64,000 bases of DNA from Phycisphaerae bacterium (GTDB lineage Bacteria; Planctomycetota; Phycisphaerae; UBA1845; UTPLA1). The notes under the pieces are model-generated. The model did no database searches and was not told the origin of the DNA. It saw nothing but the letters and a program-made list of their open reading frames with translations. Each line of letters begins with the position of its first letter. Within the stretch, counting starts at the first letter, position 1. The position numbers and the translations under genes are program-made. This document shows positions 1 through 64,000 of this stretch, piece by piece. The stretch covers positions 186,001 through 250,000 of the forward strand of contig JAKLKO010000002.1 in assembly GCA_023150615.1 (NCBI GenBank), read 5' to 3'.

Positions 1-236
1 CGTGCCAGCCACGGGACGAACGATGCCGACTCATGCAGCTCGAAACTCCCGATCCGCAGAAACGCCTCCAGGTACGTGACCTGCATCACGTCGTCTGCCG
101 AAAGCACCGACTGGTACGCCGACGCGATCCGGCCGGCCAGCTTGGCCCGCACCTCCGGACCATGCCGCTGCAAGAGCGCGCTAATCGCGTCGCGATCCCC
201 CTCGATCACCGCCTTCGTCAGCAGTTCGTCCGCCAT
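1..236 (-). CDS. ECF-type RNA polymerase sigma factor, N-terminal part (cut by window edge)
   Basis: Reading the minus strand from 236 towards base 1 gives an open frame that begins MADELLTKAVIEGDRDAI and runs off the window, so only about 78 N-terminal residues are present. The stretch SADDVMQVTYLEAFLRIG fits conserved region 2 of extracytoplasmic-function sigma factors, the helix that binds core polymerase and reads the -10 element. The preceding segment (LLQRHGPEVRAKL) fits region 1.2/2.1. The start is ambiguous: ATG at 234-236 is preceded by a GGGTGAG-like ribosome site, but an in-frame ATG at 303-305 would add 23 residues. The family is expanded in planctomycetes; the regulon cannot be told from this fragment. 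Confidence 0.72.
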   Translation of the reverse strand, partial: MADELLTKAVIEGDRDAISALLQRHGPEVRAKLAGRIASAYQSVLSADDVMQVTYLEAFLRIGSFELHESASFVPWLA

Positions 237-638
237 CTCACCCTGCTGATCCGGATCGCGCGGCCCGCCGGCGGCGCACGGCTCGATGCACCCGCTGCCG
301 GCCATCCCGCCATTGTACAAGCGACGAATCCGGACCAAGCACACACCGATTCCGCAAGAACTCGACGGGCCGCCGGCCGGACGCCCGCGGCGACGCCGAA
401 ATCGGGTTGAGATTCCGCGTGAGTGCGGCACGCAGCGGACGCCAGATTCCTGCGGACCATGATGCCGTAACGTCATGAAACGCGGAAAAACCCTTATGCG
501 AAGCCCGGTGCGAATGCCTCGCCCCGTCGGCGCGACGCATCATGTCCCGACTGCCACGTCCGCCGGCGAACGACCCTCTCAGGCCCGACTGGTTGCACCG
601 GCCGGGGGCGGCGAGCGCGCTTCGCACCGAGTTCGACC

Positions 639-712
639 GTGGCGGGCGGTGTACTCCATCGGCGAATTGAGTTCGGTTCGCCGACTCGAAGGGCCGGAGT
701 CCCGCCCGCCAC
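639..712. repeat. GC-rich inverted repeat, copy 1
   Basis: The left arm GTGGCGGGCGGTGTACTCC (639-657) and right arm GGAGTCCCGCCCGCCAC (696-712) are imperfect inverted complements. The loop contains a smaller inverted pair, CGGCGAA / TTCGCCG (about 660-682). The right arm is preceded by CGAAGGGCC. A second copy with the same arms and the same CGAAGGGC lead-in lies about 200 bp downstream. This looks like a dispersed intergenic palindromic element (REP-like) rather than a gene-specific regulator. Confidence 0.55.
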
Positions 713-853
713 GAATAGAGGGTAGAGCGATAGAACGGGTGAGCAGGAGAGCATGGGCGTCCGGGCCGTGCGTTCCGCCGCGCGGCCGCGTTCGCCGCGA
801 CAGCGAAGATCGGTGCCCGACCGGCCGCACGAGCGTCCGGGGGGTAGCCAAAC

Positions 854-925
854 GGCGGGCGGTGTGCCCCAGCGGCGATCGGCGCGCGAGCGCTGACCGT
901 CCGAAGGGCGGGGCCCCGCCCGCCA
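854..925. repeat. GC-rich inverted repeat, copy 2
   Basis: The left arm GGCGGGCGGTGTGCCCC (854-870) is complementary to the right arm GGGGCCCCGCCCGCCA (910-925), with a loop of about 39 bases. The arms and the CCGAAGGGC lead-in match copy 1 at 639-712, and differences in one arm are partly compensated in the other (ACTCC/GGAGT against GCCCC/GGGGC). That pattern suggests the folded form is kept. No open reading frame is associated with it. Confidence 0.55.
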
Positions 926-955
926 CTGACGGCATGCGAAAGACTTCGGGAAAGC

Positions 956-984
956 TTGGAATCCAGGCCCTGAGACGGTAGAAT
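956..984 (+). promoter_or_regulatory. Candidate sigma-70-like promoter for the dockerin protein
   Basis: TTGGAA (956-961) and TAGAAT (979-984) are separated by 17 bases, giving an expected start near 991 and a leader of about 95 nt before the ATG at 1087. This is a by-eye match only. Confidence 0.45.
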
Positions 985-1086
985 GGCCTTTGCCCTTCAA
1001 AGAGCGCGAATACCCTGGCCGGCCGCGCGGGCCGCTCAGACAGCGGCGTCAACCTCGCGGCGAACAAGACGTAGCGAGGTGGGACG

Positions 1087-4000
1087 ATGACCGCGCCCAA
1101 GAACCGCCTGCGATCATGGCTTGCGTGCCTGGCGACCGGCCTCGTGCTGATCGGCTCCGTCCGCGGCGCGACGGCCCAGCCGATCCTGTACGTCAACGCC
1201 TCGGCGAGCGGGGCCAACAACGGCTCAAGCTGGGCGGACGCCTTCGTTCATTTGCAGGACGCCTTTGCCAACGCACAGCCCGGAAGCGGCGTGACGCAGA
1301 TTTGGGTGGCGGCGGGTACCTACCGACCGGATGAGAGCACGGTCAGTCCAACTGGCACAGGCGATATCAACGCGACGTTTTTGCTCATCGACGGCGTGGC
1401 TTTATACGGTGGTTTTGCAGGTGTGGAGGCGCAACTTAATCAGCGCGATTTCACGACTAATCTAACGGTGCTGAGCGGCGATCTAGGCGCCGATGACGCT
1501 CCCATCACGCCCGGCTTTCCACAGCCGAGTTGGGCGGACAATTGCTATCACGTAGTCAGCGCGATGGGCGTCGGCGGCTCGGCACTTTTGGATGGGTTCA
1601 TCGTCACTCACGGCCACGCGAGCGCAGGCGGTGGACCCGACCCACGTGCGTTCGGCGCCGCGTTGTTTGTGTCGTCCGCCAGCCCTGTCATTCAGAATTG
1701 CAGATTCACAACGAACTGGGCATCCGTGACCAATGCGTCACAAGGCGCCGGGGTATTCGTGACCGGCGTATCGAGCAATCCGCTCTTCGTGACTTCCATC
1801 GTGGATAGCAATCGCTCCGAGGGCGGCTCGGGCGGAGCATGCGTGTCTGGCGGCGCAACCGCTCAGTTCATCAATTGCGTGCTTCGCGGCAACAGTTGCC
1901 GGACAAGCGGCGGGGCTTTCACGGCTTCCGCCGGGGCTGCGAGCACGCTCGTCAATTGCACACTCGACGCGAATCACGCCGACGCGGCCGAGTTTTCTCA
2001 GGCCGGGGGCGGCATTTATGTGGAGAATGCGACGGCCGTCGTCACGAACTGCATTCTGGCAAGCAACACGAGCAACCGAAACCCACCTCAGATATTCACT
2101 TTTACAGGCAACGAAACGGTAACAGTCGCGTACTCGCTGATTGTCGGTGGCTCAGCTGCGGTCTCAGGCAGCGTGTCGCTGCCTCCAAGCGTCATCAATG
2201 CAGATCCGCTCCTGGTTGACGCAGGCACCGGTGATTTGCATTTATCGGCCGGTTCGCCGTGCATCGACGCCGGAAGCAATGGCCAGGTACCGGCGGACAG
2301 CGGCGACGTCGATAACGACGGCAATGTCGCCGAGCCGGTCCCCGACCTCGACCGTACGGATCGAATCGTCGACGACGCTTGTACCGATGATACGGGTGCG
2401 GGTACGCCACCGGTCGTTGACATGGGCGCCTACGAGTTTCCGGGGACGCAGCCTCCTCCGCCGATTCTATATGTTAACGCGAGCGCAACCGGGGCGAACA
2501 CGGGGGAAGACTGGCAGAATGCGCTCATTCACCTTCAGGACGCGATCGCCCTCGCATCGCTATGCGCCCCTCAGGTGGCTGAGATTTGGGTAGCGACCGG
2601 GACTTATTATCCGGATCGAGGCTCCCTGCAGACTCTGGGCGATCGTAGCGCCTCATTCAACCTCGTTCCCGGCGTGAGTGTTTACGGTGGGTTCTTTGGC
2701 ACTCCGGGGACTGAGGGAGAATTTGCCCAGCGTGATCCCGACCCATCAACCAATGCGTGCATTCTGAGCGGTGCGATAGGAGCGATCACCAATTCTGACA
2801 ATAGTCGGCAGATAGTCCGAGCAACTGGAACGACATCAGCTACTGTCCTCGACGGGTTTACGATCGAAGCTGCGTACAACGATACCTCGGTTACGCTCTG
2901 CGGTGCGGGAATTCTCATCACGCAAGCTGAGCTGACGCTTCGGAATTGCATGGTCCGCGACAATATCGGCACTGGCATATGCATCGATCGCAGTCCCTTG
3001 ACTACGATCGAAGGCTGCATCGTCAGCGGCAATGTCGACGGCGCGTTCAGCGGCGGACTCAGGGCGGGCGCAGACGCCGCGTCCGCCGTCACGATTCGCG
3101 ATACGGACTTTCTGTTCAACAGCACCGGCGGCGGTGAGGGCGGCGCGATGCGCTGCTCAAACATTACAGACCTGCTGATCGATGAATGCAGTTATGTTGG
3201 GAATTCGCACACGGTTCAAAACAGTGGCGGTACTGGAGGTGTGCGACTGAGTGGCTGCGTAGCGCGCCTTACGGGCTGTTCATTCATCAGCAACAGTGCC
3301 GGGTCCTTTGGCAGTGGTGGCGCGATGAGTTTCGGAGATGGCGGAATGGTCCGCCTTGAGAACTCATTATTCAGTAACAATACCTCACCAAATGCCGGGG
3401 CGGTGTTTAATTCAGGAAGCCAGTTTTCTGCGATCGGTTGCACGTTTATTCAGAATGCGTCGGGAACCACCGGCGGAGGCGCCATGCGGATCGGTTCGGA
3501 CCTGATCGTGGGCTGCAGCTTCTACGGTAATCTGACGACCCATATCAACGGAACTCCCGGCGGAGCGATCCACGCTGGAGGCCAGCCGGTCCTGATGAAT
3601 TGTGTCTTTGTCGGTAATCGCGCGCCCGGGCCGGCCGGCCACGGCGGAGCCCTGTTTAGTAATGGAACGCCACGAATAATAAACTGCGTCTTCGTCGCAA
3701 ACGAGGCATTTGCGGGTGGTGCGATTTATTCCCAAGACCAGAATCCATCGAGTGATCTTGAAGTCACTAATTCAATTCTTTGGGGAAACATGGACTTGAT
3801 CGGTCCGGCATCATCTGAAATAAACAGCGAGTTTGATTCTCCGGTTGTTCGCTATTGCGATATTGACGCGCCGCCGGGCAGCTTCGGTGGGCCAGGGAAC
3901 ATCTATGTCAACCCTCTTTTCGTCCGCGACCCGAATCCGGGAACGAACGGTTGGGGAAATGCGGACGATGATTACGGCGACCTTCGCCTTCGCGATACGC

Positions 4001-6468
4001 CCCCTATCTCTACGTGCATCGACGCGGGCGACAGTGCCGCTGTTCCCGCGGATACGGCCGATATCGATGGCGACATGGACGTGACTGAGCGTGTACCGTT
4101 CGACCACGCCGGACAGAGTCGATTCGAGAATGACCCCTTTGTGCCCGACACCGGTATCGCAATCGAATTCACCCCCGGCTTCCCGAAGGTCGTTGACATG
4201 GGCGCCTACGAGGTCGGTCGCCTGGATTGCAACGACAATGACGTCCCCGACGAATGCGATGTTTCGTGCGCAAGTCTCAGCGGGATGTGCGGAGTTCTCT
4301 ACCCCGAAGGACCGAAGGGTTGTGGCCAGAGCCAAGATTGCAACGCGGACGGCCTGCCCGACGATTGCCAGGTTCCCCCGACTTGTCTGACCTGTCCCGA
4401 CTGCAACAACAACGGCCGGCCCGACGACTGCGACGCCGCCGATCCGCAGGTCGCGAGCCTCTGGATCCCCACGACCCAGCCGACGAACTGGACGATCGAC
4501 GATAACTGGTGCCCGGACCTCGAACCCGACAACGGCGCGCAGATGTTTGTCGTGACGATTCCCGGCACGTCGCCAAGCTGCACGCTGGATACCAACCCCA
4601 ACATCAGCGGACTGACGATCGAACAGAACGGCGTGCTTGAAGTCAACGCCAACAGCGGCGCGACCGTGCGCACCCTCGTTGTCGAGCAGCCCAACGACCA
4701 GATCGACAACGCCGGCACGATCCGCGCCAGGGACGGCCGCCGGCTCCTGCTCGATGCTGCCGACATTGTTCAGACCGCCACCGGTTTGCTCGAGGCGGTC
4801 GGCGGACCGACCGAGGCCAGCCGCATTCAGATCAACGGCCGCCGCGTCTCGGGTGGCACCGCGCGGACCACCGGCGAGCTTGCCGTTATCGAACTGCTCG
4901 GCGGGGCGATCCTCGAAAACGTCACGGTTGAGGGCAACGTGATATCCACCACGGCCGCCAGCGTCACGGTGCCCCCGGGCCAGACGGGAATCGTCAACGA
5001 CCTTATTACCAACCGCGGACTCATCTCCGTCGGCTCGGCCACCGGAACGACCGCGACGTACCTCAGCCCCGGTGAGGCGGGCGCGGTTTTCACGACTGAC
5101 ACGGGCGATGGTCGCGTCCACATGCTCAATCAGCTCTCGCGACTCGGCGACTTCAAGGGATTCATCGTCAACAGCGTGAACCACGAAATCAGAGGCGCCG
5201 GGCGCATCTTCGGGACGTTCACCAACGATGCGGGCGGCATCGTCCGCGCGTTGCCGATTCCCGACCGCCCGAGTGACGCCCTGATCATCGAAGCCCCGGG
5301 GCCGAAGCTCAACAACGGCGAGATGCGCGCGAGCGCGAACGCGAAGCTGCGCATCGCGACGCCGATGACGAACGGTTCCAGCGGATCGATCACCGCCGAA
5401 GGCAATGGCACCGTGCAGATCGAGGCGACGGTCACCGGCGGCGGGCTCATTGAGGCGGCCGAGGGCACGGTGCTCGTTCAGGCCGATGTCATGCAGACGG
5501 CCGGCTACGACCCGATGATCCTCCGTGCGGCCGGCGGCACGCTTCGCATCCGCAGGCCCACCGGAGGTCACGGACCGGTCGTGCACCCCAACGGGCCGGT
5601 CATCATCGTCCCCGCGTCGCCCGGTCTCATCGAGGTCGATGACGCCGATCTGGTCCACGCCACCAGCTGGACCATCGGCAACACGGACATGACTCCCGGC
5701 AACACCGCGACGATGAACCTCATCAACAACTCCGTCGGCATCGTCGATGGCGACGTGACCATCCGTCTCAACGGCATCCTCAACATCCTGGGCTCCAGCC
5801 TCACGGCCGCGAACCTCATCATCGAGCCGGGCGGACAGCTCCACGTCGCCAGCTCGATCACGCTTTCCGGCTCGCTGATGAATGCCGCGACGGATGGCTC
5901 GGCGGCGCAGTGGTCCTGGAACGCCGGCTCCGATCTCGTCCTGCCCGGCGGACAAGCCGCCTCGATGCTCCCCAACTCGCTCGTCGGCTGGGCCATGCTT
6001 GAGGCCGCCAGCGTCGACGCCGGCCCGACCGGCGGCGTTGATGACTTCGCGTTTGCCGACGTCACGCTTCCGGCGAACGCGCACATCAGCCTGGTGGATT
6101 TCGTTCGCAACCAGTCACCCAAGACCGCCGAGGCCGTCTACGCCGACAGCCTCACGCTCGAGGCGGGCGCGGTGCTTAACCTGAACGGCTACATGCTGTA
6201 CGTCGCTGGCCAGCCCATCGTCGCGGACGTCGAGGCGTGTCCGTGCGCCTATCAGGCGGGGACGATCGAGAACTTGCTGCGGCGCGTGCTGCCCGGTGAT
6301 GTCAACGGCGATGGCGCCGCGAACCTCCAGGACCTCCTGGCGTTTCTCGATGTCTTGCTCGGACTGGACGGCGATCCCATGCACGTGCTCGCCGCCGACC
6401 TCGATGGCAACGGCCTCGCCGATGGCCGGGACGCGCAGGCATTCGTCGAGTTGCTTTTGGGCGGCTGA
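1087..6468 (+). CDS. Giant secreted protein: two beta-helix modules, Ca-binding repeats, C-terminal dockerin
   Basis: A 1793-residue exported protein with a Sec signal peptide (about residues 1-31, ending VRGATAQ). Two related right-handed beta-helix modules follow (about 34-452 and 458-1040). Each opens with ILYVNASA and ends VVDMGAYE, the pattern of 'choice-of-anchor Q' / Pmp-like proteins with many GG and N-rich turns. Next are three short Ca-binding repeats like thrombospondin type 3 (DCNDNDVPDECD, DCNADGLPDDC, DCNNNGRPDDCD; about 1042-1116), a repetitive solenoid (about 1120-1720) and a type I dockerin at about 1734-1793 (GDVNGDGAANLQDLLAF, then ADLDGNGLADGRDAQAF). Dockerins bind cohesins, so it may be tethered in a surface complex; partner and substrate are unknown. 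A GAGGTGGG ribosome site precedes the ATG. Codon use shifts inside the gene (see findings). Confidence 0.85.
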   Translation: MTAPKNRLRSWLACLATGLVLIGSVRGATAQPILYVNASASGANNGSSWADAFVHLQDAFANAQPGSGVTQIWVAAGTYRPDESTVSPTGTGDINATFLLIDGVALYGGFAGVEAQLNQRDFTTNLTVLSGDLGADDAPITPGFPQPSWADNCYHVVSAMGVGGSALLDGFIVTHGHASAGGGPDPRAFGAALFVSSASPVIQNCRFTTNWASVTNASQGAGVFVTGVSSNPLFVTSIVDSNRSEGGSGGACVSGGATAQFINCVLRGNSCRTSGGAFTASAGAASTLVNCTLDANHADAAEFSQAGGGIYVENATAVVTNCILASNTSNRNPPQIFTFTGNETVTVAYSLIVGGSAAVSGSVSLPPSVINADPLLVDAGTGDLHLSAGSPCIDAGSNGQVPADSGDVDNDGNVAEPVPDLDRTDRIVDDACTDDTGAGTPPVVDMGAYEFPGTQPPPPILYVNASATGANTGEDWQNALIHLQDAIALASLCAPQVAEIWVATGTYYPDRGSLQTLGDRSASFNLVPGVSVYGGFFGTPGTEGEFAQRDPDPSTNACILSGAIGAITNSDNSRQIVRATGTTSATVLDGFTIEAAYNDTSVTLCGAGILITQAELTLRNCMVRDNIGTGICIDRSPLTTIEGCIVSGNVDGAFSGGLRAGADAASAVTIRDTDFLFNSTGGGEGGAMRCSNITDLLIDECSYVGNSHTVQNSGGTGGVRLSGCVARLTGCSFISNSAGSFGSGGAMSFGDGGMVRLENSLFSNNTSPNAGAVFNSGSQFSAIGCTFIQNASGTTGGGAMRIGSDLIVGCSFYGNLTTHINGTPGGAIHAGGQPVLMNCVFVGNRAPGPAGHGGALFSNGTPRIINCVFVANEAFAGGAIYSQDQNPSSDLEVTNSILWGNMDLIGPASSEINSEFDSPVVRYCDIDAPPGSFGGPGNIYVNPLFVRDPNPGTNGWGNADDDYGDLRLRDTPPISTCIDAGDSAAVPADTADIDGDMDVTERVPFDHAGQSRFENDPFVPDTGIAIEFTPGFPKVVDMGAYEVGRLDCNDNDVPDECDVSCASLSGMCGVLYPEGPKGCGQSQDCNADGLPDDCQVPPTCLTCPDCNNNGRPDDCDAADPQVASLWIPTTQPTNWTIDDNWCPDLEPDNGAQMFVVTIPGTSPSCTLDTNPNISGLTIEQNGVLEVNANSGATVRTLVVEQPNDQIDNAGTIRARDGRRLLLDAADIVQTATGLLEAVGGPTEASRIQINGRRVSGGTARTTGELAVIELLGGAILENVTVEGNVISTTAASVTVPPGQTGIVNDLITNRGLISVGSATGTTATYLSPGEAGAVFTTDTGDGRVHMLNQLSRLGDFKGFIVNSVNHEIRGAGRIFGTFTNDAGGIVRALPIPDRPSDALIIEAPGPKLNNGEMRASANAKLRIATPMTNGSSGSITAEGNGTVQIEATVTGGGLIEAAEGTVLVQADVMQTAGYDPMILRAAGGTLRIRRPTGGHGPVVHPNGPVIIVPASPGLIEVDDADLVHATSWTIGNTDMTPGNTATMNLINNSVGIVDGDVTIRLNGILNILGSSLTAANLIIEPGGQLHVASSITLSGSLMNAATDGSAAQWSWNAGSDLVLPGGQAASMLPNSLVGWAMLEAASVDAGPTGGVDDFAFADVTLPANAHISLVDFVRNQSPKTAEAVYADSLTLEAGAVLNLNGYMLYVAGQPIVADVEACPCAYQAGTIENLLRRVLPGDVNGDGAANLQDLLAFLDVLLGLDGDPMHVLAADLDGNGLADGRDAQAFVELLLGG

Positions 6469-6532
6469 ACACCCGGCGCGCGGATTTGTCGACCGTCAGG
6501 GTAATATTCTATTTCAGACCACGTATGCCCAC

Positions 6533-6605
6533 TGGGCCCGGCAGGACTCGAACCTGCAACCTCGAGATTATGAGTCCCTCGCTCTGACCATTGAGCTACG
6601 GGCCC
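6533..6605 (-). tRNA. tRNA with CAU anticodon (elongator Met, or Ile2 if lysidine-modified)
   Basis: The minus strand folds as a full cloverleaf: acceptor GGGCCCG/CGGGCCC, D arm GCTC..GAGC, anticodon loop CTCATAA (anticodon CAT), T arm GCAGG-TTCGAGT-CCTGC and discriminator A. The 3' CCA is not encoded. An A-G mismatch closes the top of the anticodon stem. It is not an initiator, because the first acceptor pair is a normal G-C. CAU tRNAs can be Met or Ile2; the C4-G69 and C5-G68 pairs resemble TilS determinants of Ile2, so the identity is left open. Confidence 0.93.
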
Positions 6606-6635
6606 GATCCTCCCCCACCTCCAAACCCACACCCT

Positions 6636-6664
6636 CTTGTATCACCCGTCCCCGCCCGCGCCAA
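6636..6664 (-). promoter_or_regulatory. Candidate tRNA promoter
   Basis: On the minus strand TTGGCG (6659-6664) and TACAAG (6636-6641) are 17 bases apart. The expected start is about 24 bases upstream of the tRNA 5' end. Confidence 0.4.
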
Positions 6665-6779
6665 TCGCGGGCCGAGCCGCCGCGGCGCCTGGCCGCCACC
6701 CGCCACGAATCGCGCAACCATCTTGTCCGCCGAACCTTATCGCTCGGCGGACCGGAGACGAATCCGGAGCCGTCCGCCA

Positions 6780-6807
6780 TTGTCTTCCGTTCCTTATCCG
6801 ATATACT
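6780..6807 (+). promoter_or_regulatory. Candidate rpsA promoter
   Basis: TTGTCT (6780-6785) and TATACT (6802-6807), spacer 16. The start would be near 6814, giving a long leader of about 155 nt, which is usual for autoregulated ribosomal protein genes. Confidence 0.5.
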
Positions 6808-6969
6808 AGCCGGGCTGCCTGGTCCCGCCCCTCGTCTCGCGGATGATCCGCGTCACGGAGACTTGGCGTCACCTGTCCGCACCGCGATTCGCATCGCCGG
6901 GGCGGTGCCGATGTCGACCGAGCCGCTCGGCCGAACATCGGATGAGAACTTGAATCTGTCAGATCGCCC

Positions 6970-8766
6970 ATGCCCATTCACGACCTTCTATCGAAAATCG
7001 ACCTGAACGAAGACGAAATCGCCCGCGAAGCCGCCGCCGCGTTCGGTGGATCGCTCGCCACCGACGCCGTCAGCGAAACGCTCACGAAGTCCGTCGGGAG
7101 CGGCTTCCGGAACAACTCCATCGTCACCGGCAAGGTCGTCGGCATGAGCGGCAACGAGGTCATCGTTGACGTCGGCCTCAAGAGCGAGGGTTACATCCCC
7201 ATCGCCGAATGGGACGATCCATCCTCGATCGATCCCGGCGACGAAGTCAACGTCCTTATCGAATCCCTCGAGTCCGATACCGGCACCGTCATCCTCTCCA
7301 AACGCAAGGCCGACCGCATCCAGGGCTGGGAGCGCGTCATGGCCGACTGCGAGGAAGGCAAGAAGGTCAGCGGCAAGGTTCTCCGCAAGATCAAGGGCGG
7401 CTTGCTGGTTGACATCGGCGTCCCCGTCTTCCTGCCGGCCAGCCAGGTCGACGTCCGCCGCCCCGGCGACATCAGCGAGTACATCGGCCGCACGATCGAG
7501 GCCGTCGTGATCAAGATTGATCCTGAGCGACGAAACATCGTCATCTCGCGCCGCAAACTCATGGAAGAATCGCGCGCCGAGGCCAAGGCGAAGCTGATGG
7601 CCGAGATCGAGGTCGGCCAGATTCGCGAGGGCGTCGTCAAGAACATCGCCGATTTCGGCGCATTCGTGGACCTCGGCGGTATCGACGGTCTGCTGCACAT
7701 CACCGACATGAGCTGGGAGCGCATCAATCACCCCAGCGACCTGCTCAAGATCGACGAGCGCGTCAAGGTCAAGATCCTCCACATCGACAAGGAAAAAGAG
7801 AAGATCGCGCTCGGTCTCAAGCAGACGCAGCCGAATCCGTGGGACCAGGTCGAGACGAAGTTCCCCGTCGGCGCCCGCGTCACCGGCGAAGTCGTCAACA
7901 TCACCAACTACGGCGCGTTCGTGAAGCTCGAGCCGGGCATCGAGGGCCTGATCCACGTCAGCGAGATGAGCTGGACGCGACGCATCAATCATCCCTCCGA
8001 GCTGCTCAGCGTCGGCAATCCGGTGCAGTGCGTCGTCCTCGAGATCAACCGCGAGAAGCAGGAAATCTCGCTGGGCCTCAAGCAGACCGAGACGAATCCG
8101 TGGACCCGCGTCGCCGAGCGCTATCCGCCCAACACCATCGTCACCGGAAAGGTCCGCAACCTCACCAACTACGGCGCGTTCATCGAGATCGAGGAGGGGA
8201 TTGACGGCCTGCTGCACATCTCCGACATGAGCTGGACCAAGAAGATCGGACATCCGTCCGAGCTGCTCAAGAAGGGCGACGAGATCAAGTGCGTCGTTCT
8301 GAGCGTCGATCAGGAGAAGCAGCGCATCGCCCTCGGCCTCAAGCAGCTCACCGAGGACCCGTGGCTCCACGCCGTGCCGGAACGCTACATCCCCGGCATG
8401 ATCGTCCAGGGCAAGGTCACGAAGATCACCAACTTCGGCGTCTTCGTCGAGCTCGAGCAGGACCTGGAAGGCCTTCTGCATGTCTCGGAACTGGCCGACC
8501 ACAAGGTCGAGGACCCGCACCAGGAAGTCCAGATCGGCCAGGACCTGGAGGTCAAGATCCTCCGCGTCGACACGCAGGAGCGGAAGATCGGCCTCTCCAA
8601 GAAGCGCGCCGACTGGGCCGCAGCCGCGTCCGACGGCGAGGTGCGACCGGGCAAGTCGATGGCCAAGCCGCTCCGCGGCGGGTTGCACGGCGCCGGCGAG
8701 CAATCGACCGACAAGATCAGTCAGGACATCATCTTCCGCGAGCCGGGGGCCGATCAGAGCCCATAG
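6970..8766 (+). CDS. rpsA: 30S ribosomal protein S1
   Basis: A 598-residue protein with six S1 RNA-binding (OB-fold) domains, at roughly residues 45-115, 127-197, 213-283, 298-370, 385-457 and 472-543. Domains 3-6 carry the typical core (for example NIADFGAFVDLGGIDGLLHI and NITNYGAFVKLEPGIEGLIH). S1 sits on the small ribosomal subunit and unwinds and docks mRNAs, especially those with weak Shine-Dalgarno sites. Length and domain number match full bacterial S1. The ATG at 6970 has no strong ribosome site (only GATGAG about 30 nt upstream), as known for E. coli rpsA, whose translation S1 itself represses. The tail after residue 545 is low complexity. Confidence 0.96.
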   Translation: MPIHDLLSKIDLNEDEIAREAAAAFGGSLATDAVSETLTKSVGSGFRNNSIVTGKVVGMSGNEVIVDVGLKSEGYIPIAEWDDPSSIDPGDEVNVLIESLESDTGTVILSKRKADRIQGWERVMADCEEGKKVSGKVLRKIKGGLLVDIGVPVFLPASQVDVRRPGDISEYIGRTIEAVVIKIDPERRNIVISRRKLMEESRAEAKAKLMAEIEVGQIREGVVKNIADFGAFVDLGGIDGLLHITDMSWERINHPSDLLKIDERVKVKILHIDKEKEKIALGLKQTQPNPWDQVETKFPVGARVTGEVVNITNYGAFVKLEPGIEGLIHVSEMSWTRRINHPSELLSVGNPVQCVVLEINREKQEISLGLKQTETNPWTRVAERYPPNTIVTGKVRNLTNYGAFIEIEEGIDGLLHISDMSWTKKIGHPSELLKKGDEIKCVVLSVDQEKQRIALGLKQLTEDPWLHAVPERYIPGMIVQGKVTKITNFGVFVELEQDLEGLLHVSELADHKVEDPHQEVQIGQDLEVKILRVDTQERKIGLSKKRADWAAAASDGEVRPGKSMAKPLRGGLHGAGEQSTDKISQDIIFREPGADQSP

Positions 8767-8801
8767 CCGCCCGCAGGCGCACCGTGTCCGATCCGATTGG
8801 C

Positions 8802-9044
8802 TCAGGCACGGAGTATTCGCGCCTCGATGAGTCCGACGATCTCGCGGTATTGAGGGAAACGCCCCTGCTCGTGTTTGCTGAAGACGCGCTCGCCGTCCAC
8901 GACGACGTCAAAGACGCCCCCGCCGCCGGGCGTCAATTCGAACTCCGCCCGGCCCAGGCCCAGCGCCGCCTGCAATTCGGCCACCAGACCGGCGGCCTGA
9001 GGCAGGTAATTTCACTGCTTGCAGTACGTGATCTGCACTTTCAT
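8802..9044 (-). CDS. SelW-like (Rdx family) selenoprotein with in-frame UGA (Sec at residue 11)
   Basis: Read through the TGA at 9012-9014, the frame gives 80 residues starting MKVQITYCKQ-U-NYLPQ. The CxxU motif replaces the CxxC of thioredoxin-like Rdx proteins (SelW/SelT/SelH family). The rest is the normal family body: GGGGVFDVVVDG, then VFSKHEQGRFP. Without Sec insertion only a 60-residue C-terminal fragment would be called. A hairpin begins 14 nt after the UGA (8979-8997). The start is ATG 9042-9044; an in-frame ATG at 9048-9050 would add two residues. The family takes part in thiol redox reactions; its exact substrate is not established. The gene converges on rpsA and has its own promoter candidate (9095-9123). 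A paralogue with the same design lies at 18737-18961. Confidence 0.88.
8979..8997 (-). promoter_or_regulatory. Bacterial SECIS-like hairpin in the selenoprotein mRNA
   Basis: On the mRNA strand, GGCCGCC - GGTCT - GGTGGCC forms a 7-bp stem (one G-U pair) with a five-base loop, starting 14 nt after the UGA. The GGUCU loop is the one recognised by SelB in E. coli fdhF mRNA. Position and loop fit a bSECIS element that recodes UGA as selenocysteine. Confidence 0.8.
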
Positions 9045-9094
9045 CGACATCGTCCGCACTGCCGGCGTTAGAACTCCCCGGCCGATTCGCTCGT

Positions 9095-9123
9095 ATCCTA
9101 GGCAACCCGTGTTTCCGCGGCAA
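9095..9123 (-). promoter_or_regulatory. Candidate promoter of the first SelW-like gene
   Basis: Minus strand TTGCCG (9118-9123) and TAGGAT (9095-9100), spacer 17. The start would fall near 9088, giving a leader of about 40 nt. Confidence 0.4.
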
Positions 9124-9234
9124 CGGAGTTGAGACTTGGGCGATCCCTCCCGACCGCCGATAATCCCTCCGGGCACGTCGTTCGAACGGTCGGCCGCGAA
9201 CGTGTCCCGGGTTCCTGACAAGGAGGGTCTCGCC

Positions 9235-10560
9235 GTGAGAATTACGGTCGTCGGAACGGGATACGTCGGACTCGTCACCGGCGTCTGTCTGGCCGATTCG
9301 GGCAACCACGTCGTCTGCGTCGATGTCGACGACGCCAAGATCGCGCGACTTCAGCGCGGCGAGAGCACCATCTTCGAGCCCGGGCTGCAGGACCTCCTCT
9401 CCTACAACATCCGCGTCGGCCGCCTGTGCTTCACAACGGATCTCGAATCCGCCGTTCGAGATGCGCAGGTCGTCTTCGTCGCCGTTGGCACGCCGCCCCG
9501 CGCCGATGGCGACGCCGACCTGACGCACGTCGACCAGACCGCGCTGGCCGTCGCACGCGCGGCGCGGCACGAGCTGATCCTCGTCATCAAATCGACCGTC
9601 CCCGTCGGCACGGCCGAGCGGCTCGCCCCGCTCGTCCGACAGCAGGCCGCCCATCCGGTCCACGTCGTGAGCAACCCGGAGTTCCTCAAGGAAGGCTCCG
9701 CGGTCGCAGACTTCCAGCGCCCCGGCCGCGTCGTGATTGGCGCGTTCGACGACCGCGCCGCAGCCGTGATAAAGGAACTCTACGAGCCGTTCGTCCGCAA
9801 CAACAATCCGATTCTGATCGTCCCGCCCCCTGCGGCCGAGATGATCAAGTACGTCGCCAATTCCTATCTCGCGATGCGCATCACCTTCGCCAACCAGATT
9901 GCCGAACTCTGCGGCGCCTGTGGCGTCGACTTCGACGACGTCCGCCGCGGCATCGGGGCCGATAATCGCATCGGAATCGACTTCCTCTATCCCGGCATCG
10001 GCTACGGCGGGAGCTGCTTCCCCAAGGACGTCCCCGCGCTGTGTCACGTCGGCCGGAGAAAAAACGTTCAACTGACGATCCTCGAGGCTGTTCACAAGGC
10101 CAACGAGCGGCAGCCCACCCTGCTGCTCGACGCGGCGCGCTCGCGATTCGGCGACTCGCTGCACGGCCGGACCTTTGCCGTCTGGGGCGTTGCCTTCAAG
10201 CCGCGCACCGACGACGTCCGCGAAGCACCCGCGCGGCGCATCATCGACGAGCTGCGCACGCGCGGTGCAGCCATCCGCGTTCACGACCCGAAGGCGCTCG
10301 CCAATCTCCGCGAGGCCTACGGCGACCAGCTTGTGTATTGCGAGGAGCCCTACGAAGCGCTCGCCGGCGCCGATGCGCTCTTCGTCTGCACGGAGTGGAC
10401 GGACTATCGCTCGCCGGACTTCGATCGCATCCGCGCGGCGCTCCGCCAGCCTGTCATCTTTGACGGCCGGAACGTGTATTCCATGGCGCAGATGCGCCGC
10501 CACGGCTTCGAGTACTACTCCATCGGCCGCCCGCCCCTGCGCGGAAGCACTCCGGCCTGA
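9235..10560 (+). CDS. UDP-glucose 6-dehydrogenase family
   Basis: A 441-residue member of the UDP-glucose/GDP-mannose dehydrogenase family, which oxidises a nucleotide sugar twice with NAD+ to the uronic acid (UDP-glucose to UDP-glucuronate in the commonest case) for polysaccharide synthesis. The N-terminal Rossmann motif is VVGTGYVGLVTG. The catalytic cysteine is Cys261 in GYGGSCFPKD. The C-terminal substrate domain contains GVAFKPRTDDVREAPA. The GTG at 9235 is chosen because AAGGAGG (9220-9226) lies 8 nt upstream; the longer frame from 9136 adds a tail with no homology. It stands alone, so the glycan it serves is unknown. UDP-glucose is the most likely substrate by motif, but related sugars cannot be excluded. 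Confidence 0.93.
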   Translation: MRITVVGTGYVGLVTGVCLADSGNHVVCVDVDDAKIARLQRGESTIFEPGLQDLLSYNIRVGRLCFTTDLESAVRDAQVVFVAVGTPPRADGDADLTHVDQTALAVARAARHELILVIKSTVPVGTAERLAPLVRQQAAHPVHVVSNPEFLKEGSAVADFQRPGRVVIGAFDDRAAAVIKELYEPFVRNNNPILIVPPPAAEMIKYVANSYLAMRITFANQIAELCGACGVDFDDVRRGIGADNRIGIDFLYPGIGYGGSCFPKDVPALCHVGRRKNVQLTILEAVHKANERQPTLLLDAARSRFGDSLHGRTFAVWGVAFKPRTDDVREAPARRIIDELRTRGAAIRVHDPKALANLREAYGDQLVYCEEPYEALAGADALFVCTEWTDYRSPDFDRIRAALRQPVIFDGRNVYSMAQMRRHGFEYYSIGRPPLRGSTPA

Positions 10561-10572
10561 CTGCCGGCATTT
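10552..10572 (+). terminator. Weak candidate intrinsic terminator after the sugar dehydrogenase
   Basis: CCGGC (10552-10556), loop CTGACT, GCCGG (10563-10567), then CATTTTA. The stem is short (5 bp), overlaps the stop codon and has only four consecutive T residues. Confidence 0.3.
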
Positions 10573-10919
10573 TAGTTCCCCGAACCGCCGCGCCGCGCGC
10601 TGACACGCACAGCGCCAGGAAGGAATTTCAGCTTATTTCAGCTTGTTCAACATCTTTTTTTTCGAGGCCCGTCATGACCGGCAGGCTCGACCCCGCTCAC
10701 GCCTCTCGAAGACTCAAACGCCCGGCGCACGACCCGATCGAGCCGTGCGTCTCACCTTCGCCCCACCGCGCGAGATCTCGGCGAATTCCGGAGAATTTCA
10801 CTTGGCTGAGATCTCACCCCCCGGGAGAACCCCAACGCGCACTGAGTGACGCGTCCGAGACCGTCCGCCCACAAGCCGCGCGAAGCGCGAGGCTCGCGCG
10901 TACCGTGCCGGCCGCCCGA
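10561..10919. other. Intergenic gap between convergent genes
   Basis: About 360 bp separate the ends of the dehydrogenase and the minus-strand AsmA-like gene. It contains a tandem 10-mer (10625-10644) and a run of eight T residues near 10655. No gene or clear hairpin terminator was found in it beyond the weak one at its left edge. Confidence 0.5.
10625..10644. repeat. Two tandem copies of ATTTCAGCTT
   Basis: The decamer ATTTCAGCTT occurs at 10625-10634 and immediately again at 10635-10644. Its AT-rich composition differs from the surroundings. Function unknown. Confidence 0.6.
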
Positions 10920-13900
10920 TCAAAGCCCCGTCACCTGCTTCTTCAGCGCGTAGTAGGAAATCGTCACCAGGTTGTTCGTCAGGATCTTCTGGCTCACCTG
11001 TCCCGGCGTCAGGTACGAGACGACTTCGTCTTCCATCTTTCCCTCGCGGATCCGCCCCGTCTTGTTGAACAGCGCCACCCGTCCCTGTCCGATCCGCGAC
11101 AGGTCGGGCGAGACCCGCGCCAACAAATCCACGCCGACCTCGTACTCCGCCCGCGCATCGGCCGTCGTGAACCCCTCGACGTACAGGTGGTAGTAATTCC
11201 CGAAAAACGTCATCGAGTTGTTCTGCCGACCGTCGCGCAGTTTCTCGAACCGGTTCTCCATCCGCGTGAACTCGAACTCGGCCAGGTTCAGTCGCGGGAA
11301 TATCCGCGTCACCCACAGCGGCGCGGCCCGGCCGCGGATCGTCCCCCCTTCGACGATCATCTCGCCGTGGCCGGTCGGAAAGTCCTGCTCGCCCGGCCGT
11401 CCGAACAATCGCTGGTGTGAACGGTCGATCAGCGTCACGCGCCCCGAGACTTCCATCCCCGGAAAGAACGCCTCGACGATAGGCCGCGTGTTTGGCGCGG
11501 GACTCAGCCGCCGGGCCTCGTAGGCCAGATCGAAGTACGGATCCTCTTCGTGGAGCGGGACCTCGAACAAACCCGTCACGACGCCGCCGTTCACCGCCGC
11601 GTGAAAACTCGTGCTCAGCTTCGACTCGACGGCGCGCACGTCGATCGACAACTCGCTCGGTCGGAACGGTTCGCCTCCGGTCAGTCCAAACATCACGGCG
11701 TCGCGGCAGTGGATCACCGCGCGCACGTCGCTCTCCGACATCGCTCGCATCGCGGCCCGAATCGTCGGCTCCGGCGAGCCATCGCCGCGCGGCAGCACCT
11801 CCTCCACGCGCGCCCGGAGCCGTGGCAAATCGAGCGCTCGCGCCGACAGCATGACGGTCCCGCGCGGCCGATCATCGAGCCACTCCAGCATCGCCGCGAA
11901 CGTGCCATCCAGACCATCGCACCGAACCGCCAGGCCCCGCGACTCGACCGTGCGATCCGACAGCGCCGCCGCGCCGTCGAGATCGAAGCTCAGCGGCTCG
12001 TGTTTCGGCCGCTCGACGAGCCACCGTGCGCCTCGAAACCGCGCCTCGGCCGAGTCGAACCGCGCCCGACCTCCCTCCCACGTCAGCCCGAATCGCGCCT
12101 CGAGGCCCCCCGACACCGGACGCAGCGTGGTTTCGTCGGTCACGCGGATCGGGCCGAACGACTCCGGTACGGCGCTCAGGTCCGCGCACGCGACCTCGGT
12201 CCGCAAGCGCGCCTCCAGCTCCGAGAGCAGGCCGCCGCCGTCCTCCCCATCGCCCGGGCCCTGCCATCGAACGGTCCCGGAGGCGCGGACGTTGACGCCG
12301 CCCACCGCGCCCGCCAGCTCGTGCACCATCGCACGCAACGCCCCGGGACCGGCCGCTCGGGTGTGATCAACCACCGTTTCGACGTCCCAATCGAGCGTTG
12401 CCGCCATCCCCGCAGGTTTCGTCAGCACGCCCGGCACGCGGAAATTCAGTCGCGTCGTGTCGGCACGCCCATTGAATCGCAGTCCGGCCGCGCCGCCGCG
12501 TACCGTACACCGCGCTGTACAGTGGCCCAGGGCATCGAACTCCTCGACAAGTCGCTCCAATCCTGGCGACAGTGCGAGCAACGTCGAATCGAGAATCAGG
12601 CTCGCCTCCGCATCCAGCTCGACGGCCCGGATCGCGCCGCCCAGGACGGAATCGCCGCTGCCGGGCGCGCGGTTCAGCCGCGTCAGCGCATCGGGCATCA
12701 GCTCCAGGCGGCCGCCCGGCGCGCGCAATCGGCATCCGGCCAGCACGGCGTCGAACCGATCAATCCGCCACAGCTCCAGACCGCTTGCTTCGCCTGCATC
12801 GCCTGCTGCCGCCTCGACGCCTCTGTCGTCGTGCCGCGATCGCAGCCGAACATCCAGCGAGCACGGCACACCGCGCGGCTTGCTCCACGCGTCCGGACCG
12901 CTCGACGGCGACGACGCGAACGCCAGGTCCGTAAGATCCAACTGGAATGACCGATCCTCGTCGTACGGCGTCCGGGCCAATTCTGCCAGCAGTCGCACGC
13001 CTCCGCGGACCTGGTGCGCCTCGACGACCGGCCGCAGCGCGGGACTGACTGCCGCGATCGCCTGGGCATCATCCACGCGGCAATCCACGGTCAGTCGCTG
13101 CCTTCCGCCTCCGAGGTCGAGCGTCGTATCGAGGTTCGCGGCCTGGGTCCGCACCACGGCGGCCAGCCGATGCACGTCGCGCGCGCTGCGACGATCGAAC
13201 CAGTAATTGACGATGCACTCGGCCTTGTCGCCACGGCGCTTGTCGAACCGGTCCGGTACGTTGATGCGAAAGTCGCGCGCGTCGATCGTCGCCGAGACCC
13301 GCCACAATTCCGGCTGCATCACGCGCCCGCTCACCGAGTGGCGCAAATTGCCTTCCAGGCGCGCCGTCCCGTTTCCTTGAACGAGCGGCACCCGCGACAC
13401 CGCACCGTTCGCCGCGTCCGACATCAGCAGCGCTGGAAACAGCTCGGCCAGGTGCTCTGACTCGCGGATGGACACGGCCATCCGCACGGCCGAATCGATG
13501 GTGTACTCCGGCGCGAGTTCCGACCCCGACGCGGTCACGGAGTCACCGGTCGATGCGGCGTCCGCGGCGCGGCGTTGGATTGCCACGCGGAATGCCCCGC
13601 CGAGTTCATCCGAATCCGGCAGTCGGTTGGCCACGACCTCCGCCGTGCCGTACCTGAGCCGCGCAACGAGATCGGGAAACAGCCCGTCCGGCCGCTCCAC
13701 GTCCGCCGCCTCCACCGACCAACTCAGCTCCCTTCCCGGCGATTTTTCAAACCACGGCGGCGCACGGCAGACCGTGCGATTCGACATCGTCCCTGTCATG
13801 CGGATTCGGCTTCCGCCCGGCGCGCCATGGAAGTCGAACGCCGCGCGCAGCGGCCCGCTGAGGACCATTCCCGGTGATCGCCAATCCAGCGCCGGGATGA

Positions 13901-15503
13901 TTGCCAGGGCTTCGGCGGCATCGTTGGACTCCAGTCCGATCGAACCCTCGCCGCGACGCCAACAGGCTTGCAGCCAGCGCCCGGCGACGCGATCGCCCCC
14001 GAGCGCGCCGTCCTCCCACGGAATCCGAGCAGTGACCATCGCGCGCGTTCCGCCGAGCACGATTCTCGTGTCCGAAATCGCCAGGATTCTCGATGCGCCA
14101 TCGAGCGCTGCACGCGCCGACAATTCGACCGGCACACGTCCGTCGAGTCGGATCGGCCAACCCGCGCCGAGTGTCAAGCCGCGTCCCTCGACTCGGACCG
14201 CCGCTTCGGTCAGTGCCGGCCCGCTGCGCCAGTGAAGCTTGAAGCCGAACGCCCCGCCGGCGGTGGCAATCTGCGCTTCGTCCGGTGCGACCGCGCGGGC
14301 GACCTTCGGGGGCAGCCAGCGCAGCAGTCGCTTCATGTCCTCCACTTCGCCGCACAAGCCGCACGAGAAGCGCGTGTCCCCGTTCAGCGCCCAGACGAAT
14401 GCCGACGCCTCCCCGCGCTGGTCCGACGCATCGGGCGCCCACGGGCCGCATCCCCTCAACGTCAGTCCCGGCATCTGGAACTCGAACTCGCTGCATTCGA
14501 CACGGTCAGCCGTCGGGTCCCAATGCCCTTCGCCGCTCAGCGACGCATCGCCGAGTTGCCAGAACGGCTCCGAGCGGCGTGCGCGGTAATGCAGCTTCGA
14601 AACACGCGTTTCGAACCGCCAGCGCTGTTGCAGATCGTCCGTAAGCGTTCCGCGAATCTGCCCGCTCCAGCGCCCGGTCAACTCCGCTTCGTGCAAGCCC
14701 GGGATCATCCGGATCGGCAGTGTCGCCAAGTCGATTCCATCCCAGTGCAGCGAGCCGCGCCCGTTCAACAGGGGCTCTGGCGCGGCCTCCGCGCGCGCTT
14801 CAGCGTTCGTCGCGCCGCCGTCGATCATGTTTGGGATCGTCAGCGTCGCGTCCCCGCCGATCGCGCCGGCGGTCGATCGCGACGCGATCGCCTGAATCAA
14901 CTCGCCGTCGAGCCGAACCGCGGTGCGCCCCGTCCGGGGCTCAATCTCGATGGAGATGTCGGCCAAGCGCAGATCGAAGCGCGTCGCGTGACGTTCGTCG
15001 ATGACGGCGACGCGAGCATCCTCGATCGACCAGCGCCGTGTGGGGAGCTCGCCGTCGAGCTTCGGTTCGAGCTGGCCGAGGTTGAGGCGTCCGCCCGGGT
15101 CAATGCGGACCGTCACCGCGGGCCGCACGAAGTCGGCGCGTTCGAAGCCGTGCCCGAGCAGCAGGCCGATGGGGTTGAGTCCGAGGCGGACTTCGTCGAC
15201 CGACACGAGCGGTTGCGACGGCGCCACCGCGTCGGAGATGCGGATCGACCGCACCTGCACGCCGCGGCTCCACGAGATCTCGAGCTCGCCGATGTGCACC
15301 GGCGCGCCGAGCGACCGGCTGAGGTCCTCGATCACGCGCTGCCGCAACCACTCGCCGCGAGGCAGCCAGTACGGAAACGTCGCGTAGGTCGCAGCCAGGA
15401 CGAGGAACGCGACGACCACGAACCGAACGCCGCGACGGGCCCAGCGTCCCGCGCTCTCCAGCGGCGTGGCCCGCCGCGCTGCATTTCGGATGCCGCGATT
15501 CAC
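10920..15503 (-). CDS. Giant AsmA-like membrane-anchored protein
   Basis: A 1527-residue protein with one N-terminal membrane helix (about residues 27-48, VVVAFLVLAATYATFPYWL) and a long periplasmic body. The N-terminal region is AsmA-like (VIEDLSRSLGAPVHIGELEI, then SVDEVRLGLNP). The C-terminal region looks like the AsmA_2/YhdP end (GEMIVEGGTIRG, FFGNYYHLYVEGF). Such proteins (AsmA, TamB, YhdP) are long beta-groove proteins thought to carry phospholipid from inner to outer membrane. That fits a double-membrane cell and the BamA gene at the end of the window. The start is the ATG at 15501-15503. A -10 TAGAAT element lies upstream (15566-15571). Its role here is inferred from family only. Confidence 0.8.
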   Translation of the reverse strand: MNRGIRNAARRATPLESAGRWARRGVRFVVVAFLVLAATYATFPYWLPRGEWLRQRVIEDLSRSLGAPVHIGELEISWSRGVQVRSIRISDAVAPSQPLVSVDEVRLGLNPIGLLLGHGFERADFVRPAVTVRIDPGGRLNLGQLEPKLDGELPTRRWSIEDARVAVIDERHATRFDLRLADISIEIEPRTGRTAVRLDGELIQAIASRSTAGAIGGDATLTIPNMIDGGATNAEARAEAAPEPLLNGRGSLHWDGIDLATLPIRMIPGLHEAELTGRWSGQIRGTLTDDLQQRWRFETRVSKLHYRARRSEPFWQLGDASLSGEGHWDPTADRVECSEFEFQMPGLTLRGCGPWAPDASDQRGEASAFVWALNGDTRFSCGLCGEVEDMKRLLRWLPPKVARAVAPDEAQIATAGGAFGFKLHWRSGPALTEAAVRVEGRGLTLGAGWPIRLDGRVPVELSARAALDGASRILAISDTRIVLGGTRAMVTARIPWEDGALGGDRVAGRWLQACWRRGEGSIGLESNDAAEALAIIPALDWRSPGMVLSGPLRAAFDFHGAPGGSRIRMTGTMSNRTVCRAPPWFEKSPGRELSWSVEAADVERPDGLFPDLVARLRYGTAEVVANRLPDSDELGGAFRVAIQRRAADAASTGDSVTASGSELAPEYTIDSAVRMAVSIRESEHLAELFPALLMSDAANGAVSRVPLVQGNGTARLEGNLRHSVSGRVMQPELWRVSATIDARDFRINVPDRFDKRRGDKAECIVNYWFDRRSARDVHRLAAVVRTQAANLDTTLDLGGGRQRLTVDCRVDDAQAIAAVSPALRPVVEAHQVRGGVRLLAELARTPYDEDRSFQLDLTDLAFASSPSSGPDAWSKPRGVPCSLDVRLRSRHDDRGVEAAAGDAGEASGLELWRIDRFDAVLAGCRLRAPGGRLELMPDALTRLNRAPGSGDSVLGGAIRAVELDAEASLILDSTLLALSPGLERLVEEFDALGHCTARCTVRGGAAGLRFNGRADTTRLNFRVPGVLTKPAGMAATLDWDVETVVDHTRAAGPGALRAMVHELAGAVGGVNVRASGTVRWQGPGDGEDGGGLLSELEARLRTEVACADLSAVPESFGPIRVTDETTLRPVSGGLEARFGLTWEGGRARFDSAEARFRGARWLVERPKHEPLSFDLDGAAALSDRTVESRGLAVRCDGLDGTFAAMLEWLDDRPRGTVMLSARALDLPRLRARVEEVLPRGDGSPEPTIRAAMRAMSESDVRAVIHCRDAVMFGLTGGEPFRPSELSIDVRAVESKLSTSFHAAVNGGVVTGLFEVPLHEEDPYFDLAYEARRLSPAPNTRPIVEAFFPGMEVSGRVTLIDRSHQRLFGRPGEQDFPTGHGEMIVEGGTIRGRAAPLWVTRIFPRLNLAEFEFTRMENRFEKLRDGRQNNSMTFFGNYYHLYVEGFTTADARAEYEVGVDLLARVSPDLSRIGQGRVALFNKTGRIREGKMEDEVVSYLTPGQVSQKILTNNLVTISYYALKKQVTGL

Positions 15504-15565
15504 GTCTGAGATGCCTGTACCGCGCCGCCGACGGGCGGCAGCCGGTCAACCGCCCGATCGAATCC

Positions 15566-15594
15566 ATTCTATCCGCCCCTCGCCGCAAGCCCAA
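15566..15594 (-). promoter_or_regulatory. Candidate promoter of the AsmA-like gene
   Basis: Minus strand TTGGGC (15589-15594), 17-base spacer, TAGAAT (15566-15571). Start expected about 70 nt before the ATG. Confidence 0.4.
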
Positions 15595-15652
15595 TGTTCG
15601 CCGCGGCGTCCGCCGGCCATCCTCGCCGACGAAGCGAGACGTCGCGCGCTGC

Positions 15653-15680
15653 TTGACAACGCGCGCCGAGCTTCTACGCT
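15653..15680 (+). promoter_or_regulatory. Candidate promoter of the site-2 protease gene
   Basis: Perfect TTGACA (15653-15658) with a 16-base spacer to TACGCT (15675-15680). Start near 15687, giving a leader of about 20 nt. Confidence 0.45.
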
Positions 15681-15707
15681 CAACGCTGCGAACTGTCGGA
15701 GTGATTC

Positions 15708-16418
15708 GTGCCCGAACTGCCGATGGCCCTCGGACTGCCCGCTGTGAATTCCCTGACCATCGCGGTCCTCCTGGCGTGGATCCTGTCGGTCACGCTGCAC
15801 GAATTCGGACACGCACTCGCCGCCTATCTGGGAGGCGACCGCACGGTCCGCGAACGCGGCTACCTTACGCTCGATCCGTTGCGCTTCATCGATCCCGTCA
15901 TGACACTGCTGATCCCGGCCGTCATCCTGCTGCTCGGTGGACTGCCGCTGCCCGGTGCGGCCGTGCCCATCGACACGTCGCGACTGCGCAATCGCCGCTG
16001 GGAGGCCATCGTCGCCGCCGCCGGTCCGGCCGCGAACATGGTCATTTTTCTCGGCATCATGGTCGCGCTGCACCCGGCGATCGGGCTGGTCGACACATCG
16101 GGCGATGAGCTGCCGCGCTGGGCGCTGTTTCTCGGCGCGCTGGGGTTTCTTCAGTTCTACGCGATCCTGTTCAATCTCATCCCGCTGCCGCCGCTCGACG
16201 GCTTCGGCATCATCGAGCACACGCTTGATCCGAAGACGCGCTGGAAGCTCCGTCAGCCGCACGTCTCGATGGCCTGTCTGACGATCCTCTTCATGCTCGT
16301 CTGGACGTTTCCACCGATCACGAATCTGTTCGTCCGGACCTTCATCTCGGTCGTTATCCGCCTGAACGGCGACCCGAGCGTCTTCATCGAGGGCTACACC
16401 GCCGCCTTCCACGGCTAG
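15708..16418 (+). CDS. Site-2 protease family (M50) membrane metalloprotease
   Basis: A 236-residue multi-pass membrane protein. The zinc site HEFGH (residues 31-35, in VTLHEFGHALAAY) and the later IPLPPLDGFGI motif, which holds the third zinc ligand Asp, identify an intramembrane metalloprotease of the M50/S2P group. Such enzymes cut transmembrane segments of regulators such as anti-sigma factors. It is short and lacks a PDZ domain, like the SREBP-protease/FtsH-linked rhomboid-size group, and unlike RseP. The GTG at 15708 is chosen because GGAG (15698-15701) lies 6 nt upstream. It precedes trpS by about 100 bp, which suggests no functional link. Substrate unknown. Confidence 0.88.
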   Translation: MPELPMALGLPAVNSLTIAVLLAWILSVTLHEFGHALAAYLGGDRTVRERGYLTLDPLRFIDPVMTLLIPAVILLLGGLPLPGAAVPIDTSRLRNRRWEAIVAAAGPAANMVIFLGIMVALHPAIGLVDTSGDELPRWALFLGALGFLQFYAILFNLIPLPPLDGFGIIEHTLDPKTRWKLRQPHVSMACLTILFMLVWTFPPITNLFVRTFISVVIRLNGDPSVFIEGYTAAFHG

Positions 16419-16517
16419 GCCCCATGCGCTAGACTGCGGGGATCGAGCGGCCCCACGGCGGTGCCGGAAACGAACCAGGGCCAACCGGCGCATCGTGCCG
16501 GTCGGGACGGACTTCCG

Positions 16518-17495
16518 ATGCGGATACTCTCGGGCGTACAGCCTTCCGGAAAGCTGCATCTCGGCAACTACTTCGGCGCGATGAAGCAGCACATCGAGGA
16601 TCAGGACGCACACGAAGCGTTCATCTTCATCGCCAATTACCACGCACTGACGACGATACAGGATGCCGGCCGGTTGCGCGAACTGACGCGCGACGTAGCG
16701 CTCGATTACCTCGCGCTGGGGCTGGATCCGAAGAAGGCGTGCCTCTTCCGCCAGTCCGACGTGCCCGAGGTCACCGAACTTGCGTGGATCCTCTCGACGG
16801 TCACCGGCATGGGTTTGCTCGAACGGGCGCATTCGTACAAGGACAAAGTCGCAAAGGGCATCAGTGCGTCAGTCGGTCTGTTCGCCTACCCGATGCTGAT
16901 GGCTGCGGACATCCTGATCTACCGCTCAAACCTGGTCCCGGTGGGCAAGGACCAGGTGCAGCACATCGAGATGACGCAGGACATGGCGGGCTATTTCAAC
17001 AACACGTTTGGGCGCGAGGTCTTCGTGCGACCGGAGGCGAAGCTCAACGAGGCGGCGATCGTGCCGGGCATCGACGGCCAGAAGATGAGCAAGAGCTACG
17101 GGAACACGATCGAGCTGTTCGAGGATCCGAAGTCGGCGCGCACGAAGATCATGTCGATCAAGACCGACAGCACGCCGGTCGATGCGCCGAAGAACCCGGA
17201 GACGTGCAACGTCTTCGCGCTGCTGCGACTGCTGGCGTCGCGGGAGGAGCTCGCCGAGTGGGAGCGCCGCTACCGCGCGCCGGGCATGGGCTACGGCGAT
17301 GCCAAGAAGCGGCTGGCGGAGCTGTTTGAAGATCGCTTCGGTCCGGCTCGCGAGCGCCGCGCCGCACTGGCGAAGGACGCGCGACGGGTCGAGGACGTGC
17401 TGGCGGACGGTGGCCGTCGGGCCCGCGCCGCGGCGGAACCGGTAATGCAAGACGTCCGCGAGGCGTGCGGAATCATCAAGGCCGGCCGGACCTGA
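16518..17495 (+). CDS. trpS: Tryptophanyl-tRNA synthetase
   Basis: A 325-residue class I synthetase that charges tRNA-Trp. The N-terminus MRILSGVQPSGKLHLGNYFG contains the HIGH-type signature (LHLGN), and GQKMSKSYG near residues 187-195 is the KMSKS loop. Length matches bacterial TrpRS (about 330). The ATG at 16518 is preferred over the upstream GTG at 16461: it has GGACGGA upstream, and family members begin at this point. The extra 19 residues of the long frame look non-homologous. Confidence 0.96.
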   Translation: MRILSGVQPSGKLHLGNYFGAMKQHIEDQDAHEAFIFIANYHALTTIQDAGRLRELTRDVALDYLALGLDPKKACLFRQSDVPEVTELAWILSTVTGMGLLERAHSYKDKVAKGISASVGLFAYPMLMAADILIYRSNLVPVGKDQVQHIEMTQDMAGYFNNTFGREVFVRPEAKLNEAAIVPGIDGQKMSKSYGNTIELFEDPKSARTKIMSIKTDSTPVDAPKNPETCNVFALLRLLASREELAEWERRYRAPGMGYGDAKKRLAELFEDRFGPARERRAALAKDARRVEDVLADGGRRARAAAEPVMQDVREACGIIKAGRT

Positions 17496-17501
17496 GCGCG
17501 A

Positions 17502-17530
17502 TTGAAATCCGCCAATCGATCTCGCATAAT
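17502..17530 (+). promoter_or_regulatory. Candidate promoter of the lipoprotein hydrolase
   Basis: TTGAAA (17502-17507), 17-base spacer, CATAAT (17525-17530). The predicted start near 17537 lies about 28 nt before the ATG. Confidence 0.5.
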
Positions 17531-17564
17531 CCGGCCGATCCCTCGCTGTCGGGAGCAGACACGG

Positions 17565-18641
17565 ATGTCGCAATGGAACCAGATGAACGCCCCGCCCTTC
17601 CATCGAACGAGAATCGTCGCGGCGGTCCTCGCGCTCGGTCTGTTGTCGGGTTGCGGCGCATTCCCGACCAATCCGGGTAACGGCGTGCCGCAGCCGTCGC
17701 TGCCGGATTACATCCTCTACGGCGGTGCCGTTGGCATTTGGCAGGAACTCGAGCGCGTGGCGCGGACCATTCCGCCCGCGTTGAACGACGTCGGCGGCCT
17801 GGATGGTCAGGGTCCGCTGCCGACCGAGCGCATCCGCGATGTGCCATTTCGCAATACGCCGCAGCGCCTGCTGAGATGCGAGGTGCATCGTCCCGTCGAC
17901 ACGGCTGGCCCGCTCCGGCGGGTCATCGTCATGTACTGCGGCGGCGGCTACGTCGTCGACCGCGATTTTGACACGCTGACGGTCTGGGCGAACTACCTCG
18001 CGTCGCGCGGCTTTGTCGTGTTCAACATGCGGCACCGGTTGCTGCTGGAATCCGGCGTCACGCGCCGCGACGTGTTCAGCGACGCCGTCGCGGGGGCGCG
18101 ATTCGTCATGACCGCGGCCGCGACCTACGGCGGCGACCCGGACCGCGTCTCGCTGCTCGGCCGGTCGAGCGGCGGCCAGTTGGCCCTGCTTGTGGCGATG
18201 ATCCCCACGCCCGAGCACTTCGGTCCGGCCGGCGATCCCGACGTGCCCATCCGCATCCGCGCCGTCGTGGACATGTTCGGCCCGACCGACGATCGGCGCT
18301 ACTTCAACACGAACGACTTTTCCGTGCTGCCACGATCGGCGATCGTTGCCGTCTATGGCGGGACGCCCGACGAGGTACCCGAGGCGTACGCCGAGTCGGC
18401 GCCGGTCGAATACGTGCATCCGGGCCTGCCGCCGATCATGATCGTGCACGGGGCGCTCGATACGACCGTGCCGCCGATCCAGTCCGCGATCCTAGCTGAT
18501 TTGCTCGAGGCGAGCGGCAATTTCGTCGATCGCGCGTTCTACCGCGAGTTTGGGCACGCGATCGGCTGGGGGTTCATCGACAACAACGCCCTGGCGCTGA
18601 CCATGCCGCGGATCATCCGGTTTCTGGAAGAGCGAAGCTGA
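17565..18641 (+). CDS. Alpha/beta hydrolase lipoprotein (esterase-like)
   Basis: A 358-residue protein with a lipoprotein signal: hydrophobic stretch IVAAVLALGLLSGC with lipobox LSGC, so it is probably lipid-anchored. The body is an alpha/beta hydrolase: oxyanion-loop CGGGYVV, nucleophile elbow GRSSGGQ, acid in HGALDTTVPP and catalytic His in REFGHAIGW. The arrangement is closest to BD-FAE/acetyl-esterase-like enzymes, which hydrolyse ester bonds. The ATG at 17565 has GGGAG (17551-17555) at proper spacing; the longer frame adds residues before the signal peptide. No sugar-specific neighbours, so the substrate is open. Confidence 0.82.
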   Translation: MSQWNQMNAPPFHRTRIVAAVLALGLLSGCGAFPTNPGNGVPQPSLPDYILYGGAVGIWQELERVARTIPPALNDVGGLDGQGPLPTERIRDVPFRNTPQRLLRCEVHRPVDTAGPLRRVIVMYCGGGYVVDRDFDTLTVWANYLASRGFVVFNMRHRLLLESGVTRRDVFSDAVAGARFVMTAAATYGGDPDRVSLLGRSSGGQLALLVAMIPTPEHFGPAGDPDVPIRIRAVVDMFGPTDDRRYFNTNDFSVLPRSAIVAVYGGTPDEVPEAYAESAPVEYVHPGLPPIMIVHGALDTTVPPIQSAILADLLEASGNFVDRAFYREFGHAIGWGFIDNNALALTMPRIIRFLEERS

Positions 18642-18675
18642 CGGCCGACACGGCGCGAGCCGAATGCGATGGCCG

Positions 18676-18681
18676 TATAAT
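18676..18681 (+). promoter_or_regulatory. Perfect -10 box before the second SelW-like gene
   Basis: TATAAT at 18676-18681 is an exact consensus -10 element, 56 nt before the start codon. No good -35 box is seen at 16-18 bases upstream, so an activator or alternative contact may be needed. Confidence 0.35.
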
Positions 18682-18736
18682 GCCGCGCTGCGCCGAGGCG
18701 AAAGGGCCGGGCGCATGAATTGCAGGAGTAAACGTG

Positions 18737-18961
18737 ATGAAGGTCACGATCACGTATTGCGTGCAGTGAAATTACTTGCCCAAGGCCGCCAGTTTGGCGG
18801 CCATGATCAAGGATGAGATCGGCGTGGAGCCGGAACTGATCCGCGGGTCGGGCGGCGTGTTCGACGTTGCGGCCGATGGTCGGCTGATCTACAGCAAGCA
18901 ACAGACGGGCCGGTTCCCGGAGCCGTACGAGGTCATCAACCAGTTGAAGCCGAAGCGCTAA
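18737..18961 (+). CDS. SelW-like (Rdx family) selenoprotein with in-frame UGA (Sec at residue 11)
   Basis: Reading through the TGA at 18767-18769 gives 74 residues starting MKVTITYCVQ-U-NYLPK, with the body GSGGVFDVAADG and IYSKQQTGRFPEP typical of the SelW/SelT/SelH (Rdx) family. AGGAG (18724-18728) lies 8 nt before the ATG at 18737, so translation starts upstream of the UGA. A perfect 8-bp hairpin starts 14 nt after the UGA (18784-18802). Codon context CAG-TGA-AAT-TAC is identical to the paralogue at 8802-9044. Gene callers that stop at UGA would report only the C-terminal 61 residues. tyrS starts 48 nt downstream and may be co-transcribed. Cellular role of the family is redox, details unknown. 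Confidence 0.9.
18784..18802 (+). promoter_or_regulatory. Bacterial SECIS-like hairpin in the second selenoprotein mRNA
   Basis: GGCCGCCA - GTT - TGGCGGCC is a perfect 8-bp stem with a three-base loop (it could open to CAGTTTG). It begins 14 nt after the UGA, the same distance as in the paralogue, and its apex is about 23 nt downstream, within the usual bSECIS range. The loop sequence differs from GGUCU, so recognition by SelB must be more relaxed here. Confidence 0.75.
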
Positions 18962-19009
18962 GCAATTTGGCGCGTTCGCGCCGCGGCGCGGCGGCATGCG
19001 AGGGCCTTC

Positions 19010-20233
19010 GTGGGCGTGTCGATTGACGAAGCGATCCGGCGCCTCACGCGCGGCTGCGACGCGATCTACACCGAGCGCGAGCTGGCCGAACGGCTGGAGT
19101 CCGCGCGCAAGGCGCGCCGGCCGCTCCGCGTGAAGCTGGGGATGGACCCGACGGCGCCGGACATCCACCTCGGGCACACGGTCGTGCTTCGGAAGATGCG
19201 GCAGTTCCAGGACCTCGGGCACGTCGCGGTGCTGATCATCGGCGATTTCACCGCGCGGATCGGTGATCCAAGCGGACGCAGCAAGACGCGTCCCGTCCTG
19301 ACGCCGGACGAGGTCGAGTTCAACGCGAAGACGTACCTTTCGCAGGCGGGGAAGATCCTCGACACGTCGCCGGGCAAGCTCGAGGTGCGGCACAATTCGG
19401 AGTGGCTCGCGTCAATGACGTTCGCCGACGTGCTGAAGCTTGCGGGGCAGATGACGGTCGGCCAGATGCTCAAGCGCGAGGACTTCCGCAAGCGATTCGA
19501 GGGCGAGACGCCGATCGGCGTGCACGAGTTGATGTACCCGCTCATGCAGGGCTGGGACTCGGTGTGCATCCGTTCCGACGTCGAACTGGGCGGAACCGAT
19601 CAGACCTTCAACAACCTCGTCGGCCGCGACCTACAGATCGCGCAGGGGCAGCCGCCGCAGATCGTCATGGTCATGCCGCTGCTGGTCGGCCTGGACGGCG
19701 CCCAGAAGATGAGCAAGTCGTACGGGAACTACGTCGCCGTCAACGAGACCGCGCAGGACATGTTCGGGAAGATCATGAGCATCCCGGATGATCTGATGCG
19801 CGGATACTACACGCTGCTGAGCGATGAGCCGGCCGAGTGCGTGGAGGAATGGTGCGACCCGGCCCGGACGCATCCGCGCGAGGCGAAGGTCCGACTGGCG
19901 CGGAGAATCGTCGCGGACTTTCACGACGCAGCCACGGCCGAGCGCGAAGCCGAGCTGTTCGACCGAGTCTTCCGCGATGGCGGGCTGCGGGACGATATCC
20001 CGGTGGTTGCGCTGGCGGCGGGCGATTGCGACGCAGGCGGGACCTGGCTGCCGAAGCTGCTCAAGCTGGCCGGTATCTGCCCATCGACGAGCGAGGGTCG
20101 GCGGCTGATCGAGCAAGGCGGCGTGATGGTCGATGACTGCCGGATCGACGATCCGAAGACAAAGGTCACGCCGGCAGACGGCATGCTGATCCGCGCCGGA
20201 AAACGCAAGGCGGTTCGAATACAATTGCGGTAG
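19010..20233 (+). CDS. tyrS: Tyrosyl-tRNA synthetase
   Basis: A 407-residue class I synthetase that charges tRNA-Tyr. HLGH (residues 53-56, in PDIHLGHTVVL) is the HIGH motif, and KMSKSYGN near residues 233-240 is the KMSKS loop. The C-terminus (about 335-405) is an S4-like RNA-binding domain (STSEGRRLIEQGGVMVDD). Length and HLGH/KMSKS forms fit the longer TyrZ-like bacterial branch rather than the E. coli HIGH/KFGKT type. The GTG at 19010 follows GCGAGGG at 5 nt; a second GTG at 19016 is possible. Confidence 0.95.
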   Translation: MGVSIDEAIRRLTRGCDAIYTERELAERLESARKARRPLRVKLGMDPTAPDIHLGHTVVLRKMRQFQDLGHVAVLIIGDFTARIGDPSGRSKTRPVLTPDEVEFNAKTYLSQAGKILDTSPGKLEVRHNSEWLASMTFADVLKLAGQMTVGQMLKREDFRKRFEGETPIGVHELMYPLMQGWDSVCIRSDVELGGTDQTFNNLVGRDLQIAQGQPPQIVMVMPLLVGLDGAQKMSKSYGNYVAVNETAQDMFGKIMSIPDDLMRGYYTLLSDEPAECVEEWCDPARTHPREAKVRLARRIVADFHDAATAEREAELFDRVFRDGGLRDDIPVVALAAGDCDAGGTWLPKLLKLAGICPSTSEGRRLIEQGGVMVDDCRIDDPKTKVTPADGMLIRAGKRKAVRIQLR

Positions 20234-20261
20234 CTTCAGCAGCGATCGATAGGGTGAACTC

Positions 20262-20837
20262 ATGATCCCGGCAACGGACCGACCGACGACGAACTCCCCG
20301 GCGCGCTACGTGATTGAATGGAACGGGCAGACCGAGACCGGCCTGACCGCGACGCAGGTGGCGGAACTGCTGGAATCGGAGCGCTACCGCGACATGCGAA
20401 TCTACCGGATTCACCGGCTGGATCCGAACGGGCGCATGGAGCTGGTCGGCGTCCCGCGCGATCGTTTTCAGCTCGAGGATTGCTTCCTGTTCTATCGCCG
20501 AAGCGAGTGCGCGTCGCGCGGTGATTTCGACGCGCTCGTCCGTGCTGCCGAGCGGACGCCGCCCCCCTGCCGGGCGCGCGTGCAGCTTGCCGAGGTCGGC
20601 GCGGCTGCCGGCTCGCACGTTGTGGCCATCGTCTATCCGGCGGAGTTCTCGGGCGAGATGTCGGCGTGGCTGGCGGCGATTCAGTATGCCGGAGGCGATA
20701 CGGTCGAAGGGGGGACGAGCGACGTTGCGGGCTACGAGTCGATCCGTCGGCGATTGATCGATCGGGCGCAGCTCTGGGGAACCGAGGACGGCACGCTCGC
20801 GGCGACCTCGACCGACCGATTGGCCAGCGGTGCATAG
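20262..20837 (+). CDS. Hypothetical protein, no recognised family
   Basis: A 191-residue soluble protein starting 28 nt after tyrS, with AGGGTGA just before the ATG. No signal peptide or membrane segment. The first 70 residues form a compact alpha/beta-looking unit (YVIEWNGQTETGLTATQVAE, then MRIYRIHRLDPNG), which loosely recalls small domains that read a substrate in trans, such as GYF_2-like domains (I/VEW.G...GPLT..QV). The rest (about 85-191) is Ala/Arg rich without motifs. Codon use matches its neighbours. Same strand and close spacing suggest transcription with tyrS. No function is proposed. Confidence 0.7.
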   Translation: MIPATDRPTTNSPARYVIEWNGQTETGLTATQVAELLESERYRDMRIYRIHRLDPNGRMELVGVPRDRFQLEDCFLFYRRSECASRGDFDALVRAAERTPPPCRARVQLAEVGAAAGSHVVAIVYPAEFSGEMSAWLAAIQYAGGDTVEGGTSDVAGYESIRRRLIDRAQLWGTEDGTLAATSTDRLASGA

Positions 20838-20840
20838 CCG

Positions 20841-21047
20841 ATGCGCGTGCGACGAATCTACGACTGGCTGGTTCGAGTCGCGGCGAACGTGATCATCCGT
20901 CGGCCGGCGATCTCCGAGGCCGAGCTGGCGGCGCGCGTGGACTGGCCGGGCGCAGCTCGGCGGCGCCGACTGCGGATCGCCGGGTCGCTGCGCGATTTGT
21001 GGCGGCCGAGGTGGTTGCGGCTCTCGCGGCGCGACGCGGCCGAGTAG
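20841..21047 (+). CDS. Small Arg-rich hypothetical protein (doubtful)
   Basis: A 68-residue frame beginning 3 nt after the preceding stop, rich in Arg and Trp (for example RRRRLRIAGSLRDLWRPRW). It has no clear ribosome site, and a longer overlapping frame exists in another phase, so it may be noise. In its favour are tight spacing to the upstream gene and no competing gene in the gap before 21081. Confidence 0.3.
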   Translation: MRVRRIYDWLVRVAANVIIRRPAISEAELAARVDWPGAARRRRLRIAGSLRDLWRPRWLRLSRRDAAE

Positions 21048-21080
21048 CGATCGTCCATGTTTCGGGCCGCCGGCTGACGG

Positions 21081-22268
21081 CTACTTCGAGGATTCGCGGG
21101 CGGCCGGGACCAGCAGCCCTTCGATCCGATCCAACCCCTGCTGAAGCGATTCGCGTCGCGACTCAATCTCCCGCCCCAGTCGCGCCCATTCCGTCGTAAC
21201 ATCCTGCCAGAGCGATTGATGCAACGCGAGCTGGTGCAGCAGCAGTTCGGCGGCGGCGGCGGCATCGTGCTCGGGAAATCCGGCCTCGGGCGATCGAGCG
21301 GCCGCGACGTCCGGCAGCGCGAGGCCGGCCCGCGAAAAGGCGTCTTGCAGCGTTTGAATGTCCTGCTCGAGCGTGCCCGGGGCGACCGAGACATCGACAC
21401 GCGCCGATGCGCCGTCGCGCGCAACCTCGCGCAGTCCTGCGGTCAACTCGGCGACATCGCAGGCGTGGCCGCTCCATTCAAACGTGCCGAACCGGTCGAC
21501 GCGCAGGCGGTGACCCGTCCGTGCCGGCCGCAGGATGAGCGTGACGGTCGTTCCCTCGGGCGGAACGGACTTGGGGTTCGGCAGCAGCACGAGGTCCTCC
21601 GGCGTGTTGGCATACTGGGTGTCGTCGATCGCGCGGCGGCTGGTCGCGGCTGGCTCTCGCTGGGGCGGATGGATGGATCCGTTCGGAGCGAGCAGCACCA
21701 TCGACGAACCGAACTGCACCAGCGCGACGACGGTCCCGTAGATATCCGCGCCGAAGCGCTCGTTCGGCGGCGCGGCCGAGGCGACCCAGTACCAGCGGAC
21801 GTTCGCAACGGGGTTTCGGTCCGACGCCTGGATCAGCCATTCGCGGGCGTCATGCGTCGAGTCTTTGCCATCCCTGCGGTAGCGCACGAGCACGTCGATC
21901 GGCGTTCCGCGTGGGGTCGTCACGCGCTGCGATTTCTCATCGTATTGCGGCGGCCGACCGTCCGGCACGCCGAGCAGGCCGACGGCCTCGTAGATGCGCT
22001 GCGGCCGCGCGGCGACGCGCAGAATGCTCTCGTGCTCCTTGGTGTCCGGGCTGCATGCGAGCAGTTCGAGGAATCCCTCGCGCAAGACGACCGTAGCGTC
22101 GATCTCGACCTGGCGCTTGGGCCAGTTGAGCGTAATTCCATCGGCGTATCGCACGGCCCGGCCGGCCGGAGCGGTGGTCGGAGCCTGCGCGCGGGTGAGC
22201 GATGCGACGGCACAGGTGACTACGAGCGCGCTGAACAGGGCCACTCGGCGGTGTTTCAATGAATCCAT
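21081..22268 (-). CDS. Secreted YdjY-domain-like protein
   Basis: A 395-residue exported protein. A Sec signal peptide (ALFSALVVTCAVASLTRAQA) follows the ATG at 22266-22268. Residues about 45-220 match the YdjY pattern seen in planctomycetes (RQVEIDATVVLREGFLELLA, then SPDTKEHESIL). The C-terminal half has no motif beyond a likely coiled coil near the end (ESRRESLQQGLDRIEGLL). The longer frame starts at a TTG that overlaps the stop of the upstream membrane protein (TTGA), but the signal peptide argues for the internal ATG. Function of YdjY domains is unknown. It is probably co-transcribed with the GT-C/TPR gene upstream. Confidence 0.75.
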   Translation of the reverse strand: MDSLKHRRVALFSALVVTCAVASLTRAQAPTTAPAGRAVRYADGITLNWPKRQVEIDATVVLREGFLELLACSPDTKEHESILRVAARPQRIYEAVGLLGVPDGRPPQYDEKSQRVTTPRGTPIDVLVRYRRDGKDSTHDAREWLIQASDRNPVANVRWYWVASAAPPNERFGADIYGTVVALVQFGSSMVLLAPNGSIHPPQREPAATSRRAIDDTQYANTPEDLVLLPNPKSVPPEGTTVTLILRPARTGHRLRVDRFGTFEWSGHACDVAELTAGLREVARDGASARVDVSVAPGTLEQDIQTLQDAFSRAGLALPDVAAARSPEAGFPEHDAAAAAELLLHQLALHQSLWQDVTTEWARLGREIESRRESLQQGLDRIEGLLVPAARESSK

Positions 22269-22303
22269 CGGCCTGACATTGTCCACGCGGGTCGAGTGGT
22301 GCG

Positions 22304-24301
22304 TCAACCGGACAGGCCCATGCTGCGCCGCGCACGATTGAGATTGGTCCGCGCAGCCAAGTTGTCGGGATCGATCTGAAGCACCGTTTCAAAGCAGCGG
22401 ATGGCCAGTTCGAGCCGTTCGCGGATGAGCGCATCCGCCGCGCGCTGCCGGATGGCCGCGTTGGCGAGCATGGCATGGCAGACGCCAAGATTGAGCCAGG
22501 CCTCGGCGAAGAGCGGCTCGCGGCGCACGGCATCGCCGAACAGCCGCGCGGCCGGTTCGTACCAGCCAAGGACGAACGGCACGCCGGCGCGCAGCGCGAT
22601 CTCCAGGCCGCTGACGACCCCGCGGCGTTCGGCGGAGGCGATCCAGGCATCGGGGTCGAGCCGGTCGGGCGTGCAGCGGCTCGACGCGATGACCGCGGCA
22701 TGGGCCGGGATGCGGCGGAGGAAGATCACGAAGGCGGTGTCGTACCAAGCCAGCGCCCAGTCGGGATCGACGGTCAGCTTTCGCGCGAGCGGAAGCGACG
22801 AATCGTCGGCGTGGAGCAGGACGATGTTCACGCCGTGTTCGCGGAAGAAGGCGACGTGATCGGCGGCGCCGTTGCAGATGGCCTGCGCCGTAGCGAGAGC
22901 CTCGGGCGTGTAGGCGAAAGTGTTCGTATCGACATAGACGAACGGCTTGCAGGGAATGAACGCAAGCAGGTTGCTTGAGGAGTAGAAGTCCGCGAAGACC
23001 CGCGGCTGGATGTCGGCCTGCGAATCCATCCAGCGGCACGCCTCGACCGGCACGGCACGCGCATGCCAGCCGATTCCGAACGTGCGGAGGATGCGACGCT
23101 CGTCGAAGTAGAAGCGGCCGTTGAGGACGCGCGGCAGCCACGCAGCGGCCAGCGCGATCGAGAGCAGGCATGCGGCAACGGAGAGCCGGCGACGAGCGAC
23201 GTCGGAATTCACGCACGTGACGGCAACATCGCGGAGCAGGGTCACGAGGAGCGGCGCCGCGACGACGGCCATCGGCGCGATGTTGCGCCGCATGCTGAAC
23301 GACATGAGGACGACGAGGAGCAGCGCGGCGCCGTGCGCGAGGCGGCGCTGCGCCAGGGCGGCGAATGCGGCCGGTACGCTCAGGACCAGCGCAAGGAGCC
23401 ACGCGTCGATCGTCCGCCGGCTGATCGAGTAACCCACGTAGTTCAGGGGCGAATGAAACTCAGAGATGGTCGCCCACGGCGAGGTCGGCGCCGCACCCGG
23501 TCCGCCGGCGGAGACCCCCTGCTCGCGGAGGAACTCCAGCGTCCGCAAGGGGAAGAGCGCGCCGTCGAGGCCCCGCGGGTTCACCAGACAGGCGGCGAGC
23601 TGCACTGCGAGGATGATCGCGAGCCATCGCGCGGCGTGGCGCGGCAGGCTCGTAGGACGCGAAACGCGAGCGGGCCAAGCTCGCTCCAACAGGTGTCCGG
23701 AGAGAAACGCCGTCGTCAGGAGCGGTCCGACGAGGAAGTAGCTGTGCAGGTTCACCCAGGCGACCTGCAGAACGGCCGCGCCGGCGATTCGCAGTCGATG
23801 TCGCCGAATCGGTCCGAGCAGCAGGAGCACGAGCAGGGCGAGCAGCAGATGGCTGAACAGTTCCGGGCGGAGGCTGAAGCGTTCGTACGCGAGAATGCCG
23901 GCGAACAGCCATGTCAGGGACAGACCTGCGGCACGCGCGCCGAGTCGCCACGCCGCGCAGCCGAGGGCGGCGAAGATTGCCGCCACGAGGCCGATCTGAA
24001 GCAGACAGAGCGCAACGACGCCCCCGCGCCGCTCGATCCAGGCGAAGATGACCTGGCCGGCCCAGTTGGCATTGACGAAGCGGTGATTGTCGGTGGCGTA
24101 GATGAACGGATCGCGTTCGACGATCGAGCCGTGATCGAGGAACTCGCGTCCGTAGGCAAGGTGATATCCGAGATCGACGCTCGCCAGCTCGAAGGTCGCA
24201 AGGCCGAGAATGAGCGCCGCGCTCAGCACCATCGCGAGCACGGCGATGAGGCGTTGCCAGACGGGAGCGGTCGAGGTCGGCGAATCGGCGGCGGCCGTCA
24301 T
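22304..24301 (-). CDS. Multi-pass membrane protein with GT-C-like head and C-terminal TPRs
   Basis: A 665-residue protein with about ten hydrophobic segments in the first 400 residues. The first periplasmic loop reads DLGYHLAYGREFLDHGSIVE then DPFIYATDNHRFVNANW, a layout typical of GT-C glycosyltransferases that use polyprenyl-linked sugars. The C-terminal approximately 110 residues carry tetratricopeptide repeats (FAEAWLNLGVCHAMLANAAI, then LAIRCFETVLQIDPDNLAAR). Sugar donor and acceptor are unknown. The ATG at 24299-24301 is chosen over the GTG at 24319 because the promoter candidate (24329-24358) predicts a start near 24322. The similar gene at 42120 also joins a GT-C head to TPRs. Confidence 0.75.
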   Translation of the reverse strand: MTAAADSPTSTAPVWQRLIAVLAMVLSAALILGLATFELASVDLGYHLAYGREFLDHGSIVERDPFIYATDNHRFVNANWAGQVIFAWIERRGGVVALCLLQIGLVAAIFAALGCAAWRLGARAAGLSLTWLFAGILAYERFSLRPELFSHLLLALLVLLLLGPIRRHRLRIAGAAVLQVAWVNLHSYFLVGPLLTTAFLSGHLLERAWPARVSRPTSLPRHAARWLAIILAVQLAACLVNPRGLDGALFPLRTLEFLREQGVSAGGPGAAPTSPWATISEFHSPLNYVGYSISRRTIDAWLLALVLSVPAAFAALAQRRLAHGAALLLVVLMSFSMRRNIAPMAVVAAPLLVTLLRDVAVTCVNSDVARRRLSVAACLLSIALAAAWLPRVLNGRFYFDERRILRTFGIGWHARAVPVEACRWMDSQADIQPRVFADFYSSSNLLAFIPCKPFVYVDTNTFAYTPEALATAQAICNGAADHVAFFREHGVNIVLLHADDSSLPLARKLTVDPDWALAWYDTAFVIFLRRIPAHAAVIASSRCTPDRLDPDAWIASAERRGVVSGLEIALRAGVPFVLGWYEPAARLFGDAVRREPLFAEAWLNLGVCHAMLANAAIRQRAADALIRERLELAIRCFETVLQIDPDNLAARTNLNRARRSMGLSG

Positions 24302-24328
24302 GCGGAGGGACGCATCCACGTCAAAGGC

Positions 24329-24358
24329 ATGCTACGCAGGGGTCCCGCGAGTCGTCAA
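24329..24358 (-). promoter_or_regulatory. Candidate promoter of the GT-C/TPR gene
   Basis: Minus strand TTGACG (24353-24358), 18-base spacer, TAGCAT (24329-24334). Start near 24322, about 20 nt before the ATG. Confidence 0.45.
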
Positions 24359-24405
24359 AGTCCGTCCGCGGGTATCGGAGGCGCTGCGACGCAAGCAGCG
24401 TGCTG

Positions 24406-27400
24406 TTACTGCGCCTGACTGAGCGACGGGAAGGCCTCGTTCTCGGCTTCTTCCTGAATGATGATCTTCGGCTTGATCAGGATCAGGAGCACCTGGTCGT
24501 CCTTGACAAGCGAGGTGTTGGAGAACGCGCGCTTCAGGACCGGGATGCGAGAGAGGATCGGCACCCCCGCGTCGCGTTCGCGCTCGCCGGACTGCTTGAG
24601 TCCGCCGATGAGCAACGTTCCGCCGTCGGGGACAGAAACAGTCGTGCGGATCTGATTGGTCGTGCTGCGGACGAGTTGAATGAAGCCGCCGCCGGTGAGG
24701 AAGCCGTTGCCCTGGAACTGGAACGGCACCGGGTCGCCCGAGACGCGCGTGAACGTCTGAATCGTCATCGTCACGTAGCGTCGATCGGCCGAGACGGTCG
24801 CCTGCACGTCCAACTGGCGGCCGGTCAGGGCCAGACTCGTCGTCGGCTGGAAGAGACCGACGTTGTCGCCGAGGACGGGAATCAGGCTGGAGACGTATTC
24901 CTGCTCGATGAAGGAGCTGAAGACGGCCCGCTGCCCGTTGAAGAGGACAAGTCGCGGGGCATCCAGATCGCTGGAGCGGTTGTCGACCTGCGTGGCGCGG
25001 AGGAGGAAGTCGACCTGAATGTTGTCGAGGAAGCTCCCGAAGATGTTCAGGGCCGGGGACGTGTTCGCGCCGCCGAGGCTGCCGGCGATGTTCGTCGCCA
25101 CGGGCGCGGCGAGGTCGAGCGTGTTATTCGTGATCGGGATGGGCGTCCACTGGCCCGAGTGCGGTCCCACGTCGCCGGGTGCGGGGACGAGCCCCGGCTG
25201 ACGGTACGGCTGATCCAGGTTGTTCGGGCTGGCGTTGAGCGGCAGTCCGACACCGCCCGGCGCGCCGGGCGTAAAGCCGAGTCGTGAGAACTGGCGCGGC
25301 AACAGGAGCAACGCGCCGGTGCTCGGGTCTCGGACGATCGTGTTTCCGGCGGTCGCACGGTCGAACCCGGCGTTGCCGTTGTTGAGCACGATGTCGAGAT
25401 CGACGCCGATCTGCTCGAGGAAGTTCCGCGTAATCTGGATGTAGCGGGCCTCAACGGCGATCTGCAGCGCGCGGGCCTCGCGGAGCTGTCGCAGCAGATC
25501 GCGAATCTGGCTGTGCGCACTGGCGGTCTGCGTGACGATGAGCTGGTTGTTGAGCGGCTGGATCGAACCGATGTTTCCGCCCGCTTCGCGCCAGGATTCG
25601 GGGTCGATCGTCTGCTGGATGAGTGTGACCAGCAGATCGAGCGGGTTCTGGAGCTGCGCGAGCTCGTCCTGTCCGCCCTGGCCCTGCCCGCCGCCCTGGA
25701 ACAGTCCCTGTCCGCCCTGACCCTGTCCACCGCCGCCGCCGCCGGCTTGACCGCGCTGGCGTTCCTGTCCGACGCCCTGTCCGACGTTTTGGAGGTTGAT
25801 CTGAAGGCCGGTGAAGTTGGGGACAAGCACGAGCAGGTCCTGCACGTTGTAGACCTGCGTGACGGTCTTGAGGCTCAGGTCTTCCTTCGTGGAGATCTGC
25901 AAGACGCCGTCATCAATCTCGTAGGCGAGTTGCGTCTCGGTGGCGGAGCCGACGTCGGTCAGGATCAGATCGATCGCCTTGGCGAACGAAACGTTGGTCA
26001 ACTTGAGCGTGACTTCCTGGTCGCGCTCGATGCCCGCGACTTCCATGGGCGCCCAGTTTGGCACGATGTTCAGTCCTGTCCGTTCGCGCAGGAACTCGAT
26101 GACCTGCTCGAAGGACTGCGCGTCGAACTTGATCTCGGGCGTGGTCTCGGCGAGCTTGCGCTTGGCGCGGCGCGTGGCCTCGGTCTCACCCTGCTCCTCG
26201 GCGCCGCGACGCTTGGCGTTGATCTCCGGCCAGTTCTTTGGATAGAGCAGGTCGACGTGCCACGGGATCGCGGCCTCGTCGGTCTCGGTGAAGAGGTCCT
26301 GCGCTTCGCGCTCCCGGTCGCGCTGCACGCCGCGCTGGCGCGTGTGCATCTGCGTGTCCTCGAGCATCTCCTTCATCCACGCGGCCTGCTCATTGTTCGG
26401 GTCGATGTTGAGGACCTGCCGGAGGACCTGGATCGCCTCGTCATACTGGCGCTCCTTGCGGAGCTCCATGGCCGTGTTCATCAGGTTTTCGATCTGGAGC
26501 TGCTTCGTGCGTTCAATCCGCGCGCGGCGCTCGGCCTCGCGCTGCTCGATCTCGGCGAGCTTCGCGGCCACCTGTCGCTCGTCGAATTTGCGGTGCTCCT
26601 CGGCGATCCACTGCGCGAGCGATCCGGCGTGGGCGCGCAGATCGTCGTACGCGCTGGGCGGATAGGAGAATCGCCGGTTCGACTCGAGAATCTGGCGCGC
26701 GTAGTCCATGAGGCGCGACGCCTCCTCAAAGTTCTCGGCGGTCACCGCCTTGCGGATCTGTTCCTCGGTGTCCTGGAAGATCTTCGTCGCCTGTTGCCAG
26801 AGCAGTTGCTGTTCCTGGACCAGGTCGTCGACCAGCGCGGCCTCGCGCAGCCCCGGAGGCGGTGCGGCCTCGGCCGGTTCTGCGACGTCCTCGACCGCCG
26901 GCATCCCCTCTTCGTCAGCCGGCGCGGGCTCGTCGGCTGGTGCGCGTTCGTCCGTCGAAGCCTCGGCCGGTGAAGTCGCGGACTCCTTCTCGGCCGCCGC
27001 AGGAGTCTCTTCGGCCTCAGCCTCTGCGCCTTCCTCGGCATCGGCGTCGTCCGCTTCGTCGGACTTCTCTTCGTCTGCCGTCGGCTTTTCCGCCTCCTCG
27101 GCCGGCTCGTCCGCGGCGGCCTCGTCACCCTCGTCTTCACTCGGGGCAGTCGCGGTCGGCGGTGCCTCTTCCTCGGATTCGTCCGCCGACTTCTCTTCAG
27201 CGTCCTCTTCCGCGCCTTCTTCGTCGGCGCCTTGCTCCTCTTCGCCGCCCCCCTCGGGCTTGTCGGCCGGATCCTTCAACGACGCCAGCGCAACGTCACC
27301 CCGTGTGCGAAGCACATCGGCGCGCTGGCGTGCAATCGTCATCAGGTCGCGCGGCGCGTACTGGTTCGCGCCGACGAGGGCGTAGTAGCGCCGGGCGGTC

Positions 27401-27711
27401 GGGAAGTCCTTCTTGGCGCTCGCCTGTTCGGCGCGCTGAAAGTCACGGCGCGCCTGCGCCGATTCCTCGACAGCGTCTTCCGCTTCCTGGAGGTAGCGCT
27501 GGTAGAGTACTTTGGCTTCGTCGCTGCGCAGATCGTCCTCGTCAATCGTCCGGAGCTGCGCGAGGCTGCTGGCGTACTCCCCCTGCTTGAACAACTCGAT
27601 GGCCGCCTGGAGCCGCTCGTTGGCGTCCGGAGCCTCCGCCCGGACGGGTTTGCCTCCGGCAAACAGCACTACCGCGGCGAGCACGCCGCAGAGCGATCGC
27701 TGCAGTGTCAC
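24406..27711 (-). CDS. Secretin (GspD/PilQ-like) with TPR and acidic N-terminal region
   Basis: A 1101-residue outer-membrane secretin, the gated ring through which pili or proteins leave. It has a signal peptide (GVLAAVVLFAGGKPVRAEA) and then TPR-like repeats. A very acidic Glu/Ala/Asp stretch follows at about 150-290, then a coiled region with one more TPR, an N0/STN-like domain (FDAQSFEQVIEFLRERTGLN), a NolW-like domain with a Gly/Gln-rich loop (about 655-695), and the secretin pore domain ending VPDGGTLLIGGLKQS...VLKRAFSNTSLVKDDQVLL. The GTG at 27709-27711 has AGAGGAGG at ideal spacing; the longer frame is rejected. It is last of a four-gene set with a PilM-PilN fusion and a PilO-like protein, which implies a type IV pilus or type II secretion machine. 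Confidence 0.9.
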   Translation of the reverse strand: MTLQRSLCGVLAAVVLFAGGKPVRAEAPDANERLQAAIELFKQGEYASSLAQLRTIDEDDLRSDEAKVLYQRYLQEAEDAVEESAQARRDFQRAEQASAKKDFPTARRYYALVGANQYAPRDLMTIARQRADVLRTRGDVALASLKDPADKPEGGGEEEQGADEEGAEEDAEEKSADESEEEAPPTATAPSEDEGDEAAADEPAEEAEKPTADEEKSDEADDADAEEGAEAEAEETPAAAEKESATSPAEASTDERAPADEPAPADEEGMPAVEDVAEPAEAAPPPGLREAALVDDLVQEQQLLWQQATKIFQDTEEQIRKAVTAENFEEASRLMDYARQILESNRRFSYPPSAYDDLRAHAGSLAQWIAEEHRKFDERQVAAKLAEIEQREAERRARIERTKQLQIENLMNTAMELRKERQYDEAIQVLRQVLNIDPNNEQAAWMKEMLEDTQMHTRQRGVQRDREREAQDLFTETDEAAIPWHVDLLYPKNWPEINAKRRGAEEQGETEATRRAKRKLAETTPEIKFDAQSFEQVIEFLRERTGLNIVPNWAPMEVAGIERDQEVTLKLTNVSFAKAIDLILTDVGSATETQLAYEIDDGVLQISTKEDLSLKTVTQVYNVQDLLVLVPNFTGLQINLQNVGQGVGQERQRGQAGGGGGGQGQGGQGLFQGGGQGQGGQDELAQLQNPLDLLVTLIQQTIDPESWREAGGNIGSIQPLNNQLIVTQTASAHSQIRDLLRQLREARALQIAVEARYIQITRNFLEQIGVDLDIVLNNGNAGFDRATAGNTIVRDPSTGALLLLPRQFSRLGFTPGAPGGVGLPLNASPNNLDQPYRQPGLVPAPGDVGPHSGQWTPIPITNNTLDLAAPVATNIAGSLGGANTSPALNIFGSFLDNIQVDFLLRATQVDNRSSDLDAPRLVLFNGQRAVFSSFIEQEYVSSLIPVLGDNVGLFQPTTSLALTGRQLDVQATVSADRRYVTMTIQTFTRVSGDPVPFQFQGNGFLTGGGFIQLVRSTTNQIRTTVSVPDGGTLLIGGLKQSGERERDAGVPILSRIPVLKRAFSNTSLVKDDQVLLILIKPKIIIQEEAENEAFPSLSQAQ

Positions 27712-28104
27712 GAAGGATCCTCCTCTGAAGGTTCGATCCGCTCGCACACGGATCGGCACGACCAAAGCCGACGCACGAGACTTCTTTTTACCGGTGAGAA
27801 CTACGCCGTTTCGTCAGCTTCAACCTGCCGGTGGGGTCGTCAGGACGTCGGCAGGGTCCACCTCAGGGTTATTGCGGTTCTTCGCGCCTCTTCCCTGTCC
27901 CAGTACTACTTTACGCGGACGTGCCGAGCGAATCAAGGCCCGCCCCGCAGTACTGCCGCGGCCTGTGACGCATCAGGCCGACCACCTCGCCGATGGGGTT
28001 CGGCACGTGGCGGGTCGAAAGCACGGTTTTCAGCATTGCCAGTGCGGTTTATGGGTAGCCGGAGAACGTCGCTGCCGGCGCCTGCTGGCGGCCGTTCCGG
28101 CGGG
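27712..28104. other. Intergenic region upstream of the secretin gene
   Basis: About 390 bp without a credible gene between the secretin start and the stop of the next pilus gene. It contains a promoter candidate (27908-27936) and a 7-bp hairpin CGGCCTG/CAGGCCG (27959-27980) with no T run after it. The 5' leader of the secretin mRNA would be about 190 nt. Confidence 0.55.
27908..27936 (-). promoter_or_regulatory. Candidate promoter of the secretin gene
   Basis: Minus strand TTGATT (27931-27936), 17-base spacer, TAAAGT (27908-27913). It would allow the secretin to be made independently of the pilM-like genes upstream. Confidence 0.45.
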
Positions 28105-29853
28105 CTAACCTCGACGGGCGACGGCGCGATCGCTGAGCTCGGTGAACTTCGGGCTTCGGCGGTCACCCTGCACGGTGCGTTCGTAGAGCCGGCCGTCGGC
28201 GGTGTCGAGGTAGATCAGGCGGCCACCGCCTTCGGAATCATCGGCGAGCACATCGACGACGATCGCGCCGGTGTCGAAGTTCGTGGCCCGTTGCCTGCCC
28301 CCCTTCCGCGCCTTGGCGATCTCCTCGCCGATTCCAAGCGTGGCCTTCTCGGATTGGACCGTGCGACCTTCGTACTTGAACATCGTGACGCTCACGGTCT
28401 TGTTCTTGGCGTTGACGCCGGTGACGAAAAAATAAGTGGCCGGCCGCACTTCGACCGGGGCGCTGGGTTCGGACCAGTCGGATTGAAGCGTGAGGCGTCG
28501 GGCATCCTGCGGGTTTTTCAGTTCGTCGGCCTCGCCGAGGTAGTGGTTCAGTATCTCGTAGCGGATACGGAAGACGTAGGCGCGGCCGGGGATCACGTCG
28601 AGGTCCGAGGCGACGATGGGCATCATCTTCTCGGGGCGACGGAAGGTGGTTCGCAGGGGCGCGTCGTTTCCGCGGCGGCGCTTGAGCTCGGCCCAGAGTT
28701 CCTGTGCGCGCTTCCTCAGGTTTTCCGGCGCGAGCTCTTCGCCGAGGACGGCTTCGAGCAGGATCGCGGCGAGGTCGAGATTCCCCGGCGACGCCGAGCG
28801 CATGGCGGCCTCCGCGGCGGCGAGCCAGCGCTTGGCCATGCGCGTCGGCTTCGGTTCGCGCGAGGCGCGCGGCGCGCCGCGTTCGCCCTGACCTGGCGCT
28901 GGCGGCGCCTTGCCACCCATCGGCGTGCCGTCGGTGGCGTCGCGTGGCGCGGCCTTGTCAGGCGACTCGTCGTCGGTCGTCGGGTCTCCCCAGATCCAGG
29001 GCACGGGCGGGTACGCGACCGGGTCGCCGCCCGTGGACGCAGGCAGCTTCGTACGAGCGATGTCGTCGGCGTGGCGCCGCGCCAGGAGTCGGAAGTCATC
29101 GACTTCGACGGCCGAGCGCGAGGTCAGCTTTCCGGAGGACGTGAACTCGGGCGTCGGCAGCGCAAGAGGCGAGTACGGACGGTAGAGGGCCACATCCTCC
29201 CATGGCGCATCGTCGCGACCGGCCTCGCGGCGCTGGAGATGCACGGCGACGATCGGGAGCTCGTACGTACCGGGGCCGTAGCCGGTCGTGCGAAAGATGC
29301 GGCCCTGCTCCAGCAGATCAATCTGCGCGACGACGTTTGCCCAGCCGCGCGTGGACTCGGCGGCGGTCTCCTCGCCGCCGGCGGCCAACTGGTCGATCGG
29401 TCGCTGCGGGGGAATGCGGAATGTGCTGCGTCCGGCGGTGACGACCGGGCGCTCCGGCTTGAGCAGGCGCGCGAGTTCGTGCTTGTCCTCGTCAGAAGTT
29501 CCCTTTACGTCGACCAGCGGCGGCGACCAGGGTGCGATTCGACCGAGGACGGGCGAGACGCCGGCCATGGCGATCAGACCGGCGTTGTCTCCGTCGCCGA
29601 ATACCTTTGAGAGGTCGACCGCGACGGCGGGCGCGGCGAGCGGCTGCGGCGGCTTGGCACGAACGCGCTGCGCCGTCTCCTCGGCGACGCGCGCGACCTC
29701 GTCGCAGATCTCGGACGGCCCCTGCCCGCTTTCGGTCTTGTAGGGGCTTGAGAGGACGTAGAGGAACAGCATCGCGAGCAGCGCGATCGCCGAAAGGCCG
29801 AGCGCGGCCTTCTCGACGTGCTGTTCCACGATGCTGATGTTCGATCGAGCCAT
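28105..29853 (-). CDS. Unknown membrane-anchored protein of the pilus/secretion operon
   Basis: A 582-residue protein with one N-terminal membrane helix (about residues 19-37, LSAIALLAMLFLYVL) and a large presumably periplasmic body. It is rich in Pro in the linker parts (APPAPGQGERGAPRA) and has a C-terminal half with alternating strands (PGRAYVFRIRYEI, then TMFKYEGRTVQSEK). No family is recognised. Position between a PilO-like gene and the secretin gene is where PilP or GspC genes often sit. These link the inner membrane platform to the secretin, so an analogous linker role is a guess from position. The ATG at 29851-29853 is chosen because the frame upstream overlaps the previous gene and lacks a ribosome site. 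Confidence 0.72.
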   Translation of the reverse strand: MARSNISIVEQHVEKAALGLSAIALLAMLFLYVLSSPYKTESGQGPSEICDEVARVAEETAQRVRAKPPQPLAAPAVAVDLSKVFGDGDNAGLIAMAGVSPVLGRIAPWSPPLVDVKGTSDEDKHELARLLKPERPVVTAGRSTFRIPPQRPIDQLAAGGEETAAESTRGWANVVAQIDLLEQGRIFRTTGYGPGTYELPIVAVHLQRREAGRDDAPWEDVALYRPYSPLALPTPEFTSSGKLTSRSAVEVDDFRLLARRHADDIARTKLPASTGGDPVAYPPVPWIWGDPTTDDESPDKAAPRDATDGTPMGGKAPPAPGQGERGAPRASREPKPTRMAKRWLAAAEAAMRSASPGNLDLAAILLEAVLGEELAPENLRKRAQELWAELKRRRGNDAPLRTTFRRPEKMMPIVASDLDVIPGRAYVFRIRYEILNHYLGEADELKNPQDARRLTLQSDWSEPSAPVEVRPATYFFVTGVNAKNKTVSVTMFKYEGRTVQSEKATLGIGEEIAKARKGGRQRATNFDTGAIVVDVLADDSEGGGRLIYLDTADGRLYERTVQGDRRSPKFTELSDRAVARRG

Positions 29854-29909
29854 TCCGTCCGTTCCTCGTTGCGATCGGTTCGCGCGTCCGTCGAGTCCGA
29901 CGGCGGCCG

Positions 29910-31178
29910 TCATCCGCGGCCGCGCGACGTGTCCTTCTCCTTGGCGTCCGGTGTGGCCAGAATCGGCTTCAATTCCGCGGGTATCCAGGGATCGAACACG
30001 TCGCGGAAGTAATAGCCCTCGAGATCGAGTGTCAACGCGACGACGGGCTGCGATCCGTACACGTAACCGATCTGGGCGAAGTTGGGGTCCACGCGCTCAT
30101 AGGTCATGTTGATCGGCGTATAGAAGTTGACGCGCGCGAGGGCATCGAGCAATCGAGGGATCGCACGTGCGTCGAGCACGATGCGCATCTGAAGCGGCAC
30201 GACGAAAAAGCTGGCATTGTTGCGACGGCCGGTGAACGAATCGGACCACTGTGCGCCGAGCGTGTTCGATCCGCCGCCGCGTCCAAGACGGTTATGGATC
30301 GACAGCCGCACGAGGTGCTTGATCGGCAGGTAGGCGACCCAGACGCGATCGGCCTGCTGGTTCTTGCGAAGTTCCTCGACAGCGGCGTCGTTGACGCGGG
30401 CGATCGCGGTCACGATGTCCTGCTGGATCCAGAGGGACATCTGGGCCTGCCAGATCTGGTCGACGGACGCCGGCGATTCGCTGTTGACGAGTTGGTGGAT
30501 ACCGAGCGAATCGCGATCGACGTACATCCAGGCCGTCTTGGCGCGTTCGAGCGAGGCGAGCACTTCGGGGTGGTTCCGGAGCACATCGACGCGGTTGAGT
30601 TTCTGCCGAGAGCCGCGGGCCATCAGCGATTCCATGCCGCCGCCGGTCTCGAGCAGGGACCAGGGCTCGGCGGCCTGGCGCTTCTGCCCCTCCCCGCGGG
30701 CCGCCAGTTCGCGCTTCTTGGCCTCGAAGTCGGCGCGGTCCGGCGGCTCCTTCGCGTGCAGTCGGTCGGTCAGCTTCGCGAATTCATCTACGTACGCGGT
30801 CTTGAATTCGAATGCCCGCGACGGGCGCTCCAGCGTTGGCAGTACGCCGGTCAGGAGCGGCTCGCGCTTCTTCCGCTCGACGCCGGTAGGCGTACGCTGC
30901 TCGTAAAAGGCGTTGTAAACCTGCAGGTCTCGACCGAGCTTGATCGCGGCCTCGAGGCTTTCCTGGACCTTCTTCAGCTCGTCTTTGCGGGCTGCGATCA
31001 TGCGCGGATTCACGCCGGTTGCAGCGAAGCTCGCGAGCTTGCTCCGCAACTGCTCGGGGATCTGCATTCTCTCGCGGATCGAATCGCCGGCGAGCACGCC
31101 CCAGGCGCCCAGTCCGAGCGAGGCTGCGCAGACCAGCCCGAACACAATCTTCCGCCAGTGCTGTTTCAAGAAGTCCAT
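29910..31178 (-). CDS. PilO/GspM-like inner membrane pilus assembly protein
   Basis: A 422-residue protein with a short cytoplasmic start (MDFLKQHWRKI), one membrane helix (about residues 11-30) and a coiled-coil stretch (about 65-90, ARKDELKKVQESLEAAIKL). A globular periplasmic end contains VPLQMRIVLDARAIPRLLDALARV, interrupted here only by normal residues. That final ferredoxin-like piece, which takes a spouse strand, is characteristic of PilO and GspM. These pair with PilN/GspL in the inner-membrane alignment complex. It follows the PilM-PilN fusion gene by 60 bp and precedes the unknown linker gene. Assignment rests on layout and position; sequence similarity is weak. Confidence 0.62.
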   Translation of the reverse strand: MDFLKQHWRKIVFGLVCAASLGLGAWGVLAGDSIRERMQIPEQLRSKLASFAATGVNPRMIAARKDELKKVQESLEAAIKLGRDLQVYNAFYEQRTPTGVERKKREPLLTGVLPTLERPSRAFEFKTAYVDEFAKLTDRLHAKEPPDRADFEAKKRELAARGEGQKRQAAEPWSLLETGGGMESLMARGSRQKLNRVDVLRNHPEVLASLERAKTAWMYVDRDSLGIHQLVNSESPASVDQIWQAQMSLWIQQDIVTAIARVNDAAVEELRKNQQADRVWVAYLPIKHLVRLSIHNRLGRGGGSNTLGAQWSDSFTGRRNNASFFVVPLQMRIVLDARAIPRLLDALARVNFYTPINMTYERVDPNFAQIGYVYGSQPVVALTLDLEGYYFRDVFDPWIPAELKPILATPDAKEKDTSRGRG

Positions 31179-31238
31179 CGACTGCTCAATCCGAAGCCGG
31201 CCATCGCCGACTTGTCATCGCTGTTCAACCCGCCTTCG

Positions 31239-33416
31239 CTAATCGCGGCGATCGCGCGAACGGTCCGCCGGAGCGCCGCCTTCCGCGTCCTTGACCGGTT
31301 GTTTCTGCGAGTCCCTTCCGACGAGGTTCTTCGGGACGGCGCCCTTCCGCACAACGAGCGTGATCGTAAACGTCGAATCGCCCGTGACCTTCTCGAGCGT
31401 GACCGGGTCTTCGTCCTTGGCCGGCTCGATCATCTTCAACTGCTGCGCGATTGGCAGATCCCCGGTTGGGGCCGCAGCACGACTCGGCGGCGGCTCGGCC
31501 GGGACATCGCGGTCGCGCCGATTGGATGGACGATCTCGCTCGTCCCGACTGCCGACGGGGCTGGGCGTTCCACGAGCCGGGGCGCGTGGGCCGCTGATGG
31601 CGGCGCCGGTGGCTTCCTGTATGTCGCGGAGTTCCGCGCGCTGGAACCAGAATTGTCGATCGGGCTTGCGACCATCGATCTCGAGCTTGGCGCAGAGTTC
31701 GCCGAGCCACGCCGCCGGATTCGGCCGCGTCGTGCGCCCGTAGATGATGATGCTCCAGCCCGGCTGCCGGCCTTCCTGCTCCTCGGAGTCTCCTCCCCCG
31801 CGGGCGACGCGCGTCGCGAAGGCCCGAGACGCATCCTGTCGGTCGTATTTGCAAAGGATCTGGTCGATCCAGAGTTCGCTTCGCTCGGGGCGCGGAATGC
31901 GCTTGACGAGCGCGAGATACTCTTCGATGGTTCGGGCGCTGCGGACTTCTTCCGGCACCGCCGATTCGAAGACGCGGTGAATGGTATCGTAGATCTGCGG
32001 GACGACGACGTTCGCGGCGGGCAGGTCGGCGATGGTCTTGATCTTCGCGGCCAGTGGCCCGACGTCGCCGAGGGTGGAGTACTCGGACCGCAGCTTCTCC
32101 AGCGCGCCGAGGACCTCGGCCGCGGCCTGGAGCGGCGGCTTGTCGCCACGCGTCGGCGGGGCTTCGAGGATCCGGGCGGCCGCGTCGACGGTCGTCACGC
32201 GGACGGGGTCCGGGCGTTCGATCGTGCCGAACTTCGCCGCGAGGGCCCGGGCGGCAAACGTGTTGCCGAGCCAGATGGCACCGGCGGCGGCCGCGAGACT
32301 CGCAGCGGTGGCGACGAAGTACGGGCGCTTTTTCTTCCAGACCTGCTGGCGCGTCACGTCGAGCGGCAGGAGGCTCGACTGGATCGGCACGCCGCCGAGT
32401 CCCTGCGCGGCGGCGCCGAAGGCCACGGAAAGACTGAGCGCGTTCTCAGTGTATTCCGGCGACTTGACCGCGGGCGTCGGCGCGACCTTCTGAAAGCCGG
32501 CGAAGCGGTCGATGCGAAGCTGGAGGTTCTGCTGCAGGAACTTCTGCAGGCCGGGCAGGCCGAAGGCGTTGCCCATGCCGAGCACGCGCTTGATCTCCGA
32601 CTGGCGGTGCGTCGACGTATAGAAACCGATCGAGCGCTGAATCTCCGAAACGAGGTCGGCGAAGACGGGCCGCATGGCCTGGAATATCTGCCGTGCGTAC
32701 TTGCTCGACGCAGCGGTTCTCTTGAGCGACTCGGCCTTCGGAAAGGCGAGCTTGAAGGCCTGCATCAGCGCTTCGGTGAAGTGATTGCCGCCGATCGGGA
32801 CCGGCCGCGACCAGAGGCTGCGACCCTCGACGACGATGAGGTCGGTGGCCAGCGCGCCGATGTCGAGCAGCAGCGTCGTTTCTTCGCCGAGTTGTCCATC
32901 CACGCGCAGGGCGTTGTATGCCGCGAGCGGCGCGGCCTGGACGGCGATGGGCTGAATGCCGAGGCTGAGGAAGTGCGCGAGGTGCGTGCGGATGAGTTCC
33001 TTGCGGATGGCGAAGATGCCGACCTCGACATCGGGGCTTTGCTTGTCGGACAAGATCTCGTAGTCCCATACGACTTCGTCCATGTCGAACGGGATCTGCT
33101 GGCGGGCCTCGAAATTCACGATGTCCGGAATCTTCTTCTGCTCGACCGGCGGCAGCTTGGTGAACCGCGTCAGCGTTTGCTGGCCCGGGACGGCGACGAC
33201 GACCGGCTCCTTGCGCACGTCGTGTCGGGCGAGAAGGGCTTCGAGGGAGGCCTTGATGAGGCTGGGGGCATCGGCCTCCGGCTGCGAGAGGATTTGTGCG
33301 TGCTCGACGACGGCGATCTCGAGGATCTCGTACTGCTCACCGGTGAGCTGGAGCTTGACGGCCTTGAGGGCACACTGCCCGACGTCAATGCCCCAGACCG
33401 GAAGTTTGGCCGCCAT
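31239..33416 (-). CDS. PilM-PilN fusion protein (pilus/secretion assembly platform)
   Basis: A 725-residue protein. Residues 1 to about 355 are PilM, an actin-like ATPase fold: WGIDVGQCALKAVKLQL, DIGALATDLIVV and GMGNAFGLPGLQKFL are its phosphate and adenosine motifs. After a linker, SSLLPLDVTRQQVWKKK is followed by a membrane helix (about 378-397), which is the way PilN begins (INLLP plus basic residues plus helix). A periplasmic part of about 320 residues follows. In most bacteria PilM and PilN are separate and PilM grips the cytoplasmic tail of PilN; here they appear fused. The ATG at 33414-33416 has GGAG upstream. First gene of the minus-strand operon. Confidence 0.85.
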   Translation of the reverse strand: MAAKLPVWGIDVGQCALKAVKLQLTGEQYEILEIAVVEHAQILSQPEADAPSLIKASLEALLARHDVRKEPVVVAVPGQQTLTRFTKLPPVEQKKIPDIVNFEARQQIPFDMDEVVWDYEILSDKQSPDVEVGIFAIRKELIRTHLAHFLSLGIQPIAVQAAPLAAYNALRVDGQLGEETTLLLDIGALATDLIVVEGRSLWSRPVPIGGNHFTEALMQAFKLAFPKAESLKRTAASSKYARQIFQAMRPVFADLVSEIQRSIGFYTSTHRQSEIKRVLGMGNAFGLPGLQKFLQQNLQLRIDRFAGFQKVAPTPAVKSPEYTENALSLSVAFGAAAQGLGGVPIQSSLLPLDVTRQQVWKKKRPYFVATAASLAAAAGAIWLGNTFAARALAAKFGTIERPDPVRVTTVDAAARILEAPPTRGDKPPLQAAAEVLGALEKLRSEYSTLGDVGPLAAKIKTIADLPAANVVVPQIYDTIHRVFESAVPEEVRSARTIEEYLALVKRIPRPERSELWIDQILCKYDRQDASRAFATRVARGGGDSEEQEGRQPGWSIIIYGRTTRPNPAAWLGELCAKLEIDGRKPDRQFWFQRAELRDIQEATGAAISGPRAPARGTPSPVGSRDERDRPSNRRDRDVPAEPPPSRAAAPTGDLPIAQQLKMIEPAKDEDPVTLEKVTGDSTFTITLVVRKGAVPKNLVGRDSQKQPVKDAEGGAPADRSRDRRD

Positions 33417-33735
33417 GGACTGCTCCGATAAACCGCTCGCTTCGGGCGGGTTCGCGGCGTCCCTGTCGCATCCGCCGATCCGCCGATCCGCCGATCCCCA
33501 TCACCCGAGTCACGAAGATGCGTCGAACTGACGCACTATCGGCTTGACGCGCGGGGCGTTGAAGGACCGAGCCGGGTGTTCCGGGGCGGCCGCCGCGATC
33601 GGCCCGATGGTTGGACATTCGGGCCGAGAACGCAACCCCGGGGATGCTCTGCCCATGGATGTTAGCGGTCCGGCGGGCGGAACTCAAAGGGGCCGGCGCT
33701 CGAATCGGTCGGGTTCGGATCGAGCAGCGGACGCG
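33417..33735. other. Region upstream of the pilus operon
   Basis: About 320 bp between the PilM-PilN start and the stop of a minus-strand lipoprotein gene. It contains three tandem copies of an 8-mer (33472-33495). No clear promoter box pair was found, although the operon promoter should be here. Open frames crossing it look like shadows. Confidence 0.5.
33472..33495. repeat. Three tandem copies of CCGCCGAT
   Basis: The octamer CCGCCGAT is repeated exactly three times at 33472-33495, about 55-80 bp upstream of the pilM-like start. It could be a slippage site or a protein-binding array in the operon leader. Confidence 0.7.
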
Positions 33736-34284
33736 TCAGGTGGGATTGAAAAACGTGTAATCGATGCGGAATCCACCCGGAGCGGCCGGGTCCTGAACGA
33801 AGACGAACAGGAGCAATCCACCGCAGACGTAGTCAATCCCGTCCAGGCGAACCTGCTGGACCGCAAAGCCCTCGGTTGGTTCAGCGGCGAGGGGATCGTT
33901 GGCCGGCGCGGACGAGAAATAGACGTCTTCATGCAGGACCGGCATGTCGTTGACGTTCAGGTCGTTGAACTCGATCAGCCGTTCAAGCTCCGCCCCGCCG
34001 AGGGAAAAGACGCGTCGGCACTGCTGGGTCTGCTGCGCGGCGGCGGTATTGCCCTCGATCCGGAGTTGTGAGAAGACCGGTACGGTATTGCGATCAAACG
34101 TGTCGTATCCGCCGAATGTGAAGTTGGCGCGGAACGGTGTGTTGTTGACAAAGCCGATCGTGATCGTGCCGCGACGCGTGGAGAAGTTGTTCAGCCAGGC
34201 GGTGGGCGTGCAGCTACCGGCGAGCGAGGAAAACGCCACCATTACGGCCAGATGCGGGATGGAGATTCTCGGACGCTGATTCAT
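33736..34284 (-). CDS. Hypothetical lipoprotein
   Basis: A 182-residue protein with a lipoprotein signal (HLAVMVAFSSLAGSC, lipobox LAGSC). The mature part begins with a small beta-rich unit (GTITIGFVNNTPFRANFTFG) and ends in hydrophobic strands (GGLLLFVFVQDPAAPGG). Two or three Cys residues outside the lipobox could form a disulphide. No family is recognised. The ATG at 34282-34284 is preferred over one 18 nt upstream because it places the signal peptide normally. It lies head to head with another lipoprotein gene, each with a TTGACA box in the shared gap. Confidence 0.7.
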   Translation of the reverse strand: MNQRPRISIPHLAVMVAFSSLAGSCTPTAWLNNFSTRRGTITIGFVNNTPFRANFTFGGYDTFDRNTVPVFSQLRIEGNTAAAQQTQQCRRVFSLGGAELERLIEFNDLNVNDMPVLHEDVYFSSAPANDPLAAEPTEGFAVQQVRLDGIDYVCGGLLLFVFVQDPAAPGGFRIDYTFFNPT

Positions 34285-34375
34285 GGAGTGGAATCCGCCC
34301 ATCGTTCGGTGGGAAGATCGGCAGACCTTCGATTGCGAGGTTAGCTTTTCTATCCGTATGTCTTGAAAAGGGTTC

Positions 34376-34381
34376 TGTCAA
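34376..34381 (-). promoter_or_regulatory. Consensus -35 box facing the minus-strand lipoprotein
   Basis: TTGACA on the minus strand (34376-34381). The -10 at 17 bases (TACGGA) is poor, so only the -35 element is well supported. Confidence 0.3.
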
Positions 34382-34424
34382 GGGGGCGCCTGTGAACACC
34401 GATAGAAATACCGGCATTGTCCGT

Positions 34425-34452
34425 TTGACACGCGGCGCGCCGAGGGTAAAGA
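34425..34452 (+). promoter_or_regulatory. Candidate promoter of the plus-strand lipoprotein
   Basis: TTGACA (34425-34430), 16-base spacer, TAAAGA (34447-34452). Start near 34459, about 88 nt before the ATG at 34547. A second TTGACA follows at 34454-34459. Confidence 0.4.
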
Positions 34453-34546
34453 ATTGACAGAGGTTTCTGACGCGGGCTGCGGGCCAACCTCCACCCCGCT
34501 GCCGATCCCGCATGCTGTCGAAACGGGCTCCAAGGTGGGTTACGGC

Positions 34547-35386
34547 ATGATCTCTCCACGTCCCGAAGCACCGCGTACCCGAGGACGCCGAGTGCTCTGG
34601 GGGCTCGCGATGCTCGCGGTCATCGTCACAGGCTGCACGACCGATCTGTTCCTCGCCCTCCTGGGATTCAACCAACCGCCGCCTGGGACGTTCGGAATCA
34701 GCTTCGCCTCGCCCGCGACGACGCAGAACGCCTCGCCGGGCGCGCCGGCCGTCATTCGATGGGCGGATATCACGGACGAGCCGGGTACGAGCGTTCAACT
34801 GGCCATTCGGCGGGTCGACCCGGATACGCGGGACGTGCTTTCCGAGACGATCCTGATTCCGTCGCGCGATGCGCTCGCGGACGGGGCGTCGGATCGATTC
34901 GACTGGGACGTGAGCGGCGTCATCGTGGGCAGCTACCAGCCGGTCCTGCGGATGTCCTCGCCGACGGGCCAGTCGGCGGAGGAGTTCGCCCCGGGCGACT
35001 TCAACGTCATCAGCGCGTTCGCCTCGCCGACGCTCACGTTCACCACGCCGGGGGCCGCGGACGTGTCGGTCATGACGGGGAACAACACGACGATTCAGTG
35101 GACCGACAACGGTGTCGTCAACGGCCTGACGACCATCCGCCTCGTGCTGGACACCGACGCAAACGACCACGAGAACGGCAACGAGATCACGATCGCCGAG
35201 GGCATCATGGCGTCGGACGATGGAAACAACGGCGACTTCATGTTCGACACGAACGACGTCAACATGAACCCCGTGCCGACCGGAACGTACACACTGTTTG
35301 CGGTGCTGGAAGACGGCATCCATGACGATGGACTGGGCAATCCGATCCTCGTCGAAGCGGTCGGCCGGATCATCATCACCCCCTAG
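34547..35386 (+). CDS. Hypothetical lipoprotein with Ig-like strands
   Basis: A 279-residue lipoprotein: signal VLWGLAMLAVIVTGC with lipobox VTGC. The mature part contains repeated beta-rich units of about 100 residues (GISFASPATTQNASPGAPAV; TLTFTTPGAADVSVMTGNNT) that look like Ig-like or fibronectin-like folds. Near the end is an acidic DTDANDHENGNE stretch that could bind Ca. The ATG at 34547 has AGGTGGG (34533-34539) 7 nt upstream; the longer frame from 34454 is rejected. No enzyme motif. Its neighbour on the other strand is also a lipoprotein, so the pair may share a cell-envelope role. Confidence 0.72.
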   Translation: MISPRPEAPRTRGRRVLWGLAMLAVIVTGCTTDLFLALLGFNQPPPGTFGISFASPATTQNASPGAPAVIRWADITDEPGTSVQLAIRRVDPDTRDVLSETILIPSRDALADGASDRFDWDVSGVIVGSYQPVLRMSSPTGQSAEEFAPGDFNVISAFASPTLTFTTPGAADVSVMTGNNTTIQWTDNGVVNGLTTIRLVLDTDANDHENGNEITIAEGIMASDDGNNGDFMFDTNDVNMNPVPTGTYTLFAVLEDGIHDDGLGNPILVEAVGRIIITP

Positions 35387-35461
35387 CTTTCCCATCGACA
35401 TCCTGATCGCAGGCGAGCCGCCGTTCGCGGGACCGACGATTTCGATCGGCACTGTGCTGCT

Positions 35462-35490
35462 TTGACTTTCGCACGGCGGCAAACTCTACT
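35462..35490 (+). promoter_or_regulatory. Candidate promoter of the DUF6599-DUF362-polyferredoxin operon
   Basis: TTGACT (35462-35467), 17-base spacer, TCTACT (35485-35490). Start near 35497, about 27 nt before the ATG at 35524. Confidence 0.45.
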
Positions 35491-35523
35491 TCGTCGGACG
35501 CAGGTTGCACGGCGGGCGAGACG

Positions 35524-37023
35524 ATGCCGACCTTCTTTGGTCGACGATACATGCGGGATCGAGTACCGGCGACGGAGCGCGCGATCGGCGCGGTCTGCCT
35601 GGTGATCGCGATCGGCATCGTCGGCGGGTTCATCGCTCAGACACGCGAAAAGAAGCCCCCCTTCTTTGCCGTTGACCCGGCGAAGCACCCGCCGGTCGTG
35701 CCGCCCGAGTTGCGTCATGCCCAGAGCCTCCTCCCCGATCGGCCTGCGCCCGGCTGGGTCCGTCAGGAGCCGATTCGTATCCTGGATCCGACGGGCGTCG
35801 AGCGGTCGATGCCCGGGCAGTCCGCGTCGATCTCAGAGGCCGGGGTCGTGCGGACCTTCGAGGCGTTGTATTTGAATCGCGCTGATTCGCGACAGCAGCT
35901 AACGGCACGGATCTTCGAACTCCCCGGTGCGGAGGCCGCGGCGGCGTTGTTCGACGTGACGCGGCCCCAAAGTGCCGTCGGCGAGCCGGCCGGAGTCCGC
36001 GGGTGGCGCGATGGGAACGAGCGCGTCGGGTTCTACGCCGGGCGCTACCTCACGCTGATTGACGGGCGTAACCTGCCGCCGGATGCACTACTGACGCCGA
36101 CGCTGCTCGCGCGCGAGCTGGCGGATCGTCAGGTTCCGTTCGAGTCCACCGCCGCGGTTCGGCCGGCCGGAAAAGACGGGCCGCAGTCTTCTCCCCCGGC
36201 GGAGTCGAAGCTACCGACGGTCGCACCGACGATCTGGTCCGCGCCGGCGGGGATCGCGGAGTACAACCCGGGCAACCTGTGGGAGAAGATCAACGGACGC
36301 GCGGAGCAGTACCTCGCGTTCGATTTCGAGCGACTGGTGTTCGGAAGCTACGCGCTCGTCCGCGATCTGTCCGCGACGGTGGATTGCTACGTGTATCAGA
36401 TGCGCGATGCGGTGAAGGCGTTCGGCATCTACCAGGCCGAACGGCCGGAGCACGTAACGCGCGCTGCGATCGGCAACGACGGCTATCGCGGCGAACGAAG
36501 CCTCTTCTTTCGGAAGGGGCGATCCTACGTGCAACTGGTGGTCGGTGAGTCGGCCGAAGTTGACGGCGAACAGCTTACGAAACTGGCGGAAGGGATTGCG
36601 GCGTGGCTGCCGGACTCCGAGGTCGGCATCTGGGCCGAGTCGGTGCTGCCGAAGGATGGCCGGGTCGAGGGTTCATTCGTGTTCCTGGCGAAGGACGCGT
36701 TCAGTCTTGATTTCCTGGGCCAGGTGTTTGCGGCGGAGTACGAGTCAGGCGATGTCCGCATGACGCTGTTCGTGCACGAAGCGAAGGATGAACCGGCGGC
36801 GCGCGGGCTGGTCGAGCAGTACGCACGGCACGCGCGGCGGTTGGGAAAGGTGCTTGAGCGGACCGACGACTCCGCTGGGAGCGTTCTGTCGGCGGAATTC
36901 AGCGGCGAGTTCGATATAATCTTCAGCACGGGCCGGTACTTCGGCGGAGCGACGATGGCAAGCGATCTTGAAGCGGGTCGCCGCCGTGCGATGTCGATCC
37001 GCGACGAACTGAAGAAGCGATGA
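35524..37023 (+). CDS. DUF6599-like membrane-anchored protein
   Basis: A 499-residue protein with one N-terminal membrane helix (about 19-38, AIGAVCLVIAIGIVGGFIA) and a periplasmic body. It contains two similar halves: residues about 80-200 and about 240-495. The second carries NLWEKINGRAEQYLAFDFER, which resembles the DUF6599 signature (YINGGAE-type). No catalytic residues are evident. It starts a three-gene plus-strand set with a Tat-exported DUF362 protein (40 nt gap) and a membrane polyferredoxin, so it may be an accessory subunit of a redox complex. That role is inferred from position only. Confidence 0.72.
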   Translation: MPTFFGRRYMRDRVPATERAIGAVCLVIAIGIVGGFIAQTREKKPPFFAVDPAKHPPVVPPELRHAQSLLPDRPAPGWVRQEPIRILDPTGVERSMPGQSASISEAGVVRTFEALYLNRADSRQQLTARIFELPGAEAAAALFDVTRPQSAVGEPAGVRGWRDGNERVGFYAGRYLTLIDGRNLPPDALLTPTLLARELADRQVPFESTAAVRPAGKDGPQSSPPAESKLPTVAPTIWSAPAGIAEYNPGNLWEKINGRAEQYLAFDFERLVFGSYALVRDLSATVDCYVYQMRDAVKAFGIYQAERPEHVTRAAIGNDGYRGERSLFFRKGRSYVQLVVGESAEVDGEQLTKLAEGIAAWLPDSEVGIWAESVLPKDGRVEGSFVFLAKDAFSLDFLGQVFAAEYESGDVRMTLFVHEAKDEPAARGLVEQYARHARRLGKVLERTDDSAGSVLSAEFSGEFDIIFSTGRYFGGATMASDLEAGRRRAMSIRDELKKR

Positions 37024-37063
37024 TCGCCGCGCGGCGGGCGCGCGAGCGAACGGAGACGTCGAC

Positions 37064-38239
37064 GTGACGCGGCGCGATCACCCGAACGAGGTCCCCGCGG
37101 CGGGAGTCAGCCGACGCGAAGCGCTGGCGAGGCTGGGCGGCACGCTGGCCGCGGTCGGGGGCAGCGCGTGGGCCATCCGGCACTTCTACGATCCGCGCGG
37201 GGACGCGGGCCTGCCGACGTACGAGGGGGCGCGGCTTCGCAACTACTTCGCATCGGTGTTCGATAACTTCGCGCCGTCCGATCCGCGGATCAGCGTCGCG
37301 CGCGGGCGTGCGACCGGCGACGAGGTTTCGCCGGAGATGATCCGCAAGATGCTGCACACGGCGCTCGGGCCGATGGGCGGCATCGAGCGATTCGTGCAGC
37401 GCGGCGACGTCGTGCTGATCAAGCCGAACGTCGCGTTCGACCGCGGTCCGCGCATGGGCGCGACGACGAATCCGGATGTATTGGGGGAGGTGGTGCGGTT
37501 GTGCAAAGGCGCCGGCGCGCGGCGGGTGTTGGTGGCGGACAACCCGATCGAGAAGGCCGAGCCGTGCTTCGCGAAGTCAAAGATTCGCGAGGCGGCCGAA
37601 CGGAGCGGCGCGGAGGTCATCCTGCCGGCGGCGACGACGTTCGCGCCGGTCGCGATTCGACCGGGCGAGCCCGATCCGACGCGGAACGAAGCGCTCGGGA
37701 CGTGGGAGGTGTTCTACCGGCCGCTTCAACTGGCGGACAAGGTGATCGGGCTGCCGCCGATCAAGGACCACAACCTGTGCTTCGCGAGCATGTCGATCAA
37801 GAACTGGTACGGGCTGCTGTGTGGCCGGCGGAACCAGTTCCACCAGGCCATTCACGACATCGTCAGCGATCTCGGCATGATGATCAGCCCGACGCTGGTG
37901 CTCGTCGACGGGACACGGGTGCTGATGAAGAACGGTCCGACCGGCGGACGGCTGGAGGACGTCACGATCGGCGGCGTGGATGGTCGGCCGTGCATCGTGG
38001 CGAGCGTCGACCCGCTTGCGAGCGATGCATGGTGCCTGCGACATCTGCTCGGGCGCGATCCGGGGTTGCTTCGATACCTCGAGCTGGCGGAGCAGAAGAT
38101 CGCGGCGCGGATCGAGTCGTGGCGCTCGCGAAGCGGCAATGAAGCCACACCCAATCAGATCGACGGGAAGCGCTTCGCGATGCGGGACTGGTCGGCGTAC
38201 GAGCGGCAGGGGCTGATTCGCGAGTCGAGCGTCGTCTGA
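37064..38239 (+). CDS. DUF362 protein with Tat signal
   Basis: A 391-residue protein with a twin-arginine signal (SRREALARLGGTLAAVGG), so it is exported folded, usually with a cofactor. The body is DUF362: VVLIKPNVAFDRGPRMG, then RRVLVADNPI, ending in SMSIKNWYGLLCGRRNQFHQ. Some DUF362 proteins are fused to or paired with 4Fe-4S ferredoxins, and here a polyferredoxin follows after 26 nt. Only scattered cysteines are present, so it probably does not hold a cluster itself. The GTG at 37064 has GGAG (37052-37055) at 8 nt. Substrate unknown. Confidence 0.82.
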   Translation: MTRRDHPNEVPAAGVSRREALARLGGTLAAVGGSAWAIRHFYDPRGDAGLPTYEGARLRNYFASVFDNFAPSDPRISVARGRATGDEVSPEMIRKMLHTALGPMGGIERFVQRGDVVLIKPNVAFDRGPRMGATTNPDVLGEVVRLCKGAGARRVLVADNPIEKAEPCFAKSKIREAAERSGAEVILPAATTFAPVAIRPGEPDPTRNEALGTWEVFYRPLQLADKVIGLPPIKDHNLCFASMSIKNWYGLLCGRRNQFHQAIHDIVSDLGMMISPTLVLVDGTRVLMKNGPTGGRLEDVTIGGVDGRPCIVASVDPLASDAWCLRHLLGRDPGLLRYLELAEQKIAARIESWRSRSGNEATPNQIDGKRFAMRDWSAYERQGLIRESSVV

Positions 38240-38265
38240 AGTACGGACGACCCGGAGTCACGCCG

Positions 38266-40485
<2,220 letters not shown>

Positions 40486-40523
40486 TGCGCGGCCGCGCCG
40501 TCCTTCCACCGTGTGGTGCGGGC

Positions 40524-40628
40524 TCACAGGATGCCCCAGTTGAAGTCAAGCCCGAACCACCGCAACGGGTACGTCAGCAGAAACCCGATCAGCCGAGGAA
40601 TGAACGTCCAGAATTCTTCGAAGCTCAT
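40524..40628 (-). CDS. 34-residue single-helix mini membrane protein
   Basis: Too short for most gene callers but well supported: AAGGAG (40636-40641) lies 7 nt before the ATG at 40626-40628, and the frame reads MSFEEFWTFIPRLIGFLLTY followed by PLRWFGLDFNWGIL. An acidic start, one hydrophobic helix and a Trp/Phe-rich end are typical of small subunits that brace membrane complexes (as CcoQ or KdpF do). It converges on the polyferredoxin gene and is divergent from the Tat aldo/keto reductase, so either could be its partner. No family name is known to me. Confidence 0.6.
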   Translation of the reverse strand: MSFEEFWTFIPRLIGFLLTYPLRWFGLDFNWGIL

Positions 40629-40788
40629 GGCCGTGCTCCTTCGATCGTGGCGCCGTGATACCCGTTAGACGACGTCGAACGACGGCAGGTTCGCGCCGCA
40701 GGTTCGGACGGGTCTGGCGGTGCTGCGAATGCGGGTTCCGGAGCGGCGAGGTCGCGATTGGTCGCTGCGGGTCGGCACGGAACTTGCT

Positions 40789-40816
40789 TTGGAATTCCGC
40801 TTCGCCTTGTTAGGAT
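40789..40816 (+). promoter_or_regulatory. Candidate promoter of the Tat aldo/keto reductase
   Basis: TTGGAA (40789-40794), 16-base spacer, TAGGAT (40811-40816). Start near 40823, about 38 nt before the ATG. Confidence 0.45.
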
Positions 40817-40860
40817 ACTTCAGGGTCGAGCCGAGGAATTCGAGTCCAGGAGTTCGCGGT

Positions 40861-42072
40861 ATGAATCGCTCATCCACGGAGTCGTCGCGTCGTGCGTTTC
40901 TCAAGGGCAGCGCGGCCGTCGCGGCTGGCTTTACGGTCGCCGCCCCCGGCCAGGCGCAGGACCAAGGCGCCCGTGAGAAGCCCCCCCTGCCGACGCGCAA
41001 GCTCGGCCGGAGCGGCATCGAGGTCTCGGTTCTGAACCAGGGAACGGCGTTCCGCCTGACGCAGCGGATGCTCGACTTCTCGTACGCGCAGGGCATCCGT
41101 TACTTCGACACGGCGGACTGCTACGAGAACGGCGGCAGCGAGCGTGAGATTGCGAAGTGGTTTGAGCGGACCGGTCAGCGGAAGGAGATTTTCCTCGTCA
41201 CCAAGAGCCACCCCACCGAGGGACCGAAGCAGCTTCTGGACATGGTCGACGAGCGCCTGGAGGCGCTGAAGACCGACTACATCGACCTCCTCTTCATCCA
41301 CCAGATCGGGGATCGCGAGTATCCCGAGTCGAGCGTGGAGTGGCCGAAGAGCGACGAGTTCAAGCGAGTCTCGGAGCGGCTCAAGAAATCCGGCAAGTGC
41401 AAGCTCGTCGGGTTTTCATCCCACGCGCGGCGCAAGGCCGAATACCTGACGGCCGCCGCCGAGGGGGGATTCGTCGACGCGATCATGGTCAAGTACGACC
41501 CGCGGACAGCGAAGAACGACGAGATGAACCGCGCGCTGGATCGATGCGTGAAGGCGGGGATCGGCCTGATCGCGATGAAGACGCAGAGCAGCTCGGCAAA
41601 CTTCAAGGACCGCTGGGAGAAGCTGGCGGGCGACAAGTGGACGGTGCAGCAGGCGGTCGTCAAGGCGGTGCTGTCGGATGACCGGCTGGCCGGCATGACG
41701 TCCCACATGCTGAGCTTCAAGATAATCGAGGAGAACACCGCGGCGGCGCGCGACGCGAAGCCACTGGCGGCGGCCGATCATCAACTCCTGCTTGATCTCT
41801 ACGCGGCCGGTCCGCACCGCTGGTGCGAGACGTGCAACGGCCGATGCCGGGCGCACATGCGGCACGCCGATGCGCTGGACGACGTGGCGCGCTTCGTGAT
41901 GTACCACGACCTGTACGGACATCGCTACATGGCCCGCGATCATTATCGGGCACTTCGTCCGGAATGGCTGAGCTTCACGGCCGACGAGCTGGAGACGGCG
42001 AAGCTGGCGTGCGCGGACGGCGTCGACTATCCGGCTCTCGTCACCCGGGCGCGGAAAATCTTCCCGGCGTGA
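40861..42072 (+). CDS. Tat-exported aldo/keto reductase with C-terminal Cys motif
   Basis: A 403-residue protein with a twin-arginine signal (SRRAFLKGSAAVAAGF). The body is an aldo/keto reductase barrel with the catalytic residues in place: Asp and Tyr in FDTADCYENGG, Lys in LVTKSHP, His in LLFIHQIG. These enzymes reduce carbonyls with NADPH in the cytosol; export by Tat suggests a bound cofactor instead. The C-terminus has CETCNGRC with a CxxCxxxC spacing and many His. It could hold a metal or part of a cluster, but too few Cys are present for a classic ferredoxin. The ATG at 40861 has AGGAG (40848-40852) at 8 nt. Substrate unknown. Confidence 0.88.
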   Translation: MNRSSTESSRRAFLKGSAAVAAGFTVAAPGQAQDQGAREKPPLPTRKLGRSGIEVSVLNQGTAFRLTQRMLDFSYAQGIRYFDTADCYENGGSEREIAKWFERTGQRKEIFLVTKSHPTEGPKQLLDMVDERLEALKTDYIDLLFIHQIGDREYPESSVEWPKSDEFKRVSERLKKSGKCKLVGFSSHARRKAEYLTAAAEGGFVDAIMVKYDPRTAKNDEMNRALDRCVKAGIGLIAMKTQSSSANFKDRWEKLAGDKWTVQQAVVKAVLSDDRLAGMTSHMLSFKIIEENTAAARDAKPLAAADHQLLLDLYAAGPHRWCETCNGRCRAHMRHADALDDVARFVMYHDLYGHRYMARDHYRALRPEWLSFTADELETAKLACADGVDYPALVTRARKIFPA

Positions 42073-42119
42073 GCCGCGGATTCCGCAGCGCGCGGTGAAA
42101 GCGCGATAGAATTCCGCGC

Positions 42120-44147
42120 ATGGATGACTCGCCCCACGCGCCTGCCACGAAGCGAACGCGGATACGCATCGACGCCGGCGCCGCGGCCCTGGTCGGTCTC
42201 GCGGCGGTTCTGCTCTATGCGCGCTCGCTCGGAAACGGCTTCATCAACCTCGATGATTTTCAGTACATCATCGACAACGCGTACATCCTTCACCCCTCGT
42301 GGGACAAGCTGAAGGCCTTCTTCACCGAGGTCTTCCACCCCTCCACCGTCGGCGGGTACTACCAGCCGCTGACGATGGCCTCGCTGATGTTTGATCGCGT
42401 GCTCGACGGGCTGGATCACGGGCCGCGACCGTTTCCGTTTCACCTGACGAACGTCCTGCTGCACGGCGCGAATACGGCGATGGTCTACCTGTTGCTACGC
42501 CGCTTCACGAAGGCGACCTGGCCAGCCGTCGTCGTGACTCTGTTGTTCGCAGCGCATCCGATGAACGTCGAGTCTGTTTCGTGGATCTGCCAGCGCAAGA
42601 CGCTGCTGGCGACGTTATTCGCGCTCGGGCTGTTCCTCTCGTATGACCGGTACGTTCACGGCGGCCGGGCGCGATGGCTTTGGTTCGGCGCGGCGATGCT
42701 CGTGCTCTCGCTGCTATCGAAGCCGACGAGCTGGTCGCTGCCGCTCGCGCTCCTGCTGCTCGACGTGTGGCCGTACCGCCGACTGTCGCTCGCGGCCGTC
42801 ATCGAGAAGGTTCCGCTGTTTGCGATCGTCGGGTTGTTCGGCTGGATCGTGTACGTCTCGCAGGCCGAGTCGTCGGGCCTGGTCATGCCGGGAATCGTCG
42901 TTCGGCCGCACCAGACGCTGCTGGTCATCTGCCACAACGTGCTGTTCTATTTCTACAAGCTGGTCTGGCCGGTAACGCTCTGCCCGCAGTATCCCATGCC
43001 AGAGATGGACGAGGTCCGCGCGACGAACCCCCTGTTCCTGCCGGGCATCGTGGCGGTTGGTGTGCTGATGGCGCTGGTCTGGATTGCGCGGCACCGGCCA
43101 GCGTTCTATGTGCCGATCGTCGGCTATGTGCTGCTGCTTGGTCCGGTGCTCGGGGCTGTTCAGTTCATGGGCGCAATCGCGGCCGATCGCTTCGTGTACC
43201 TTCCAATGATCGCGCTGTTGATCAGTCTTGCGTGGGCGCTGGAGCGCGTCCGCGGCGCGACGTTGCGGCCGGTGTGCGTCACGGCGACGGTGGCCGTCGC
43301 GATGCTGTTCAGCGTCAAGACGTGGGCGCAGCAATTGGTCTGGAAGGACAGCATGTCGTACTGGCAGGAGGTTGTCCGGCAGTATCCCCAAGAGGCCGGG
43401 GCGCGCGAGGGACTTGGATCGGCTTATCTGGTACTCGACGACCTTGATCGCGCGCTGCCGGAGTTTCATCGCGCGATCGAGCTTCGCCCGACGTTTTCAC
43501 GCGCGTACTTCCGCATCGCCGAGGTGCTTCTGCTGAGGGACAAGCCGGCCGAGGCGCTGGAGTGGGCGCGGCGCGGCTTGGAGCAGCCGGCGGCGGATGC
43601 GGAGGGGTACTTCTTCGTCGGGTTGGCGCTGTCGCGGCTGGGGCGCGATCGCGAGGCGGTACTGCCCTATCGTCAGGCGGTCGAGGCCAAGCCATCGTGG
43701 CGGGAGGCGACGCTGAACCTGGCAAACTGCCTGCTGCGAAGCGGCGATCCGGCGGCATCGCTCAACGTCTTCGCGCGGGCGAACGAGCTCGATCCGAACA
43801 ACCCGAACGTGCTGACGAACTGGGCGATTGCGCTGACGGAATGCGGACAGGATCCATCGGCGTGGGAGAAGTTGGACGCGTCGCTACGGCTTCGGCCGGC
43901 GGAGCCGATCGCGTTGTTCGCGTACGCGGCGTGCTCGGCGAAACTGAAGCGGATGGACACGGCCTGGCGAGCGTTGGCCGCGGCGGTGGTGCTGCGGCCG
44001 GATCTGCTTTCCCGCGCGGCGCAGGAAGCGCGATTCGATGAGATGCGGAAGGACCCGCGCTGGCGGACGCTCCAGGACGCAGTGCGATCGGCGACGACGA
44101 CCGCGCCGACCGCAGTGCCCGGCTCACCGGGCGTCGCGCGGCCGTGA
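42120..44147 (+). CDS. TMTC-like GT-C membrane protein with C-terminal TPRs
   Basis: A 675-residue protein. About ten membrane helices fill residues 20-420, with GT-C features of the TMTC/DUF1736 type: LGNGFINLDDFQYIIDNAYI with an acidic pair in the first loop, FHLTNVLLHGANTAMVYLLL, LLFAAHPMNVESVSWICQRK, and LLSKPTSWSLPLAL. The C-terminal 240 residues are tetratricopeptide repeats (LPEFHRAIELRPTFSRAYFR, then PYRQAVEAKPSWREATLNLA). Eukaryotic relatives transfer mannose to protein Ser/Thr; the bacterial substrate is unknown. A TAGAAT box at 42107-42112 sits so close to the ATG at 42120 that a leaderless mRNA is possible. Confidence 0.85.
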   Translation: MDDSPHAPATKRTRIRIDAGAAALVGLAAVLLYARSLGNGFINLDDFQYIIDNAYILHPSWDKLKAFFTEVFHPSTVGGYYQPLTMASLMFDRVLDGLDHGPRPFPFHLTNVLLHGANTAMVYLLLRRFTKATWPAVVVTLLFAAHPMNVESVSWICQRKTLLATLFALGLFLSYDRYVHGGRARWLWFGAAMLVLSLLSKPTSWSLPLALLLLDVWPYRRLSLAAVIEKVPLFAIVGLFGWIVYVSQAESSGLVMPGIVVRPHQTLLVICHNVLFYFYKLVWPVTLCPQYPMPEMDEVRATNPLFLPGIVAVGVLMALVWIARHRPAFYVPIVGYVLLLGPVLGAVQFMGAIAADRFVYLPMIALLISLAWALERVRGATLRPVCVTATVAVAMLFSVKTWAQQLVWKDSMSYWQEVVRQYPQEAGAREGLGSAYLVLDDLDRALPEFHRAIELRPTFSRAYFRIAEVLLLRDKPAEALEWARRGLEQPAADAEGYFFVGLALSRLGRDREAVLPYRQAVEAKPSWREATLNLANCLLRSGDPAASLNVFARANELDPNNPNVLTNWAIALTECGQDPSAWEKLDASLRLRPAEPIALFAYAACSAKLKRMDTAWRALAAAVVLRPDLLSRAAQEARFDEMRKDPRWRTLQDAVRSATTTAPTAVPGSPGVARP

Positions 44148-44176
44148 GGCGGTCCGGCACGGCGGTTCTCAGCGCG

Positions 44177-44204
44177 TTGCGTCGTGTCGTGACGATACTA
44201 TACT
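44177..44204 (+). promoter_or_regulatory. Candidate promoter of the nuo operon
   Basis: TTGCGT (44177-44182), 16-base spacer, TATACT (44199-44204). Start near 44211, about 64 nt before nuoI. Confidence 0.5.
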
Positions 44205-44274
44205 ACCCCGACTTGCGATCACGGGCCGGCGCAGCGCCAGGCTGCCGCGGCGTGAGCGTTGCAGGCGCGAGCGG

Positions 44275-44883
44275 ATGCGACAGTACTTTCGGAACATCTT
44301 TGACACGGTGCGGACCATCGCGATCGGGATGGGGATTACGCTGAAGTACTGCTTCGCGAAGACCGTGACCGTTCAGTATCCGGACATGGCGCCGGTGATC
44401 CAGCCGCGTTTCCGCGGGTTCCACTGGTTCGAGGCGGAAAAGTGCATCGCTTGCGACCAGTGCGCGAAGGCGTGCCCGGTCGACTGCATCTACATCGAAA
44501 AGAGCGGTCCGCGGAAGATCGACAAGGCAACGGGCGTGGCCGTCGGCGGCGCGCTGACGCGGTATGCGATCGATTACGCGAAGTGCATGTTCTGCGCGCT
44601 GTGCTGCGAGCCGTGCCCGACCGACTGCATTCATATGGGCAACAACCACGACCTGAGCGCGTACACGCGGAAGGACATGATCGTCGAGTTCACCGAACTG
44701 GCGCGCGAGGGCAAGCAGACGCCCGAGCCGATCTGGATGCAGCGGGACGAGTTGCCCGAATGGGCCGCGCGGCGCAAGGCGGAGTGGATGTCCCGCGCGG
44801 CGCCGGCCCGCGAGCACATGCTCAAGGCGCTGGAGCCGTCGGACGTCGGAAAGAAGGCTGAGAAGGAGGCCGCGGCGACCTGA
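44275..44883 (+). CDS. nuoI: NADH-quinone oxidoreductase subunit I
   Basis: A 202-residue peripheral-arm subunit holding clusters N6a and N6b, which pass electrons towards quinone. Two full 4Fe-4S motifs are visible: CIACDQCAKACPVDCIYIEK (about 60-79) and CMFCALCCEPCPTDC (about 104-118). Length is normal, with a C-terminal Lys/Glu tail. The ATG at 44275 starts the conserved family N-terminus MRQYFRNIF; the longer frame is not homologous. It is unusual that nuoI opens the operon, because in most bacteria it sits between nuoH and nuoJ. nuoA starts 17 nt downstream. Confidence 0.93.
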   Translation: MRQYFRNIFDTVRTIAIGMGITLKYCFAKTVTVQYPDMAPVIQPRFRGFHWFEAEKCIACDQCAKACPVDCIYIEKSGPRKIDKATGVAVGGALTRYAIDYAKCMFCALCCEPCPTDCIHMGNNHDLSAYTRKDMIVEFTELAREGKQTPEPIWMQRDELPEWAARRKAEWMSRAAPAREHMLKALEPSDVGKKAEKEAAAT

Positions 44884-44900
44884 CCTGGCCGCGGACACGC

Positions 44901-45356
44901 ATGCCGGCGGACAATGCCAACCTGGTGCTGGGCCTGTTCCTGTTCACGGTCGCGGGGATCGCGATGGTCCTTGCGCCTCTGCTCATCGGGAAGTTCGTGC
45001 GATCGACGCTGTCGCACCCGGAGAAGGACGTACCGTACGAGTGCGGCGAGCCGGCGATCGGATCGAGCTGGATTCAGTTTGATCTCCGATTCTACGTGGT
45101 CGCGCTGGTCTTCGTCGTCTTTGACATCGAGATCGCCCTGTTCTATCCGTGGGCGGTGATCTACCGCTCGGCCGGCGTCGCGGCGCTGTGGGACATGCTG
45201 TTTTTCTTCGGCGTGATCGTCGTCGGATACGTGTACCTGTGGCGGTTCGGATACCTGGATTGGGTGCGGTCGACGGCATCGACGAGCAAGCCGGCGAATC
45301 ATCGCGCGCCTTCGGCTGGGGATGATGTGAGCCGTACGGCGCGTGCATGGACGTAA
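44901..45356 (+). CDS. nuoA: NADH-quinone oxidoreductase subunit A
   Basis: A 151-residue membrane-arm subunit with three helices (about 8-30, 64-84, 94-116). The loop after helix 1 carries KDVPYECGEPAIG with the conserved Cys near the quinone site, and FVVFDIEIALFYPWA is the conserved second-helix motif. The C-terminal 30 residues are an extra hydrophilic tail. Together with NuoH and NuoJ it forms the hinge between the two arms. nuoB starts 45 nt later. Confidence 0.95.
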   Translation: MPADNANLVLGLFLFTVAGIAMVLAPLLIGKFVRSTLSHPEKDVPYECGEPAIGSSWIQFDLRFYVVALVFVVFDIEIALFYPWAVIYRSAGVAALWDMLFFFGVIVVGYVYLWRFGYLDWVRSTASTSKPANHRAPSAGDDVSRTARAWT

Positions 45357-45401
45357 CCGCGTGAGTCAGAAGCGTAAGGGTGCGTTCGTCCGAGGTTGAA
45401 C

Positions 45402-45920
45402 GTGAGTTGGATCGAGAACCGGTTTGAGGAAGGCCTGATCGTCACGTCGCTGGACTGGGCGATCAACTGGGGCCGTTCCAGCAGCATCTGGCCGATGACG
45501 TTCGGCCTGGCGTGCTGCGCGATCGAGATGATGGCCGTCGGCGCCAGCCGGTTCGACATCGACCGGTTCGGGGCCGGCGCGTTCCGGGCAACGCCGCGTC
45601 AGTCGGACCTGATGATCGTCGCGGGCACGGTGACATACAAGATGGCCAGCCGCGTCAAGCGGCTCTACCACCAGATGCCGGAACCGAAGTACGTGATGGC
45701 GATGGGCGCGTGCACCATCGGCGGCGGGCCGTATTTCAAGCACGGTTATCATGTCGTCAAGGGCGTGGACCTGGTCGTCCCGGTGGACGTATACGTTCCG
45801 GGCTGTCCGCCGCGACCCGAGGCGTTGCTGGAAGGCATCATGCGATTGCAGGACAAGATCAAGCACCAGTCGATCGCGCGGGACCGCTGGCGCGGCGTGA
45901 AGGAAGCGGCGTTGACCTGA
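45402..45920 (+). CDS. nuoB: NADH-quinone oxidoreductase subunit B
   Basis: A 172-residue peripheral subunit that holds the terminal cluster N2, which reduces quinone. Ligands are visible: the paired Cys in [13 protein letters not shown], the Cys in [12 protein letters not shown] and the Cys in [12 protein letters not shown]. Length is typical. The GTG at 45402 is preferred over the TTG at 45396 because GAGG (45392-45395) then lies 6 nt upstream. It is next to nuoC and nuoD, with which it forms the quinone module. Confidence 0.96.
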
Positions 45921-45955
45921 TTCGATTCGGACCGTCCGGCCGGGACGGGCAAGAC

Positions 45956-46519
45956 ATGACCGCGGAAGCCATCGTCAATCTGCTGAAGACGCGCTTTCCG
46001 GAGGTGATCCGGGGCGCATCACTCGAAGGGTGTCACCCGCATGTCGTGGTGGATGCCTCGCACTGGCCGGCGGTCGCGCGCTTTCTGCGCGATGAACCGC
46101 AGTTGGGATTCAACCTGCTGCGCTGCATCAGCGGCGTGGACTGCCTCGAGGACAGGGAACTGGCGGCGGTGTACGACCTGTATTCCGCACGGCGTGGCGC
46201 GACACCCGACGCGAACTGGATCGCCCCGCACGAGTTCGCGGTCACGGTCCGCGTGCCGCGCGATGCGCCGCGGATTCCGAGCGTCGCGGATGTCTGGCCC
46301 GCGGCCGACTGGCACGAGCGCGAGGCATACGACCTGCTCGGGATCGTCTTCGAGAATCACCCGGATTCGATCGACGATGTGGACGGCCCGCATCCGCGGA
46401 GGATCCTGTGCCCGGACGACTGGGCCGGACATCCGCTTCGCAAGGACTACGAGTTTCCGCTGGAGTATCACGGGATTCCGGCCGTGACGGAGTATGGTCA
46501 GACGCGGCCGCAGCATTGA
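45956..46519 (+). CDS. nuoC: NADH-quinone oxidoreductase subunit C
   Basis: A 187-residue peripheral subunit of the quinone module, without cofactors. The 30-kDa family signature is present: [20 protein letters not shown], then NHPD...RRILCPDDW...[10 protein letters not shown]. The ATG at 45956 follows the nuoB stop by 35 nt. nuoC and nuoD are separate genes here, unlike the fused nuoCD of E. coli. Confidence 0.95.
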
Positions 46520-46556
46520 GCGACCGGAGTAGGGTCTCGGCGGCGGGCTGCCGGGG

Positions 46557-47756
46557 ATGAGCATCGTGGCGGATACGCTTCTGGAGTCGCGACCCGACGT
46601 GCTGACGGACCTCGACCGCGAGGCGATCGAGCAGGGAGACGTCCGCACCGAGGAGATGCTCGTCAACATGGGGCCGCAGCATCCCTCGACGCACGGCGTG
46701 CTGCGGATCGTGTTGCGCACCGATGGCGAGATGGTCCTGGAGGCGATCCCGCACATCGGCTACCTGCATCGCTGCGCCGAGAAGATCGGCGAGAACCTCG
46801 CCCCGTATCAGTACATCCCATACACCGACCGCATGGACTACCTGGCCGGGATGAACAACAACCTGGCGTTCGCGCTGGCGGTGGAGCGGTTAACGGGGCT
46901 GGAGGTGTCAAAGCGGGCGCAGATCATCCGCGTGATCTTCGCTGAACTGAACCGAATCGCTTCGCACCTCGTGTCGATGGGCGCGTACGGACTGGATATG
47001 GGGGCGTTTACGCCGTTTCTCTACGCCTTCCGCGAGCGCGAGTACATCCTCGACCTGTTCGAGTCGGCGTGCGGAGCACGATTGACGTACAGCTACATCA
47101 CGATCGGCGGCGTGACCGACGACGTGCCGGAGCGGTTCATCGACATCTGCCGCGAGTTCCTCGACTACTTCGAACCGAAGATCGCCGAGTACAACAATCT
47201 GCTGTCGTACAACCACATCTTCGTCAAGCGCACGGCAAACGTCGGCGTCATTTCGGCCGGGGACGCGCTGGCCTATGGCCTGACGGGGCCGTGCCTGCGC
47301 GGCAGCGGCGTGAAGTGGGACCTGCGCAAGGTGCACCCGGACTGCGGCTACGAAGAGTACGAATTCGACGTGCCGGTCGGGCGAGGTCTGAAGGGCACCA
47401 TGGGCGACTGCTGGGACCGCTACTTCGTGCGCATCTGCGAGATGGAGCAATCGGTGCGCATTCTGCGGCAGGCGCTGCGCCGCCTCGAAGGCACGCCCGG
47501 CGAGGTCCGCAACAAGGCGGGCAAGACGGTGAAGCTGCCGTCCGACGCCGTGTACTACGAGATCGAGAACCCGCGCGGACAACTCGGGTTCTACGTCGTC
47601 GGCGATGGATCGACGATCCCCTACCGCGTGAAGGCTCGCGGGCCGAGCTTCTGCAACCTCTCCATCACGAACGCGGTCGTGAAGGACTGCCTCCTGGCCG
47701 ACGTACCCGCCATCGTCGGCAGCATCGACGTCGTCATGGGCGAAGTGGATCGATAG
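46557..47756 (+). CDS. nuoD: NADH-quinone oxidoreductase subunit D
   Basis: A 399-residue peripheral subunit related to the large subunit of NiFe hydrogenases, forming the quinone pocket with NuoB. The start of the family body is clear (NMGPQHPSTHGVLRIVL), followed by YLHRCAEKIGENL, LAGMNNNLAFALAVE and GPCLRGSGVKWDLRK. The C-terminus ends SIDVVMGEVDR, as in other NuoD. The hydrogenase metal-binding Cys are absent, as expected. The stop is followed one base later by the start of a sulfotransferase gene. Confidence 0.96.
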   Translation: MSIVADTLLESRPDVLTDLDREAIEQGDVRTEEMLVNMGPQHPSTHGVLRIVLRTDGEMVLEAIPHIGYLHRCAEKIGENLAPYQYIPYTDRMDYLAGMNNNLAFALAVERLTGLEVSKRAQIIRVIFAELNRIASHLVSMGAYGLDMGAFTPFLYAFREREYILDLFESACGARLTYSYITIGGVTDDVPERFIDICREFLDYFEPKIAEYNNLLSYNHIFVKRTANVGVISAGDALAYGLTGPCLRGSGVKWDLRKVHPDCGYEEYEFDVPVGRGLKGTMGDCWDRYFVRICEMEQSVRILRQALRRLEGTPGEVRNKAGKTVKLPSDAVYYEIENPRGQLGFYVVGDGSTIPYRVKARGPSFCNLSITNAVVKDCLLADVPAIVGSIDVVMGEVDR

Positions 47757-47757
47757 C

Positions 47758-49032
47758 GTGCGGTTGCCGCTGTCTCGGATTGGGATGGAGCCCAGCCTTC
47801 GCACTGCGGCGCGAGCAAGCGAACCTCCTTTGCCCGCCTCTTCCGTCGATCGTACGCGTCGACAATCGCCGCGGGCCGATGGGACCATCGCGCTGCGATG
47901 GTGTCCGTGGCGGATCTGGATGGGCGCCGACTTGCGGGCGTGGTGGCGGCTGCTTCGCGGAGGGCGATTCCGGATCGGCTGGACGCGCGTTCCGCTGGTG
48001 CTCTGGGTCACACTGCATTGCGCGTTCTGCACGGTCTTGGGCATGATCCAACGTGCGCTGCTCGGCCGGCGCATTGACGCGACGCTGCTACACGACCGGC
48101 CGATCTTCATCATCGGCCACTGGCGATGCGGCACGACGCTGTTGCATCAACTGCTGTCGCTCGATGATCGGCACACGGCCCCGAACGTCTGGGAGTGCTT
48201 TGCGCCGCACATCCCGGCACTGCTCGGCGAGTGGTTTCCGACGTGGACCTGCCGCATCGTGCCGCGCGTGCGGCCGATGGACGGGCTGCCGTTCGAGTGG
48301 GACGAGCCGCAGGAAGACGAATTCGCTTTGTGCAATCTGGGCCAGCCGTCACCATACGCGCTGTTCGCGTTCCCGAGCGGGCGGCAGACGCTGGCGCAGT
48401 TCCGCGCCTCGATCGAACTTGCTACTGAGGAGCGGCGGGCGTGGCGCGATGCGTGGACGCGGTTCCTACGCCAGGTCTGCTACCGCCGGCCGGGGAGACT
48501 GGTGCTGAAATCTCCTCCGCACGCGTGTCGCGTCGACGTGCTTCGCGAGGTGTTTCCGCAGGCGCTCTTCGTGCACATCGTGCGCGAGCCGGAGCGCGTC
48601 TTTCGGTCGACGGAGAACATGTGGCAGATGATGTGCGAGAGCCAGAGCATCCAGGCGCCCGGGCGCGACGACGTCGCCGAATTCGTCATCGAGACGTTCA
48701 ACTACATGCACGAGCGACTGGATGAGGCGCTCAGGGCGGTTCCCGCGGAGAACATCGTGACGGTACGCTACGAGGAGCTGATCGCGGATCCGATCGTCGT
48801 GCTGCGGGGAATCTATGAGCGCTTCGCGCTGGGAGGCTTCGAAGCGCTGCAGCCGAAGATCGCGGCCTACCTGTCCGCGCGGCGTGATCGAACCGCCCCG
48901 TCGTACCGCGAGCTTGCGCCACACGAGCGACGGCGGATCGAGCAGGCCTGGCGCTGGTACGCGACGCGCTACGCGTACGCCGCCGTGACGGACATGGGCG
49001 CGGACGCTCAGGCCGTCGCGGCCTCGATGTAG
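47758..49032 (+). CDS. Sulfotransferase family protein inside the nuo operon
   Basis: A 424-residue protein of the Sulfotransfer_3 type, which moves sulfate from PAPS to a hydroxyl or amine acceptor. The 5'-phosphosulfate loop is IFIIGHWRCGTTLLHQLLSL (near 119-138). A 3'-phosphate motif follows later (VHIVREPERVFRSTENMWQM, near 274-293). The first 110 residues include hydrophobic WTRVPLVLWVTLHCAFCTV, so it may be membrane-associated. The GTG at 47758 begins one base after the nuoD stop, which implies translational coupling. The acceptor is unknown, and no sulfotransferase is part of known complex I. See findings. Confidence 0.85.
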   Translation: MRLPLSRIGMEPSLRTAARASEPPLPASSVDRTRRQSPRADGTIALRWCPWRIWMGADLRAWWRLLRGGRFRIGWTRVPLVLWVTLHCAFCTVLGMIQRALLGRRIDATLLHDRPIFIIGHWRCGTTLLHQLLSLDDRHTAPNVWECFAPHIPALLGEWFPTWTCRIVPRVRPMDGLPFEWDEPQEDEFALCNLGQPSPYALFAFPSGRQTLAQFRASIELATEERRAWRDAWTRFLRQVCYRRPGRLVLKSPPHACRVDVLREVFPQALFVHIVREPERVFRSTENMWQMMCESQSIQAPGRDDVAEFVIETFNYMHERLDEALRAVPAENIVTVRYEELIADPIVVLRGIYERFALGGFEALQPKIAAYLSARRDRTAPSYRELAPHERRRIEQAWRWYATRYAYAAVTDMGADAQAVAASM

Positions 49033-49513
49033 AGCATGGGGACGGACATCATGAGCGGTCCGGTCCGTGCGGCCGTGTCGTTGAGTGCCGATTCGAGCCG
49101 CGCGACGACAGGTTGCTGCTCCGCCGACACCGCCGCCGGCCTGACAGACGGCCCGCTTCGTCGCGGCCCGGCGGAGCGCCGTGATCCATGGATGCGCGAC
49201 GCACAGCGAGATGGTCGCGCATCATCGACCCGAATCGCGCGGACCAGAGCGAGCCCGCGTCGAGCGCGGCGAGGGTTGTCAGGTCGTCGAAGTCCGGTTT
49301 CCGGTCGGCCACGGATGTGGACGGTACGGGGCTGGTCGCACTGCGTTCAACGTCCGGTGCGTCGAGGTGGCGCAAGCGACGATACTGCCTCTGCTTAGGA
49401 CTTGCGGACCCGGCCCGGAAGGGTGTAGAACGCCCCTACCAAATGGCCGGGGAATTGGTATATTCGTGACTTTCTTCACGAGCGCGGTCGGACCGCGGGT
49501 TGGAGAGCACGCG
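49033..49513. other. Gap inside the nuo operon, before nuoH
   Basis: About 480 bp between the sulfotransferase and nuoH, long for an operon. No credible gene is present; frames on both strands are Arg/Ser rich and unlike their neighbours. An extended -10 promoter (49456-49464) lies near its right end, so nuoH-N may be a second transcription unit. Confidence 0.55.
49456..49464 (+). promoter_or_regulatory. Candidate extended -10 promoter before nuoH
   Basis: TGG-TATATT (49456-49464) is an extended -10 element with no good -35. Start near 49471, about 43 nt before the nuoH start. Confidence 0.4.
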
Positions 49514-51076
49514 TTGAGTCAATTCACGTACCCGTGGGTTCAGCAGGGGGAGCGGTCGTTTCGCGGCATTGCGGCGCTGATCGCAGCGCTGGCGCGCGGC
49601 GTCTATCGCGTGGCGGCGCCGATCCTGCGGCGGTTTCCGGGGCCGGTTTTCTTTGCGGCCGTGATCGGCGTCTGCGTCGTTGTCTGGGCCTACGTCATCG
49701 TCACGCGGTTCGCCGACGGGATCGCGCAGAGCGCTGCGAATACAGCGGTTGTCACGTCGATGCGCGGCGCGCTGACGCTGGCCGAGATCCAGGCATGGCG
49801 GCCGGCCGCGACCGCGGTCTGGCCGGAATCGATGTTTTCCGGCGGGCTTGGAGCGCTGGCGTACGTCGTCTGGCCGCTCCAGTTCGCGCTGGTTCGCGAC
49901 CTGATCGCGATGACGGGTATCATCGGGTTCATCAGCCTTGTGCCGCTCTACACGATCTGGTGGGAGCGCAAGGTGGCCGGGCGGATCCAGTCCCGGCTCG
50001 GGCCGATGCGCGTCGGCGGATGGCACGGCTGGGCGCAATCTCCGGCGGACGGGTTGAAGCTGATCTGTAAGGAGGATTTCATCCCGAAAGAGGGGGACGG
50101 CCCGCTGTTCCGGCTGGCGCCATATCTCGCGTTCGTTCCCGCGATTTGTGCGTTTATTGCGCTGCCGTTCGCGGGTTCGTACGTGTTCCGCGACCTTGAC
50201 GTAGCGCTGCTGTTCATCCTGTCGATGCTCGGGATCGAGGTGATCGGCGTGATCATCGCGGGATGGGCCAGCAACAACAAGTGGAGCGTCTATGGCGCGA
50301 TGCGCGAGGCGTGCCAGATGGTTTCATACGAGATTCCGATGGGCATGGCGCTGCTCATCCCGGTGATGACCGTCGGCTCGCTGCGGCTCATGGACCTCGC
50401 GGAGTATCAGCGCGGCGGCTTCGCCGAATGGCTGGCGTGGCGGAACCCGTGGTGCTTCATCGCGTTTTTCTCGTACTACGTGGCATCGCTGGCGTCCTGC
50501 AAGCGCGCGCCGTTCGATCTGCCGGAGTCGGAGTCGGAACTCGTCGCGGGCTTTCACACGGAATACAGCGGGTTCCGCTGGTCGCTGTTCTTCTTCGCCG
50601 AGTACGCCGCCATGTTCGCCGTCAGCGGGCTGGCGGTCATTCTGTTCCTCGGTGGCTGGTACGGCCCGTTTCCGCAGTCGTGGGCGCCGACCGGCAGCGG
50701 CGTGATCGCGGCGATGGCCCGGGGCGTGCTGTTCGACGGCCCGATCATCTTCATCCTCAAGGGTGCGTTCCTGTTGTACGTGCAGATCTGGATTCGCTGG
50801 ACGCTGCCGCGGATTCGCATCGACCAGGTGCTTTACGCGTGCGTGCAGGTGCTCCTGCCGCTTACGATGATCGTGCTGCTCGGCAACACGATCTGGGTAT
50901 TGTTCGACCGTCCGGCGTATCCCGGCTTTCAATCGCTGGCGCGCGTCATCAGCGGCGGACTGACGATCATCGGACTCGTGCTGACGCTTCTGATTCTGGG
51001 ATTCATGGCGTATGGATACATCCATCGGCGGCGGCTGGTGGGATGGCTGGCGATCGAACATCTGCCGGGCTCGTAG
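49514..51076 (+). CDS. nuoH: NADH-quinone oxidoreductase subunit H, with N-terminal extension
   Basis: A 520-residue membrane subunit that forms the quinone entry chamber. Core motifs: WWERKVAGRIQSRLGPMRVG, then QSPADGLKLICKEDFIP, and the acidic loop FDLPESESELVAGFHTEYSG. Typical NuoH has about 330-400 residues. Here about 130 residues precede the core and include one extra membrane helix (about 38-57, GPVFFAAVIGVCVVVWAYVI). The TTG at 49514 is chosen because GGAGAG (49502-49507) lies 6 nt upstream and the promoter candidate lies just before. An in-frame GTG at 49466 is possible. It starts the second half of the operon. Confidence 0.9.
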   Translation: MSQFTYPWVQQGERSFRGIAALIAALARGVYRVAAPILRRFPGPVFFAAVIGVCVVVWAYVIVTRFADGIAQSAANTAVVTSMRGALTLAEIQAWRPAATAVWPESMFSGGLGALAYVVWPLQFALVRDLIAMTGIIGFISLVPLYTIWWERKVAGRIQSRLGPMRVGGWHGWAQSPADGLKLICKEDFIPKEGDGPLFRLAPYLAFVPAICAFIALPFAGSYVFRDLDVALLFILSMLGIEVIGVIIAGWASNNKWSVYGAMREACQMVSYEIPMGMALLIPVMTVGSLRLMDLAEYQRGGFAEWLAWRNPWCFIAFFSYYVASLASCKRAPFDLPESESELVAGFHTEYSGFRWSLFFFAEYAAMFAVSGLAVILFLGGWYGPFPQSWAPTGSGVIAAMARGVLFDGPIIFILKGAFLLYVQIWIRWTLPRIRIDQVLYACVQVLLPLTMIVLLGNTIWVLFDRPAYPGFQSLARVISGGLTIIGLVLTLLILGFMAYGYIHRRRLVGWLAIEHLPGS

Positions 51077-51100
51077 CGTCTGCGGGAGCAAGAGTTCGCG

Positions 51101-51631
51101 ATGAATACACCGGCGTGGCTTGAACCCCTGATGTTCTATCTTTTCGCGGGGGTGGCGCTGTTGTCGGCGCTGGGCATCGTCCTGTGCGGGAACATCGTGC
51201 GCAGCGCGCTGTGCCTGCTGGGAACGCTGGGCGGCGTGGCCGGTTTGTATTTCCTGATGTTCGCGAACCTGCTGGCGGTGATCCAGCTCATTGTCTACGC
51301 GGGCGGAACGCTGGTTCTGATCATCTTCGGCGTCATGCTGACCAGCAAGTCGCCGTGGGTGCGGTTTGCGGCGCGGCGCGGCGAGATCGTCGCGTCCTGC
51401 GCGGTCGTTGCGGCGCTGTTTGTGTCGCTGTGCAAGATTCTGACCGACGTGGACTGGTCGGCGGGCGCTACCGGTTCGGCGCAGGTAGTCCCCGTTCGGG
51501 ACATCGGCGCTGTGCTGTTGCAGGACTATCTCGTGCCGTTCGAGGCAGCGTCGGTGCTGCTGCTGGCGGTTCTGATCGGTGCGGCATACCTGGCGCGGCC
51601 GCAGCCGGCGGAGCGGACGTCCGCGCCGTAG
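51101..51631 (+). CDS. nuoJ: NADH-quinone oxidoreductase subunit J
   Basis: A 176-residue membrane subunit with five hydrophobic segments. The family pattern is clear: FYLFAGVALLSALGIVLCGN, then IVRSALCLLGTLGGVAGLYF, and VIQLIVYAGGTLVLIIFGVM. The last contains the conserved helix-3 segment that bulges in complex I structures. Length is normal. nuoK begins 16 nt after its stop. Confidence 0.92.
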   Translation: MNTPAWLEPLMFYLFAGVALLSALGIVLCGNIVRSALCLLGTLGGVAGLYFLMFANLLAVIQLIVYAGGTLVLIIFGVMLTSKSPWVRFAARRGEIVASCAVVAALFVSLCKILTDVDWSAGATGSAQVVPVRDIGAVLLQDYLVPFEAASVLLLAVLIGAAYLARPQPAERTSAP

Positions 51632-51647
51632 CGCGGATCGAGACGAA

Positions 51648-51959
51648 ATGGCGACGATCACGCTCGAGCATTACCTCGTGTTTTCCGCGGCGATCTTCTG
51701 CCTCGGCGTACTGACCATGGCGATCAAGCGGAATGCGATCGGTATCCTCATCGGCGTGGAACTCGTCTTGAACGCGGCGAACGTGAACCTGGTGGCGTTC
51801 TCGCGCTATCGCACGGGCGCGCTGGATGGCCCGATCGTGGCGGTGTTCGTGATCCTGCTCGCGGCCGCGGAGGCCGCAATCGCGATTGCGATCTTCATGA
51901 ACTTCTACAACAACCTGGCGACGATCGACGTGGATCGCGGCGATCAGTTGCAGGGTTAG
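51648..51959 (+). CDS. nuoK: NADH-quinone oxidoreductase subunit K
   Basis: A 103-residue membrane subunit with three helices. The conserved Glu residues of the proton path are in IGVELVLNAANVNLVAF (helix 2) and the Ala/Glu-rich AAAEAAIAIAIFM (helix 3). Length is the family norm. The ATG at 51648 is the conserved start (MATITLEHYLVFSA); the longer frame from 51579 overlaps nuoJ and is rejected. Confidence 0.95.
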   Translation: MATITLEHYLVFSAAIFCLGVLTMAIKRNAIGILIGVELVLNAANVNLVAFSRYRTGALDGPIVAVFVILLAAAEAAIAIAIFMNFYNNLATIDVDRGDQLQG

Positions 51960-52004
51960 CGCGGTCCTTCCGCGTCGCGGTCCGCGGAGTCGGTTCGGAA
52001 ACCT

Positions 52005-54578
52005 ATGACACTCGACCTCTGGCTCGTCGCCGGCGTTGCCATCCCGCTGCTGAGCTTCTTCTTCCTCGCGCTCTTCGCGTCGAAGCTGCCGAGGGCCGGC
52101 GCTGCTTCGCACGGTCACGACGACCCGGGTCATGGCCATGATGCCGCTCCCGCCGCGCACGGCCATGATTCGCACGACGGGCACGGACATGGCGCGCCTG
52201 TGGTCAAGCGGCCGCCGGGCGGCAATCCGTGGGCAGGGTATGTCGCGACGGCGGCGATCGCGCTCAGTTGCGTCGTGTCGATTCACGTCCTGCGGACCTG
52301 GGTCGGCATGTCGCCCACCGAGCGAACGAGCTATGCCGTCGAGCAGCGCGCGGCGCATACGATCACTTGGGCGATGCTCGGCGACATCCCCCTCAAGGTC
52401 TCGGTGAAGCTCGACTCGCTGACCGTGATCATGTTCTTCATGGTCACGTTCGTGTCGACGTGGATTCACGTCTTCTCGCTCGGGTACATGGCGCACGATC
52501 CGCGGTTTCACCGTTTCTTCACCTACCTGTCGCTGTTCTGCTTCTCGATGCTCGGGCTGGTCATCAGCGACAGTCTGCTGTTCTTGTTCATCTTCTGGGA
52601 ACTCGTTGGACTCTGCTCGTACTTTCTGATCGGCTTCTGGTTCGAGAAGAAGTCGGCATCGAATGCGGCCATCAAGGCGTTCGTCACGAACCGGGTCGGC
52701 GATTTCGGCTTCCTGATCGGCTTGATGATGGTTGTGACGTTCCTGCAAGACGTGTCACTGGACGGCGCGGCGGCGGCGTTTCGGCGTCAGGCGGCGGACC
52801 CGACGTCGATCCTGTTTGCGCGCGAGTTCCTCGGTTTGTCGTGGGCGACGTGGATGGGCATCGGCCTGTTCTGCGGCGCGGTGGGCAAGAGCGCGCAGTT
52901 TCCGTTGCACGTCTGGCTGCCGGACGCGATGGAAGGCCCGACGCCGGTCAGTGCGCTGATTCACGCCGCGACGATGGTGGCGGCGGGCGTGTATCTCGTC
53001 GCGCGGATCTTCGGACTGCTGACGCCCGATGCGCAATTCGTCATCGCCGTGATCGGGTGCATCACGCTGTCGATGACGGCGCTGATCGCCATCGCGCAGA
53101 CGGACATCAAGAAGGTGTTGGCGTACTCCACGCTCTCGCAGCTTGGCTACATGATCTTCGGCATGGGCGTCGGGGCGTGGGTCGGCGCGCTGTTCCACCT
53201 TCTGACGCACGCGTTCTTCAAGGCCCTGCTGTTCCTCGGCTCCGGACAGGTGATTGAGGGCTGCCACCACGAGCAGGACATGCGGCGGATGGGCGGGCTG
53301 CGGTCGAAGATGCCGGCGACGTGCTGGACGTTCTTCCTCGCCGTGCTGGCGATCGCCGGCGCGGGCATTCCGTGGTCGCACTGGGGCCTGGGCGGCTTCT
53401 ACAGCAAGGACGAAATCCTCGCCGTCGCGTACCAGCGAGCGTACTTGTGGGATCAGCCGCTGCATCACGAGGAGGCGGCTCATGCATCGATCCGCGGTCG
53501 CTCCGTCGCCGTGGCGGAGGAGCCTCTGCGCGACATGCGAGGCGACTTTCCCCCGTCGCGCCGAGAACGGATGCGAGACGGCCCCATGCCCACGGCGGCT
53601 ACCGTGGACGTGCACCGGGCTTCGCAGACCGGATCCGGCGAGGGTGGCGATCATTCAGCCCACGGCACCGGGACGTCGCACGAGTCGCACGAACCTTCGC
53701 TCGCGGCCAAGTTCCCCGACGTACGGCCGCTGCCGAAGTGGATGTTCTGGCTGCCGATCCTGATCGCTTACGTGACGCCGTTCTACATGATGCGCTGCTG
53801 GTGCATGACGTTCGCCGGCCGCCCGCGCGATCCGCACATCCACGCGCACGCGCACGAGAGGCCGATCATGTACGTGCCGCTGATCGTGCTGGCGATCTTC
53901 ACGGTGCTGTGCGCGACAGTGCCCGCGACGTCGTTTCGGCACCTCGTGGCGGATGCGGCGCACGGTGCGGCCGAATCGGTCGTGGGCGACAAGGTTTCGG
54001 CGCTCGTCCCGGCGGTCAGCGGCGAGGCGCTGCACGGCGCGCACGAAGCACTCGGTGGACTGGTCGGGTTCGCGTTCATCGTCGGCATCAGCATCGCCTG
54101 GATGATCTACCGCCGCGACCTGGCGACGGCGGACGCGCTGCTTCGAGGCATGCCGTTGGCACGGTCAATCCACCGGGCGCTCTCGCGGCGACTGTACTTC
54201 GACGACGTGTACGATCTGCTGCTCGTCGGCGGAACCCGCGTCTTCGCGATGGCCTGTGGCCTATTCGACAAGATTGTCGTTGATGGCCTGGTGAATCTCA
54301 CGGCCGCTCTCACCCGCGTCTGGGCCATGTTCACGGGCCGGCAGCTCGACATGCCGGTGCGCACGGGCGATATCGGCTTCGTCGACGGACTGGTCAACGG
54401 CGTCGCGGGCATGACCCAGGCGTTGGGCGGCGCGGCGCGACGCATGCAGACCGGCCGAATCCGGCTGTACATCCTGACGGCGGCAGGTGCGGCGGGGGTC
54501 GTGCTGCTGTCGATTGCGTTCTCACAGGAGCTGGAGTCGTACCTGCGGCCCGCGACGGCCGCGACGGCCATGAAATAG
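52005..54578 (+). CDS. nuoL: NADH-quinone oxidoreductase subunit L, with His-rich insertions
   Basis: An 857-residue antiporter-like proton pump subunit; typical NuoL has about 610-700. The core is intact: SVKLDSLTVIMFFMVTFVST, FWELVGLCSYFLIGFW, GAVGKSAQFPLHVWLPDAME and STLSQLGYMIFGMGVGAW hold the key Lys and Glu of the pump. Two insertions stand out. Residues 34-64 carry nine His (ASHGHDDPGHGHD, then HGHDSHDGHGHG) in the loop after helix 1. Residues about 485-575 add a hydrophilic loop with DHSAHGTGTSHESHE. The C-terminus has the long lateral helix region. The insertions might bind metal. Confidence 0.93.
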   Translation: MTLDLWLVAGVAIPLLSFFFLALFASKLPRAGAASHGHDDPGHGHDAAPAAHGHDSHDGHGHGAPVVKRPPGGNPWAGYVATAAIALSCVVSIHVLRTWVGMSPTERTSYAVEQRAAHTITWAMLGDIPLKVSVKLDSLTVIMFFMVTFVSTWIHVFSLGYMAHDPRFHRFFTYLSLFCFSMLGLVISDSLLFLFIFWELVGLCSYFLIGFWFEKKSASNAAIKAFVTNRVGDFGFLIGLMMVVTFLQDVSLDGAAAAFRRQAADPTSILFAREFLGLSWATWMGIGLFCGAVGKSAQFPLHVWLPDAMEGPTPVSALIHAATMVAAGVYLVARIFGLLTPDAQFVIAVIGCITLSMTALIAIAQTDIKKVLAYSTLSQLGYMIFGMGVGAWVGALFHLLTHAFFKALLFLGSGQVIEGCHHEQDMRRMGGLRSKMPATCWTFFLAVLAIAGAGIPWSHWGLGGFYSKDEILAVAYQRAYLWDQPLHHEEAAHASIRGRSVAVAEEPLRDMRGDFPPSRRERMRDGPMPTAATVDVHRASQTGSGEGGDHSAHGTGTSHESHEPSLAAKFPDVRPLPKWMFWLPILIAYVTPFYMMRCWCMTFAGRPRDPHIHAHAHERPIMYVPLIVLAIFTVLCATVPATSFRHLVADAAHGAAESVVGDKVSALVPAVSGEALHGAHEALGGLVGFAFIVGISIAWMIYRRDLATADALLRGMPLARSIHRALSRRLYFDDVYDLLLVGGTRVFAMACGLFDKIVVDGLVNLTAALTRVWAMFTGRQLDMPVRTGDIGFVDGLVNGVAGMTQALGGAARRMQTGRIRLYILTAAGAAGVVLLSIAFSQELESYLRPATAATAMK

Positions 54579-54630
54579 GACGGTACCCGCTGCGGATGGG
54601 CGGGCGGGTTGTCATCGAAAGGTGTCGGAC

Positions 54631-56205
54631 GTGTCAGAGTCTCACTTGCTCAACTGGATCGTGTTCATTCCGACGATCGGAGGGGTTCTCTGCCTCCTCG
54701 CGCCGAGCGGGCGTGCGGTCAAGTCGCTGGCGGTCGCGGCGTCGGGACTCGCGTTCGTGCTGTCGCTCGGGTTGTTCGGTCCGTTCATGAACGGGTTGTT
54801 CGGCCCGGCGTACGGCAGCGAGGCGTCGCTCCATTTCGAGTTTCAACGCAACTGGATCACGGTCGGCCAGTTCAACATCCAGTACTACGTCGGCATCGAC
54901 GGGCTGAGCTTTCCGCTGGTGATTTTGACGACGCTGATCACGTTCCTCTCGGCGCTGGCGAGCTGGAACTTCGAGCACTGGACCAACCATCGCGGGATCA
55001 AGGGCTACTTCGCGCTGTTCCTGCTGCTCGAGACGGGCATGCTGGGGACGTTTGTCGCGCTCGATTTCTTTCTATTCTACATCTTCTGGGAAGTCATGCT
55101 GCTTCCGATGTACTTCCTCATTGGCGTCTGGGGCGGTCCGCGGAAGGAGTACTCGGCTATCAAGTTCTTCCTCTACACACTGCTCGGTTCGATCCTCATG
55201 CTCGTCGCCCTTCTGGCGATGTACTTCAAGTCGGCCGAGGCCGGCGTGCCGACATTCAACCTGATCACCTACGCGACGAACGAGGCCATTCAGCGGCTCT
55301 TCAACGATCCGGGCACAATGTTCCTGAACTGGAACTTCGGCCTGGCCATGTTCGTGCTGCTGTTCATCGGATTCGCGATCAAGGTCCCGGTTTTTCCGTT
55401 CCATACGTGGTTGCCCGATGCGCACGTCGAGGCCCCGACGCCGATCTCGATGATCCTGGCCGGCATTCTGCTCAAGATGGGCGGCTACGGCTTCCTGCGA
55501 TTGTGCTATCCGATCTTCCCGGCGGCGGGCCAGACGGCCGCGTACGCCCTGGCCATTCTCGGCGTGGTCAACATCCTGTACGGCGCGCTGTGCGCGATGG
55601 CGCAGTCGGACTTCAAGCGACTGGTGGCGTACAGCTCAATCTCGCACATGGGCTACGTGCTGCTGGGCATCGCGGTGATGACATCCACGGGCATACAAGG
55701 AGCGATGTTCCAGATGCTGGCCCACGGCATCTCCAGCCCGATGTGCTTTTTCCTCGTCGGGGTCATTTATGACCGGGCGCACCATCGCGACATCAACCGA
55801 TTCGGCGGCCTGTGGCTGTCGATGCCCGTGTACGGCTCGCTGGCGACGCTCGGCTTCTTCGCGTCGCTCGGTCTGCCGGCGCTGTGCGGGTTCATCGGTG
55901 AGGTCTGGGTGCTGCTGGGCACGTATCACGCGCCGTTCGCCTGGGCGAAGCCGATGGCCGTGCTGGCGGCGTTCGGCGTGGTGCTGACGGCCGGGTACAT
56001 CCTGTGGATGATCCAGCGGGTCTATCTCGGCAAGGAGCGGGCGGAATACGCGGGGTTCCCGGATTGCAGCGCGCGCGAGGTGTTCGTGCTGTCGGTGATG
56101 GGCGCGCTGGCGATCTTCCTCGGCATCCTGCCGAAATACACGTTTGATGTGATGAACGGCACGCTCGAGAACATCCGGGCGCTGCTGACGGCGCAGGGAG
56201 GCTGA
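54631..56205 (+). CDS. nuoM: NADH-quinone oxidoreductase subunit M
   Basis: A 524-residue antiporter-like membrane subunit with 14 or so helices. Typical NuoM motifs: YYVGIDGLSFPLVILTTLIT, FYIFWEVMLLPMYFLIGVWG, IGFAIKVPVFPFHTWLPDAH and YSSISHMGYVLLGIAVMTST, with the central Lys and Glu in place. The GTG at 54631 is preferred because AAAGG (54618-54622) lies 8 nt upstream; the frame also allows a GTG at 54622. nuoN begins 3 nt after the stop, with its ribosome site inside nuoM. Confidence 0.94.
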   Translation: MSESHLLNWIVFIPTIGGVLCLLAPSGRAVKSLAVAASGLAFVLSLGLFGPFMNGLFGPAYGSEASLHFEFQRNWITVGQFNIQYYVGIDGLSFPLVILTTLITFLSALASWNFEHWTNHRGIKGYFALFLLLETGMLGTFVALDFFLFYIFWEVMLLPMYFLIGVWGGPRKEYSAIKFFLYTLLGSILMLVALLAMYFKSAEAGVPTFNLITYATNEAIQRLFNDPGTMFLNWNFGLAMFVLLFIGFAIKVPVFPFHTWLPDAHVEAPTPISMILAGILLKMGGYGFLRLCYPIFPAAGQTAAYALAILGVVNILYGALCAMAQSDFKRLVAYSSISHMGYVLLGIAVMTSTGIQGAMFQMLAHGISSPMCFFLVGVIYDRAHHRDINRFGGLWLSMPVYGSLATLGFFASLGLPALCGFIGEVWVLLGTYHAPFAWAKPMAVLAAFGVVLTAGYILWMIQRVYLGKERAEYAGFPDCSAREVFVLSVMGALAIFLGILPKYTFDVMNGTLENIRALLTAQGG

Positions 56206-56208
56206 CGC

Positions 56209-57888
56209 ATGCCGCCGGCACAGGGCGCGGCGGCGAGCTTCTGGCTGCCGTCGGTCGACGCACTGATTCACACGCTTCCGCTGCTGGCGCTGATCGGCAC
56301 GATCGTGGCGATCCTCGTTGCCGCGCTGGTCGTCGGGCGAAGCGCCGTGGTGTCGGCGTTCGTCACGATTGTCGGCGCCGGCGTGACGGCGCTGCTCTGT
56401 TTCTACGGCACGCAGCGCGTCGCGGGCGGCGGCTGGGCCGGATTCGCGCCGGCGGGCGGCGCACCGATGCTGCTGGTGGATAACTTCTCCATTCTCTTCA
56501 TCGCCCTGCTCTGCTTTTTTCTCGTGTCGGTCGTGGGCCTGTGGACGATCGGCGCCTCGTCGAGCGGTCCGGACGCGACGGAACACGCCATGGATGCGCC
56601 GGAATTCTTCACGCTGCTTGTCAGCAGCGCGTTCGGCATGGCGCTAATGGTCTCGACGACCAACTTGCTGATGATCGTGCTGGCGGTCGAGACGGCGTCG
56701 CTGCCGTCGTACGCCATCGTCGGTTTTCGGAAGCGCGATCGGATCGCGGCAGAGGCATCACTGAAGTATGTGCTCTTCGGCGCGGTGACCAGCGCGATGA
56801 TGATCTACGGCATCTCGCTGCTGTACGGCTTCTGCGGTTCGTTCGACCTCGTGGCCGTTGCGCAGAAGGTCGCCGCAGCGACGGGCGGCGATGCCCCGCG
56901 TGCGAACACGCTCGTCGTGGCACTGGCGCTTTTCGGACTGCTCGCGGGCATCGGCTTCAAGATCTCAGCCGTCCCCTTCCACTTCTGGTGTCCGGACGTG
57001 TTCCAGGGCGCCACGATCGAGGTGACGACGTGGCTTTCGGTCGCCAGCAAGGCCGCCGGGCTGGGCCTGCTCCTGCGATGCGTGACGGCGCTCGGCGACG
57101 CCCTCGGCGGGACGGCGCTGATGTCCGGCGCGGCGACCGGCATCGGCATCGTCGCGGCGATCACCTGCACATACGGAAACCTCGCGGCCTATCGACAGAC
57201 GAACATCAAGCGGCTGCTGGCCTATTCCTCCATCGCGCACGCGGGGTACATGCTCATGGCCGGCGCGATCCTCTGGCGGCCGGGCCCGGCTGAGGTGGTG
57301 ACGCATCCGGCCTTCAGCGCGCTGGTCGCCTACGTCGTCATCTACCTGTTTATGAACCTCGGCGCATTCGGCAGCGCGGCGCTGGTGTACTGGCAGACGG
57401 GCAAGGAGACGCTCGACGCCTACCACGGCCTCGGGCGACGGGCGCCCTGGCTGGCGGCCGGCCTGGCGATCTGCCTGTTCAGCCTCGTAGGCCTGCCGCC
57501 GCTCGGCGGTTTCATCGCGAAGTTTTATCTGCTGTGGGCGCTGTTTGACGGCGACCAGGTCTGGCTGGTCTGGGTCGCGGTCGTGAACACGCTCATCAGC
57601 CTGTACTACTACGCCCGCGTCGCGTACGCGATGTACTTCGTGGACGACGGCCAGCCGCGCCTGGCGACGCCGTTCTTCGGGCAGGCGCTCGTGACGACCG
57701 TCGCCGCGGTGCTGCTCCTCGTGGGCGTGCCGCTGGCGGGCGGACTCAAGGCGCGGGCCGACCAGTTCTCGCGAAACGTCTATCCGGTGCGGACGCTGGC
57801 AACGACCGGGGTTGCCGTCGCACCGGCCGTGAATCGACCGGAGTTGTCGCGGCCGCCGGCCGCTGCGAGCGTCCCGCCGCGACCGTGA
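56209..57888 (+). CDS. nuoN: NADH-quinone oxidoreductase subunit N
   Basis: A 559-residue antiporter-like membrane subunit, the last of the operon. Motifs: LLMIVLAVETASLPSYAIVG, ISAVPFHFWCPDVFQGATIE, YSSIAHAGYMLMAGAILWRP and SLVGLPPLGGFIAKFYLLWA. The final 40 residues are a Pro-rich hydrophilic tail (NRPELSRPPAAASVPPRP), absent from E. coli NuoN. Three bases separate it from nuoM. No nuoE, nuoF or nuoG is found anywhere in the window. Confidence 0.94.
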   Translation: MPPAQGAAASFWLPSVDALIHTLPLLALIGTIVAILVAALVVGRSAVVSAFVTIVGAGVTALLCFYGTQRVAGGGWAGFAPAGGAPMLLVDNFSILFIALLCFFLVSVVGLWTIGASSSGPDATEHAMDAPEFFTLLVSSAFGMALMVSTTNLLMIVLAVETASLPSYAIVGFRKRDRIAAEASLKYVLFGAVTSAMMIYGISLLYGFCGSFDLVAVAQKVAAATGGDAPRANTLVVALALFGLLAGIGFKISAVPFHFWCPDVFQGATIEVTTWLSVASKAAGLGLLLRCVTALGDALGGTALMSGAATGIGIVAAITCTYGNLAAYRQTNIKRLLAYSSIAHAGYMLMAGAILWRPGPAEVVTHPAFSALVAYVVIYLFMNLGAFGSAALVYWQTGKETLDAYHGLGRRAPWLAAGLAICLFSLVGLPPLGGFIAKFYLLWALFDGDQVWLVWVAVVNTLISLYYYARVAYAMYFVDDGQPRLATPFFGQALVTTVAAVLLLVGVPLAGGLKARADQFSRNVYPVRTLATTGVAVAPAVNRPELSRPPAAASVPPRP

Positions 57889-57928
57889 ATGAAGTTCGTG
57901 CGGAGTTCGATCCGCCTCGACGTGTCCG

Positions 57929-58378
57929 ATGGACAATGACTCGATCGTAAGAGCGCTCGTTCGATTGTACGACGCGGAGTGCCGCAGTCTGTTGCATCAC
58001 CTCGGCAGGGCGCAGCCGTTCGTGTCTTGGGCGTCGGCGGCGGATCAGCGGCTCGTCGATGGCATGATCAGCGAAGAGGCGGAACATCAGCGGCAGTTGC
58101 TCGATCTGATCCATGCTCTCGGCGGCAGCCCTCCCCTGCCGACGTTCTCATCGGAGTGCGGCGCGCTGGCGTATCTTGATCTGCACGCGCTTCTGCCGCG
58201 AATCGTTCAGGACAAGCGGAATCTGGTCGCCGAGTACGCGGCCGTCGCGCCTCAGGTTGGGGACGATCGGCGTGCCGCGGCACTCGTCGGCAGAATCCTC
58301 GAGCGCGAACAGGTGCACCTCGCCGCGCTCGAGAAGTTGCACACGTCCGCGGGACGTATCGCCGGCGCGACGCGATAG
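57929..58378 (+). CDS. Ferritin-like diiron protein (small)
   Basis: A 149-residue helical protein with spaced iron-ligand motifs of the ferritin-like fold: Glu in YDAECRSLLHHL, ExxH in EEAEHQRQLL, Glu in LVAEYAAVA and ExxH in EREQVHLAALEKL. The order E..ExxH..E..ExxH gives the diiron site of the erythrin/rubrerythrin-like and DUF2383-type groups. No rubredoxin domain and no signal peptide, so it is cytosolic. It starts 40 nt after nuoN on the same strand, so it may be a tail gene of the nuo unit; iron supply for the Fe-S clusters or protection from peroxide are possible roles. The exact family is uncertain. Confidence 0.68.
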   Translation: MDNDSIVRALVRLYDAECRSLLHHLGRAQPFVSWASAADQRLVDGMISEEAEHQRQLLDLIHALGGSPPLPTFSSECGALAYLDLHALLPRIVQDKRNLVAEYAAVAPQVGDDRRAAALVGRILEREQVHLAALEKLHTSAGRIAGATR

Positions 58379-58403
58379 CCCTGGCCCACCGGTCGCTCGC
58401 GCT

Positions 58404-59837
58404 TCAGTGGAGCGGCTGGTAGATGCCGTCGTACACGTAGTCCCCCACGCGGTTCCCGAGTTCGATGCCTTCGGTCTTGTCGAATGCCCAGTGGATTCCG
58501 AGATAGATCCGGCTCTGACCGTTCTCTTCCTCGGCATCGGACAGGCGCATGAAGGTCCGCGGGAAGTACGGGCGCGTGTTGCCTTCCTGATCGACGGTCA
58601 CGCCGTTCAGTTCATCCGACACGATCATGAACGGCACGTGGTCGGTGCCGTAGAAGCGTCGCAGCACTTCGAAGAGTGCACCGCCGAAACCGGCGTGCCC
58701 GGACGGGTAGGCCGGGAATGGCGGGGTGAAGTTCGGGCCCGTCAGGTTGCTCGCCGGCGCACCCAGCGGCGTCCATTGCGTATCGCCGGCCGTCATGGGG
58801 TTGTCGTCGCCGAGCCCGGTCGGACCCGTGCCGGGATCGGCCTCGCGGATGCCGGTGACGGGCCGCCAGTAGTTGTAGTAGAACTTCGACTCCCAGATGG
58901 CGATGCCGGCGTCGGCCATGGCGACGTTGACGATGGCGAGCATGCGAGCCATCCGAACGACGTTCAGCCCGCGATTTCGGCCGATCTGCACGGCGATCTG
59001 ATTGTAGAGTCTCGGCGGCGCGCAGAGGCTCGGCGTGCCGTCGTACGCCCAGAAGAGGCCGATCAGCGTTTGTTCCTGCGTTCTCGACGTTGCGGTGACA
59101 ATTCCGTCTCCGCCCAGTTCCTTCACTTCGTTGTAGGCGTTCGCATACTCCTCGCTGTCGATGGGCGGAGGCGGCGGCGAGCGGAACTGGTTGGCGCGCG
59201 TCAGGACGAACGGGGTGACCAGCGGCCAGTCATCGCCCAGCGGTTGCTGGCCGGGATTGATCGGATCGGCGCGCCAGAATCCGGGATCGTTGTTGAACAT
59301 GTAGGGGTTGTCGATGTCGGAGCCGTCGGCCGAGCGCATGGTGATGATGGCGGCGGCGGCCTGTGCGCCGAGGGTGATGCCGTTGGCCTTTTCCGCGCCG
59401 TCGGGGATGAGGGACAGGTCCTGCAAAAGCTCATCGCCGAGTCGATCGGCATGCGAGGGAAAGAGCGAAACGAGCGTATCGTGCGCGGCCTGCGCGACCG
59501 CCGCTTTCATCGAGGTCGGCTCCGTGACGGCGGGCGTCCCGGTGTAGCTCTCGTAGCCGCCCTCGATCGCGTTGACGGCCTCGAACATGGCGATGTGGAC
59601 CATGGCCATGGCGCGGCTGGAACGCGTCGGACCGAGTTGATGACCGAACGTCCGGGTCTCGCCGGGCTGAACGGGCGTGTGGTCCAGGCCGCTTGTGTCC
59701 ACGGCGATCTGGTTCCAGCGGATGACCCAGTTCAGTGCCGATAACTCGTGGCCGGTCAGGAGGTCCGTGAGCGTTTCGCATCCTGAAAGCGTCGTTAGGG
59801 CCAGGAAGCAGACAGCGGTTCGGACCGGGGCACGCAT
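58404..59837 (-). CDS. Vanadium haloperoxidase / PAP2-like lipoprotein
   Basis: A 477-residue lipoprotein (signal TAVCFLALTTLSGC, lipobox LSGC). The body belongs to the vanadium-dependent haloperoxidase/PAP2 group: the phosphate or vanadate site is spread over SKFYYNYWRPVTGI, PPFPAYPSGHAGFGG and SRIYLGIHWAFDKTEG, which supply Lys/Arg, the SGH triad and Arg plus His. Such enzymes oxidise halides with peroxide, or hydrolyse phosphate esters; the sequence does not decide between them. The ATG at 59835-59837 has TAGGAG at 7 nt. A short extra N-terminal helical domain is normal for the bacterial branch. Divergent from pilT. Confidence 0.85.
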   Translation of the reverse strand: MRAPVRTAVCFLALTTLSGCETLTDLLTGHELSALNWVIRWNQIAVDTSGLDHTPVQPGETRTFGHQLGPTRSSRAMAMVHIAMFEAVNAIEGGYESYTGTPAVTEPTSMKAAVAQAAHDTLVSLFPSHADRLGDELLQDLSLIPDGAEKANGITLGAQAAAAIITMRSADGSDIDNPYMFNNDPGFWRADPINPGQQPLGDDWPLVTPFVLTRANQFRSPPPPPIDSEEYANAYNEVKELGGDGIVTATSRTQEQTLIGLFWAYDGTPSLCAPPRLYNQIAVQIGRNRGLNVVRMARMLAIVNVAMADAGIAIWESKFYYNYWRPVTGIREADPGTGPTGLGDDNPMTAGDTQWTPLGAPASNLTGPNFTPPFPAYPSGHAGFGGALFEVLRRFYGTDHVPFMIVSDELNGVTVDQEGNTRPYFPRTFMRLSDAEEENGQSRIYLGIHWAFDKTEGIELGNRVGDYVYDGIYQPLH

Positions 59838-60037
59838 TTTGTTCTCCTATGCGGATTGGGGATCGAGTTCGCCCGTTCGCTGGAAAACCCAACCTGTATC
59901 GCAGCGTCGGTCAGTCATGCTACGCATCCGAATTGAGGCAAGGCAAGGCTCGGACGGGGGCGATGCTGCGACCACCCGACGCCTGCCGGTACTTGAGGCT
60001 GGCGAACGATCTCCCGATTTGGAGTACCATCCTGCCC

Positions 60038-61117
60038 ATGGCTCAATTGCGTTCCGTCGACCTGCCGGCGCTCGTTTCGGCCATGGTCTCCGAGCAGGCG
60101 TCCGACCTGCACCTCGTCGCCCGGCACCCCCCCATGCTGAGGGTGCATGGTGATTTGCAGGAGATCGGCAGCGGTCCGCTGTCGGCGGAAGCGATTGTGG
60201 AGGCCATTCGGTCGATCGCGCCGCCCGGTACAGCGACGCGGATCGGCGTCGCCAACGACTTGGACTTCGCCGCGACCGTGGCTGTGGATGGCCGTCCGGT
60301 CCGCGTTCGGGGCAACTTGTTCATCGCCAGCGGAGAATCCGGGGCGTGCCTGCGGCTCATCCCGGACCAGATTCCGACGCTGAACGAGCTGGCGTTCCCG
60401 CTGGAACTGGCGGAACGGATATGGAAGCTGACGAACGGGCTGGTGCTCATCACGGGCATCACGGGATCGGGCAAGACGACGTCGCTTGCGGCCCTGGTGC
60501 AGGGGCTGAATGCGGCCGGCGGTCTGCGAATCATCACAATCGAAGAGCCGATCGAGTACGTTTATCCACATGCGCCGCGCAGCGTCGTCACGCAGCGCGA
60601 AGTGGGACGGGACGTTGATACCTTTTACGACGGCCTGCGCTTCGGACTGCGGCAGGATCCGGACGTGCTGCTGGTCGGCGAGATACGCGATCGCGAGACC
60701 GCCCAACTCGCGCTCAGCGCTGCCGAGACCGGCCACCTGATCTTCGCGACCCTTCACACGGCGGACGCGAAAGGAGCGATCACGCGGCTGATCGACCTGT
60801 TTCCGTCGGACGTGCACAACGACGTGCGGACGCAGTTATCGCTGAGCCTGCGCTACGTCATCGCGCAGCATCTGCTGCCGCCGCCGCAGCGCGGCGGCCG
60901 GCGGATCTTGGCGCTGGAGGTTCTGTTCGCAAACTTCGGTGTGCGATCGGCGATCCGGGCGGGCAAGATCGAGAGCCTCGACACGGCGATCCAGTCGGGA
61001 CGAAAGGACGGGATGATCTCGCTTGACGGCTACCTGCGCGAGCTGGTGCAACAGGGTCGAATCGATCTTGCGACGGCGCGGCAGTTCGCAAAGGACCCGG
61101 CTGAGTTCGGGGCCTGA
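60038..61117 (+). CDS. pilT: PilT-like type IV pilus retraction ATPase
   Basis: A 359-residue secretion ATPase of the PilT/PilU branch. The N-terminal domain starts SEQASDLHLVARHPPMLRVH (typical ASDLH box). The ATPase core has Walker A GITGSGKTTS (near 141-150), the Asp box IEEPIEYVY, Walker B LLVGEIRDRETAQLALSAAE and the His box FATLHTADA. PilT depolymerises the pilus for twitching; PilB, the extension ATPase, is not in the window. It could also serve the secretin operon at 24406-33416. The ATG at 60038 gives the conserved start; the longer frame from 59849 is not homologous. It stands alone. Confidence 0.9.
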   Translation: MAQLRSVDLPALVSAMVSEQASDLHLVARHPPMLRVHGDLQEIGSGPLSAEAIVEAIRSIAPPGTATRIGVANDLDFAATVAVDGRPVRVRGNLFIASGESGACLRLIPDQIPTLNELAFPLELAERIWKLTNGLVLITGITGSGKTTSLAALVQGLNAAGGLRIITIEEPIEYVYPHAPRSVVTQREVGRDVDTFYDGLRFGLRQDPDVLLVGEIRDRETAQLALSAAETGHLIFATLHTADAKGAITRLIDLFPSDVHNDVRTQLSLSLRYVIAQHLLPPPQRGGRRILALEVLFANFGVRSAIRAGKIESLDTAIQSGRKDGMISLDGYLRELVQQGRIDLATARQFAKDPAEFGA

Positions 61118-61158
61118 ACCGATCAGACGATGCGGGTGCGCGAAGGTGCAGCGGCCCG

Positions 61159-62247
61159 TTACGGCCCGGCCACCCGCTCGATGCGGCCCCATGCCTCGGC
61201 GAGGTCGTCGACGCCGATCAGATTGGGCCACGGGCGATCGGGCGCGGCGCGGATGGCCGTGAGCAACCGGCGCTGGCGCGGGGACAGGAACTCGTTCGCG
61301 TCGGCCCCGCCCGCGATTGCGGCGTTGACGCGGCAGGCCTGCAACGCCGTCATCGGCACGCTCCGATACGGCGTCTTGCCGAGAAAGTACTTCGGCTCGC
61401 GGTCCGGCCGGATCGCTTGAGCCGACACCTCGACCGCTTCGAAGCGATCCAGTTGTCTCGCCTGTTCGGCGTTTCGCGCGTAGATGCGATCCGCACACCG
61501 CAATCGCTTCGCGTTCTCCGCAAGCTCCACGAGTCTGATTCGGTCCCGGTCGAAATCGACCTCCACGACCTCTCGATCATGCAGAAAGCCGGCCGCGGTT
61601 CGCACGACGCCCGGAATCGCGCCGAGGAGATTCTCTCCCTCCCAGAAGCAGTGCATCGCGAAGACCACTGACTCGACGCCGCGGGCATGGGCCCCCTGCT
61701 CCTCGGCCAGCAGCCGCAGGTACACAGGCACGGGCCGTCCGGACTTTTTCATCGCTGCGACCATCGAGCGGACAAGCCCGTCCGCGGAATAGTCGTCCGC
61801 GAGCCGCGCGACGACGTCGCGGCCGGATGCATCGACGAACCGTACGACGGGGTTGTTCCAGGCCGCTTCTTTGTACCGGACAAGAACCGTGGCATCGCGT
61901 CCGGGGCGGTTATTGTAGATCGCCAGCGGCACGAATTCGGACTCGATCGCTTCCACAATCAGCGGATGGGACAGAACGACCGACCCGTATTGCACGCACG
62001 TCTGACAGCCCGGGATTTCCTGGAAGAGGATCAGCACCGGCCTGCCCGACGAGCCCGCCGCGTTCAGCGCCGCGTCGAAGTCGCGCCGCCACTCGACGTG
62101 ACCTAATTCTCGCGGGCGAACGTCCGCGCGCGCGGGCTTGGGCCGGGATGCGGATTGACGCGAGTCCTCCTCTGCGCTGGCGCGAAGCGGGACCACTGCA
62201 CAAAGGACGATCAGCGCGAGCGCACGAGCGACGGTGTTGCATTGCAT
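61159..62247 (-). CDS. Secreted thioredoxin-like / MsrA-like fusion with PGCxxC motif
   Basis: A 362-residue exported protein (signal ARALALIVLCAVVPLRASA). Residues about 70-170 are a thioredoxin fold with FQEIPGCQTCVQYG, a CxxC after Ile-Pro-Gly. This resembles the thioredoxin-like (seleno)protein group named for a VPGUxxT motif, where Sec may replace the first Cys; here both are Cys. Residues about 195-330 look like a shortened methionine sulfoxide reductase A: FAMHCFWEGENLLG matches the GCFWxxE active site, followed by PGVVRTAAGF and EVVEVDFD. The usual middle part of MsrA is missing, so activity is uncertain. It lies 91 nt downstream of bamA on the same strand. Probably envelope redox repair. 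Confidence 0.72.
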   Translation of the reverse strand: MQCNTVARALALIVLCAVVPLRASAEEDSRQSASRPKPARADVRPRELGHVEWRRDFDAALNAAGSSGRPVLILFQEIPGCQTCVQYGSVVLSHPLIVEAIESEFVPLAIYNNRPGRDATVLVRYKEAAWNNPVVRFVDASGRDVVARLADDYSADGLVRSMVAAMKKSGRPVPVYLRLLAEEQGAHARGVESVVFAMHCFWEGENLLGAIPGVVRTAAGFLHDREVVEVDFDRDRIRLVELAENAKRLRCADRIYARNAEQARQLDRFEAVEVSAQAIRPDREPKYFLGKTPYRSVPMTALQACRVNAAIAGGADANEFLSPRQRRLLTAIRAAPDRPWPNLIGVDDLAEAWGRIERVAGP

Positions 62248-62338
62248 ATTCAGGAAACCACTTTGAGATCGGTCCTATTCCCGCGACGCCCGGCCCGGTA
62301 GCCGACCGCGGATTAGTGTGGCGGCGAAGCGTGGCGTC

Positions 62339-64000
62339 TCAGAACGACGTGCCGAACGAAAAGCTGAAGACCTGCTCGTCGTCGTCATCGTCGCTGGAGA
62401 TGGGGAAGGCAAAATCAAACGCCATCGGGATCGGCCCGAAATACTTGACGTAGATTCGGGCGCCGACGCCGACCGCCGCGCGCCAGGTGTGTATTCCGAA
62501 GTCCTCCTCGATCGTGCCCATGTCCAGAAAAGTCACGCCGCGAACGGTCTTGCCGATCAACGGGAACGAGTATTCGGTGTTGACGAGGAACTGGAAGTCG
62601 CCGCCGATGCGATCGTCGCGAATGCCGGCCCGCGGGCTGATGCCGCGGAATTCGAAGCCGCGGATCGACCCGATGCCGCCGCCATAGAATCGCTCGAAGA
62701 CGGGCGCATCGCCGAAGATCTGGCCGATCGTCGTTCCAAACGAGAGCACGTGCTTGCGATCGGTCGAGTCGGTCAGCAGCGTAAAGTGCTGTGCGAAGTC
62801 GCCGATGAGCTTGCCGAAGGAGTAGTCGCCGCCGAGCGCGCCGGCCTGCTCGTACGAGACGCTCAACCGGTTGCCGCGCGTGGGCAGGAAGCGGCTGTCG
62901 GTGGTATCGCGGACGAGCGTGCCCTTGACCGAGGTCAGCCAGCTCGTGCCGCGGTCCTCGCGGATTTCCTCGGCCGTCAGCCAGTCGGTGTCGCTGATTT
63001 CGACTGATTCGAAGCGGAACGCGGCCTCGGCGGCCCAGTTCTTGAGCAGGCCGGAGCGGAAGCGATGGTCGAAGCTGACATTGAACCCGATGCGCTGCTC
63101 GTCGAATTCATCACGGCCGCGTTCGAAGAGATAGATGCCGGTGCCGAAGCCGAAATCCTGATCAAGCAGGTACGGCTCGCGGAAGTCGATGCGGGCGCGG
63201 GTGAACTCGGTCCCGGGCTCAAGCTGCATGCGGAAGATCTGGCCGGCGCCTTTGAACGCGCGGCCTTTGAACAGCTCGCTCGCGTTGCGCGGGGCGTCGA
63301 ACAGATCGAAGTTGCGGTTCTCGATCGTGACGGAGCCGACGAGTCCGCTGTTGCTCGTGACGCCGACGCTGAACAGCACAGTGGTCGTCTGTGCCTCTTC
63401 GACGCGGACGAGTGCGTCACGGACGCCCGGCTGATCTCCGACGGGGGTGATCGTGACGGAATTGAACAAACGCGTTTCGACGAGCCGATTCTCGGCATCC
63501 CGGGCGGCGACCGTGTTGTAAAGCTCCTCTGGGAAGAAGCGCAGCTCGCGGCGGATCACCTTGTCCTTGGTCTGCGTGTTTCCGCGGACCACGATCCGTC
63601 CGAAGCGGAACTGCGCCTGCTCCTGAATGCGGATCGTGACATCGACGTACGCCTCCTCCTGCGCGTAAACCCATTCCGACTGAACATCAGCGTAGATGTA
63701 GCCGATCTCGCCGTACTTGTCGGTCAGCATCTTCAAGTCGCGCTTGACGACTTCGGCGGCGAAAACGGCCTCGGGCTGGAGCTTGGTCGCGGCGAGCAGC
63801 TCGTCGGAGGTGAAAACAGTGTTGCCCTGGAACGTCAAGTTGCGCACGGCGTAGCGCGGCCCCTCGTCGATGACAAACGTCAGCGTCAGGTCGGTGCCGT
63901 TGGGCGCGATGTCGGTCTTGTAGCCCACGCGGGCGTCGAGGTAGCCCTCGTCGCGGTAGTAGTTTTGCAGCGCAGCGGCGTCGCGCTCGGCGCGTTCCTC
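62339..64000 (-). CDS. bamA: Outer membrane assembly factor BamA (Omp85), 5' end cut
   Basis: Only the C-terminal 553 residues are in the window. They hold the last POTRA domains (FVIDEGPRYAVRNLTFQGNT; then ARFGRIVV-like FRFGRIVVRGNTQTKDKV) and the 16-strand beta barrel (VGVTSNSGLVGSVTIENRNF; RFYGGGIGSIRGFEFRG, the lid-lock VRGF-type motif). It ends in Phe (FSFGTSF), the usual outer-membrane signature. BamA inserts barrel proteins into the outer membrane, so this organism has an outer membrane. The first codon lies beyond 64000; the frame stays open to the edge. The thioredoxin/MsrA-like gene follows it. Confidence 0.93.
   Translation of the reverse strand, partial: EERAERDAAALQNYYRDEGYLDARVGYKTDIAPNGTDLTLTFVIDEGPRYAVRNLTFQGNTVFTSDELLAATKLQPEAVFAAEVVKRDLKMLTDKYGEIGYIYADVQSEWVYAQEEAYVDVTIRIQEQAQFRFGRIVVRGNTQTKDKVIRRELRFFPEELYNTVAARDAENRLVETRLFNSVTITPVGDQPGVRDALVRVEEAQTTTVLFSVGVTSNSGLVGSVTIENRNFDLFDAPRNASELFKGRAFKGAGQIFRMQLEPGTEFTRARIDFREPYLLDQDFGFGTGIYLFERGRDEFDEQRIGFNVSFDHRFRSGLLKNWAAEAAFRFESVEISDTDWLTAEEIREDRGTSWLTSVKGTLVRDTTDSRFLPTRGNRLSVSYEQAGALGGDYSFGKLIGDFAQHFTLLTDSTDRKHVLSFGTTIGQIFGDAPVFERFYGGGIGSIRGFEFRGISPRAGIRDDRIGGDFQFLVNTEYSFPLIGKTVRGVTFLDMGTIEEDFGIHTWRAAVGVGARIYVKYFGPIPMAFDFAFPISSDDDDDEQVFSFSFGTSF

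Follow-up and report, generated by a model that had tools for sequence, protein, structure and literature searches.

Two SelW-like genes with in-frame UGA codons and coding-region SECIS hairpins in a Phycisphaerae genome

Results and Discussion

In the window, i.e. the whole 64,000-nucleotide stretch of DNA from a Phycisphaerae bacterium analysed here, we found two genes (A and B) that almost certainly encode SelW-like (Rdx) redox proteins with SelB-dependent insertion of selenocysteine (Sec) at a UGA codon by means of a downstream hairpin. The frame, the conserved UGA, the hairpin, the decoding genes and the model fold come directly from the analysis. Actual insertion of Sec at the UGA is what they point to, and a redox role of both proteins would be expected from their family. 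The features of gene A are:

8802..9044, minus strand: selW-like selenoprotein gene A, 80 aa, CxxU (Pfam Rdx PF10262, E 5.5e-20; NCBIfam NF041051, 89.1 bits)
9012..9014, minus strand: UGA of gene A, read as selenocysteine, residue 11 (frame and UGA kept in homologues)
8979..8997, minus strand: bacterial SECIS hairpin of gene A, GGCCGCC-GGUCU-GGUGGCC, 7 bp, 5-nt loop, 21 nt from the UGA

Reading frame and predicted protein of gene A

The first-pass annotation described a frame that reads MKVQITYCKQ-UGA-NYLPQ and runs on into an Rdx body. This frame is confirmed. It runs from 9044 to 8802 on the minus strand, a strand that the annotation had not stated. It starts with an ATG (9044-9042), comprises 80 codons of a Rdx/SelW-like protein and ends at a second in-frame UGA (8804-8802), which is a true stop. 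An in-frame ATG at 9050 could be an alternative start. There was no clear Shine-Dalgarno sequence, and a search for promoters and terminators yielded nothing usable for selW. With the first UGA read as Sec, the translation is MKVQITYCKQUNYLPQAAGLVAELQAALGLGRAEFELTPGGGGVFDVVVDGERVFSKHEQGRFPQYREIVGLIEARILRA, in which CKQU forms a CxxU motif at residues 8-11. The protein matched Pfam Rdx PF10262 over its full length (residues 2-74) with 71.8 bits (cut-off 22.6), and the full frame scored barely above the cut-off of 88 for NF041051 (SelTWH_Campy) and also above that of TIGR02174. An AlphaFold model based on 22 sequences (pLDDT 92.6) showed a strand at residues 3-8 followed by a helix at 14-28, with the CxxU placed after the first strand. 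Its best PDB matches were bacterial SelW-related structures (Z 13-14), and mouse SelW (2npb) was matched with Z 9.7. The modelled protein thus has a predicted thioredoxin-like SelW fold.

As had been foreseen, a gene finder that stops at UGA loses the true N-terminus: a standard caller would yield a 60-aa fragment started by GTG (8802-8984) or nothing at all. We considered whether this fragment, translated from the GTG at 8984, might be the real product, with the UGA a true stop and the upstream part untranslated. This is what a gene caller would output, and the fragment after the UGA still exceeds the Rdx cut-off. However, it falls below the NF041051 cut-off and lacks both the CxxU active site and the first strand, the homologues read conserve the residues on both sides of the UGA, the loop codon of the hairpin is held at the RNA level, and the Sec machinery is present in the genome (see below). 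We therefore regard a true stop as very unlikely.

A second SelW-like gene in the window

Gene B, which was absent from the first-pass annotation, is located 10 kb from gene A:

18737..18961, plus strand: selW-like selenoprotein gene B, 74 aa, CVQU, TAA stop (Pfam Rdx, E 2.1e-19)
18767..18769, plus strand: in-frame UGA of gene B, taken as a Sec codon
18784..18802, plus strand: SECIS hairpin of gene B, GGCCGCC-AGUUU-GGCGGCC, 14 nt after the UGA, with the same spacing as in gene A

The predicted protein begins with MKVTITYCVQUNYLPKAASL. An AGGAG is found upstream of the gene, and a tyrosyl-tRNA synthetase-like gene comes after it. In the tree, A and B fell into separate, well-supported groups (100/99), and they are therefore old paralogues rather than products of a recent duplication. 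When the window was scanned for other frames reading through UGA, with a bacterial SECIS (bSECIS) and a nearby Cys, the sole hit apart from genes A and B was a weak candidate at 36761 (-7.9 kcal/mol).

Conservation of the UGA and co-occurrence with selA

Of 150 related genomes, 92 contained matches, at 98 places in all, and 97 of these places had the UGA inside. Phylum-wide it was present in about 115 of 121 places, and all 108 motif-extracted sequences carried TGA at the aligned codon. The part preceding the UGA is conserved as well as the residues just after it, and the UGA is in-frame in close homologues, contrary to what a true stop with an unconserved N-terminal part would give. A misread TGC or TGT, or a pseudogene or decayed copy, might also be proposed since the UGA is one base away from a Cys codon. 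This is already refuted by the homologues, as relatives that were assembled independently carry the same UGA, and so does a second gene of this genome, and its probability is practically negligible. A comparison with Cys homologues had been suggested; Sec, not Cys, turned out to be the usual form in these relatives. The named relatives, which point to a planctomycete origin of the window, belonged mostly to Planctomycetota, and also to Myxococcota, Acidobacteriota and Actinomycetota, together with two Cys-type Chloroflexi. One divergent planctomycete relative (L150) reads MQITINRCFFUPGIKKQ, with a CxxU and without the usual loop codon.

Among the 150 genomes, 83 encoded both a UGA-containing SelW gene and selA, nine SelW only, 21 selA only and 37 neither, with four weak, short selA matches scored as absent (Fisher P = 3.1e-12, an indicative value because the genomes are related). 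Eight of the nine genomes with the UGA gene and no clear selA were less than 90% complete. The ninth, G075, was 98% complete, and its lack of a selA match possibly reflects an assembly gap or a selenoprotein gene without the means to decode it.

Selenocysteine decoding machinery

The search of the same genome for selA, selB, selC and selD proposed in the first-pass annotation recovered all four in an assembly of 99.6% completeness. The tRNA-Sec carries a UCA anticodon and scored 69.6 bits (cut-off 47), while selA and selB, with 528 and 317 bits, lie next to each other about 48 kb past the window end, on the same contig as the window. The selB gene encodes two SECIS-binding SelB winged-helix domains (SelB-wing_2/3). 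The selD gene (L017 1501-2424) is itself a selenoprotein gene, with its in-frame UGA inside the N-terminal catalytic motif CAGUAGK.

The residue inserted at a UGA cannot be told from an open frame alone, and the codon might be reassigned, or read by a suppressor as Trp or Cys. This is extremely unlikely, as gene A itself ends with UGA, the genome has tRNA-Sec, selA, selB and selD, and the codon is followed by a SECIS. The UGA of gene A is very probably read as selenocysteine. SelB, loaded with GTP and Sec-tRNA-Sec, would bind the hairpin just past codon 11 by way of its winged helices and the GU of the loop, and would insert selenocysteine as the ribosome reaches the UGA. The Cys8-x-x-Sec11 pair, at the turn between first strand and helix, would then cycle between a selenenylsulfide and the reduced form in thiol-disulfide exchange.

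SECIS hairpin and constraint at the RNA level

The stem-loop reported 14 nt after the UGA of gene A is present at 8997-8979, beginning at exactly that distance and with its loop 21 nt past the UGA. The folding energy was between -13 and -14.5 kcal/mol (-14.5 for a 43-nt stretch). A published bSECIS model (PMC13188914) describes a loop of 3-9 nt, a stem of 4-16 bp, a G in the first two loop positions, a spacing of 16-37 nt and an MFE <= -7.5, and the hairpin of gene A lies within every numerical rule of this model (5 nt, 7 bp, GG, 21 nt and energy). Rfam gave no match at this hairpin. Rule-conforming hairpins followed 5.6% of the 1583 UGA triplets in the window, and 0.8% had at least equal stability, so that the hairpin alone is weak evidence. 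Taken together with the UGA in 97 of 98 homologous places and a loop codon kept in all 102 homologues, chance is excluded.

This constraint was assessed in 102 homologues, after six actinobacterial sequences whose loop register differs had been set aside. The loop codon (codon 19) was GGU in 38 and AGU in 64 homologues with no other codon found, even though GGU accounts for 14% of Gly codons and AGU for 4% of Ser codons elsewhere in the same genes. Resampling from codon usage predicted GGU or AGU in 7.5 of 102 sequences, with a maximum of 18 in 2000 trials. The codon after the loop codon was CUG or UUG in all homologues. Codons 17 and 21 face each other in the stem with their wobble positions, which paired in 102 of 102 cases (C-G 87, G-U 6, G-C 5, U-A 3, U-G 1). 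These two positions covary across the SECIS stem and, together with the loop codon, are the strongest evidence at the RNA level. In total 599 of 714 stem pairs were kept, compared with 573 +- 3.6 after within-column synonymous shuffling (none of 2000 shuffles reached as high), in a test that ignores sequence relatedness. The five inner stem pairs were conserved in 84-100% of homologues, and the two outer ones were paired in about half.

Of 35 UGA homologues in an independent sample of the phylum, 31 had a GGU or AGU loop codon and the remaining four had GUG one codon earlier, which suggests a shifted register; none of four Cys homologues had the GGU/AGU loop codon. These counts leave out L132 and L147-L149, which the motif finder misread or failed on, and the divergent L150. 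The actinobacterial SelW-like genes (L065, L067-L071) encode CVPU and show another hairpin register, in which the loop GU seems to come from a GUG placed one codon earlier.

Residue 19 as a possible target of the SECIS loop

Residue 19 is Gly or Ser in Sec forms. It is Trp in five Cys-type structures and in two planctomycete Cys homologues (L145, L146), and Glu and Ala in two Chloroflexi Cys forms. On the tree, with few columns and many unresolved forks, residue 19 switched between Gly and Ser about 12 times, always via GGU/AGU. We see about an even chance that the SECIS loop dictates this residue in Sec-type SelW, confining it to Gly (GGU) or Ser (AGU) because SelB would need GU at the second and third positions of codon 19. 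This reading is not proven, because the two Chloroflexi Cys forms carry Glu and Ala there. If true, it would provide a natural example in which the demands of decoding on the RNA take precedence over the protein's preference at residue 19. The pattern is a modest point, and the sole fresh one of this analysis. It also provides a clean data set on how a coding-region SECIS limits its host protein, and bears on the way in which hairpins lacking a bulged U are recognised by SelB outside Proteobacteria.

Genomic neighbourhood

Gene A is flanked by the following genes:

6970..8766, plus strand: rpsA with six S1 domains, convergent neighbour of gene A, not conserved beside selW
9235..10560, plus strand: ugd (UDP-glucose dehydrogenase family), divergent neighbour of gene A, conserved in part of the family

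The gap between rpsA and gene A measures 35 bp. The location by rpsA had been pointed out as new, but rpsA adjoins selW in none of the relatives examined, and the conserved neighbour is the divergent ugd. The selW-ugd pair also occurred in G001, G004, G008, G010 and G015 (six genomes including this one), and ugd was not found near selW in the stretches examined of eight other genomes of the group. The conserved pair, with its intergenic region 9045-9234, suggests a shared regulatory region or just an old linkage.

Comparison with known systems

The family had rightly been called known: SelW-like proteins are classic in bacteria, where they are an established selenoprotein family (PMC1088965) for which Sec has been argued to be the original form (PMC1794560) and which is the most abundant selenoprotein family in Global Ocean Sampling data (PMC2398784). 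As Sec genes have also been reported in Planctomycetes (PMC4807772), genes A and B represent a new instance of a known family. Ordinary gene callers would cut both genes short or overlook them, and their annotation is corrected here. The analysis also reveals a SelW-like Sec family that occurs in many Planctomycetota, almost always in the UGA form.

With the described bacterial SelW-like selenoproteins (PMC1088965, PMC1794560, PMC2398784) the genes share the small Rdx protein, the CxxU, the in-frame UGA with a bSECIS and the scarcity of Cys homologues in Sec-using organisms. They differ in being a new instance, with two anciently separate copies in one genome. SelW genes of Epsilonproteobacteria are likewise known to be missed by annotation (PMC4607533), and their model SelTWH_Campy (NF041051) gave a full-length match above the curated cut-off, although in another phylum and narrowly (89.1 versus 88). 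The Cys-type Rdx proteins (PDB 3dex, 2oka, 2fa8, 2ojl, 2obk) have the same fold as the gene A model (Z 13-14), but contain CxxC and a Trp where Sec forms have Gly or Ser.

The SECIS loop of gene A had been described as fdhF-type, a likeness that extends to the loop and not to the bulged U17. The element shares the GGUCU apical loop with the E. coli fdhF element, and the loop G and U are conserved, with the GU invariant in 102 of 102 homologues matching G23/U24 needed by E. coli SelB. It differs in the start of the loop 21 nt after the UGA and in the bulged U17 of the 5' arm required by E. coli SelB (PMC8659212), which has no equivalent in gene A because its 5' arm, GGCCGCC, contains no U.
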